The position numbers and the translations under genes were made by a program. Under the pieces are notes generated by a model. That model did no database searches and was not told the DNA's origin. It was given only the letters and a program-made list of their open reading frames with translations. A stretch of DNA of 37,575 nt from an uncultured Anaeromyxobacter sp. GTDB lineage: Bacteria; Myxococcota; Myxococcia; Myxococcales; Anaeromyxobacteraceae. Below, in pieces: positions 1 through 37,575 of the stretch (the first letter of the stretch is position 1; every line of letters begins with the position of its first letter). Location of the stretch: the NCBI GenBank assembly GCA_903874275.1, contig CAIQRS010000118.1:1-37575 (forward strand), read 5' to 3'.

Positions 1-207
1 ATCGTGGGCATCGTTGAGGCTGGCCTGGAACTCGGTCTCCGCCTTGGTGAGCGCGTCGAGTTGGTTCTGCTCGATGGCCTGGCCGATCGCCCGGCCCACG
101 TCTCGGACGCCTTCGGCCAGGACGTCGACCCCGCCGCCTGCTACACCCGACGGGGACGGGAGGCTCTGCGTCTCTACGGATGGCGACCAGACCTTGACGG
201 TAGGCAT
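1..207 (-). CDS. virion-type phage protein, N-terminal 69 residues (cut by window edge)
   Basis: The reading frame begins at an ATG at 207 and runs open through base 1, so only the first 69 residues are seen. The N-terminus (MPTVKVWSPSVET) is followed by a Gly/Val stretch and then an amphipathic helix rich in Ala, Glu and Gln. Many podovirus-type internal virion proteins start this way: a short extended piece, then a long helical region. That assignment is inference from pattern and from position downstream of a scaffold-like gene. The gene starts 7 bases after the stop of the preceding gene, so it is probably the next cistron of the same operon. Confidence 0.6.
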   Translation of the reverse strand, partial: MPTVKVWSPSVETQSLPSPSGVAGGGVDVLAEGVRDVGRAIGQAIEQNQLDALTKAETEFQASLNDAHD

Positions 208-213
208 CGGTGC

Positions 214-423
214 TTACTCCCTGGGAGTGGAAGGAACGGCTTGAAAGATGAGCTCCTCGAGCGAGAGCTCCCCGGACTTGACCGGCTGCATCGGCGGGCC
301 GACGTGAGATTCGGTCGCGCCCATCGACAGGCCGACCAGTTGCTCGAGCGTGTACGAGCGGCGCTCGCCCGACTCGGCGACGAGGGCCTTCTCCATGCGG
401 GCGACGCGGGCCTCGATGGTCAT
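214..423 (-). CDS. small helical phage protein, 69 aa
   Basis: Function not recognised. The ATG at 423 overlaps the stop of the upstream zinc-ribbon gene in an ATGA, which supports the start and translational coupling. The first 20 residues (MTIEARVARMEKALVAE) form a short coiled-coil-like helix, followed by a polar tail. The N-terminal half resembles the 75-aa product of 2795-3022: both read M-x-I-E-x-R-x-x-R-x-E-K-x-L and later have a Tyr-x-Gln-Leu-Val-like segment. The two may be paralogues within this phage. Confidence 0.65.
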   Translation of the reverse strand: MTIEARVARMEKALVAESGERRSYTLEQLVGLSMGATESHVGPPMQPVKSGELSLEELIFQAVPSTPRE

Positions 424-650
424 GACTCACCTCCGGCGGCCAGGAAGGACGGCATGGTCCTCATCGTCGTCGGCAAGGTCGGAGCCTCGTAGGTGACGAA
501 GCTGGGGATGCGCCGCCCGCACGCGCCACAATGGGCCGGCGGTCGGTTCTCCGACCTGGACGAGTAGGTTACCCGCGGGATGCCCTCGCAAAGAGGGCAC
601 GGCGTTACGGGTGCGGTACCCGTGTCGTGCTCGAGCTCGTCCCCGCTCAC
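420..650 (-). CDS. small zinc-ribbon phage protein, 76 aa
   Basis: Two CxxC knuckles (Cys18/Cys21 and Cys41/Cys44) separated by about 20 residues suggest a single structural zinc ribbon. The C-terminal 30 residues have no recognisable feature. The start ATG at 650 overlaps the stop of the scaffold-like gene (ATGA), and its own stop overlaps the next start, so it sits inside a coupled cassette. Position among virion genes suggests a structural or accessory role. No specific function can be assigned. Confidence 0.65.
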   Translation of the reverse strand: MSGDELEHDTGTAPVTPCPLCEGIPRVTYSSRSENRPPAHCGACGRRIPSFVTYEAPTLPTTMRTMPSFLAAGGES

Positions 651-1324
651 GGGTTGGCTCCGGCAGCGTCCAGGGCCTTCGCCACGCTCACCACGAACCG
701 CGCCAGCGCCGGATGGTTGCCGAGGCCGGTCTGCCGCAGGACGGCGCCCAACTCCTCGTCCCCGAACCGCGCCACCACCCTGTTCGCGCTGTCCTTGTGC
801 TGCATGAGGTCGGGATCGGCGGCCACGATCTTCTCCCAGCCGGCGACCTCGTCGTCGCTGGGGTCTTGGTGGGCGGCGGGAGGCTTCGCCCCGGAGAGGG
901 CGCGGGCATGTAGCGCGAGGAGCTTCTGCGCCTGCGCCTCGGACACCCGGAGCTCGGTGGCAAGGTTGCGAAACTCGCCCAGGAGAGGGCTCTTCGCGTC
1001 GAGGCTCTCGGGAACGCTCTCCTCCGGGATCTGCGCGACGGCGAGCGACGGATACCGCTTCTGCATGCGCTCCTCCTCGACCATCGCCTGCTTCATCGAC
1101 TCCACCGCGGCGATGGTCTTCGCCTTCGGGTCGCGCTCCGGGTCGGCGTCCGGGAGGTCGGCCATCGAGGGGTAGCGGCGCGTCGCAGTCGGTGCCGGCT
1201 TCGGGGCCTGGTCGAGACTCGGGTACCGCCCAGCGGGCGCCGGCACCTCGCTGCGGTCGGGCGCGAGCTTCGCGTGGGACGGGTAGCGAATCGCCAGGAG
1301 CTCCTCGGGGGTGAGGTCGCTCAT
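647..1324 (-). CDS. phage capsid scaffold-like protein with four RYPS motifs, 225 aa
   Basis: The C-terminal third reads like the conserved end of podovirus-type scaffolding or capsid-assembly proteins: a helix ending in QAQKLLALH, a Trp-containing segment, then RFGDEEL and GLGNHPALARF, a pattern I associate with that family. The N-terminal half is Pro/Ala-rich and holds four copies of Arg-Tyr-Pro-Ser, near residues 13, 33, 49 and 89. These repeats are not part of the usual family description and could be docking motifs for the capsid protein. It overlaps both neighbours by 4 bp. The family assignment rests on motif memory; the repeats are directly visible. Confidence 0.7.
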   Translation of the reverse strand: MSDLTPEELLAIRYPSHAKLAPDRSEVPAPAGRYPSLDQAPKPAPTATRRYPSMADLPDADPERDPKAKTIAAVESMKQAMVEEERMQKRYPSLAVAQIPEESVPESLDAKSPLLGEFRNLATELRVSEAQAQKLLALHARALSGAKPPAAHQDPSDDEVAGWEKIVAADPDLMQHKDSANRVVARFGDEELGAVLRQTGLGNHPALARFVVSVAKALDAAGANP

Positions 1325-1674
1325 GGCTGGATCACCCGGTTGAGGGGCTGCGTCGCCCCGGCAGCGGCCTCGGACGGGGCCTTCGCTGCGGCGTATGCCG
1401 CGTTGCGCGCCCGGTGGGCGTTGTACGCGTCGAGCTCCTCGGGGGTGAGGCCGTGCTCGATCGTGCGGCTCTCGTCGGGCGCCTTCTCTCCGAGCAGCGG
1501 GACGACGACGCCGATCTTCTCGAGCTCGCGCTGGGCCTCGAGGTTGACCGGCAGGAACGTGCGACTCGGGACGAAGCCGGCCGGCGCGTCGAAGACCTCT
1601 CCCGCGGGAACGAACGGGCCGCCGGGGACGGGAATGCCAGGATGGACCACCACCAGATAGCGAGCGGCGCTCAT
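1321..1674 (-). CDS. hypothetical phage virion-region protein, 117 aa
   Basis: Not recognised. ATG at 1674, one base after the stop of the upstream coiled-coil gene; its stop overlaps the scaffold-like gene start (ATGA). The N-terminal half is beta-rich with many Pro, Val and Gly (PGIPVPGGPFVPAGEVF), and the C-terminal half is Ala-rich and helical. Location directly upstream of the scaffold-like gene suggests a virion or portal-region accessory protein, but this is position-based inference. Confidence 0.65.
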   Translation of the reverse strand: MSAARYLVVVHPGIPVPGGPFVPAGEVFDAPAGFVPSRTFLPVNLEAQRELEKIGVVVPLLGEKAPDESRTIEHGLTPEELDAYNAHRARNAAYAAAKAPSEAAAGATQPLNRVIQP

Positions 1675-1675
1675 G

Positions 1676-2296
1676 TCACTTCCCTCCCGTGTAGATGCGA
1701 CGGGCCTGGGCCTGTGCTGCGGCGAGCCGCTGCCCCTCGACCATGTCGATGTGGGCTCGGGACGCGATCGAATCGAGGGCCTCGCCGACGGCCGCCCAGA
1801 AGGCGCCGCGCCCCTGCCCGACGACGTCCACGCAGCCGCTCCACGGGGTCCGGTTCGCCACGGCGAGCCCGGCTTCCTGCGCGAGCCTCCGCGCCGTCTT
1901 GAGGCGCTCGCCGTGGGCGCGCACGCGGCCCACCGCGGCCTCGTCCAGGGCCCGGAAGTAGGCGGCGAGCTCGGCCGCGTCGCTCGCGAGCTCCGCGTCG
2001 AACCTGACCACCGCCAGGCGAGCCTCCCCGCGCTTCGCGGCGACGAGCTCCTCCTCGGCGGTCGCGACCGCCCCCCGCGCCGCGATGGCGCGAGCCTCGA
2101 ACGCCCGGACGCGGGCGCGCACGGCTGCCACGGTGTGGACCAGGGCGTCGTACTTCGCGGCGCTCGTCGGGTCGGCTCCGGCGAGCTTCGACTCCTGCTC
2201 GGCGAGCTCCTTCCCGACTGTGCCGGCGAGCTCCTCCGCTTCTCGCGCTGCTCGCTCCGCGCTTGCAACCTTTGCCATCGCTTCCTTGATGCTCAT
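1676..2296 (-). CDS. long coiled-coil phage protein, 206 aa
   Basis: ATG at 2296 preceded by GGAG 8-9 bases upstream. The first 130 residues are almost entirely Ala, Glu, Lys, Arg and Leu and should form a long alpha-helical coiled coil; the rest is less regular, with a Trp-Ser-Gly-Cys segment near residue 150. No enzymatic motif is visible. It lies between an HTH gene and a virion-type gene. It could be a tail or head-associated filament, or a second scaffold-type protein. I cannot choose between these. Confidence 0.65.
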   Translation of the reverse strand: MSIKEAMAKVASAERAAREAEELAGTVGKELAEQESKLAGADPTSAAKYDALVHTVAAVRARVRAFEARAIAARGAVATAEEELVAAKRGEARLAVVRFDAELASDAAELAAYFRALDEAAVGRVRAHGERLKTARRLAQEAGLAVANRTPWSGCVDVVGQGRGAFWAAVGEALDSIASRAHIDMVEGQRLAAAQAQARRIYTGGK

Positions 2297-2321
2297 GTGC
2301 TTGCTCCGCTGAGGGTGTGCT

Positions 2322-2822
2322 TCATGCGACGCCGGCAGCGCCGACGACGGTGGGGAAGTTGGGGGACCGCGGAGCGCCCCGGACCTCGGCGACCAGGCGC
2401 TCGATCTCGGCCATCCGATCCTCGAGGTCGCTGGCCTTCCGGGCGGCCATGAAGGTATCGAGGAGGGACCGGCAGGCGCCGAGACGTACCTGCTCGCTCT
2501 CCGCACCGTCACGAAGCTGGGCGAGCGTGCGGGCGGATGCGGCGGCTTCGCCGGCCAGGAGCCCGACCACGGCCTCGAGGATGCGACCGCGTGCAGCCGA
2601 GACCCGGGCTGCGAAGTCGGGTTCTGCGGCCCACCGGACGAGGTTCCGCTTGCTGACGCGGACCTGGGCGCAGACGTCGCCGTAGGACCGCCCGGCGGCC
2701 AGGAGGGGGATGGCGGCGGCCTGCTTCGCCGCGGTGCGGCTCTCCCGGGCGGTTCCCGTCGAAGCCGCGGTGGTTCCCGGGGAGGCCAAAGAGGTCACTT
2801 CCGGCTCGCCCCCACGACCCAC
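2322..2822 (-). CDS. HTH protein resembling phage terminase small subunits, 166 aa
   Basis: A helix-turn-helix lies near residues 38-68 (LLAAGRSYGDVCAQVRVSKR followed by a Trp helix). It is followed by a long helical region with RILEAVVGLL and a C-terminal helix. The order HTH, then 'PDFAARVSAARGRILEA', then paired helices is seen in small-terminase-like HTH proteins that bind phage DNA before packaging. Location next to virion genes fits. No large terminase is adjacent in the window, so a transcription-factor role is also possible. The start overlaps the end of the preceding gene by 28 bp, the largest overlap in the cluster. Confidence 0.6.
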   Translation of the reverse strand: MGRGGEPEVTSLASPGTTAASTGTARESRTAAKQAAAIPLLAAGRSYGDVCAQVRVSKRNLVRWAAEPDFAARVSAARGRILEAVVGLLAGEAAASARTLAQLRDGAESEQVRLGACRSLLDTFMAARKASDLEDRMAEIERLVAEVRGAPRSPNFPTVVGAAGVA

Positions 2823-3022
2823 TCGGCGGGGCTTCGTTCACCTGGCCGCAGGACGAGCTCGGGAGGCCCGACCAGTTCGCGCAGGGCCTCGATGCTCAAC
2901 TCGGGGTTGGCGCGGCGGTGGCCCGCAGCGCGCACGAGTTGCGAGTAGGAGAGCACGCGGCAGGCACTCTCGCCGGCACGGAGATCCTTCTCGAGGCGGT
3001 CGAGCCGCTGCTCGATGCTCAT
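2795..3022 (-). CDS. small helical phage protein, 75 aa
   Basis: Unrecognised. ATG at 3022 overlaps the stop of the 58-aa gene upstream (ATGA). The N-terminal helix MSIEQRLDRLEKDLRAGES and the following Tyr-Ser-Gln-Leu-Val resemble the 69-aa product of 214-423, so the two may be duplicates. The C-terminus is Pro/Arg-rich and overlaps the start of the HTH gene by 28 bp. Confidence 0.6.
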   Translation of the reverse strand: MSIEQRLDRLEKDLRAGESACRVLSYSQLVRAAGHRRANPELSIEALRELVGPPELVLRPGERSPAEWVVGASRK

Positions 3023-3195
3023 CGCTCGGCCCGCCCTTCGCGCCAGGAGGAGAGGAGCTCCCGAACGATGGCCGAACAGTCGAGGCGGATCGCCTCTCCG
3101 GCCTCGAGCCGGCGCAAGGCCTCCCTCCGCAGGGCGCTCCTGTCTTCCGGGGCGAGTCGGAGAAGCGTGGGCTCGGTTCGCGTGTCGGTGCTCAT
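3019..3195 (-). CDS. tiny phage protein, 58 aa
   Basis: A short frame starting at ATG 3195, with its stop overlapping the next ATG (ATGA). The product starts MSTDTRTEPTLLRL and is mostly one amphipathic helix rich in Arg, Glu and Leu (ALRREALRRLEAGEAIRL). No known motif. The coupled overlap and the lack of any other frame bridging 3023-3207 support it as a real gene. Confidence 0.55.
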   Translation of the reverse strand: MSTDTRTEPTLLRLAPEDRSALRREALRRLEAGEAIRLDCSAIVRELLSSWREGRAER

Positions 3196-3207
3196 GATCC
3201 ACGGCTA

Positions 3208-3474
3208 TCAGGCGACCGCGCGCCCCGTAAGGTGGACAACTGGAACGTCGCCGTCGGCCAATTGGGGCGCGGCCACCGCGGCGAGGGCCGCCCTCATCCG
3301 GCAGGAGCGCGCCCATCCGCTCGTGTTCCGCGAGTCGAGCCTGGTCCCGCAGCCGCAGCGGCAGAAGACGAGCGACCGGCGGGCGCGGGAGCAGCGGATG
3401 CAGACCCCGGAGCGGTTGTGCGAGGCCAGGGCGCGTCCGCAGACGGCGCAGGTGTTCGACCCGTGGCGCGTCAC
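3208..3474 (-). CDS. double zinc-ribbon phage protein, 88 aa
   Basis: Starts at GTG 3474, which overlaps the stop of the resolvase gene (GTGA). It has a first zinc ribbon with Cys9/Cys12 and Cys25/Cys28 and a second Cys cluster (Cys38, Cys40, Cys42, Cys58), joined by a basic linker. The repeated Ser-x-Asn-x-Ser-Gly before the second Cys pair of each half (SHNRSGVC and SRNTSGWARSC) suggests that the two halves are duplicated. This is likely a nucleic-acid-binding accessory protein of the replication/recombination module. Exact role unknown. Confidence 0.7.
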   Translation of the reverse strand: MTRHGSNTCAVCGRALASHNRSGVCIRCSRARRSLVFCRCGCGTRLDSRNTSGWARSCRMRAALAAVAAPQLADGDVPVVHLTGRAVA

Positions 3475-4025
3475 GGCTTCGCCCCTACGGGCGCGGCGAG
3501 GCGGCGGGCCATCCGCAGGGGCTCGGAGTCGAGGCAGGCCAGGACGACGCCCACGGCGTCGGCAGCGTGCTCCCACAGGGTCGTCTGCCGGGGCCACTCG
3601 ATGCCCGGGAAGCGGGTCTCTACCGCCAGGACGACCTCGTCCTTCGCCGCGGTCTTCCGGCCGGTCACCGCGAGCTTCACGTCCATCGGGGACGCCTGGA
3701 CGAGCGGGAGGTCGAACCGCTGGGCCAGGGCGAACACCACCCCGAAGGCGGCCCCCATCTTCGCGGCGCTCCCGGCGTTCCGCGGCCAGGAGGGCGCCTC
3801 GATGGCGATGGCGACGGGCCGGTGGGCCTCGAGCGCGTCGATGACCTCGGCGGCGAGCTCCCGGGCGCGGCGGGCCAGGTCGTCGGCAGCGCGGACGCCC
3901 ACCTTCCGGTCGGAAGGCTTCGACGTGAAGACCCACGCCCGGACGAGTTCCTCGCCGGCCGGAAGCAGGCGCACCACGGCGAGACCGCAGGACGCGAGCC
4001 CGGAGTCGATGCCAAGGACGGTCAT
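3471..4025 (-). CDS. RuvC-like Holliday junction resolvase, 184 aa
   Basis: RNase-H-fold resolvase expected to cut four-way junctions or branched phage DNA before packaging. Catalytic acidic residues are visible: Asp7 in GIDSG, Glu76 in AIEAPS, and Asp156 in EHAADAVG, with the spacing expected for RuvC-type enzymes. Length (184 aa) matches the family. ATG at 4025 was chosen because the conserved first strand MTVLGIDSG begins there; the longer upstream extension is low-complexity Arg/Ser. Its stop overlaps the GTG of the double zinc-ribbon gene. It sits in a replication cassette with a DnaB helicase, as in many temperate phages. I consider it phage-encoded rather than the host ruvC because no ruvA/ruvB is nearby. 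Confidence 0.85.
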   Translation of the reverse strand: MTVLGIDSGLASCGLAVVRLLPAGEELVRAWVFTSKPSDRKVGVRAADDLARRARELAAEVIDALEAHRPVAIAIEAPSWPRNAGSAAKMGAAFGVVFALAQRFDLPLVQASPMDVKLAVTGRKTAAKDEVVLAVETRFPGIEWPRQTTLWEHAADAVGVVLACLDSEPLRMARRLAAPVGAKP

Positions 4026-4044
4026 GCTGAGCTCACGGCTTCGT

Positions 4045-4242
4045 TCACGAGATGGCCTCCGGCTTGTCGAGACAGGTGCCGGCGTGACAGGGGAGCGAGC
4101 GGGCGAGCAGGCGCAGGCCCGCAACGAGGGTCGTAGGAACGGCGAGGCGCATGGTCCGGTGCGCGTCCTCGGCCCGCTGGGCGGCGACGGCCAGGTCGAG
4201 GAGCGGCACGAGGGGACGACCGCAGCGGGGGCACGGGGTCAT
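4045..4242 (-). CDS. small zinc-ribbon phage protein, 65 aa
   Basis: Cys4/Cys7 (CPRC) and Cys52/Cys57 flank an Ala/Leu/Arg-rich helix, giving a split zinc knuckle. ATG at 4242 overlaps the stop of the HTH gene upstream (ATGA). It lies between an HTH protein and the resolvase. No specific function; probably a nucleic-acid-binding accessory protein of the phage. Confidence 0.6.
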   Translation of the reverse strand: MTPCPRCGRPLVPLLDLAVAAQRAEDAHRTMRLAVPTTLVAGLRLLARSLPCHAGTCLDKPEAIS

Positions 4243-4487
4243 GGCGCGGCGCCCCTCGCCCGCACCGCGTACAGGGCCACTCCGGGGACCCGCATACCGC
4301 CCTTGCCGTCCTGGACCGTGACCTTGAGCTTCCGGCAGGCCATGAGGATCCGCGCCCTGGTGTCGGTCCGCTGCCGGCCGCCCCAGTAGAGCCGGCGAAC
4401 GCTGCGGTCCGAAACGCCTGCCTCCCGGGCGATGGCGCGGACCGTCCAGGTGTTCCACATGGCCAGGCTTCGCCAGGTGTTGCTCAC
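4239..4487 (-). CDS. HTH phage protein, 82 aa
   Basis: Starts at GTG 4487, overlapping the preceding stop (GTGA). Residues 14-35 (TVRAIAREAGVSDRSVRRLY) form a helix-turn-helix of LacI or replisome-helper type: AIAREAGVS, then a recognition helix. A second helix (ARILMACRKL) follows, like the N-terminal domain of LacI-type regulators. No ligand-binding domain is present, so this is a stand-alone DNA-binding domain. It probably regulates or helps the phage replication module. Confidence 0.65.
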   Translation of the reverse strand: MSNTWRSLAMWNTWTVRAIAREAGVSDRSVRRLYWGGRQRTDTRARILMACRKLKVTVQDGKGGMRVPGVALYAVRARGAAP

Positions 4488-4681
4488 GACTCCCCTCCCC
4501 CGGCCGGCGCCGTGGGCTCCAGGGACTCGACGCCCGAGCCCAGACACCGCGGGCAGTCGGGCAGGACGGCCAGGCGCCTCGTGGAGCTCGGCACCTCGAG
4601 GGCGCGCTCGTAGCAGGTTCGGCATGGACGGAAGGGCCAGGGCCGCTCCCAGGCCTCGGGCGGGCGTGTGCCGGTGGCCAT
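4484..4681 (-). CDS. small DnaJ-type zinc-finger protein, 65 aa
   Basis: Two CxxC pairs (Cys20/Cys23 and Cys43/Cys46, the latter followed by Leu-Gly-Ser-Gly) match a single DnaJ-like zinc finger. The ATG at 4681 shares one base with the stop of the DnaB gene (TGATG), the tightest form of coupling in the cluster. Function unknown; it may be a helper of the helicase cassette. Confidence 0.6.
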   Translation of the reverse strand: MATGTRPPEAWERPWPFRPCRTCYERALEVPSSTRRLAVLPDCPRCLGSGVESLEPTAPAGGGES

Positions 4682-5925
4682 CACCCCTCCACGGCCATGA
4701 AGTCGGGATCCCAGTGCAGAACCAGGCGCCCGGTCGGCCCGTTGCGGTTCTTCGCCAGGTTGATCGAGAGGTCCCGGGGGCCGGTTCGGTAGAGCATCGC
4801 GACGACGTGGGAGGCATCCTCGACGTCGCCGCTGTTCTTGAGGTCGGAGAGGCGTGGTTCCTGCCCCTCCCGCCTCTCGAGCTCCCGGTTCAGGTGGACG
4901 CATAGGACCGGCGCGGCGCCCACCGCCTGCGCAGCGTCGCGAAAGGTCCGCGCCACCACCCCGAGCTCCCGGTCGAGCCTGGACTCGAAACCTTCGGCCC
5001 GCCGGAGGACGACCTCGGCCAGGTTGTCGAGCACGAAGACCCGGGTGCGGTGCTCGCGCGCGTCCCGCCGGATCGCCGCTGCGATGTCGAGGATCGTGCG
5101 CCCGTGGGCGTCGTCGACCCGGATCGGGAGGTTCGCGCCGGCCGCAAGGAGTGGCGTCGCGCGCTGCCAATGCTCGTCCTTCCAGCGCCGGCCGTCCCGG
5201 AGCAGGGGCGACGGGATCCGTGCCCGGCGCGAGATGGCACGGTCTGCGAGCGCGTCAGCGTAGTCCTCGAGTTGGAAGATCGTCACCGGGAACCCCGCCC
5301 TGGCAACGTGGTCGGCGATGGTAGAGACGAGCGCCGTCTTCCCCACCCCGGGCCGCGCCGCGATCGTGAACAGGTGACCGGGCCGCAGGCCGCCGACCAG
5401 GTTGTCGAGCACCGACAGCCCGGTCGGGAAGACCTCCCGCACCGCCTCGCCCCTCCACTGCGCCTCGAGCTCGTTCAGCCGGTCCGCCATCACGTCGCCC
5501 AGGAGGCGCGAGGGGCAGTGCCTCGAGTGCTCGAGGGCGGCCAGGCGCGCGGCGTAGCGATCGAGGAGCGCGCGGGACGGCTCGTTACCAGCCTGGCGCT
5601 GGATCTCCCTCGCGATCCCGACGAGCTCCCGCCTGACCCAGAGGTCGGCGAGGGCTTCGGTGTGCGCCCGGACGTCGCCCCGATCGCTGGCCAGGATCTC
5701 CGTGAGGATGCCAGGGGTCCCGAGGTCCTTGCTCAGGAGCACCGGGTCGACGACCTGGTGGGCTCGCCGACGGGCGATGAGCAGGGGCGCAACTGCCAGG
5801 TGGGCCGGGGCCGCCGCGAACAGTTCCGGCCGCACGATGTCGGCGATCTCGTCGAACAGGTCCTGGTCGAGGATCATCGAGCAAAGGACCGACCGCTCGA
5901 GGTCGATGCTCGTGTCGGGCCTCAC
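4681..5925 (-). CDS. dnaB: phage replicative DNA helicase, DnaB-like, 414 aa
   Basis: Hexameric 5'-3' helicase for phage DNA replication. An N-terminal DnaB-type helical domain (about residues 5-100, with ERSVLCSMI near the start) precedes a RecA-like domain. Walker A is ARPGVGKT at 190-197, the second motif FQLED at 217-221, Walker B RVFVLDNL at 295-302, and the DnaB-specific RLSDLKNSG at 358-366 precedes a Val-Val-x-x-Leu-Tyr-Arg strand. Compared with typical DnaB (about 450-470 aa) it is slightly short, as phage versions often are. The GTG start at 5925 overlaps the stop of the replication-organiser gene (GTGA); longer extensions lack the family pattern. The organiser/helicase pair resembles lambda O/P or DnaD/DnaB-type modules. 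Confidence 0.92.
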   Translation of the reverse strand: MRPDTSIDLERSVLCSMILDQDLFDEIADIVRPELFAAAPAHLAVAPLLIARRRAHQVVDPVLLSKDLGTPGILTEILASDRGDVRAHTEALADLWVRRELVGIAREIQRQAGNEPSRALLDRYAARLAALEHSRHCPSRLLGDVMADRLNELEAQWRGEAVREVFPTGLSVLDNLVGGLRPGHLFTIAARPGVGKTALVSTIADHVARAGFPVTIFQLEDYADALADRAISRRARIPSPLLRDGRRWKDEHWQRATPLLAAGANLPIRVDDAHGRTILDIAAAIRRDAREHRTRVFVLDNLAEVVLRRAEGFESRLDRELGVVARTFRDAAQAVGAAPVLCVHLNRELERREGQEPRLSDLKNSGDVEDASHVVAMLYRTGPRDLSINLAKNRNGPTGRLVLHWDPDFMAVEG

Positions 5926-6911
5926 GGGAGGCTCCCCCCGTAGACCGGGCGCCCGTCCTCGTCGATGCCCTTGAGCTCCCGCAGCTCCGACGCCGGGGCG
6001 GCCCGGCCGGCGGACCCGTTCCTGCCCCCCGGGCGCTCGCTGGCGGCCGTCAGGGCGCGCGCAACGTCCTGGATGCGGGGACGCCACCCCCCGCGGGCGT
6101 AGAGGGCCCGGAAGGCGGCCAGGACGCGCTCAGGGGTGACGCCCGGGGTCTTGAGCGCCCTCTTGAGCTGGGTCCGCTCCTCGACGATGGCCTCGACGTA
6201 GGGGTCGCCCTGCTCCCGGATGAACCTGACGAGCTCGAGGCGAAGGGGCTCCACGGGTGACCCGTCCGTGGTGTCTGCCTTCTTCGCCCTCTTGGGCTTG
6301 AGGGGAGCCGGCGGCGAAGCCGAAGGCTCAGGCGAAGCCTCTGGTCTTGAATGAGCGGGTGCGGGAGCGGGAGCGGGAGTGGCTACCGTTTGCTGCCCGT
6401 TTGCTGCCCCGTTGCTACTACCGAGCAGCAACTTGCCGTCCGTTTGCTGCCCACTTGCTGCCCGGTTGCTGGCCGTTTGCTTGCCGCCCTTGCGCCCCGC
6501 CTCGGCTCGGAGCTCGGAGATCGTCCTCCCGTCGGCTTGCCGCGCCGCCTCGAGGTGGACTCGCCGCTTCACATACCGGGGCGCGTGATCGAAGAGGTCG
6601 TGGACGCGGTAGGTGCCCGGCTCTCCCTCTGGCCACCCGGGCGAGCCGCCCTCCTCGATGAACCCGGAGTGGCCGGGACCGCCGGCCTCGAGCAGGGCGG
6701 TCACCAGGGCGCCCTCGCGGCCACCCCACCCTGCCCTCGCCTCCACGTCGGTCGCGTCGCCCAGGTAGGGGTCCCCGTTCTCGTAGCAGGCATCCCAGAG
6801 GAGCTCGAGGACCCCGCGGGCCAGTACCGGGCCGAATCCCACCTGGAACCCGTCGAGGTCCCGGGCCAGGCGGCGGGTCTTCCGGTGCAGCATCATCCCG
6901 GGACGCCCCAT
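5922..6911 (-). CDS. phage replication-organiser-like protein, 329 aa
   Basis: Likely origin-binding or helicase-loading protein. The N-terminal domain (about residues 10-130) contains DGFQVGFGPVLARGVLELLW and later RVHDLFDHAPRYVKRRV, a layout seen in phage replisome organisers. Residues 130-200 form a Gln/Asn/Ser/Ala-rich then Pro/Ala-rich linker, and a helical C-terminal domain (220-300) follows. The linker is encoded by 11-bp DNA repeats (6388-6485). ATG at 6911 shares one base with the previous stop (TGATG), and its own stop overlaps the DnaB GTG. Position directly ahead of DnaB is the main support for function; no single diagnostic motif is visible. Confidence 0.65.
   Translation of the reverse strand: MGRPGMMLHRKTRRLARDLDGFQVGFGPVLARGVLELLWDACYENGDPYLGDATDVEARAGWGGREGALVTALLEAGGPGHSGFIEEGGSPGWPEGEPGTYRVHDLFDHAPRYVKRRVHLEAARQADGRTISELRAEAGRKGGKQTASNRAASGQQTDGKLLLGSSNGAANGQQTVATPAPAPAPAHSRPEASPEPSASPPAPLKPKRAKKADTTDGSPVEPLRLELVRFIREQGDPYVEAIVEERTQLKRALKTPGVTPERVLAAFRALYARGGWRPRIQDVARALTAASERPGGRNGSAGRAAPASELRELKGIDEDGRPVYGGSLP
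6388..6485. repeat. 11-bp direct repeats (possible phage origin iterons)
   Basis: Two perfect copies of GTTTGCTGCCC lie at 6388 and 6399. A third perfect copy at 6442 is followed at 11-bp steps by ACTTGCTGCCC (6453), GGTTGCTGGCC (6464) and a degenerate copy at 6475. Between the two groups is an inverted repeat, GTTGCT (6411-6416) with AGCAAC (6426-6431). The 11-bp period is not a multiple of three although the repeats lie inside a coding region, so they appear to be organised at the DNA level. Location inside a replication gene next to DnaB recalls the lambda origin within gene O. Origin function is inference. Confidence 0.55.
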
Positions 6912-7336
6912 CACCGCACCCCCTTCGCCCTGGCTGCCGTCACCCGGAGGATCTCCCGCGCTGCCCGCCTGGCGCGCTCCTGGCGGAACTCGTCCTGGTG
7001 CTCGGGGAGGACCACGGGCTCGACCTGGTCGTCGGCCTTTGCGAGGAAGGCGCGGAGCTCGGCGAGGTTCACCCTGCCCCGCCGACCCTTGCTGAGCTTC
7101 CCGGTCGCCTGCCAGCCGCGGATGGTCTGCGGGGTCACCCCCGCGAGATCGCCGGCCGACTCCTGCGTCGCCCACTCCACGCCGCTCCGGTCCCCGGAGG
7201 CCAGCGCCTCGGCGACCACCCTGCGGGCAACCTGCGCCGCCTCCTGGCGCACGAGCTCGGCAAGGAGCGACCCAAGGGCGCCCTCGAGGCCACGGATCGG
7301 GACCCCGTGCTGCGCGCCATCGTCGGGAGGCATCAT
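6911..7336 (-). CDS. helix-turn-helix phage protein, 141 aa
   Basis: Residues about 54-98 hold a MerR/excisionase-like winged HTH: SAGDLAGVTPQTIRGWQATG, then KLSKGRRGRVNLAELRAFL. The N-terminal 50 residues are helical and probably dimerise; the last 40 are Arg/Ala/Glu-rich and helical. Two adjacent ATG codons (7336 and 7333) overlap the stop of the 59-aa gene, so either could be used. It may be a regulator of the early operon or an excisionase-type architectural protein. With the att site more than 1 kb away, I favour a regulator or replication helper. Confidence 0.65.
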   Translation of the reverse strand: MMPPDDGAQHGVPIRGLEGALGSLLAELVRQEAAQVARRVVAEALASGDRSGVEWATQESAGDLAGVTPQTIRGWQATGKLSKGRRGRVNLAELRAFLAKADDQVEPVVLPEHQDEFRQERARRAAREILRVTAARAKGVR

Positions 7337-7512
7337 CGGGAGCCCCTCCGTTCCTCGACGACCCGCTCGAGGATCTCGCGAGCCAGGTGGATCGCTGCGA
7401 GCGCAGCAACCGGCTGCGCCTCGGCGATGGAGAGGAGCTTCAAGGCCTGAGCCACGAAGCCGGCGGCCAGGTCAATGCGCGCCTCGGCGCTTCCCGGTGC
7501 GGGGCGGCTCAT
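7333..7512 (-). CDS. tiny helical phage protein, 59 aa
   Basis: Short frame starting MSRPAPGSAEARIDLAAGF and ending ERRGSR. It overlaps the Cro/CI-like gene upstream by ATGA at 7509-7512 and the HTH gene downstream by TGA/ATG at 7333-7336. The composition is Ala, Leu, Glu and Arg, giving two helices. No known motif. The perfect overlaps on both sides make it credible as a gene. Confidence 0.6.
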   Translation of the reverse strand: MSRPAPGSAEARIDLAAGFVAQALKLLSIAEAQPVAALAAIHLAREILERVVEERRGSR

Positions 7513-7715
7513 GGCCGGAGATCCTCGACGGGAACCCCAAGAACCGCGGAGAGCTTCGCCGCAGTTGCCTCGGAGATGAGCCCGGCCCGCTCGACCAAGT
7601 AGAGGGTCGAGCCGGCGATCCCGGCACGGACGGCGAGCTGCTCACGGGTGAGTCCGGCGCGCTCTCGCGCTTCACGGACGGGGCTGCGCTTGGTTACGTT
7701 TGACCTTGCGTTCAT
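7509..7715 (-). CDS. Cro/CI-type (XRE) HTH regulator, 68 aa
   Basis: A single XRE helix-turn-helix fills the protein: VREARERAGLTREQLAVRAG, then a recognition helix IAGSTLYLVERAG, then the fourth and fifth helices EATAAKLSAVLGVPVEDL. There is no dimerisation or cleavage domain, so it is Cro-like in size. It is the first gene of the replication operon. ATG at 7715 has no clear ribosome site, and a GTG about 12 codons in is a possible alternative. The perfect 14-bp palindrome just upstream (7744-7757) is a candidate operator, which would make the operon self-regulated. Confidence 0.8.
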   Translation of the reverse strand: MNARSNVTKRSPVREARERAGLTREQLAVRAGIAGSTLYLVERAGLISEATAAKLSAVLGVPVEDLRP

Positions 7716-7743
7716 GCCCGCAAGGTAGGGAACGCCTGGCCGA

Positions 7744-7757
7744 CCCCGGATCCGGGG
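7744..7757. promoter_or_regulatory. perfect 14-bp palindrome, candidate operator
   Basis: CCCCGGATCCGGGG lies in the 57-bp gap between the 210-aa gene stop and the start of the XRE regulator. Position upstream of a Cro-like gene fits an operator. It is too short and lacks a T-run to be a convincing terminator. Binding is inferred only. Confidence 0.4.
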
Positions 7758-7772
7758 CGACCAGCGCGCCGC

Positions 7773-8405
7773 TTAACCCCTGAGTCTGGCTACCCTTTCA
7801 CGGTCGACCCTGGTTCCCGTGTCCCGCAACTGGGCGTGGATATCTCGCGTCGAGCGGCGCCTCCCGTACTCGTCGGCCTCCATCCGGCGAATCATCCGGC
7901 GGAGGACGGTGTCACTCGGAGTGAGGTGCTTCTGCCGCCTCTGGTTCTCCTTCGCCGCCGCTGCGGCCCTTCCACGCCGCTGCTTCCGACGCGCCAGCGC
8001 ATCGTCGACGAGCAGGGAGGGCTCGAGCCGGTGGATCTCGTCGAGGAGCGCCGCCGTGCGGTCCTGCACTCGCTTGAACGCAGCGCGGAGCGCCAGGTGC
8101 GCGTCGGGATCGCACCAAGCCTCGAGCTGCTCGACGTCGATGCCCGACAGGAACCACTGCTCGAGCCGCTGCCTGGCCGTCGAGCGCACTTGGATGGGCG
8201 TTACCCCGGGAACGGGTCCGACGTCGCGAGCCTTCGCCGCGGGCGGCCGGCGGCCTGGACGCAGGAGAGCCATCGCCGGTGGCGCGCCCACGGAGCCGCG
8301 GACGACCTCGTCTCGAATCGCCTCGCGCCACTCCTGGTCACCGAGCCTGAGCGCCTGCGCGAGGAACGAGTCGGCGGGGCGATGCTTCTTGAAGGGCTGC
8401 GCCAC
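7773..8405 (-). CDS. hypothetical phage protein with basic C-terminal helix region, 210 aa
   Basis: Not recognised. GTG at 8405 is chosen because GGGAGG lies about 7 bases upstream; a longer open frame exists but is Arg/Ser/Pro-rich and atypical. The middle (about 80-140) is a helical region with WFLSGIDVEQLEAWCDPDAH. Residues 145-170 are strongly basic (RRKQRRGRAAAAAKENQRRQ), and the last 45 residues read like an HTH unit with Arg-Asp-Ile-His and a recognition-type helix. DNA binding is plausible. It is near the attachment site but carries no tyrosine- or serine-recombinase motif, so I do not call it an integrase. Confidence 0.6.
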   Translation of the reverse strand: MAQPFKKHRPADSFLAQALRLGDQEWREAIRDEVVRGSVGAPPAMALLRPGRRPPAAKARDVGPVPGVTPIQVRSTARQRLEQWFLSGIDVEQLEAWCDPDAHLALRAAFKRVQDRTAALLDEIHRLEPSLLVDDALARRKQRRGRAAAAAKENQRRQKHLTPSDTVLRRMIRRMEADEYGRRRSTRDIHAQLRDTGTRVDRERVARLRG

Positions 8406-8505
8406 TTCCGCCTCCCGTGGCGGTCCCGAAGGGTGAAGCCGGCGGGGCGGGCGACTCGGGAAAGTCGCCGGGCTGGCCAGCCCTGCCCCTGCCGTGTTGC
8501 CGACC

Positions 8506-8754
8506 CTACTTCCTCCCTCCGTCACCAGGTACGACGCGGAGCGGCGTCGCGGGCCGAACGTCGGCCGCCTCGACGGCGCGGAGCGCGTTCTCGAGTAGGC
8601 GCCGAGCCTCGACCAGGTCGCCGCGGTCTGCGGCCGCGCCCGCGAGTTGCGCGCTCGCCTCGAGGAAGCAACCCAGCGGCGTCGGGTCACACGGCGACCG
8701 GCGGGAAGCTGCGGGTTCCACGGGCAGGGTCACACGCGAGCCCGCTGCAACCAT
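8506..8754 (-). CDS. small phage protein at the prophage edge, 82 aa
   Basis: The last 50 residues (FLEASAQLAGAAADRGDLVE followed by ARRLLENALRAVEAAD) form an antiparallel helical pair, like one TPR-type hairpin. ATG at 8754 and a GTG at 8733 are both possible starts; neither has a strong ribosome site. It is the last gene before the attR core at 8801. Function unknown. Confidence 0.45.
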   Translation of the reverse strand: MVAAGSRVTLPVEPAASRRSPCDPTPLGCFLEASAQLAGAAADRGDLVEARRLLENALRAVEAADVRPATPLRVVPGDGGRK

Positions 8755-8800
8755 CGCCGCCGGCCCCGGATCATCGGAAACCCGCGCCGAAAGGCCCCGA

Positions 8801-8823
8801 TTCGAATCCTGTATCGCGCGCCA
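8801..8823 (+). other. attR core: 3' end of a tRNA gene left by prophage integration
   Basis: The 23 bases begin TTCGAATCCTGT and end GCGCGCCA. They read as the T-loop (TTCGAAT), the 3' half of a T-stem (CCTGT), the 3' acceptor strand, discriminator G and encoded CCA of a tRNA. The bases just upstream (CCCGA) cannot pair with CCTGT, so this is not a whole tRNA; a matching tRNA would need ACAGG there and a 5' end of GCGCGAT. This is the usual signature of integration into the 3' end of a tRNA gene, the intact gene lying at the other prophage end. The amino acid cannot be read from this piece. Confidence 0.8.
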
Positions 8824-8841
8824 CTTCCGACCCAAAGTGCG

Positions 8842-8884
8842 ACCCTGCCGAGTCCCCGTGACTCGGCAGGGTTTTCTTCTTTTC
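8842..8884 (+). terminator. Rho-independent terminator of the displaced tRNA
   Basis: A perfect 12-bp stem, ACCCTGCCGAGT (8842-8853) with ACTCGGCAGGGT (8861-8872), a 7-base loop and a T-rich tail (TTTTCTTCTTTT). It starts 19 bases after the tRNA CCA end, where a tRNA transcript would normally stop. After integration it lies at the prophage edge and probably blocks read-through in the plus direction. Confidence 0.9.
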
Positions 8885-9182
8885 GGGCCTCGACACAGGA
8901 CTTCTGCCTGTAGCTTGTGACCCCCCGTGTGACCTCCCCGAAGGGGTGGGTTCCCCTTCCTTCGGCGCGATGCCAATGAACCCGACGGCCTGGCCGAGCT
9001 GGCGCCATGAAATGAGAGGGCTGCAATCTTCTCTGGGTGGAGTTCGCGGGACCCGGGTCACCAGCGCGACGCCCAACCGGACCCTTGTGCATGACCGCAT
9101 CGGACCTATCGTTTCCTGCAGGTTCGGTGCACCCGGCCGTCGGCTCATCCGCCCCTCGGAACTTCACGCAAAGGATATACAG
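8885..9182. other. intergenic region between terminator and lipoprotein gene
   Basis: No coding frame here has convincing codon use or a ribosome site, and the long minus-strand frame across it is antisense to a real gene. A small CCGAAGG/CCTTCGG hairpin is visible around 8937-8966. The promoter of the downstream lipoprotein gene is presumably here, but no clear -35/-10 pair stands out. AAAGGA about 10 bases before 9183 is a plausible ribosome site. Confidence 0.5.
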
Positions 9183-11519
9183 ATGAAGCGATTCCTTCCG
9201 CATCGCGCATCCCTCGTCGGAACGTCCTTCACGCGTGCAATGGATGCGGTCCGCTCGAACGCGGCCGTTCTCCTCGCCCTCTCGTTGCTGGCTGCCGGCT
9301 GCGGCGGCAGCCGCGGCGGCGACAGCCCCGCACCCCCGAGCGGACTCACCTACGCCACGAACCCCGCCACCTACACCAAGGGCACCGCCATCGCCGCGAA
9401 CAGCCCGTCCAGCACCGGCGGCGCGGTGGTGAGCTACGCGGTGAGCCCCGCGCTCCCGACCGGCCTCGCCCTGAACACGACCACCGGGGTGATCAGCGGA
9501 ACCCCGACGGTCGTCGCCGCCCAGGCCACCCACGTCGTCACGGCCACGAACTCGGGCGGCAGCACCACCGCCAACCTCGCCGTCCGGGTGAACGACGTCG
9601 CCCCGTCTGCCCTTGCCTACGCGCTGAACCCGGCCACCTACGAGAGGGGCATCGCCATCGCGGCGAATGCCCCGTCGAGCTCGGGCGGCACGGTGGTGAG
9701 CTACGCGGTGAACCCGGCGCTCCCGGCCGGCCTCGCCCTGAACACGACCACCGGCGTGGTCAGCGGAACCCCCACGGCCATCGCCGCGCAGGCGACCTAC
9801 GTGGTCACCGCCACGAACTCGGGCGGCAGTGCCACCGCAAACCTCGTCGTCACGGTCAAGGAGGTCGTTCCCGCGGATCGGTTCGCGTACGTGGCGATGT
9901 ACCGCAGCAACGTCGTCCAGGCATACGGCCTGGACGGCATCACGGGGGCACTCCGTGCCATCGGCTCTCCCGTTCCGGCCGGAGAGGGACCCGTCGCCCT
10001 GGCCGTCCATCCGACCGGCAGGTACGTCTATGCGGCGGCGCTGACGTCGGGCGGCATCCGTGCCTTCTCCATCGACGGGACGTCGGGAGCGCTCACGGAG
10101 ATCAACCAGTACGCCGCGGGTGCGGCCCCGCTGTCCCTGGCGATCGATCCTCAGGGCACGTTCCTGTACGTGTCGAACAGCGGGAGCGGCACGTTGACCG
10201 GGTACGCCATCGACGGTTCGGGAGCACTCTCCGAGATCGCCGGGTCTCCGTTCGCCGCTGGAACCAGCCCGCACGGACTGATCGTGGACCCGGCCGGGCT
10301 CCACGCATACGTGGCCAACTATGACTCGGACTCCATCAGCACGTTCCTCATCGACCGCACGACGGGATTGCTCACCCGCGTCGGGTCGGACGTGGCCGCC
10401 GGAACGCATCCGTACTCGGTCACGCTCCATCCGTCGGGGAAGTTCGCCTACGTGCCGAACTTCGACAGCGGGAATGTTTCGGCGTACGCCATCGACGCCT
10501 CGACGGGCGCGCTGACGGCCGTCGCCGGGTCCCCGTTCGCTACCGGGCACCGCTCCCCTTACGCAGCCGTCGATCCGACCGGGAAGTTCGCCTACGTCTC
10601 CAACAGCGGTGACCTCGGGTACACCATCTCCGCGTACGGCATCAACGGGACCACGGGCGCTCTCACGGCCCTGAGCGGGTCTCCATTTGCCACGGCCGCC
10701 GAGCCGACATCCCTCGTGGTCGACGCCTCGGGCAAGTTCCTCCACGTGACCAACACCACGGGAGATGCCATCAGCACGTACGCGATCGATGCAGTCACGG
10801 GGAACCTGACGCCCGCCAGCACCGTGTCGACGGACCTCGCGTTCCCGCGCGCGATCGTCACCACGGCGGCCCAGGGCGCCTCGACCGTGCAGGTCACCCT
10901 CAACACCTCCGAGGCCACGATGGACCCGGGCACGGCGCGGGTCTTCACGGCCGTCGTCACCGGAGCCACCCTCAAGTCGGTCACGTGGGCGACCTCCCCT
11001 GTTGGCGCGGGAGTCCTGACGGTGCTGGATGCCTCCAGCGTGGCCTACACGTCCCCCGCGTCGGCGGGTCAGGTGCTCCTCACCGCGACGGCCGTGGCAG
11101 ACGTCACCGCCAGCGCCACGGCGACCCTCACGGTCCGGGCCACGCCTGCGCCCACCCAGGACATCTTCAACAACTGGAACATCGGCGGGGTGAGCAACGG
11201 GCCCACCAGCCCCACGACCTTCACGATCGCCGTCCCTCGCCACGTGGTCTACTTCGACACCTACCACTACTTCAACGGCGGCGTGTTGCCGGGGTTGCTC
11301 AGTCTCCGGCACAGCGACGGCACGGTCTACGGCCCGTGGCAGACCACCGGTGGCGTGGGCCAGGGGGGCGTCCAGAACGCCCTCTGGATCTGCTACCCGG
11401 ACATGGAGATCAAGGCGGGCACCTACACCGTCGTCGACTCGAATGCCGGGACCTGGTCCTACAACGCGGAGTCCGGCGGGGCCGGGTTTGCGCACCTGAC
11501 GGCCCTCACGCTCCCGTGA
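9183..11519 (+). CDS. large surface lipoprotein: two Ig-like domains, beta-propeller, C-terminal domain, 778 aa
   Basis: Exported lipoprotein with lipobox LLAAGC, Cys40 as the lipidated residue. Two tandem putative Ig domains of the He_PIG kind (about 48-138 and 140-230) follow, both with LALNTTTGVxSGTPT. Next is a lactonase-type seven-bladed propeller (about 232-560) made of repeats such as GKFAYVSN and YAIDxxTGALT. A bacterial Ig-like domain (about 565-650) precedes a C-terminal domain (657-778) with GPTSPTTFTI and YHYFNGG, a module I have seen at the end of exported myxobacterial proteins. ATG 9183 has AAAGGA upstream; an internal ATG at 9240 would give a shorter, more typical lipoprotein signal. 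The propeller suggests binding rather than proven catalysis. Confidence 0.85.
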   Translation: MKRFLPHRASLVGTSFTRAMDAVRSNAAVLLALSLLAAGCGGSRGGDSPAPPSGLTYATNPATYTKGTAIAANSPSSTGGAVVSYAVSPALPTGLALNTTTGVISGTPTVVAAQATHVVTATNSGGSTTANLAVRVNDVAPSALAYALNPATYERGIAIAANAPSSSGGTVVSYAVNPALPAGLALNTTTGVVSGTPTAIAAQATYVVTATNSGGSATANLVVTVKEVVPADRFAYVAMYRSNVVQAYGLDGITGALRAIGSPVPAGEGPVALAVHPTGRYVYAAALTSGGIRAFSIDGTSGALTEINQYAAGAAPLSLAIDPQGTFLYVSNSGSGTLTGYAIDGSGALSEIAGSPFAAGTSPHGLIVDPAGLHAYVANYDSDSISTFLIDRTTGLLTRVGSDVAAGTHPYSVTLHPSGKFAYVPNFDSGNVSAYAIDASTGALTAVAGSPFATGHRSPYAAVDPTGKFAYVSNSGDLGYTISAYGINGTTGALTALSGSPFATAAEPTSLVVDASGKFLHVTNTTGDAISTYAIDAVTGNLTPASTVSTDLAFPRAIVTTAAQGASTVQVTLNTSEATMDPGTARVFTAVVTGATLKSVTWATSPVGAGVLTVLDASSVAYTSPASAGQVLLTATAVADVTASATATLTVRATPAPTQDIFNNWNIGGVSNGPTSPTTFTIAVPRHVVYFDTYHYFNGGVLPGLLSLRHSDGTVYGPWQTTGGVGQGGVQNALWICYPDMEIKAGTYTVVDSNAGTWSYNAESGGAGFAHLTALTLP

Positions 11520-11539
11520 CGTTCGCCCCGCGACGTGAG

Positions 11540-12412
11540 CTACTGGGCTCCTTCGAACGTCCCGACGATCCGAACTCCCGACTTGTTCGGCTCGCTGCAG
11601 GTGATGTCCAGGATCAACTTCCAGTTCGGGACGTCGGAGACCCAGACGATCGTGCCCGTCCACGCCGAACAGCTTGGCTGTCCGTAGAACGTCACCGACG
11701 CCGCACCCGATGGAAGTGCAATCGTTGCTCCGGGATTCACGGAGGCCCGATTCAGGGTGACGGAGATGTAGGAGGAGCGAGGAGGGCACGTCGCTTCGCT
11801 CACCACCCACGAGACCGAAAAGCTCCCCTGGCCGGGACACGGAACGGAAGAGGACAGGGAGCAAATTGGCCCATGCAGTGCTGGATCCCTGTATCGCCCC
11901 GAGTAGTAGCTCCCGGCCGAGACCATCGGTTGCTGCAGGTTCCACGTGCACGTGGGTCTACTCGACTGGCAGCATGCGGCTTGACCGGGGGTGCAGTTGC
12001 TGGAAGTGCAGATTGCTGGATTCCCGGACGTTGACGAAGCAGCACAGTCCATCACCTGGGATGCGTCGTGTCCGCTCCTGGTGCATCGCGATAGCCAGTC
12101 GCCGTCACAGAAGAACTGGTTCGAGGCACATGCCGGTCCAGTCGCTCCGCCTGGGCCGGTTGGCCCGACGGGACCCTGCAGCCCCTGAAGTCCTTGCGGC
12201 CCTTGCGCTCCGGCTGGCCCCTGCGCGCCCTGTGGCCCTTGTACGCCCTGGGGACCTTGCTGGCCGCCAGTGCCGCTGCACCCCACGATGAGCAACTGGA
12301 GAAGGACGAGGCCGCGCGGCCACCAAACGCTGGGCCACCACCCGACCAGTCCGGTTCGCCCGGCGCGCCAGGCGCATGGATCGGTGCGGTTCCGCCAGGG
12401 GGGAACGCCCAT
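11540..12412 (-). CDS. collagen-like lipoprotein, 290 aa
   Basis: N-terminal signal with a lipobox-like LLIVGC (Cys45), then about 14 Gly-X-Y triplets ([16 protein letters not shown] and onward, residues about 50-92). These form a bacterial collagen-like stalk. A Cys-rich segment follows (about 95-150, with CDGDWLSRC and ACCQSS), then a C-terminal beta-rich domain. Likely a surface-anchored trimeric stalk with a globular head. ATG 12412 shares one base with the stop of the cytochrome c gene (TGATG), so the two are probably co-translated. The n-region of the signal is unusually long and Trp-rich, so the true start might be further in. Confidence 0.8.
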
Positions 12413-12672
12413 CACTTCTTCATGCCGGAGACGTACTTCCCCATGGCCGCGACCTCGTCCCCGTTCATCCCGGTCTTCTCCATCGGAGGCGGGTGGTTGC
12501 GCACCACCTTGGCCACGGCATCCGCCGGCATCCCGGCGATGACCGGTGTCGCGGTGCCACCCTGCCCCCTGGTCCCGTGGCAGGCGGCGCAGTGCTTCTG
12601 GTAGAGGGCGGGGATGTCGGAGGCGAGAGCGGGGCCTGCCCAGAGGACGACCGCGATCAGGATGCGCTTCAT
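12412..12672 (-). CDS. small periplasmic c-type cytochrome, 86 aa
   Basis: Signal peptide [17 protein letters not shown], then one haem motif CAACH (Cys28, Cys31, His32) and a C-terminal helix ending KYVSGMKK, as in class I cytochrome c5/c553-type proteins. Candidate distal Met ligands lie at AGMPADAV and EKTGM. It would carry electrons in the periplasm. ATG at 12672 has AAAGG upstream. It is followed by the collagen-like lipoprotein with a one-base overlap, an odd partner for a cytochrome. Confidence 0.88.
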
Positions 12673-12895
12673 GGCATGACCTTTCGCAGGGTGACCTGCG
12701 CCTCCGATCCTCCGGGCCTGACGGTCGAGCGTCAACCCGTCCTCTGGGTGTAAACGGCCGACGCGCCCCCCCGATCGGGACGCCCCTCCCCGGCCGCCCC
12801 CGAATCCCCTCGCCGGAGCCCGAGGACGGGGCCACCATTTTTCAAGAACGTCGTAGGTGCCTCGGTCACCCCTGAAGGGGAACGAAGGAGCGCCC

Positions 12896-13162
12896 ATGAG
12901 GAGGGCAATTCGACTGCTGGTGACGGCTGGGCTCGCACTCGCATTCGCGGGAGTCTCCACCGTCGTGCTTGCGCAGGAGGAGGGAGAGCACAGAGGGAAC
13001 GTGGAGGTCGCGATGTACGAGGGTAGGCTCTCCGACCCGTGCCAGGACATCGAGCCGGGCGCGGCCAGCATGGAGCCGCAGCAGGCGCTCGAGGATCAGG
13101 CGAGCGTCGAGGAGTCCACGGCCCACGAGAAGTGGGTCGAGGAGATCTGGAACTCCCCGTAG
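12896..13162 (+). CDS. small secreted protein, 88 aa
   Basis: Clear signal peptide (MRRAIRLLVTAGLALAFAG, cleavage near VLAQEE), then a short acidic mature part of about 60 residues rich in Glu and Gln. GAAGGAG 7 bases before the ATG fixes the start. The mature region has no cysteine pair or repeat that I recognise. It is divergent from the cytochrome c operon and convergent with the protease gene. Function unknown. Confidence 0.75.
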   Translation: MRRAIRLLVTAGLALAFAGVSTVVLAQEEGEHRGNVEVAMYEGRLSDPCQDIEPGAASMEPQQALEDQASVEESTAHEKWVEEIWNSP

Positions 13163-13177
13163 CGGGGAGGAGGCCGT

Positions 13178-13924
13178 CTAGTCCCTGACGGCCAGCGCCG
13201 AGAGGCGGCCCACCAGGTCGCCCTCGAAGTCGGCGAGCGTCACGCCCAGCGCGCCGTGGAATGCGGCCGGGAAGGCGTGCCCCTCGCCGAGGCGGGCCAC
13301 GACCCGCCTGACCCCATCCTCTCCGAAGCGATCGACCAGTTCGCGGAAGGCCCGGTCGGCCGTCCCGTACACCACGGCGGGATCGGTCCGGAGGAACGGC
13401 CCGGGGCTCCCGATCGCCTCGGCCCGCGCGACGTCGTGCCGCTCGCCGGCGGCCACGCTGGCCATCCCCTCCTGGAACCAGAGCGGGATCCGTCCGGCGC
13501 GCCCGTCGCGCCCGGTGGCCTGGAAGAGGGCGCAGTGGGTGAGCTCGTGCGCCAGGATCTGGGTGAGCGCCTCGTCGGAGGCGCGCCCCCGCGACCAGGT
13601 GCGGGGCGACTGGAGATCGACGGCGCCGACGCGCGCCCAGGCCCTCATCCAGGGATTCCCGGTCCGGCGCGTGGCAGCCTCGAGCCCGGCGTGGGTGGGG
13701 TGGACCGTCAGCGCCACCGCGACAGGGAGCGGACCCCACCGGGTCGCCAGGCGCATCGCCCGTGGCAGGACCCGCCGGACCTGCTCGGCGACGGCCTCGT
13801 CCCCCTCGCTGGTCCGCAGGGCCACCGACGTACCCGCCACGGAGACCGACTCCAGGGCGTGCGACACCTCGCCCGGGTGGATCTGGGCGGAGACGAGGCC
13901 GACGATGAGGAGCGGGAGGAGCAT
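13178..13924 (-). CDS. secreted peptidase-MA-like zinc metalloprotease, 248 aa
   Basis: Short signal peptide (MLLPLLIVGLVSAQ), then a gluzincin-type active site: HELTH at 126-130 with the third ligand Glu152 in WFQEGMA. This spacing matches the peptidase MA-like family of periplasmic proteases. ATG at 13924 begins the signal peptide. The gene faces away from the HD-hydrolase gene across a 146-bp gap. Substrate unknown. Confidence 0.82.
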   Translation of the reverse strand: MLLPLLIVGLVSAQIHPGEVSHALESVSVAGTSVALRTSEGDEAVAEQVRRVLPRAMRLATRWGPLPVAVALTVHPTHAGLEAATRRTGNPWMRAWARVGAVDLQSPRTWSRGRASDEALTQILAHELTHCALFQATGRDGRAGRIPLWFQEGMASVAAGERHDVARAEAIGSPGPFLRTDPAVVYGTADRAFRELVDRFGEDGVRRVVARLGEGHAFPAAFHGALGVTLADFEGDLVGRLSALAVRD

Positions 13925-14070
13925 TGGGTCCAAACCGTTTTTCTTGTCCAGGAATCCGGGCCGGGTCAATGCCCATTGGGGGCGGCCCGGCCGGGGGCAC
14001 TTCGCTCATTGGAGAGCGGTTGCACGAAACGGCTTCTCAGGCAGCAACCGGATCCGGTACGGGTACCTCC

Positions 14071-14679
14071 ATGGCGAAACTGGAGAAGAAGCGCCGGCTG
14101 GGGAAGCGGTTCGACGACGCGCTCCTCCACGCCCTGAAGCTCCACCGAAAGCAGGCCCGCAAGGGAAAGCCAGGCGTCCCGTACGCAGCGCACCTCCTCG
14201 GGACCGCCGGGACCGTCCTCGACTTCGGCGGCGACGAGCCCCAGGCCATCGCGGCCATGCTTCACGACGCGGCCGAGGACCACGGCGGACGGCCACGGCT
14301 GGCCAGGATCCGCGCGCGCTTCGGCAAGGACGTCGCGACGATGGTGGAGGACTGCACCGACACCTTCGAGAAGGTGAAGCCGGACTGGCGGCCGCGCAAG
14401 GAGGCGTACATCGCGTCCCTGCCCGGCAAGCCCGCCCGCTCCCTGCTGGTCTCCGCCGCCGACAAGCTGAACAACGCCCGGGCCATCGTCGCCGACCTGC
14501 GCACCGAAGGGCCGGGGACCCTCGACCGCTTCAGCGGAAAGGCCGAGACGGTCTGGTACTTCCGGGAACTCGTGAAGGTCTTCGGCGAGCTCCGGGTGGG
14601 CCCCATCGTCGACGAGCTCGCCGTGGCGGTGGACGAGATGGCCGCGCTCGCCGGGCGCCGCCCCGGGCGTCGCGGATGA
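14071..14679 (+). CDS. HD-domain phosphohydrolase, small (p)ppGpp hydrolase-like, 202 aa
   Basis: Resembles the hydrolase half of RelA/SpoT or the free-standing Mesh1-type enzymes that remove pyrophosphate from (p)ppGpp. Metal-site residues in order: His41 (AAHLL), His65-Asp66 (MLHDAAEDHGG) and Asp131 (DKLNNAR, equivalent to the KLADR-type motif). There is no synthetase, TGS or ACT domain, so it is stand-alone. ATG at 14071 was chosen because the frame upstream has no family pattern. Its stop overlaps the start of the next lipoprotein (ATGA), so they form a two-gene unit. Substrate specificity cannot be told from sequence alone. Confidence 0.8.
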   Translation: MAKLEKKRRLGKRFDDALLHALKLHRKQARKGKPGVPYAAHLLGTAGTVLDFGGDEPQAIAAMLHDAAEDHGGRPRLARIRARFGKDVATMVEDCTDTFEKVKPDWRPRKEAYIASLPGKPARSLLVSAADKLNNARAIVADLRTEGPGTLDRFSGKAETVWYFRELVKVFGELRVGPIVDELAVAVDEMAALAGRRPGRRG

Positions 14680-15242
14680 AGGGCGTGCGGCTGGCGGCGG
14701 TCGCACCCGCCCTGCTCGCGCTGGCCTGCGCCTCGGCACCCCCTCCCCTGCCCCCGCCGCGGTGGGTCCCTCCGCCCCAGTCGGCTGCCTGCGGCGACGC
14801 CACGCCCTGCGAGAACGTGAAGCGCTGGTTCGCCATCGAGAAGGAGGCGGCCGAGGCCTGGTCCGCCTGCCACCCGGTCCCGCTGCGGGGAAGCGAGCAG
14901 GCCTGCGCACGGGCCGACGCATCCTACGCGGCGGTCCACAAGGAGCAGCTCGACTACGTGGGCGGGCTCTGCACCGGCTCGGTGGGCTCGGACGCCTGGA
15001 GCGTGCTCCCGTACCTGGGCACGCCGGAGAGCGACCGCATCGCCAGCTGCGGGGGCAGGGGCGGCAGCGGACCGTTCACCTGCCGTGTGCTGGAGTGGAC
15101 CTGGGCCACCTCGACCCGGGGAGCGGCCTTCGTGCTGTTCCTGGTCCAGCCCCGGGACGCGCCACCGGGCCTGTGGGCCGTGAACAGCTGCTCCTACTGC
15201 GAGACCGGCGGAGCCTGCCGGGAGTTCCCGCGCGGGCGCTGA
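14676..15242 (+). CDS. Cys-rich lipoprotein, 188 aa
   Basis: Lipobox LLALAC (Cys18) followed by a Pro-rich linker (PPPLPPPRWVPPP). The mature domain has at least nine cysteines, including SACGDATPC and CSYCETGGAC, suggesting several disulphides. No known family. ATG 14676 overlaps the stop of the HD hydrolase gene, so it is translationally coupled to a cytosolic enzyme although itself exported. Confidence 0.78.
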   Translation: MKGVRLAAVAPALLALACASAPPPLPPPRWVPPPQSAACGDATPCENVKRWFAIEKEAAEAWSACHPVPLRGSEQACARADASYAAVHKEQLDYVGGLCTGSVGSDAWSVLPYLGTPESDRIASCGGRGGSGPFTCRVLEWTWATSTRGAAFVLFLVQPRDAPPGLWAVNSCSYCETGGACREFPRGR

Positions 15243-15272
15243 CGGTACCGCGCGGTGCGCCGCCCCCTCGCG

Positions 15273-15301
15273 TTGACACCCGGGGCGGGCCTGCCTATCG
15301 T
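15273..15301 (+). promoter_or_regulatory. sigma-70-type promoter
   Basis: Perfect -35 TTGACA (15273-15278), 17-bp spacer and -10 TATCGT (15296-15301), 54 bases before the ATG of the lipoprotein gene at 15355. This is the clearest housekeeping-type promoter in the window. Confidence 0.7.
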
Positions 15302-15354
15302 CGCTTCGCTCGCCCCCCATCGGCGGCGACGACATCGAAACTGGGAGAGTTGCC

Positions 15355-16479
15355 ATGCGCAACCTCATCGCCTCGGCCGCGCTGCTGATGCTCGCCTCCG
15401 GATGCCGCGGCGGGGGTGGTTCGGAGGCACCGGCAGGTGTCCCGCCAGCCGCCACCACGATGGATTCCCGTCTGAAGGCGGGCATGGTCCGGGTTCTTCC
15501 GATGGTCGCCGGCATCGAGAGCAGCCTGGTCTTCCTGCTGAGCCCCGGAACGCCGGTGGCGCCTCACGTGACGGCCCTGCCCGACACGACCCCCGGTGCG
15601 CTTCCCCACTCGGTGACGTTCAGCGGCTCGTACGACGGCAACGGGGATGGGTTCGAGGAGTCCACGCTGTCGGGACGGGCCACCTTCGACGACGATCCGG
15701 ACCTGTCCTGGTCCGGGCTCCGCGGTCAGGCCACCGTCGACGTCGGCATCCCGATCGTGGGTCACCTCTACCACGCCGACGTGGTGTTTACCGTGGCCAC
15801 GACGGAGCGCCGGTTATCGGGATCGGGGACGTTCACCGATCCCTTGAGCGGCACGCGGACTACGATGACGGTGGACGCGGCGACGCCCCTGGCGGTGAAG
15901 CCGGCGACCGGAGCAGCCGGCGCCGTCGCCAACGCCTGCGGCCACAGCCTGGACGGCCAGGTGCGCCTGGGTGTCGAGGGGTCCACCGGCGCGCTGAGAT
16001 CCACCTGGAACTTCTCCTCGAGCAGCCCGGTCGCCTCGATCAGCGGCGCGTCCTTCACCGACCCTTCGGGCCAGACCACGTCGCTTCCGGACTCGAGCGT
16101 GGAACTGCGTTGCGGCGGCAGCGGCAGCGTCAACGACTGGGTGGCGACCTTCGACCAGGACTACGCGTGCCTGCCGCGCGAGTCCGGGCGGTCGACGATC
16201 ACGATCACGGCCGCCGGGTCGACCTCGATCACGGTGGGCGACGAGGACCCCCCGGGATCGGGCGACGTCAAGACCTATCCGGCGACGATGGTCTCCTCCA
16301 GCCCGCACGCCATGCGCGGATTCTTCGAGGGCGGGCCGGTCGGCTACCGGTACCGCGAGGACTTCACCTGGACGCTCGGCAAGGGCGGCGGCTTCACGCA
16401 GGTGTCGACCTACACCTACTTCGAGGGTCCGAACACCGGCAGGAGCGGTATCTGCGTGGCCTCCGCCCGGCGGCGGTAG
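15355..16479 (+). CDS. lipoprotein of unknown function, 374 aa
   Basis: Signal peptide with lipobox LASGC (Cys17) and a Gly-rich start of the mature chain (RGGGGSEAPAG). The rest is beta-rich, with many Thr, Ser and Gly and alternating hydrophobic strands. A segment near residues 95-125 (FSGSYDGNGDGFEESTLSG) has a possible calcium-binding-like Asp/Asn cluster. No known domain. GGGAGAG upstream of the ATG and a good promoter at 15273 support the start. Confidence 0.75.
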   Translation: MRNLIASAALLMLASGCRGGGGSEAPAGVPPAATTMDSRLKAGMVRVLPMVAGIESSLVFLLSPGTPVAPHVTALPDTTPGALPHSVTFSGSYDGNGDGFEESTLSGRATFDDDPDLSWSGLRGQATVDVGIPIVGHLYHADVVFTVATTERRLSGSGTFTDPLSGTRTTMTVDAATPLAVKPATGAAGAVANACGHSLDGQVRLGVEGSTGALRSTWNFSSSSPVASISGASFTDPSGQTTSLPDSSVELRCGGSGSVNDWVATFDQDYACLPRESGRSTITITAAGSTSITVGDEDPPGSGDVKTYPATMVSSSPHAMRGFFEGGPVGYRYREDFTWTLGKGGGFTQVSTYTYFEGPNTGRSGICVASARRR

Positions 16480-16525
16480 CGGCTGCGCGAGCGCCTGCCC
16501 GGCATCACTTCACCTGGAGGCTCCC

Positions 16526-17416
16526 GTGCTCACGTTCCTCGCCGCCGCGACGGCATGGATGCTCGCCACCGGCGCACCGACGGATCCGAAGCTGGTCGGC
16601 ACCTGGGCCTCGGGCGACGCGACCTTCCTCGTGCTCGACGCCGACGGCACGGGCCGGATGCAGGAGGGCCCGGTTCGCTGGACGGCGTCGGGAGGCGTCC
16701 TGTCGGTGACGGCGCCGGATGGGAGCGCGGACCACGTGCCCTACCAGGTGGCCGGCGACCGGCTGACGCTGGCATTGCCCACCGGGAACGCCCAGCTCAC
16801 CAGGGCCGGCGGGCCGCCCGCCAGGCCCGGGAAGGCCGCCGCGAGCGGGGCGAAGGGCGCCGCGCCGGCCACGGCGTCGGCCCGCACCATCCGGTTCAAC
16901 GGCCGCCGCCTCGGAACGGTCGAACTCGGGACCCTGGAGAAGATCGAGCGCTTCGTCGGCCGGGTTCCCGACGGTGACTACTGGTACGACCCGAGAACGG
17001 GCGCGTCGGGCCGGTGGGGAGGCCCGGCCCTGGCCTTCCTGCCTTCGGGCCTCGAGCTCGGAGGAGCCATGCCGGCCGATGCGTCGGGCGGCGGCCAGGG
17101 GAACCTCACGGGCGTCTTCATGAACGGCCGGGAGGTCCATCCCCAGGACGTCGCCGCGTTCCAGGGGCTGGTCGGGGCGGTGATGCCGGGGCGATGGTGG
17201 GTGGACGCCTCGGGCAACTACGGCATCGAGGGCGGGCCACCGGTGGGAAACCTGGTCACGATGGCGCAGGCCCGCAGGCGCGGCGGGCAGGGAGGCGGAA
17301 CCGCCTGGAGCAAGCGCTACGAGGGCATCACGCCGGGCCAGAACATGAACCTGGCGAGCGATGGCAGCACCACCTGCGTGAGCGTGAGCGGCTACTCCCG
17401 CTGCACCGGGGAGTAG
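16526..17416 (+). CDS. exported protein with repeated WYD/WVD motif, 296 aa
   Basis: Starts at GTG 16526 with GGAGG 7 bases upstream; the N-terminus is a signal peptide (MLTFLAAATAWMLATGA). Residues about 22-95 look like a small lipocalin-like beta-domain (LVGTWASGDATFLVLDADG). After a Pro/Ala/Gly linker the second half holds two related units: GDYWYDPRTGASGRWGGP and, about 90 residues on, GRWWVDASGNYGIEGGP. They are linked by LTGVFMNGREVHPQD, a combination I have seen in bacterial proteins of unknown function. It follows the lipoprotein gene by 46 bp on the same strand. Confidence 0.75.
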   Translation: MLTFLAAATAWMLATGAPTDPKLVGTWASGDATFLVLDADGTGRMQEGPVRWTASGGVLSVTAPDGSADHVPYQVAGDRLTLALPTGNAQLTRAGGPPARPGKAAASGAKGAAPATASARTIRFNGRRLGTVELGTLEKIERFVGRVPDGDYWYDPRTGASGRWGGPALAFLPSGLELGGAMPADASGGGQGNLTGVFMNGREVHPQDVAAFQGLVGAVMPGRWWVDASGNYGIEGGPPVGNLVTMAQARRRGGQGGGTAWSKRYEGITPGQNMNLASDGSTTCVSVSGYSRCTGE

Positions 17417-17444
17417 CGGGCGGACCAGCCCGGGGGCCTCCCGG

Positions 17445-17969
17445 TCAAGGGGCGGGCTTCGCCCCCAACACCGACCGCTTGTCGCCGAAGGCGCTGCGGA
17501 TCCGCACGTAGTCCTGGTCGTCGAGCAAGAGCCCGCGCGAGATGGTGCGGATCTCCTCCTCCTCTGGGCCTGTGACCACGCCGTCGGCGGCGGCCACGGC
17601 GAAGAGGCACTGGAGGAGCCCGAGCTTCTGCTCGGACGTGGCCTCCTCCCGGAACTCGCGGATGGCCACGAAGTTGTGGGTGGGGCCGAGCATCTTCTGG
17701 GTGGCCCGGGCGATCTCCATCACCATGGCGGCCTGCGACGCCGTCAGCCCTCCGTGGGTGGCGGTGAGCCGCTCCATCTCCACCACCTCGGCCGGGTGCA
17801 CCACCAGGTCGGCGTGGGCGACGCGGGCGAGCAGGAAGGCGAAGAGCGAGAGGTGGCGCGCCTCGGCGGGGTCCATCGAGTCGAGCTGCTGCGAGATCCG
17901 GTGCACGACCTCGGCCTCGGGGTCACGGGCGCGCGCCGGGGAGATCCCCAGCCAATCCAGCAAGGACAT
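17445..17969 (-). CDS. TerB-family protein, 174 aa
   Basis: All-helical protein of the tellurite-resistance TerB/DjlA-like fold. Two TerB-type acidic turns are visible: VAHADLVVHPAEVVEMERL and AAADGVVTGPEEEEI, each followed by a helix. The family is usually linked to metal sensing or membrane stress, but function here is unknown. The N-terminus (MSLLDWLGI) has no signal, so it is probably cytosolic. It is convergent with the exported protein and divergent from msrB. The next minus-strand gene, at 18448, also carries a TerB-like domain. Confidence 0.75.
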   Translation of the reverse strand: MSLLDWLGISPARARDPEAEVVHRISQQLDSMDPAEARHLSLFAFLLARVAHADLVVHPAEVVEMERLTATHGGLTASQAAMVMEIARATQKMLGPTHNFVAIREFREEATSEQKLGLLQCLFAVAAADGVVTGPEEEEIRTISRGLLLDDQDYVRIRSAFGDKRSVLGAKPAP

Positions 17970-18018
17970 GGTCGAAGCCTAACGGGCGCGCCGGCCACCC
18001 GCAGGATAGAAGGGCGCC

Positions 18019-18423
18019 ATGGCCGACAAGCTCACCCTCACCGACGCGGAGTGGCGCGCCCGCCTCTCCCCCGAGGCCTACGACGTGCTGCGCCGCCACG
18101 CCACCGAGCGCCCCTTCACCGGCTGCTTCGTGGGCGCGCACGAGCCCGGGACCTACGTCTGCGCCGGCTGCGGGAACCCGCTCTTCCGGTCGGGGACCAA
18201 GTTCGAGTCGGGGACCGGCTGGCCGTCCTTCACCCAGCCGGTGGGGCCCGACGCGGTGGTGGACGTGGTGGACCGCTCCCACGGGATGGCCCGCACCGAG
18301 GTGCGCTGCGCCCGCTGCGACGGCCACCTGGGGCACGTCTTCCCGGACGGCCCCCCGCCCACCGGGATGAGGTTCTGCATGAACTCGATGTCCCTGCGAC
18401 ACGTCCCCGAGGACGGGAAGTAG
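18019..18423 (+). CDS. msrB: peptide-methionine (R)-S-oxide reductase MsrB
   Basis: Reduces methionine-R-sulfoxide in proteins. Zn-binding cysteine pairs Cys48/Cys51 (CAGC) and Cys97/Cys100 (CARC), the conserved [11 protein letters not shown] at 61-71, GHLGHVF at 102-108 and the catalytic Cys120 in RFCMNSMSL are all present. 134 aa is the usual length. No signal peptide, so cytosolic. Single-gene unit between two divergent or convergent TerB-related genes. Confidence 0.95.
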
Positions 18424-18447
18424 CCCGACGCGCGAGCCCGCGGTCCG

Positions 18448-19962
18448 TCAGACTCCCGCGGCCGCGCCGCAGAACTCCCGCTCCATCCGCTTCTGGATCG
18501 AGGCCGCCAGCCGCAGCGTCTCGCGGAAGAACTTCTGCTCGAGCGGGTTGAGCGCGTATGGGTCGATGCGGTTGTGCGGCGCCTCTCCGCCCCGCCCCTG
18601 CTCGAGCTGGTGCTGGAGACGAAGGACCTGCACGAAGTGGAAGGCCTCGACCCATCCCTCCACCTCGCGCCGGTCCACCCCCGCGGCCGCCGCCGCGCAC
18701 CGCATGCGATCCTCCGTCCCCGGAGCCCCCTCGCCCGCCGCCAGCGCGTAGATCCGCGCCGCGTCCACGAAGAGGGCCGCCGCGCCGCACTTGAGGTCCA
18801 CCGTGCCGGCGTGCTCCCCCCCGGCCGCGACGGCGAAGTTGTGGAAGAAGCCCAGCGGCGGCCGCCGGGCCAGCGCGTTCTGCACCATCTGCGAGAGGAA
18901 GCGCCGGTTCCCGGGCGCCGAGAGGGCCAGCTGCGCGCGCATCGGCGCGGCCAGCGCCTCGTTGCCGAAGATCGGGCGGAAGTCGAAGAAGATGGAGGCG
19001 TTGAGCAGCGCCTCGGGCGTGGGGGTCTCGATCCATCCCCGGAAGCGCTCCCGCCACTCGTCGACGGTCAGGCACCAGGAGGGGTTGCCGGCCATGACGC
19101 CCCCCTTGCAGTGCGGGAAGCCGCAGGCGGCCAGCGCGTCATTCACTTTCCGTGCAATTTCGACGAGATGCGCGCGCATGGCCTCGACGTCCGAGGCCTC
19201 CCCGGGATCGAACACCAGGCCGTTGTCCTGGTCGGTGCAGAGGGTCTGCTCGCGGCGCCCCTCGCTCCCGAAGGCCAGCCAGCAGAAGTCGAGGCCGGCC
19301 AGGTCCTCGCCCTCGAGCACGAGCCGGATGGCCCGCTCCGAGACCGCGTCGGCCAGCGCGGAGACGGTCCGCGTCACCTGCGACGCCGAGATCCCGGCGT
19401 CCACCAGGTCGCGGCCGAGCGCGCCGATGTCGCGGGCCCGGGCGGCCAGCGCCGGGACGTCGGCGGCGGCGGCGATCTCCCCGGCGAACTCCGACGAGTC
19501 GAGCCGGGAGTGGCCGTCGTCGTCGTGGCGGAGGAAGGCGTGCGGGACGTGGGCGTTCGCCGCCGGAACGGGCAGCTCCCCGACCGGGTGGACCCCCAGG
19601 ATCGCGGCGATGCGCCCCAGCTCCTCGAGCTCGGCCCGGCTCACGTGACCGTCGGCCGCGGCGACCCGGTAGGCGTCGAAGAGGAGGCCGACCCGGAGGT
19701 CCTCGTCCCGCACGCCGCCCACCAGCACGGCGGTGTCCACGGCGCGATCGCGGGACCGGCGGCGCGCCGAGCTCGCGGTGACCGGTCCCAGCCCCAGGCC
19801 GATCGCCACCTCCGAGATGACCCGCTCCTCGGAGTCGACGAGCCCGTCCACCGCGGCGAGCCGCATCACCGCAGCCAGGTACATCTCCCGATCGAGGGTC
19901 CCCGCGCCCCGCGCCTCGGTGAAGCCGCCCGCGTCGCCCACGTTCTCGAGAGCCTTGGTCAC
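18448..19962 (-). CDS. TerB-like domain fused to a GlnD/DUF294-type nucleotidyltransferase, 504 aa
   Basis: An N-terminal helical TerB-like region (about 26-140, with RLAAVDGLVDSEERVI and RVAAADGHVSRAELEEL) is joined to a DUF294-type nucleotidyltransferase, the fold used by GlnD-like enzymes. The motif GSEGRREQTLCTDQDN near 230-245 supplies the Gly-Ser and paired Asp of the active site. The last 150 residues are the all-helical DUF294 C-terminal domain. Usually this pair is fused to CBS or cyclic-nucleotide-binding domains, so TerB here is unusual. GTG 19962 is the best start in frame; it has no strong ribosome site, and an ATG at about residue 27 is possible. Substrate unknown. Confidence 0.82.
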   Translation of the reverse strand: MTKALENVGDAGGFTEARGAGTLDREMYLAAVMRLAAVDGLVDSEERVISEVAIGLGLGPVTASSARRRSRDRAVDTAVLVGGVRDEDLRVGLLFDAYRVAAADGHVSRAELEELGRIAAILGVHPVGELPVPAANAHVPHAFLRHDDDGHSRLDSSEFAGEIAAAADVPALAARARDIGALGRDLVDAGISASQVTRTVSALADAVSERAIRLVLEGEDLAGLDFCWLAFGSEGRREQTLCTDQDNGLVFDPGEASDVEAMRAHLVEIARKVNDALAACGFPHCKGGVMAGNPSWCLTVDEWRERFRGWIETPTPEALLNASIFFDFRPIFGNEALAAPMRAQLALSAPGNRRFLSQMVQNALARRPPLGFFHNFAVAAGGEHAGTVDLKCGAAALFVDAARIYALAAGEGAPGTEDRMRCAAAAAGVDRREVEGWVEAFHFVQVLRLQHQLEQGRGGEAPHNRIDPYALNPLEQKFFRETLRLAASIQKRMEREFCGAAAGV

Positions 19963-20021
19963 GGTACAGAGGACAGCGCCGGAGGGCGGATCGGACGGGC
20001 GCGTCCGGCGAGGATGGACCT

Positions 20022-21728
20022 TTGGGGTGTCCCCCGATAGAGTCAGCGCGAATTGGCGCCGATCCCCCCTGGAATTCAATAGGCTTCGGCCCCGGAGCGC
20101 GAACCCTGGCCAGACGCATCGGCACTTCCTGGAAGCAGAGCCCGGTCGACGGCCCCTTCGACGCGGTGGTGATCGGCTCGGGCATCGGGGGGCTCGGCGC
20201 CGCAGCCATGATGGCGCGCCGGCGCGGGATGCGGATCCTCGTCCTCGAGCGCCACTACACGGCCGGCGGCTTCACCCACACCTTCGAGCGGGACGGCTTC
20301 GAGTGGGACGTGGGGGTCCACTACGTCGGCAAGATGGCCGGCCGGCGGGGCGCGCTGCGCCGCCTGTTCGACTACGTCACGGATGGTGAACTGGACTGGG
20401 CGGCCATGCCCGAGGTCTACGACCGGATCGTGGTGGGCGACCGGGAGTTCGACCTGGCGGCGGGCCAGGATCGGTTCGTGGACGGGCTCTCCTCGTCCTT
20501 CCCCGCCGAGAGGAAGGGCATCGAGGGGTACCTGGCGCAGGTGAAGGCCTGCGTGCGCGCCGCCGGCCCCTACTTCGGGACCAGCGCTCTTCCCCCCCGG
20601 GTGGCGGGGCTCTTGGGCGGCCTGATGCGCCGCGGCTTCCTCCGGCACGCCCGGAGGACCACCGGCGAGGTCATCGCCTCCCACGTGAAGGACCCGGTGC
20701 TGCGGGCAGTGCTGGCCGGGCAGTACGGCGATTACGGGCTCCCGCCGGCGCTCTCGAGCTTCGGCAGCCACGCGCTCGTCGCCGAGCACTACCTCCACGG
20801 CGCCGCCTACCCGGTGGGCGGGTCGAGCCGGATCGCCGCCACCATCCTGCCGGTCATCGAGGCGGCGGGCGGGCACGTGGCGGTGGCCGCCGACGTCGAG
20901 CAGGTGGTGGTCGAGGACGGGCGCGCCGCCGGGGTGCGCCTGGCCGGCGGGCGCATCGTCCGCGCCCCGGTGGTGGTGAGCGACGCCGGGTGGGCGGCCA
21001 CGGTGGGCCGGCTCGTGCCCGAGGAATGGAGGTCCCGATTCCCCGCGCTCACCGGCATCGGCCCCTCCTGCGCCCACCTGTCGCTCTACGTGGGGCTGCG
21101 GGGCACGGCCGCCGAGCTCGGGTTCACCGGGACGAACCAGTGGCTCTACCCGGACGCCGACCTCGACGGGAGCTTCCAGCGCTTCGGGCGGGACCCGGGT
21201 GCGCCCTTCCCGATCGTCTACCTCTCCTTCGCCTCGGCCAAGGACCCCACCTTCCTCGACCGCTACCCGGGAAAGGCCACGCTGGAGGCGGTCACCATGG
21301 GGCCCTTCGCGCCCTTCGCCCGCTGGGCGGACACGCGCCCGGGCCACCGCGGCCAGGAGTACGAGGAGCTGAAGGAAGGGCTGCGCGAGCGGCTCCTCGC
21401 GGTGGTGGAGGCGCGCCTCCCCTCGATCCGCGGGCGCGTCGAGGTCGCCGAGCTCTCCACGCCGCTCTCCACCCGCCACTTCGCCGGCCACCCCGGCGGC
21501 GAGGTCTACGGGCTCGAGGCCACGCCCCGCCGCTTCGAGGCCCGCATCCCGGTCCGCGCCCCCCTGCCCGGCCTCTTCCTCACCGGCGCCGACGTGGCCA
21601 CGAGCGGCCTGACCGGCGCGCTCATGGGCGCCGCCCTCTGCGCCTCGGCCGTCCTGAAGGAGAACACCATCGCCGCGATCCTGAAGGAGCCGGATCGGCG
21701 GCGCACCGCTGCAGGAGCGACCCCATGA
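20022..21728 (+). CDS. RetSat/CrtI-family FAD oxidoreductase, about 540-568 aa (start uncertain)
   Basis: FAD-dependent desaturase/saturase-type enzyme. The Rossmann fingerprint is VVIGSGIGGLGAA, followed by LVLERHYTAGGFTHTFERDG and FEWDVGVHYVG, which match bacterial homologues of retinol saturase and carotenoid isomerase/desaturases. The FAD-closing motif LFLTGADVATSGLTGALMG is near the C-terminus. There is no in-frame ATG before the FAD motif: a TTG at 20022 or a CTG near 20106 are the candidates, so the N-terminal boundary is uncertain. Its stop overlaps the ATG of the hemerythrin gene (ATGA). Substrate unknown, perhaps a polyene or lipid. Confidence 0.87.
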   Translation: MGCPPIESARIGADPPWNSIGFGPGARTLARRIGTSWKQSPVDGPFDAVVIGSGIGGLGAAAMMARRRGMRILVLERHYTAGGFTHTFERDGFEWDVGVHYVGKMAGRRGALRRLFDYVTDGELDWAAMPEVYDRIVVGDREFDLAAGQDRFVDGLSSSFPAERKGIEGYLAQVKACVRAAGPYFGTSALPPRVAGLLGGLMRRGFLRHARRTTGEVIASHVKDPVLRAVLAGQYGDYGLPPALSSFGSHALVAEHYLHGAAYPVGGSSRIAATILPVIEAAGGHVAVAADVEQVVVEDGRAAGVRLAGGRIVRAPVVVSDAGWAATVGRLVPEEWRSRFPALTGIGPSCAHLSLYVGLRGTAAELGFTGTNQWLYPDADLDGSFQRFGRDPGAPFPIVYLSFASAKDPTFLDRYPGKATLEAVTMGPFAPFARWADTRPGHRGQEYEELKEGLRERLLAVVEARLPSIRGRVEVAELSTPLSTRHFAGHPGGEVYGLEATPRRFEARIPVRAPLPGLFLTGADVATSGLTGALMGAALCASAVLKENTIAAILKEPDRRRTAAGATP

Positions 21729-22156
21729 CCCATGTCCACGGCCCGGTGCTGGGAATGCCCGAGCTCGACGCCCCCCACGCCGACATGCTGAGCCGCGCCG
21801 ACGACCTCGCCGCCGCGATGCGGTCGCGCCAGGCCCGCAAGGCCATCCTCATCCTCGATGGGCTCGTCGAGGCCACCGCGCTCCACTTCGCCTACGAGGA
21901 GGAGTGGATGGACAAGACGGCCTACCCGGACCGGGTCGTCCACCGGACGGCGCACGACCTCTTCCTCCAGGACCTGCACACCTCGGGCCTGGAGCTCCGG
22001 GCCTCGGGCGTCACCCCGCGGGTCCTCGACTGGGCCTGCGGGAGGCTCCAGACCTGGCTCCGCTTCCACATGGAGAAGAACGACCGGCCGCTGGCCCGCC
22101 ACCTCGAACGGACGGAGCAGAAGCGGCGCGGGGCGCCCACCCTTCACCGGAGCTGA
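21725..22156 (+). CDS. bacteriohemerythrin-like protein, 143 aa
   Basis: Four-helix-bundle di-iron O2-binding protein. Ligand pattern: His18 (APHADM), HFAYEEEWMD with His and Glu, HRTAHDLF with two His, and the C-terminal HMEKND. ATG 21725 overlaps the stop of the RetSat-like gene, so translation is coupled. An O2 or redox link between the two is an attractive inference. A second hemerythrin is at 27273. Confidence 0.9.
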   Translation: MTHVHGPVLGMPELDAPHADMLSRADDLAAAMRSRQARKAILILDGLVEATALHFAYEEEWMDKTAYPDRVVHRTAHDLFLQDLHTSGLELRASGVTPRVLDWACGRLQTWLRFHMEKNDRPLARHLERTEQKRRGAPTLHRS

Positions 22157-22166
22157 CGGGGAACCC

Positions 22167-24875
22167 CTACCTCCGCGCCGGACGCTCCGGCTTCAGGAAC
22201 CGCTCGAAGAAGTCGCCCTTGTTCCAGGCGGGGCGCTCGGCGCCGTCGGCCACGACGAGGGCGACGAGGAACTGCAGCCGCGCGAAGCGCGCCGTGTCCT
22301 CCCAGCTCCAGGCCGTGTCCACGCCCGGGTTCGGCAGCGGAACCAGGTGGAGCGAGGGCACGCCTACCCTCACGAAGCTCCACTGGTCGGAGCGGACGAA
22401 GGCGCCGGCCCGGGGAACGGGGTCGGGGACCAGTTCGACCCCGAGTGAACCGGCGGCGCGCCGGACCGCGGCCGCGAGCGTCGAGTGCTCCGCCCCCCGC
22501 GCCACGGCGGACCCGAGGGGCGAGGTGGTGGGCGGGCCGTCCACGTTCAGGACGGCGACGATCCCCTCCGGCGCCACCACCGGGTGGGTGGCGAGGTACG
22601 AGGACCCGACCAGCCCCTGCTCCCCCCCGGTCACGGCGGCGAAGAGCACCGGGCGGGCCGGCCTTCGCGGCAGCGCGGCGAAGGCCCGCGCCACCTCGAG
22701 GAGCACGGCCACGCCGGCGGCGTTGTCGGCGGCCCCGTCCAGGTGGTCGAGGTGTGCCGTGACCACCACGGTCTCGCGGGCCAGGGCAGGGTCGGAGCCG
22801 CGCAGGATTCCCAGGACGTTCACCGAACGCGTGGTGCGGACCTCGGCGACCGACCGGATGCGGGCCTTGACGGGCCATTCCTCGGCGGCGAGCCGGTTCG
22901 CCTCGGCCTTCTCCAGGATCCCGCGGGTCCCACCCACCACTCCCGCGGCTGCCGCCATCTTCTCGAGCCCCCGCATCGACACCACTGCGCGGGCCGGGAG
23001 CCCGCCGGCGCCGTCGCCGAACCGGGTCCCCTCGGTCCATCCCATTCCCTCGAGCCGGACGCTCCGGGCGAAGGCCTCCCAGGAGAGCGACCTCTCCGCG
23101 TCGGGCGTGTAGACCAGGATCACCCCGGCCGCGCCGCGAGCCGCCAGCCGGCGCAGCTTCCCGGCCCGGTCGGCGTAGGCGGCGCCGGGCGCCGGCGGGA
23201 AGAAGTCGGGCCGGTCGGACGACGGGGCTCCCATGAGCACGACGGCGATCTTCCCGGTGAGGTCGATCCCCTTCATGTCGTCGTAGCCGTACTCGGGCGC
23301 GGCGATGGCGTAGCCCACGAAGGCCATCGCGCCATCCAGCTCCACCTCGGCGTTCTCGCCGTCGGAGAGGGAGACGAAATCCTGTCCTCGCACCAGGCGA
23401 ACCGGAGGGCTGCCCGGCCCGTGGACCACGAGCGAGGAGCCTTCCGGGTCCACGCGCCAGGCCCGGAGCGGTACGGTCTGCTCCCAGCGCCCGTCCCCCG
23501 CCGCCGGCTCGAGGCCGATGGCCTGCATCTGCGTGGCCACCCAGAGCGCGGCGAGCTCGTGCCCCCGGGTGGCCGTCCCCCGCCCCTCGAGCAGGTCGGA
23601 GGAGAGGAAGCGGGTCCCCGCGGAGAGCGCGCCCGGGCTCACCGCAGCGAGCCCCGCCGCGGCTCCCGGCGGAAGCGCGGGTTCGGCGGCCGTGGCCGGA
23701 GTCACGGCGAGGAGGAGCAGGAGGACGGCGGCCCCCACGCCTCTCCCGTGGGCCCGCCGCGCGTGGGAGAGCTGGGCCGCGCGCGCCACCGCCCCCGCGC
23801 CGGCCAGGACCGCACCCACCGTCACCACCCAGCCGACCCAGGGCAACGCCGACGCCGCCCGCAGGAGGAGCAGCGCGGCCAGGGTCCAGAGGAGCCTCGC
23901 GTGCAGCCCCGGAGCGCCCGGGATTCGCCGCGTCCGTGCCCGCAGCCAGGCGCCCAGGAAGATGGCGGTGGAGGAGTATCCGGCCAGCACGAGCAGCACC
24001 CAGGCGGACGCCACGCCCAGCGCGACCGGGATGCCCACGATCGAGAGCGCGAGCAGCACCGCGGCGAGCGGGAGCCCGAAGACCGCGGCGACGCCCATGG
24101 TCTCGGCGAGCCCCGGACTCCGCCACTCGATGGCCGCGGCGTCCCGGGCCAACACCGGCGCCAGCGCCATCCAGGCCCAGGCGAGGAGCAGCATCCCGAT
24201 CTGCATCAGCGCCGCCCGTGCCCCGGCCACGACCCAGGCGCCCAGGGTGGCCGGGAGCGGCGCGGCGACGGTGACCTCGCCCGCGACCTTCGCCCCCTCG
24301 GCGATGCGCGGAGGGTTCGCCCCCAGGACCACGAGGTCGCCGCGCAGGCGCGCCTTCGGGCCGATCACCACCTCGTCGGAGCGAATGCGGACCGTTCCCA
24401 GCACGTCGCCGTCGATCTCCACGTACGACCCGGTGGCGTCGAGGTCCCCGTCCACGTCGCCCAGGTCCACGATCCGCCGCCCGAGCAGCATCGCCTTTCC
24501 CGAGACCCTCGTCCCCCGGGTGAGCGAAAGTTCGCCGCCCGCCGCCAGGAGGTCGCCGCTCACCCAGCCCTGCACGACCACCTGGCCGCCCAGGGCCCGC
24601 ACGTCGTCCCCGACCACGCCGCCCACGTGCACGAGCAGCCCGGCGGCGTTCACGTCGCCGCTCACGGTCCCGTCGAGACCGGCCTGGAGGCCGGCCATGG
24701 TGAGGTCCCCCTCCACGGCACCGTGGACGTCCACCGTGGCGCCAGCCAGGTACTGGTCGCCCGAAAGCGTGCCCTTCTTCACGAGCAGCTGCCGGAACTC
24801 CTGCGCCTGGAGCGCGAGCGGCCCACCGATCGCCAGGGCCGCCGCCAGGAAGCGCACCGCGCGCCCGGCCGTCAT
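22167..24875 (-). CDS. fusion: bactofilin-like beta-solenoid, membrane segments, PA/M28 peptidase-like domain, 902 aa
   Basis: Signal peptide (1-24). Then a beta-solenoid of bactofilin-like turns (about 28-205: GAVEGDLTMAG, GTVSGDVNAAG, GWVSGDLLAAGG). Three to four hydrophobic segments follow (about 215-360). The rest is an M28-type metallopeptidase with a protease-associated (PA) insert. Zn-ligand residues His708 (AHLDH), Asp717 (AADNAAG) and Glu752 are present. The catalytic Glu before Glu752 is Gly (TGGEQGLVGS), and the final ligand His is not seen where YHT is expected. At about 363-405 there is an internal signal-peptide-like stretch with GTG codons at 23789 and 23738 and GGGAG just before the latter, so a separate M28 product is possible. 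ATG 24875 has a strong GGGAGGGG site. Confidence 0.85.
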   Translation of the reverse strand: MTAGRAVRFLAAALAIGGPLALQAQEFRQLLVKKGTLSGDQYLAGATVDVHGAVEGDLTMAGLQAGLDGTVSGDVNAAGLLVHVGGVVGDDVRALGGQVVVQGWVSGDLLAAGGELSLTRGTRVSGKAMLLGRRIVDLGDVDGDLDATGSYVEIDGDVLGTVRIRSDEVVIGPKARLRGDLVVLGANPPRIAEGAKVAGEVTVAAPLPATLGAWVVAGARAALMQIGMLLLAWAWMALAPVLARDAAAIEWRSPGLAETMGVAAVFGLPLAAVLLALSIVGIPVALGVASAWVLLVLAGYSSTAIFLGAWLRARTRRIPGAPGLHARLLWTLAALLLLRAASALPWVGWVVTVGAVLAGAGAVARAAQLSHARRAHGRGVGAAVLLLLLAVTPATAAEPALPPGAAAGLAAVSPGALSAGTRFLSSDLLEGRGTATRGHELAALWVATQMQAIGLEPAAGDGRWEQTVPLRAWRVDPEGSSLVVHGPGSPPVRLVRGQDFVSLSDGENAEVELDGAMAFVGYAIAAPEYGYDDMKGIDLTGKIAVVLMGAPSSDRPDFFPPAPGAAYADRAGKLRRLAARGAAGVILVYTPDAERSLSWEAFARSVRLEGMGWTEGTRFGDGAGGLPARAVVSMRGLEKMAAAAGVVGGTRGILEKAEANRLAAEEWPVKARIRSVAEVRTTRSVNVLGILRGSDPALARETVVVTAHLDHLDGAADNAAGVAVLLEVARAFAALPRRPARPVLFAAVTGGEQGLVGSSYLATHPVVAPEGIVAVLNVDGPPTTSPLGSAVARGAEHSTLAAAVRRAAGSLGVELVPDPVPRAGAFVRSDQWSFVRVGVPSLHLVPLPNPGVDTAWSWEDTARFARLQFLVALVVADGAERPAWNKGDFFERFLKPERPARR

Positions 24876-24976
24876 TTCCCCTCCCGGTGGGCCAGGGTCT
24901 CGAAGGTCGGGCAGCGGATCTGGCTCTTCATGCCCGGTCATCCTATCGTGGCGCCTCCCACTTTCCGGAGGTCCAC

Positions 24977-25543
24977 ATGCGAATCCTCGCCGCAGCGCTC
25001 CTGCTCGCCGCCCTCCCCGCCTCCGCCCTGGAGGTCGCGGGCGTGAAGGTGGCCGATTCCCTCCCCGTGGACGGCAAGACCCTGGTCCTGAACGGCGCCG
25101 GCGTGCGCACGAAGACCATCTTCGCCGTCAAGGTGTACGTGGGCGCGCTCTACGTGACCCAGCGCTCCACCGACGCCGTCGCCATCGTCGCGCTCGACGC
25201 GCCCAAGGTCCTCCGCCTCACGCTCCTGCGCGACGTGGACAAGGAGACCATGCTGAACGCCTTCCGCGACGGCATCGAGAGCAACTCGCCCGGCCAGTCG
25301 GCGGCCCTGGCCTCCAGGCTGAAGCTGGTCGAGACCTCGTTCCCGCCGGAGTTCAAGGACAAGCAGGTCCTCGCCGTCGCCTACGCGCCCGGCCAGGGGA
25401 CGACGATAGGGGTCGAGGGCGGCAAGACCATCACCATCGAGGGCAAGGACTTCGCCGATGCGCTCTTCCGCATCTGGCTCGGGCCCAAGCCCACGGACGG
25501 TGGCCTCGAGGATCTCAAGGCCGCCCTGCTGTCCGGGAAGTGA
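24977..25543 (+). CDS. periplasmic chalcone-isomerase-like protein, 188 aa
   Basis: Signal peptide MRILAAALLLAALPASALEV, then the chalcone-isomerase-like fold: KVADSLPVDGKTLVLNGAG, TIFAVKVYVGALYV, a helix LNAFRDGIESN, and GKDFADALFRIWLG at the end. This bacterial family is generally not an isomerase; it is thought to bind fatty acids or small ligands in the periplasm. ATG 24977 has GGAGG 6 bases upstream. Divergent from the bactofilin/M28 gene, with about 100 bp between them. Confidence 0.87.
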   Translation: MRILAAALLLAALPASALEVAGVKVADSLPVDGKTLVLNGAGVRTKTIFAVKVYVGALYVTQRSTDAVAIVALDAPKVLRLTLLRDVDKETMLNAFRDGIESNSPGQSAALASRLKLVETSFPPEFKDKQVLAVAYAPGQGTTIGVEGGKTITIEGKDFADALFRIWLGPKPTDGGLEDLKAALLSGK

Positions 25544-25567
25544 CCGCGTCTCCGCGGCGGCCCGCGT

Positions 25568-25780
25568 TCAGCGTCGCTGGGCGGCGGTCACGAGCGCCGC
25601 CATGGCGCGCGGGACGGCAGTGCCGAAGGCCTCTCCGCGCTCCCGCATCCGCTGCTCGGCTGCCGCGGCGAGCAGCGACCTCACCTGCTCGTTCGGGTGA
25701 ACCCCGTGCTGGCGGATGACCGAATCCACGAGGCCGAAGACATCACCGGCCGCATCCATCGTCATTGCTCCCACGCCCAT
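25568..25780 (-). CDS. small hypothetical protein, 70 aa
   Basis: All-helical small protein: DAAGDVFGLVDSVIRQHGVH, then QVRSLLAAAAEQRMRERGEA, then AVPRAMAALV. No recognised family. ATG at 25780 has GGGAGG 5 bases upstream; a second ATG at 25765 also has GGGAG in front. Convergent with the chalcone-isomerase-like gene. Confidence 0.6.
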   Translation of the reverse strand: MGVGAMTMDAAGDVFGLVDSVIRQHGVHPNEQVRSLLAAAAEQRMRERGEAFGTAVPRAMAALVTAAQRR

Positions 25781-25954
25781 CGCCGCCTCCCACCTTCCCC
25801 CACGGTCCGGTGGCGAAGGTACCAGGGATATCGCCCGGGGCAAGCTCGCTCGTGAGCCATTTCGGGTCGCCTCCGGGCCGCCCGGTTCCGGCACCGAACC
25901 CGCGGGTCTTCGTGACCCGGCGCGTCGCGCGGGTGCGCCACCCTGATTCCGGGC

Positions 25955-26075
25955 GCTTGCCTCGGCGTCACCCTTGGCAAGCCTCCTGCACTCTCTGGAA
26001 GACAGCTGCGGCCACCCCCCCTCCGGCTGCAGCTGTGACCCCGGCGTTCTCGGAACGACCGGGGTCGCTTTTTTT
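25955..26075 (+). ncRNA. candidate small RNA: three consecutive hairpins and terminator
   Basis: Three stem-loops follow each other without a coding frame: GCTTGCC/GGCAAGC (25955-25961, 25976-25982), ACAGCTGC/GCAGCTGT (26002-26009, 26029-26036), then the terminator stem beginning at 26037. The transcript would run on the plus strand and end in T7. No plus-strand gene ends nearby: the last one stops at 25543 and faces a convergent gene. The 5' end and promoter are not determined; it may begin further upstream. It matches no RNA family that I can recall. Confidence 0.45.
26037..26075 (+). terminator. strong Rho-independent terminator
   Basis: GACCCCGG (26037-26044) pairs with CCGGGGTC (26059-26066), continued inward by CGTTC/GAACG with one bulged A, a TCG loop, and seven T from 26069. 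Functional direction is plus. It also lies just after the stop of the minus-strand glycosyltransferase gene, but on that strand there is no T-run. Confidence 0.85.
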
Positions 26076-26080
26076 CCGGC

Positions 26081-27190
26081 TCAGGAATCCGAGGGGTCGT
26101 CGGGCGCCCTTTCCCCTCGCTCGACCGCGGCGAGCAGCTCGTCGAGCCGGGAGAAGAGGGCCCGGTTGCCGTCCTGGTGGTAGCCATCCAGGTTGCGGCG
26201 CAGGTCGGGCAGCCGCTCGAGGAACTCTTCCAGGACCTCCCCGGTGGCCTCCTCCGCGGCGATCCCGTACCCCTCCTTCTGCAGATAGCGGGCGTTCAGG
26301 ACCTGCTCGAACTGCTTGCGGATCGGAACCGAGAGCAAGGGGCGGCGCAGGTAGACCGACTCGCCGAGCAGGGTGAAGCCTCCGTTCGCCACCACGCCGC
26401 GCGCGGAGCGGAGGTCGTCCACGAACCCCTCGTCGGAGAAGGGCATGAAGCGCAGGTTCCCGTCCCGCTCCTCGGCCTGGATGCCGCGCCGGACGCCGTA
26501 GATCCGGCACTCCAGGCCGGTGGCGCGCAGCCGGTCGAGCAGCGCCGCGTCGCTCGTGGAGGTCTGGTAGACGAGCAGGTGCTCCCCCTCCTCGGGCCGG
26601 GCCGAGAGCACCAGGGGGCGCAGGATGGGAGGTACGAGCGTCGTGCGTGGCTTCACGACCGGCGGATGGAAGAAGGTCGTGACCAGGTAGTGCAGGCAGC
26701 CGGGCAGCTTGGCCTTCACGATGGCGCGGGTGAGCTGGGCCTCGGCCTCGTGCCCCGCGAGCACCTCCGGGGGCAGGTCGCAGCGGGCGACGATCTGCTG
26801 GTTGTCGAGCGAGATGACCGGGATCCCGTTCATGCGGGCGAAGAGGTAGCTCCATGACTCGAAGTCGCTCACCACCACGTCGGGACGGAAGCGCTCGGCA
26901 AGGTCGAAGAAGGCCCGGATGTTCTCGGGCCAGCCCCCCTCGACGAGCGCCCCCTTCAGGTTGGCGAGGAGGGTCCGGAAGTTCCGGACCTGGTTGTCCT
27001 CGTAGACCAGCGAGAGCCCCCAGATGCGGTTCACCCCCAGGCGCTCCGACTCGAGCGATTTCAGGTAGGCGTGGGCCCGGCCCGAGACCACCACCTCGAT
27101 CTCGTGGCGCCTGGAAAGCTCGTCGAGCACCACCCGGGACCGGATGGCATGCCCCATTCCCTCGCCGACCACCCCGTAGAGGATGCGCAC
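26081..27190 (-). CDS. MurG-like glycosyltransferase family protein (MJ1255/VC2487 type), 369 aa
   Basis: GT-B-type glycosyltransferase. The N-terminal fold starts RILYGVVGEGMGHAIRSRVV, the Gly-rich loop of MurG-like enzymes, followed by RPDVVVSDFESWSYLFAR and a C-terminal nucleotide-sugar site GVVANGGFTLLGESVYLRRP with RKQFEQVLNA. This matches the small MJ1255/VC2487-type family in archaea and proteobacteria. Donor and acceptor are unknown. Starts at GTG 27190 with no clear ribosome site; a longer frame exists but runs over the neighbouring hemerythrin start. Divergent from the hemerythrin gene. Confidence 0.88.
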   Translation of the reverse strand: MRILYGVVGEGMGHAIRSRVVLDELSRRHEIEVVVSGRAHAYLKSLESERLGVNRIWGLSLVYEDNQVRNFRTLLANLKGALVEGGWPENIRAFFDLAERFRPDVVVSDFESWSYLFARMNGIPVISLDNQQIVARCDLPPEVLAGHEAEAQLTRAIVKAKLPGCLHYLVTTFFHPPVVKPRTTLVPPILRPLVLSARPEEGEHLLVYQTSTSDAALLDRLRATGLECRIYGVRRGIQAEERDGNLRFMPFSDEGFVDDLRSARGVVANGGFTLLGESVYLRRPLLSVPIRKQFEQVLNARYLQKEGYGIAAEEATGEVLEEFLERLPDLRRNLDGYHQDGNRALFSRLDELLAAVERGERAPDDPSDS

Positions 27191-27272
27191 CCCGGGAGTG
27201 TATCCGTGTCGCGGGCCGGATTCCGCGCTAGATAGGGGGGGACGCGGGCGAGGGCTCCGCGGGGAGGTGCGC

Positions 27273-27677
27273 ATGGGCAGAGGCTCCGAGGCCATCGGGG
27301 TGGGAGAGCAGGAGATGGATGCGGAGCACGACCTGCTCCTGGGCGTGGTCCACGCACTCGAGAAGGCGGTGGATGCGGCGCCGCGGGCCCCCGTGGAGGA
27401 GCTGCTGAAGCAGCTCTCCGAGCTCAGCCGGGTGCACTTCGCCACCGAGGAGATCCTGATGCGGCTCCACGCCTATCCGGAGTTCGCGGCCCACCAGCTC
27501 GAGCACGCCCGGCTGGTGGACCAGATCGAGCAGGTCCGCACCGAGTTCGCCAGCGGGAACGTGCAGCCCACCCGCAACTTCGCCTCGGCGCTCCACCACT
27601 GGTTCACCGAGCACATCCGCAGCCACGACGTGGCGCTCGCCCGTTACGTCCGGGCGTCCCGGCCAGCTTCACCCTGA
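27273..27677 (+). CDS. bacteriohemerythrin-like protein, 134 aa
   Basis: Second hemerythrin in the window. Ligand-bearing motifs are EMDAEHDLL, HFATEEILM, HQLEHARL and HIRSHDVAL, the complete set for a di-iron site. GGGGAGG 6 bases before ATG 27273. A possible -10 (TAGATA, 27229-27234) lies upstream. Soluble cytosolic O2-binding protein; it is followed closely by an alpha/beta hydrolase on the same strand. Confidence 0.9.
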   Translation: MGRGSEAIGVGEQEMDAEHDLLLGVVHALEKAVDAAPRAPVEELLKQLSELSRVHFATEEILMRLHAYPEFAAHQLEHARLVDQIEQVRTEFASGNVQPTRNFASALHHWFTEHIRSHDVALARYVRASRPASP

Positions 27678-27694
27678 GTCAGGTGCGGCGCCGC

Positions 27695-28492
27695 ATGGGC
27701 TTCGTCGAGGTCGAGTCCCCGATCCTGCCCGGCGCGCCCTGCCGGATCCTGGTGCGCGAGGCCGGGAGCGGCCCGGCGGTGATGCTCCTGCACAGCGGCT
27801 GGGGCTGGGAGGCCTACCCGTTCGACCGGCAGTTCGAGGAACTCTCCGGGACGTTCCATCTGGTGGCGCCCGACCGGACCGGCTACGGCGGCTCCCCGCT
27901 CCTGGCCGCCGTTCCGGACGGGTACCACCGGATGTTCGCCCTCGAGTGCCTGGGGGTCATGGACGCGCTCGGCATCGAGCGGGCCGCTCTCTGGGGGCAC
28001 AGCGACGGCGCGGTGGTGGCGGCCTGGATGGCCATCGAGGCCCCCGGGCGCGTGCGCGGCATGGTCCTCGAGGCCGCCCACTTCTGGCGCGCCAAGGTGG
28101 GGTCCCTCCCCTTCTTCGAGACCGCGGCGAACCGTCCGGAGGAGTTCGGCCCGGCGGTGGTCGAGGCGCTGGTCCGCGACCACGGCGAGCCCCGCTGGCG
28201 CGGGATCATCTCCGAGGGAGCGCGGGCCTGGCTGCGCATCATCGAGCGTGGCCGGCGCGAGGGGGGCGACGTCTACGAGGGGCGGCTCGGCGAGGTGACC
28301 TGCCCGGTGCTCCTCCTGCACGGCTCCCGCGACCCGCGCACGGAGCCGGGGGAGATCGAGGCCGCCTGCACCGCGCTCCCCGACGCCCGCATCGCCTGGG
28401 TGGAGAGCGGTCACGCCCCGCACGCGAGCCCGCGCGCCGCCGGGGAGGCCACCCGCCTCGCCGCGGGGTTCCTCCAGTCCCTCCCCCCGTGA
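27695..28492 (+). CDS. alpha/beta-hydrolase, 265 aa
   Basis: Catalytic pattern is complete: oxyanion-region LLHSGWGWEA, nucleophile elbow GHSDG, a late Asp (LLHGSRDPRTEPGE) and His in ESGHAPHASP. Similar to esterase/lipase or haloalkane-hydrolase-type proteins; substrate cannot be told. ATG at 27695 has AGGTG about 9 bases upstream; a GTG at 27683 would add four residues. It starts 17 bases after the hemerythrin stop, so it is probably co-transcribed. Confidence 0.87.
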   Translation: MGFVEVESPILPGAPCRILVREAGSGPAVMLLHSGWGWEAYPFDRQFEELSGTFHLVAPDRTGYGGSPLLAAVPDGYHRMFALECLGVMDALGIERAALWGHSDGAVVAAWMAIEAPGRVRGMVLEAAHFWRAKVGSLPFFETAANRPEEFGPAVVEALVRDHGEPRWRGIISEGARAWLRIIERGRREGGDVYEGRLGEVTCPVLLLHGSRDPRTEPGEIEAACTALPDARIAWVESGHAPHASPRAAGEATRLAAGFLQSLPP

Positions 28493-28530
28493 TATCCGGG
28501 AGCACCCCTTTCAACCAACCGGAGCCGAGA

Positions 28531-28926
28531 ATGGCCGAAATGCCCGAGATGGACATCGAGATGGACACCGCGTCGCTCTACCGCGAGGAGGTCTACACCG
28601 ACCGCAAGATCGGGACGATCCGGGCGCTCGTGCCGGTGACCTCCGAGGGGATCGCCGACCTCGGGCGCAAGGTGATCTACATCGGCGAGGCCCAGATCGT
28701 GACCCAGGTCGGCCCGCTCCCGGTGAGCTTCGAGATCGACGCGCCCAACCTGGGCGCGGCGGCGGCCGGATACGGCGCGGCCGCCAAGGTCGGCGTCGAG
28801 AGGACCATCCAGCAGCTCCAGGAGATGCGCCGCCAGCAGGCCTCGTCGATCATCGTGCCGGGCGCCGGCGCGGACCCGGGCATCCTCGGCGGCAGCGTGC
28901 CACCGGGCGGCGGGTTCCGGCGGTAG
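28531..28926 (+). CDS. conserved small cytoplasmic protein of unknown function, 131 aa
   Basis: Conserved core: SLYREEVYTDRKIGTIRALV followed by PV, then VIYIGEAQIVTQVGPLPVSFEI, a helical segment with ERTIQQLQEMRRQQASSIIV, and a Gly-rich tail. I recognise the LYREE...TDrkxGTIRxLxPV pattern from a widespread bacterial protein annotated only as 'cytoplasmic'. No signal peptide. ATG 28531 has GGAG 8 bases upstream. It follows the hydrolase by 38 bp. Confidence 0.8.
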   Translation: MAEMPEMDIEMDTASLYREEVYTDRKIGTIRALVPVTSEGIADLGRKVIYIGEAQIVTQVGPLPVSFEIDAPNLGAAAAGYGAAAKVGVERTIQQLQEMRRQQASSIIVPGAGADPGILGGSVPPGGGFRR

Positions 28927-28942
28927 CATTGCGGCGCACGAA

Positions 28943-28968
28943 GGCCCGGGGCGTCTCCACCCCGGGCC
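28943..28968. terminator. GC-rich hairpin between two convergent genes
   Basis: GGCCCGGGG (28943-28951) pairs with CCCCGGGCC (28960-28968), 8-base loop. There is no T-run on either side, but its position between the stops of two convergent genes suggests a shared transcription-end hairpin. Confidence 0.4.
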
Positions 28969-28984
28969 CCCGGCGCTTCCTCCG

Positions 28985-31330
28985 CTACTCCAGATATACC
29001 TTGAGCCTGTACTCGTCGGTCTTCGAGGCTCCCGGCCCGGCGCGCGGATCGGCGAAGACGGCGTATCCGTTCACGTAGATGGTGTACGTGCCCGGCTTGG
29101 GGGCCTCGACCACGACACGCTCGGGAGCGTCCAGCGTGACCCCGGGCGAATACCAGAAGTCGTCAGGCGCGGAGTAGACCAGCACCTCGTTCCCGTCGGG
29201 ATCGATCACGTACAGGTCGATGTCGTTGGTCGGGGTCACGGTCCAGTCCCTCTTCCAGGACAGCTCGAACGTGGCCTTCCCCGCGCCGGCCGGGATGTCC
29301 ACCGGGAACACCTCCCAGCCGCCGTCGGCGATGGTGCCGCGTGTGGTGACGGCTGCGCGCAGCTTCGAGGGGATCGCCGTGACCGTGAACTCCAGCCCGG
29401 CCTTCCCGGCGTTGGAGTCGGAGCCAAGGAGCGTGAGCCGCATGACCCCCACGCTCAGGTCACCGACGACGTAGCTCCCCGGCGCCCGGACGTACTCCCA
29501 GACCCGGTAGTCGCCCCACACGGTGGTGGTCGCGGTGTAGACACCCAGGATCACGTCGTCGCCCCAGTGCTGGTTCTGCTTCCCCGGCGGAGCAAGCGAG
29601 ACGCCGGTCACGTCGATCCGGAGCGAGGCGACGTCCTTGCCCACCTCCACCAGGTACTCGCGCCGCTCGCCGGGGACGAGTGACCCGGTGCGACCGGAGA
29701 AGGACTTGCCGGCCTCCAGCTTCCGTACGTGGAGGCCAACCTCCTCGAGGTTCTCGGCCACATCCTGCCCGCCGTGATGGGCGCGAAGGTCGCCGCTCAC
29801 GTGCCCGGCCTTGAGGAGCTGGAGCGAGCGGGCCACGTCGAGGAACCCGGACCCCTGGTCGAAGGGAGTCGAGTGGTCGCCCAGTACCCTGGGGTTGGCC
29901 CCCGCCTCGATGGCGTTGCGGATCTGCATCCCGGTCGCGCGCGGCGCTCCGGCACGAAGGAGGGCCGCGGCACCGGCGACCTGAGGAGCCGCGAAGGAGG
30001 TCCCGCTCCCCATGCCGAAGCCGCCCTTCACTCCCTGGAGGAAGTTCCAGTCACCCGCGGTGGTCACCGACACACCGGTGCGGCCGTCGGCCGTCGGACC
30101 GCGCGAACTGAAGACCGCGGTCCGGATCTGGTCGTCGGGCCAGCGGATGGCGCCGGCGTCGGGGTCGCAGGACCAGTAGGACTCGAGGATGCGCACATGG
30201 GTCGGAGTGGTGGCGGCAGCCGTGGAGATCGCGCCCATCCCGGTGGCCGGGCTGCCCGTGGTCATGGCGGACGGGCCCCAGTTGCCTGCCGCGACGGCCG
30301 GGACGATCCCGACGTCCAGGAACAGGCGCATGAACTGCCCCTCGAGGCCGTGGGCCGGATCCATCGCAGCGCTGCCGAGGCTCATGTTCACCACGGAGAT
30401 GTCGAGCGAGTCGTAGACGAAGGGGCTGTCCTCGCTGCCGTCCCCGGCAACCGGGACCGAGGGTTGCCCGGCCAGGAAGTTCCGCTTCATGGTGATGGCC
30501 CGATCCATGCCCGCCAGGATCCAGGAGTTCAGCGCCGACCCGTTCGAGTCGAGCACCTTGAACGCGTAGAGCTTGGCGTCCGGTGCCACTCCGCGCAGCG
30601 GGATGAAGGTCATGAGAGCCGACGAGCCGTCCTCGAGCGTGACGGTCTCGTTGTACCAGCTGCCGGGCGGGGCGTAGCGGCGAACGGCCGACGGAAGGCA
30701 TCCGTCGGCCAGGAAGCCGGGCGTGGCATTCCCCGCGATGAACGTCCCCACCGCGGTCCCGTGGCCGTGGTTCTTCGTACTCGTCGCCGAAATGCTCTCG
30801 GTAGGAGCGAAGGACTGGCCGCCGATGACCCGTCCGTGGAGCGACGAGACGACGGGCGAGTTGGCCGTCCCGGTGTCGATCACTCCGACGATCACGCCCT
30901 TGCCCGTGTTCCCGCCTGCGTGGACGGCGTCCGCGTGGATGAGGGTGTTGTTGAAACGGTAGTCCGCGGGGCCCGCTCCCCCGCCCACGCCGGCAACCTG
31001 CGAGAGTGCGAACGCGTCGGGACGGACCTCGACGCCGCTCGCGGGATGCGGAGGAACCGGAACCGACAGCTTGACGTCCTTCCCCACCTTGAAGTCGGGG
31101 TTCGCCGCCAGGGTCGCCCTGGCGCCCGCGGGAACCGTGGCGGCGAGCGCGTTCACGTTCTGGTACTCAAACGTCACCTTGCCGCCGAGCGCCTGGATGG
31201 CTTGGCGCATCTGCTCCCGACTGCCGGTGGACCTGAGAAGGATGTGCTCCTCGCCCGCCGCACTTGCGGAACCGGCGAACGTGAGCAGGACGACGACCAA
31301 CAGGAGACCTCGACGGACGATCCGGATCAT
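28985..31330 (-). CDS. secreted subtilisin-like (S8) protease, 781 aa
   Basis: Signal peptide (1-25), a short inhibitor-I9-like propeptide (about 28-95), then the S8 catalytic domain: Asp152 in VIDTGT, His190 in NHGHGTAVG, oxyanion Asn350 (AAGNWGPS) and Ser445 in GTSFAAPQVAG. A C-terminal region ends in a PPC-like beta-domain (NDIDLYVIDPDGN, PGTYTIYVNGY). Expected to be exported and self-processed. ATG 31330 is preceded by GGGGGAG. It lies downstream of the second protease gene on the same strand but behind a terminator, so it is probably transcribed separately. Confidence 0.93.
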   Translation of the reverse strand: MIRIVRRGLLLVVVLLTFAGSASAAGEEHILLRSTGSREQMRQAIQALGGKVTFEYQNVNALAATVPAGARATLAANPDFKVGKDVKLSVPVPPHPASGVEVRPDAFALSQVAGVGGGAGPADYRFNNTLIHADAVHAGGNTGKGVIVGVIDTGTANSPVVSSLHGRVIGGQSFAPTESISATSTKNHGHGTAVGTFIAGNATPGFLADGCLPSAVRRYAPPGSWYNETVTLEDGSSALMTFIPLRGVAPDAKLYAFKVLDSNGSALNSWILAGMDRAITMKRNFLAGQPSVPVAGDGSEDSPFVYDSLDISVVNMSLGSAAMDPAHGLEGQFMRLFLDVGIVPAVAAGNWGPSAMTTGSPATGMGAISTAAATTPTHVRILESYWSCDPDAGAIRWPDDQIRTAVFSSRGPTADGRTGVSVTTAGDWNFLQGVKGGFGMGSGTSFAAPQVAGAAALLRAGAPRATGMQIRNAIEAGANPRVLGDHSTPFDQGSGFLDVARSLQLLKAGHVSGDLRAHHGGQDVAENLEEVGLHVRKLEAGKSFSGRTGSLVPGERREYLVEVGKDVASLRIDVTGVSLAPPGKQNQHWGDDVILGVYTATTTVWGDYRVWEYVRAPGSYVVGDLSVGVMRLTLLGSDSNAGKAGLEFTVTAIPSKLRAAVTTRGTIADGGWEVFPVDIPAGAGKATFELSWKRDWTVTPTNDIDLYVIDPDGNEVLVYSAPDDFWYSPGVTLDAPERVVVEAPKPGTYTIYVNGYAVFADPRAGPGASKTDEYRLKVYLE

Positions 31331-31574
31331 GGCTTGCTCCCCCTTTTCGGCGCCCTCGGGCGCCGGACGACGGCGTTTCATCCTCAGACCTCCGCTCGCG
31401 GTGAATCTGACCGAAGATGACACCGGTCAATTCCAGGTTCGGCGGAGCTCCCGCATCGATCCCGGGTCAGCAGTCGACGACGCGCACTGCGTCATTGCAA
31501 CGCTCTCACCCGGATCCGGTCCGAACGGCGACCCCTTCCGAATTTTGGGCTTGGTCCCGGCCACAGCTGGGCCC

Positions 31575-31615
31575 AAAAATGGCACGGACCGCGGCTCGGC
31601 GAGCCGCGGTCCGTG
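31575..31615 (-). terminator. Rho-independent terminator of the large subtilase gene
   Basis: Perfect 15-bp stem CACGGACCGCGGCTC (31583-31597) with its complement at 31601-31615 and a 3-base loop. On the minus strand it is followed by a run of five T. It begins 22 bases after the stop of the 953-aa protease and separates the two protease genes. Confidence 0.9.
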
Positions 31616-31637
31616 GTGAAGCCGACCTTCGTGGTGG

Positions 31638-34499
31638 CTACGGGGTCTCGACCCGGATCTCGGTCGGCGCGGCTCCCGTCGCCCCTCCACCGTAGACCAC
31701 CGCTCCCAGGTACTTGGTGGCGGGCAGGAGCCCGGCGAACGACAGGTCGATCGTCGAGGTTCCACCATCGGTGACTGTCGACGGAGCGGATACCGTCATG
31801 TTGCCGGCGTCGGGGCCGACCACCCACGCGAAGAGCCGGAAGGTGCTCGGATCGCCAGTCGCGTACCCGTCCACCAGGACGTAGTAGGTGTCCGCCACGG
31901 GGCCGACGAGGTCGACCTGCTCCGCGGAGGTGACTCCGGCGCTGAAGCCGACCTGGTCGAAGGCACTGTTGAAGACGTACAGGTCGAGGTCGCTGGCGGG
32001 CGCCGTGTTCGCATCGAACAGCGCGAAGCGGGCAAGCGACGAGCCAGCCGGGACCTGGACGGCGTACATGAGGTACTCACCCGTCATCACAGACCCGTCA
32101 AAGGTCGTGGCCGGCACGAGCCCGACCGGAGACGCCGTGAACGGGCCGGTGAACCCGGCGGTCACCGGGTAGCTCAGCGAACCTCCGGTGCTCGCCAGCT
32201 GGGCCGGCGCGCCGAGGATCAGCGGCCGGAGCGCGACGGGGCTCTTCACCACGTGGCCGCGGTTGCCGGTGCAGGTGAGGAAGCCCTGCGCGTAGGCTCC
32301 GAAGGGAGCCGTGCCGCGGCTGAACGTTGCGGTCAGGGCCTGGGTCCTCCCCTTGCGGATGGTGAAGGAAGCCGGGCTCACCGTCGCGGTGAAGCCGGGA
32401 ACGCTGGCCGAGCAGGCGTAGGTCTCCTTCTCGGAGGAGACGCTGGTCACCGTACGGGTCACCGTCCGGACGCCGGTGAGGGCGGAGACGCCGATGGACG
32501 CCTGGTTCAGGTTGGACGGGCGGATGGCGATGGACGGACAGTAGGAGGCCGTGAGCTGGCCCGTCCCGCAGAGGAACGCGATGTAATCGTCGAAGCCGGC
32601 GTCGAACACCAGACCGGGATCGTTGGCGGACGTGGGCACGACCTGGCCGGCGCCGTAGTCGAAGAACCCGCCGGGAATCGGGAAGACCCCCGCCTTGGTG
32701 CGGCTCGCGGTGGTCACCATGGCCGAGCGGATCATGGCGGGGCTCCAGTCACGGTGCTTCCCCATGAGCAGCGCGGCGATGCCTGCGACGTGGGGGCTCG
32801 ACATCGACGTGCCCGAGTAGAAGTCGAAGCTGCGGCCGCCGTTCACCGGCGAGACCGCGGCCAGGATGTCCTCACCCGGCGCCATGATGTCCGGCTTCAG
32901 GATGTCGCCGGAGGAGAGGGCGGGGCCGCGCGACGAGAAGTCGGCCACGTTGGGGGCGAACTGCTTGGTGGCGACCATGACCCCGAGTTGCCCCACGGGA
33001 CTCGCGGAGCTAGCCACATAGGCCTTGATGGCGACGCCGTCCTCCTGGCTGAGGTGGATGGTCGGGATCGAGTGGGGAAGGACGAGCTGGGTGGTCGCGC
33101 CTCCGGGGACGTTGACGAGGAGCACGCCCATGCCTCCGGCGTCCTTCACCACCTGGCTCTTCTCCACCAGGGCGTTCGAGCCACGATCGCAGACCACGAT
33201 CTTCCCGGTCACGATCGCCGGATCGAGCGCGCCGATGAAGCAGCGGCTCGCGCTGGAGACGGGTACTCCCGGCAGCCCTGCCGCCCCGGCGAGCACCAGG
33301 GGCCGGCTCGGCGTGCCGGTGCTCATCGAGGGACCCGTGTACTTGGCCCCGTTGCCCAGGGTCGCCGTGGCGATGAAGGTCCGATCGTGCGTGCCAGCGG
33401 CGACGGACGTCACCCAGGGGCTGTTGTGCGCGACCGTGCTCACTGCTGGACCGCTGTTGCCGGCCGAGGTGGCCACGAAGACGCCTGCGTCGGCTGCGTA
33501 GAGGAACGCGACCTCGACCGGATGGAGGAAGCTCGTGCGGGATCCGCTGATGGAGTAGTTGATCACGTCCACGCCGTCGGCGACGGCGTCGTCGATGGCG
33601 GCCACGGTGTCGGAGGTGGCGCACCCGGCCCCAGGCTCTCCGCCCCGGCCCCAGCACGCCTTGTACATGGCGAGGCGTGCGCGGGGCGCGATGCCGCTGG
33701 CCTTGCCGAGATTCACGCCGTCCCACACTGCGGTGACGCCATGGTTGCCCGCGGCGGTGCTGGAGGTGTGGGTCCCGTGACCATCGGCGTCGCGTGCGGA
33801 GTTGTACTCGTACGGGAACATAGCCTTCACGTTGGCCGGTCCGCCGAACCCGGCGTCGTAATACCGGGCCCCGATGAGCTTGTTGTTGCAGGTGGTGGCC
33901 GGAAAGGCCTCCCCGGCGACGCACTGGCCGACCCAGTTCTTGTGCTCGGTGTAGTCGTCGTCGAAGCCGCGTCCCGCGAAGCTGGGGCTCTCCGGCCAGA
34001 TGCCTCCGTCGACGACGCCGACGATGACGTCCTCGCCGGCGTGCTCGACGCCGCCCACGTCGTGCCAGAGCCCGCCTCGACCGGTGAGTCCGAGGAAGTC
34101 GGGAGTGGTGATGGTGTCGAGCTGCAGGATCTCGTCCGGCTCCACCGAGATGACGCCGGGAACCGACTTGAGCTTCTCCGCCTGTGCGGGGGTGAGGGTC
34201 GCGGCGAAGCCGTGGATGCTGAAGCGGTAGTCGTGGAGCTTGCGACCGCCGACGGCGCGCACGGCCGCGGCGCTCCGATCGGTCAGGTGCTGGGCATAGC
34301 GTTCGACTTCGGGGCGCCTCCGGTCGATCCTCTGCCCACGGGCCGGGCGCGTGGCGGCGAGGCCAGCGACGCCGCCCTGGTACGCGACCACGGGAGCGCC
34401 GTCCATCTGGACGACGTAGGTCCGGGCGACACCCTCGCCGGCCTGGACTGCCGTGGCCATGAAGGTCACGGTGAGTGCTGTCATTACCTTGCGGAACAT
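31638..34499 (-). CDS. plant-type (cucumisin-like) secreted subtilase, 953 aa
   Basis: Signal peptide (1-20), I9 inhibitor propeptide (about 25-125), S8 catalytic domain with Asp164 (VVDGGIWPESPSF), His241 (DGHGTHTSSTAAG), Asn348 (SAGNSG) and Ser565 (SGTSMSSPHVAG). A PA insert lies between His and Ser (about 400-510, KIVVCDRGSNALVEKS). Then comes the plant-subtilase fibronectin-III-like domain (about 625-760, DPGLVFDAGFDDYIAFLCG, then TVTRTVTSV), and bacterial C-terminal domains with DLDLYVFNSAFD. This order is the standard cucumisin/SBT architecture of plants. ATG 34499 has GGAGG 6 bases upstream. No frameshift. Its role is probably extracellular proteolysis. Confidence 0.93.
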   Translation of the reverse strand: MFRKVMTALTVTFMATAVQAGEGVARTYVVQMDGAPVVAYQGGVAGLAATRPARGQRIDRRRPEVERYAQHLTDRSAAAVRAVGGRKLHDYRFSIHGFAATLTPAQAEKLKSVPGVISVEPDEILQLDTITTPDFLGLTGRGGLWHDVGGVEHAGEDVIVGVVDGGIWPESPSFAGRGFDDDYTEHKNWVGQCVAGEAFPATTCNNKLIGARYYDAGFGGPANVKAMFPYEYNSARDADGHGTHTSSTAAGNHGVTAVWDGVNLGKASGIAPRARLAMYKACWGRGGEPGAGCATSDTVAAIDDAVADGVDVINYSISGSRTSFLHPVEVAFLYAADAGVFVATSAGNSGPAVSTVAHNSPWVTSVAAGTHDRTFIATATLGNGAKYTGPSMSTGTPSRPLVLAGAAGLPGVPVSSASRCFIGALDPAIVTGKIVVCDRGSNALVEKSQVVKDAGGMGVLLVNVPGGATTQLVLPHSIPTIHLSQEDGVAIKAYVASSASPVGQLGVMVATKQFAPNVADFSSRGPALSSGDILKPDIMAPGEDILAAVSPVNGGRSFDFYSGTSMSSPHVAGIAALLMGKHRDWSPAMIRSAMVTTASRTKAGVFPIPGGFFDYGAGQVVPTSANDPGLVFDAGFDDYIAFLCGTGQLTASYCPSIAIRPSNLNQASIGVSALTGVRTVTRTVTSVSSEKETYACSASVPGFTATVSPASFTIRKGRTQALTATFSRGTAPFGAYAQGFLTCTGNRGHVVKSPVALRPLILGAPAQLASTGGSLSYPVTAGFTGPFTASPVGLVPATTFDGSVMTGEYLMYAVQVPAGSSLARFALFDANTAPASDLDLYVFNSAFDQVGFSAGVTSAEQVDLVGPVADTYYVLVDGYATGDPSTFRLFAWVVGPDAGNMTVSAPSTVTDGGTSTIDLSFAGLLPATKYLGAVVYGGGATGAAPTEIRVETP

Positions 34500-34876
34500 T
34501 CGCTGCCTCCGTGAGACGTGAAAAAGATGGACACCTGTCTGACTCGCCTCGTGACCGCGAGACACACGCCTCGTGGCCCGCGCCAACTCACCCCACTGCG
34601 CGCCGCCAACCCAAACTGGGGATGGACGGCGGGACTCCCAGGTCTCTGATTCTTGATGTAGGGCAACATAGACAGGGCGGATACACGAATGCGACCCAGC
34701 CAGCCGTTCGGGGCAGAAAAAGATCGATTACGAGAGGATTTTCATCTGCGCCCGGTGACGAGGTGCAGGGCGGCGGCGGCGTCCGCATCGTGGTCGAGCG
34801 GTGGGCGACGATCGAGGTTGCCCACCCCGACGGCGGAGTGTGACGATGGTCGAGCAGGGGGGGAGGCGTCGGCGTC
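34500..34876. other. intergenic region before the broken sensor gene
   Basis: No coding frame with good codon use. It holds the leader of the minus-strand subtilase (ribosome site near 34506-34510) and probably its promoter; no clear -35/-10 pair stands out. The stretch 34650-34745 has fewer G+C than its surroundings. Confidence 0.4.
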
Positions 34877-35340
34877 ATGCTCGCGCGCCCCGACGGAACC
34901 ATCCTTCGCGCCAATCCAGCGGCGTGCCGTGCACTGGGGCGCTCGAAGGACGAGATCCGCCGCGAGGGGCGCAACGGGCTCGTGGTGGAGGGCGCTCGTC
35001 TCCAGGAGCTTCTGGCAGTGCGAGAGTCGTCGAATGCGGTATCGGGGGAACTCTCCTTCCGGCGTCCCGACGGCAGCACGTTCCCGGTCGAGCTCACGAC
35101 GGGATTCATCCCGTCCGGCGAAGGCGCCCCGTTCTCCTACGTCATGTTCCGCGACATCACCGTGCGTCGGCGCTCGGAGGAGAGCCTCCGCCGAAGCAAC
35201 CGGGCCCTTCGCCTGGTGACCCTGTGCAACGAGGCGCTGGTGCGCGCCACGACCGAGGCGTGGCTCTTCGCCGAGGTGTGCAAGACGATGGTCGAGGCCG
35301 GGGGCTACCGGATGTGCTGGGTGGGGCTGGCCGAGCCACG
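34877..35340 (+). pseudogene. remnant of a PAS-GAF sensor (probably histidine kinase)
   Basis: The first 105 residues are a good PAS domain: MLARPDGTILRANPAACRAL, SGELSFRRPDGSTFPVELTT, YVMFRDITVRRRSEESLRRS. The linker then leads into the start of a GAF domain (RLVTLCNEALVRA, VCKTMVEAGGYRMCWVGLAE). Homology stops abruptly there, although the frame stays open to 35776 with unfamiliar sequence. No kinase domain follows, so the gene was cut by insertion or deletion. ATG 34877 has GGAGG about 10 bases upstream; the original protein may have started further upstream. Confidence 0.7.
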
Positions 35341-35864
35341 AGCCCCCGTCGCGTCTCACGATTCCGGGAGCGACCCGATCAGAAGGCGTGTACGAACAGC
35401 CCTGACCGCAGCTTCGGCTCGAATCGAGCCGGGGCCGATCGAACGCACTTCACCGGAGTGCACGGAGCGTCAAGCTGCTGATTTCGTTGGAGCAGGCGAT
35501 CCTCTTGGATCGCACGCGCCGCACGGCGAGGCACCCGAACTCGACGCCTGGACTGCTGGTGGACTGCGGTCCGGCGCACTTGCCCTGCCCGCTGTCGGTG
35601 CCGAGCTCTTCATCCAGGCGGGGGCCATCGCTGCCGAGCGGCTCGTCGTGGCAGGGGTCGACTCGGCCGTAGTTGAACTCGCCCTCCGCCAGGCAACCGC
35701 GCAGGCCGGGAGACTCCTTCAGCCCCACACGAGCCTCGGCCGCGATCCTCGGGGGCACACTGACGGTACCTGTTAGATTCGAGTGTGGCCGTGAATCGGG
35801 ACTTGTTGCCACCGTACCCCATCTACGCTTTACCTGCGGTCGAACGGCGGCATCGGGAGGACGA
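35341..35864. other. unassigned sequence interrupting the sensor gene
   Basis: Open frames run on both strands (plus to 35776, minus 35450-35872) but neither matches a family I recognise, and their residue use is atypical of the window's real genes. It begins where GAF homology breaks off, which suggests inserted or rearranged DNA, perhaps the worn remains of a mobile element. No terminal repeats or transposase motif are visible. Confidence 0.4.
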
Positions 35865-36428
35865 GTGGACAAGGTGCGCTATGACGCTCCGCGTGGCGGC
35901 GACGTAAAGGTCCTCTCGGCGGCGACCGTCTTCATCGTGGGCAGCGGCGCCATCCTGGCGGTCGGTAGCGTCGGCCAGACGCTCTACTCCAAGTACGACA
36001 ACCCGGCGGTGATGCTCGTCCCGCTGGTCTTCCTGGTCACGCCGGTCTTGTTGCTCTTCGCCCTCAGGGGAGAAGCCCCCACCGGCTACACCCTCGACGA
36101 CATTGGCGTCCACATCGAGCGGCGTGCTGGCGCCGCCACCATCCCCCTCTCGGCGATCCGGGAGGTCCGCGAGCTGCCACCTCAGGTCTCCTTCATCCGC
36201 ATCGGCGGCTCGGGCGGATGGTACGGGTACTACGGGGAGTTCAAGAGCCGCGACCTCGGCCAGGTGACGATGTACGCTACCCGCAGCGACGACCGGGTCC
36301 TCCTGGCTACCCATGGCAGGAACTACGTCATCACACCGGCGTCGCCGGCGGCTTTCGTCGCCGACCTGGAGTCGCGCTTGGTCGCGCTGAACTACGGTGC
36401 CCACCTGCCCGCTGCGACGGACTTGTAG
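35865..36428 (+). CDS. bacterial PH-domain-like membrane protein, 187 aa
   Basis: Starts at GTG 35865 with GGGAGG 5 bases upstream. Two membrane segments in the first 65 residues (VLSAATVFIVGSGAILAVGS and AVMLVPLVFLVTPVLLLFAL), followed by a cytosolic PH-like beta-domain: GYTLDDIGVHIERRAG, IPLSAIREVRELP, GGWYGYYGEFKSRDLGQVT and YVITPASPAAFVADLESRL. The PH-like ending (LATHGRNYVITPASP) is typical of bacterial PH proteins anchored in the membrane. Function unknown. The open frame extends far upstream into the unassigned segment, but the ribosome site supports 35865. Confidence 0.8.
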   Translation: MDKVRYDAPRGGDVKVLSAATVFIVGSGAILAVGSVGQTLYSKYDNPAVMLVPLVFLVTPVLLLFALRGEAPTGYTLDDIGVHIERRAGAATIPLSAIREVRELPPQVSFIRIGGSGGWYGYYGEFKSRDLGQVTMYATRSDDRVLLATHGRNYVITPASPAAFVADLESRLVALNYGAHLPAATDL

Positions 36429-36967
36429 CGCCGGACGACCCCGCAGACGTCGAGGCGGGCCAGGAGTCCGTGCTGCTTCTCACAAGAGGGCGCAACTGAT
36501 CTATGCACCCTTGTTCCACAGGACGGATTGGCCTTGGAACCCTGTCGACGGTGCCCTGTTGACGGGCGCCGGAGTCCGGGATCGACGGCGTTCGGCCATG
36601 GTTGGTCTACAGGCCGCGTCCTCGATTGAACAAGGCAACCGCGCGAAATCCGGGCGCCCCGCCCCGCCCCGCCGCCCCGTCGTGACGGAACGTGCGTCAG
36701 ACCGGGTGCCAGCAGCCCGATCCCACACTCCCAACCACTACGTGGGATTGTGGGATCGGGTTGCTGTCACCAGATGGATGCAGATTGGAGCTCGGGGCGG
36801 CGGGGCGGGGCTGGGTCTGGTTGGTCAGGGTTCACTATCGGAAGAATGCAGATTCAAGGAATCACGGAGATGGGGGAGAACAGACAAAGAAGAGAAGGCA
36901 GGGTCTACGGGGTCGTCTGTCCTGGGGGGTCGTCGTCGTGCTCGGGCTGCGTTAGGCTCTTCGGGTC
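36429..36967. other. long non-coding stretch with nested inverted repeats
   Basis: About 540 bp without a convincing gene. The only frames here are short and lack family patterns or ribosome sites. The main feature is the palindromic element at 36662-36810, listed separately. ATGCAGATT occurs twice (36779-36787 and 36846-36854). Confidence 0.5.
36662..36810. repeat. nested inverted repeat, about 150 bp
   Basis: Outer arms: a 17-bp GC-only sequence CCCCGCCCCGCCGCCCC at 36662-36678 and its exact complement at 36794-36810. Inner arms: AGCAGCCCGATCCCACA at 36711-36727 pairs with TGTGGGATCGGGTTGCT at 36749-36765 (one G-T), and the pairing continues outward for five more positions with one mismatch. 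A second ATCCCAC/GTGGGAT pairing is possible in the loop. As RNA this would fold into a long double hairpin. Promoter and function unknown. Confidence 0.65.
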
Positions 36968-37123
36968 ATGAAGGGCAAGAGCAAGAATCGGGTCCGGGCC
37001 GAGAAGGGGCTCTTCGAGCGGCGGAAGGCCGAGAAGCAGCGTTCGCGCGACGAGGACCGCCGGGCACTCGAGTCCGGGCAGAAGAGTCGGGAGCAGCTTC
37101 AGCGGGAGAACGCCCTCTCCTGA
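36968..37123 (+). CDS. tiny highly charged protein, 51 aa
   Basis: MKGKSKNRVRAEKGLFERRK and onward: a Lys/Arg/Glu-rich, almost wholly helical chain ending QLQRENALS. No Cys, no hydrophobic core, so probably disordered or nucleic-acid-associated. The ribosome site is weak. Clean codon use supports a gene more than its length does. I do not recognise a named family. Confidence 0.55.
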   Translation: MKGKSKNRVRAEKGLFERRKAEKQRSRDEDRRALESGQKSREQLQRENALS

Positions 37124-37161
37124 TGTCCGTGGGGCATGCTTGCGGCCCCAGAGTGAGGCGT

Positions 37162-37189
37162 GTTACATTTCGTAGGTCGGTATTATTTT
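37162..37189 (+). promoter_or_regulatory. promoter of the AbiEi-like gene
   Basis: -35 GTTACA (37162-37167), 16-bp spacer and -10 TATTTT (37184-37189), 18 bases before the ATG at 37208. The stretch 37161-37207 is strikingly AT-rich for this window, which helps promoter opening and hints at acquired DNA. AbiEi-type antitoxins bind their own promoter, but no clear operator repeat is seen. Confidence 0.5.
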
Positions 37190-37207
37190 AAGCCAACGTT
37201 TTGTGAC

Positions 37208-37575
37208 ATGGCCTCGATCGCAACCAAGACCTCCGAACTGCTCCGGCTGGCCGGCGCCGGCCCCCTGCGGACGCGCGACGTCGACGCGGCGGGCATCCCG
37301 CGGGTCTACCTGCGGCGGCTGTGCGAGCGCGGTCTCCTGGAGCGCGTGGATCGCGGGCTCTACCGGCTCCCCGATGCACCGGTCACGGAGCTGCACTCGC
37401 TGGTGGAGGTCGCCCGACGGGTCCCGCACGGGACCGTCGCCCTGCTGAGCGCCCTCCAGGTCCACGGACTCACGACGGAAGCTCCGCACGCGGTCTGGAT
37501 CCTCATCGATCGCCATGCCCGGACGCCCAAGGTCACCTACCCGAAGCTGGAGGTCGTCTACGCGAGCGGCCTCGC
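37208..37575 (+). CDS. AbiEi-type antitoxin / HTH regulator, first 122 residues (cut by window edge)
   Basis: N-terminal winged HTH of the AbiEi family: LRTRDVDAAGIPRVYLRRLC, then ERGLLERVDRGLYRLP, followed by the start of the C-terminal part (VARRVPHGTVALLSALQVHG, LTTEAPHAVWILIDRH). These proteins are the antitoxin and autorepressor of type IV toxin-antitoxin systems whose toxin is the nucleotidyltransferase AbiEii. The toxin would follow immediately, beyond the window. ATG 37208 has little ribosome-site complementarity. The partner cannot be checked here. Confidence 0.82.
   Translation, partial: MASIATKTSELLRLAGAGPLRTRDVDAAGIPRVYLRRLCERGLLERVDRGLYRLPDAPVTELHSLVEVARRVPHGTVALLSALQVHGLTTEAPHAVWILIDRHARTPKVTYPKLEVVYASGL

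Follow-up and report, generated by a model that had tools for sequence, protein, structure and literature searches.

A single reading frame in the window (the whole stretch of DNA analysed, 37,575 nt, which is also the whole contig) joins a bactofilin-like membrane protein to an M28 peptidase half with an altered active site. This raises the question of whether two genes have merged into one, and whether the peptidase half is now kept as a non-catalytic domain or is a gene on its way to loss.

The fused reading frame and its parts

An open frame by itself is weak evidence at 71% GC, where long antisense frames occur too. Because both halves have orthologues in congeners, the 902-aa frame is a real coding sequence. 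Hydropathy and an AlphaFold2 model agree on its layout: a signal peptide, a beta-helix, about five helices, a signal-like hydrophobic stretch (residues 380-397) and an M28 fold (Table 1). The frame, the Pfam matches and the model thus confirm the first-pass annotation, which had described one open frame with a signal peptide, a bactofilin-like beta-solenoid, membrane segments and an M28 domain. On the opposite strand, an 853-aa antisense frame (22485-25046, plus strand) faces the fused gene; at 71% GC such a frame is expected and is no evidence of a gene.

Table 1. Features of the fused locus, in window coordinates
Feature	Positions	Strand	Remarks
Fused reading frame	22167..24875	-	902 aa; ATG 24875, stop at 22167
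Leader frame, 19 codons, MKSQIRCPTFETLAHREGK then stop	24872..24931	-	keeps congeners' start codon and first six codons (ATGAAGAGCCAGATCCGC)
First signal peptide, MTAGRAVRFLAAALAIGGPLALQA-Q; GGGAGGGGAA before start	24801..24875	-	
Bactofilin-like beta-helix	24495..24719	-	Pfam match 53-127; model: beta-helix at residues ~30-204
About five predicted membrane helices, residues ~217-366	23778..24227	-	basic loops on expected cytoplasmic side
Deletion-fusion junction	23733..23786	-	congeners here: stop codon, aldo/keto reductase relic, M28 start
Second signal peptide, VGAAVLLLLLAVTPATA, predicted cleavage before A	23688..23738	-	from GTG 23738; aligns with congeners' separate M28 start
M28-fold half: inserted apical/PA-like part and peptidase core	22170..23687	-	
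His708, first Zn ligand, kept	22752..22754	-	
36-nt in-frame deletion site (GIGEPVDGDAIYN loop of congeners)	22737..22742	-	
Asp717, bridging Zn ligand, kept	22725..22727	-	
Gly751 (GGG) replacing catalytic Glu (GAG in congeners)	22623..22625	-	
Glu752, Zn ligand, kept	22620..22622	-	
Asp779, Zn ligand, kept	22539..22541	-	
Lost last-His loop: in-frame deletion of RAHTPRDEWN vs G003	22305..22340	-	30 nt vs G003; 69 nt vs G001

The N-terminal half matches the Pfam family Bactofilin (PF04519) at 34.7 bits (cut-off 27.9), and the counterpart in a congener falls below that cut-off at 22.8 bits. Ordinary bactofilins are cytoplasmic, and about 3.2% carry N-terminal membrane helices (PMC12448750). 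The window protein shares their beta-helix but adds a signal peptide and about five C-terminal membrane helices. The short flanking tails, cytoplasmic location and lack of membrane helices of a bactofilin do not describe this protein: the signal peptide and the hydrophobic helices after the beta-helix are present in three of three species. In the bacA-lmdC pair, a bactofilin gene adjoins the gene of an M23 peptidoglycan hydrolase, with separate products and a cytoplasmic bactofilin (PMC10945521). Both loci place a bactofilin gene beside a metallopeptidase gene, whereas the window peptidase belongs to an unrelated family (M28).

M28 descent of the C-terminal half is indicated by the Pfam match to Peptidase_M28 (residues 686-850, 114.8 bits, cut-off 21.3). 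Its model has an M28 fold, with Z scores of about 27 to GCPII and the transferrin receptor (for GCPII, about 420 residues at an rmsd of 7-8), and also resembles bacterial aminopeptidases. Confidence in the model is low at residues 711-714, 750-754 and 850-854, among others. A congener's protein gives a weak match to the Pfam family Nicastrin (E 0.017).

Upstream, the TGA of the leader frame overlaps the present ATG of the fused gene (ATGA), and a strong GGGAGGGGAA of its own precedes the present start. The frame may encode a leader peptide with coupled translation; the changed start is one more structural change at the locus. A scan for promoters and terminators found none.

Origin of the fusion

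In two species of the same genus (G001 and G003), the bactofilin-like and M28 genes are both present, separate and about 70-75% identical to the window, and the peptidases are intact. A third congener (G002) contributes just the M28 end on a short contig, also with intact motifs. The window, G001 and G003 share their flanking genes: a chalcone-isomerase-like gene to one side of the locus and, to its other side, genes for a hemerythrin, an FAD oxidoreductase and a DUF294 protein. The two genes of G001 are separated by 186 nt; an apparent 1072-aa frame in that genome reads through stops, and the genes are actually separate. In the window, the region lies between two hemerythrin-like genes (21725-22156 and 27183-27677, plus strand); the second was not found in the G003 stretch compared, where only weak cross-matches to the first appeared.

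What lies between the two genes in the congeners explains how they could be joined. G003 carries a convergent 165-aa frame related to aldo/keto reductases. Longer frames of this type, of about 263-291 aa and upwards, are present elsewhere in the family, and their matches to the two ends of the G003 frame lie about 300 bases apart, so that the G003 frame is internally deleted and lacks a middle piece. The G001 relic is another piece, 69-77% identical to three of the longer genes, after which a frameshift leads into the shared C-terminus. The two relics are complementary pieces of the longer intact frames, and the convergent gene is decaying in two different ways in two congeneric species. Both the relic and the stop codon that ends the bactofilin-like gene are missing from the window. 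The middle gene would have decayed stepwise, until a final in-frame deletion took both its relic and the upstream stop codon. Comparison with the congeners establishes, at the level of sequence, that adjacent co-oriented genes merged by this loss, as the first-pass annotation had suspected. The locus offers a well-resolved recent case of an exported-protein fusion, in which an intervening gene decays through a long remnant and a short remnant to none, and its removal joins the neighbours.

By this comparison the fusion is recent and lineage-specific, and it is present in one genome only. A conserved bactofilin-M28 architecture was rejected, as a search of the genus, the family and 79 genomes of the order found no second fusion. 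The same comparison answers the question of whether the fusion and the Glu-to-Gly change are conserved among homologues: relatives have the EE motif and separate genes, and both changes are confined to this lineage. A misassembly or a wrong consensus in a metagenome-type contig could in principle mimic such a pattern, and the genome is fragmented (5.07 Mb in 285 contigs). Such an error would, however, have to produce four independent changes that preserve the frame wherever they are coding; the gene order of the congeners is matched on both sides, and no second copy of the locus was found in the window's genome. We therefore regard an artefact as very improbable. The locus is a real, lineage-specific oddity, composed of known parts in a new local arrangement.

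Predicted topology and product of the fused gene

The fused frame runs through the junction as GAVARAAQLSHARRAHGRG-VGAAVLLLLLAVTPATAAEP. The join sits just before a Shine-Dalgarno-like GGGAG and a GTG that match the separate M28 start of G001; in the window this context reads GGGAG-AGGC, which places GGGAG four bases before GTG 23738. The second signal-like stretch, the GTG and the GGGAG are present as first described, and a putative signal peptidase I site (A394-T-A, then A) ends the stretch. With the beta-helix outside and five membrane crossings, residues 365-379 (ARAAQLSHARRAHGRG) and the loop after the third crossing would be cytoplasmic, and both are basic, in agreement with the predicted topology. 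The old signal peptide of the peptidase would then form a sixth crossing and place the M28 fold in the periplasm, either tethered or freed by signal peptidase I. Alternatively, the same segment could start a separate protein at GTG 23738. The M28 half would reach the periplasm either way, as before the fusion, which would account for the fusion being tolerated. Survival of the second signal peptide should thus leave the M28 half periplasmic, tethered or cut free, and may be what lets the joined protein keep its topology.

These features bear on the proposal that the peptidase is tethered to a polymer-forming scaffold. The beta-helix protein is exported and polytopic, unlike cytoplasmic bactofilins, and the A-T-A site and the GTG with its ribosome-binding site would permit release or separate synthesis. 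Polymer tethering of the M28 half is therefore unproven. It is plausible, at just short of an even chance, that the fusion is incidental, the M28 half having its own signal peptide and ribosome-binding site and being made separately from GTG 23738, with nothing tethered. In the alignment, GGGAG-N4-GTG and the signal peptide coincide with the separate start of the congeners, as this would predict, but read-through from upstream is expected as well, since no stop lies between the halves. This alternative concerns product synthesis and could hold whichever fate the active site has met.

Active site and fate of the peptidase half

The congeners and the other aligned homologues have the motifs AHxDH, a loop to xDNA, (T/A)(G/A)EE, NxD and a late His. 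None of the 35 aligned homologues (window excluded) has lost the catalytic Glu or the last His. In the window, four of the five metal ligands (His/Asp/Glu/Asp/His) remain, the general-base Glu is Gly751, and the last His has been removed together with the HTPRDEW motif of relatives; the alignment agrees with the first-pass annotation on the four ligands, the Gly before Glu752 and the absent final His. The 36-nt deletion is clean and removes a 12-residue loop between His708 and Asp717. A compensated frameshift was considered for the last-His region, where the +1 frame gives a RAW-like stretch; the region is explained no less well by the clean loss of 30 nt in frame, with G003 as the reference. 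The alignment establishes that the lineage that carries the fusion lost both the general base and the last zinc ligand of its M28 half through one substitution (GAG to GGG) and two in-frame deletions. Because a general base and a metal ligand are both gone, peptidase activity is very unlikely by established M28 chemistry, and the sequence supports well the earlier suggestion that the domain is probably non-catalytic.

The transferrin receptor and nicastrin are non-catalytic M28 homologues of animals, membrane-anchored and located outside the cytoplasm. Like the window protein, they have an M28 fold without a working metal site, and structures of the transferrin receptor match the model; they are eukaryotic and ancient, whereas the window protein represents a single bacterial lineage. 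By analogy, the M28 fold may be kept without catalysis as an exported domain, perhaps one that binds a peptide or a partner protein. We give a probability of about 0.5 to the reading that combines fusion by deletion of the relic, loss of catalysis and retention of the M28 fold as a non-catalytic exported domain. That the fusion was itself selected, with a membrane-fixed, exported bactofilin-like beta-helix displaying the pseudo-peptidase as a binding domain in a bacterial parallel to nicastrin and the transferrin receptor soon after its origin, is unlikely.

The main alternative is early gene loss, in which a recently inactivated peptidase drifts and the fusion is neutral. We consider this possible, though somewhat less likely. 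Two sizeable deletions and the catalytic substitution occurred in one lineage only, whereas the neighbouring genes that were compared have no window-specific deletions. Of 44 columns invariant in outgroups, the window departs from the family residue in 8 and each congener in 1. Five of these 8 positions are active-site residues or columns of the lost loops, and another is an L-to-V exchange, conservative and common to G001; the remaining two are glycines outside the motifs, which count towards loss. Derived residues of the window are also less often present in outgroups (0.44 vs 0.59-0.66), the adjoining intergenic gene decayed too, and the genome has seven further M28-family matches that could take over the function. 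Such a gene could still be open, since at 71% GC stop codons seldom occur and the inactivation would be young. However, every indel has a length divisible by three and the junction, too, keeps the frame, for which chance gives about 1 in 27; the M28 half has no stop or frameshift, and codon-position GC is normal throughout, including this half.

Rates of change show no clear rise. The window has 44 lineage-specific substitutions in the 502 columns of the M28 half, compared with 37 and 59 in the congeners, and its lineage is unremarkable in the four other genes that served as controls (bactofilin, DUF294, chalcone and hemerythrin), the FAD oxidoreductase and glycosyltransferase having been set aside. 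In a three-species codon model, omega for the M28 half was 0.040 on the window branch and 0.039 on the others, with synonymous sites saturated, so that a recent loss of constraint would stay invisible. Changes are over-represented near the motifs (11/67 vs 29/435, p 0.013), an excess that depends on the last-His region, without which p is 0.15. Since no stop, frameshift or accelerated change is seen in this single genome, the balance tips slightly towards a retained non-catalytic domain and away from early gene loss. Were the M28 half retained as a binding domain, the locus would provide a young bacterial pseudo-peptidase with intact sister proteins for comparison. A literature search returned nothing useful on M28 pseudoenzymes or such fusions in bacteria.

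In fold and most motifs, the M28 half resembles metallopeptidases with an inserted apical or PA-like domain, including GCPII, the Aneurinibacillus and Pseudomonas aminopeptidases, and homologues in Myxococcota and Emticicia/Siphonobacter. Unlike these, it has lost the general base and the last His, has two active-site loops deleted and is fused behind a membrane protein. Its orthologues are 70-75% identical within the genus and 30-46% identical elsewhere. Outside Myxococcota, the best matches among the genome contigs searched come from Bacteroidota of the Emticicia/Siphonobacter type, at 30-33% identity.
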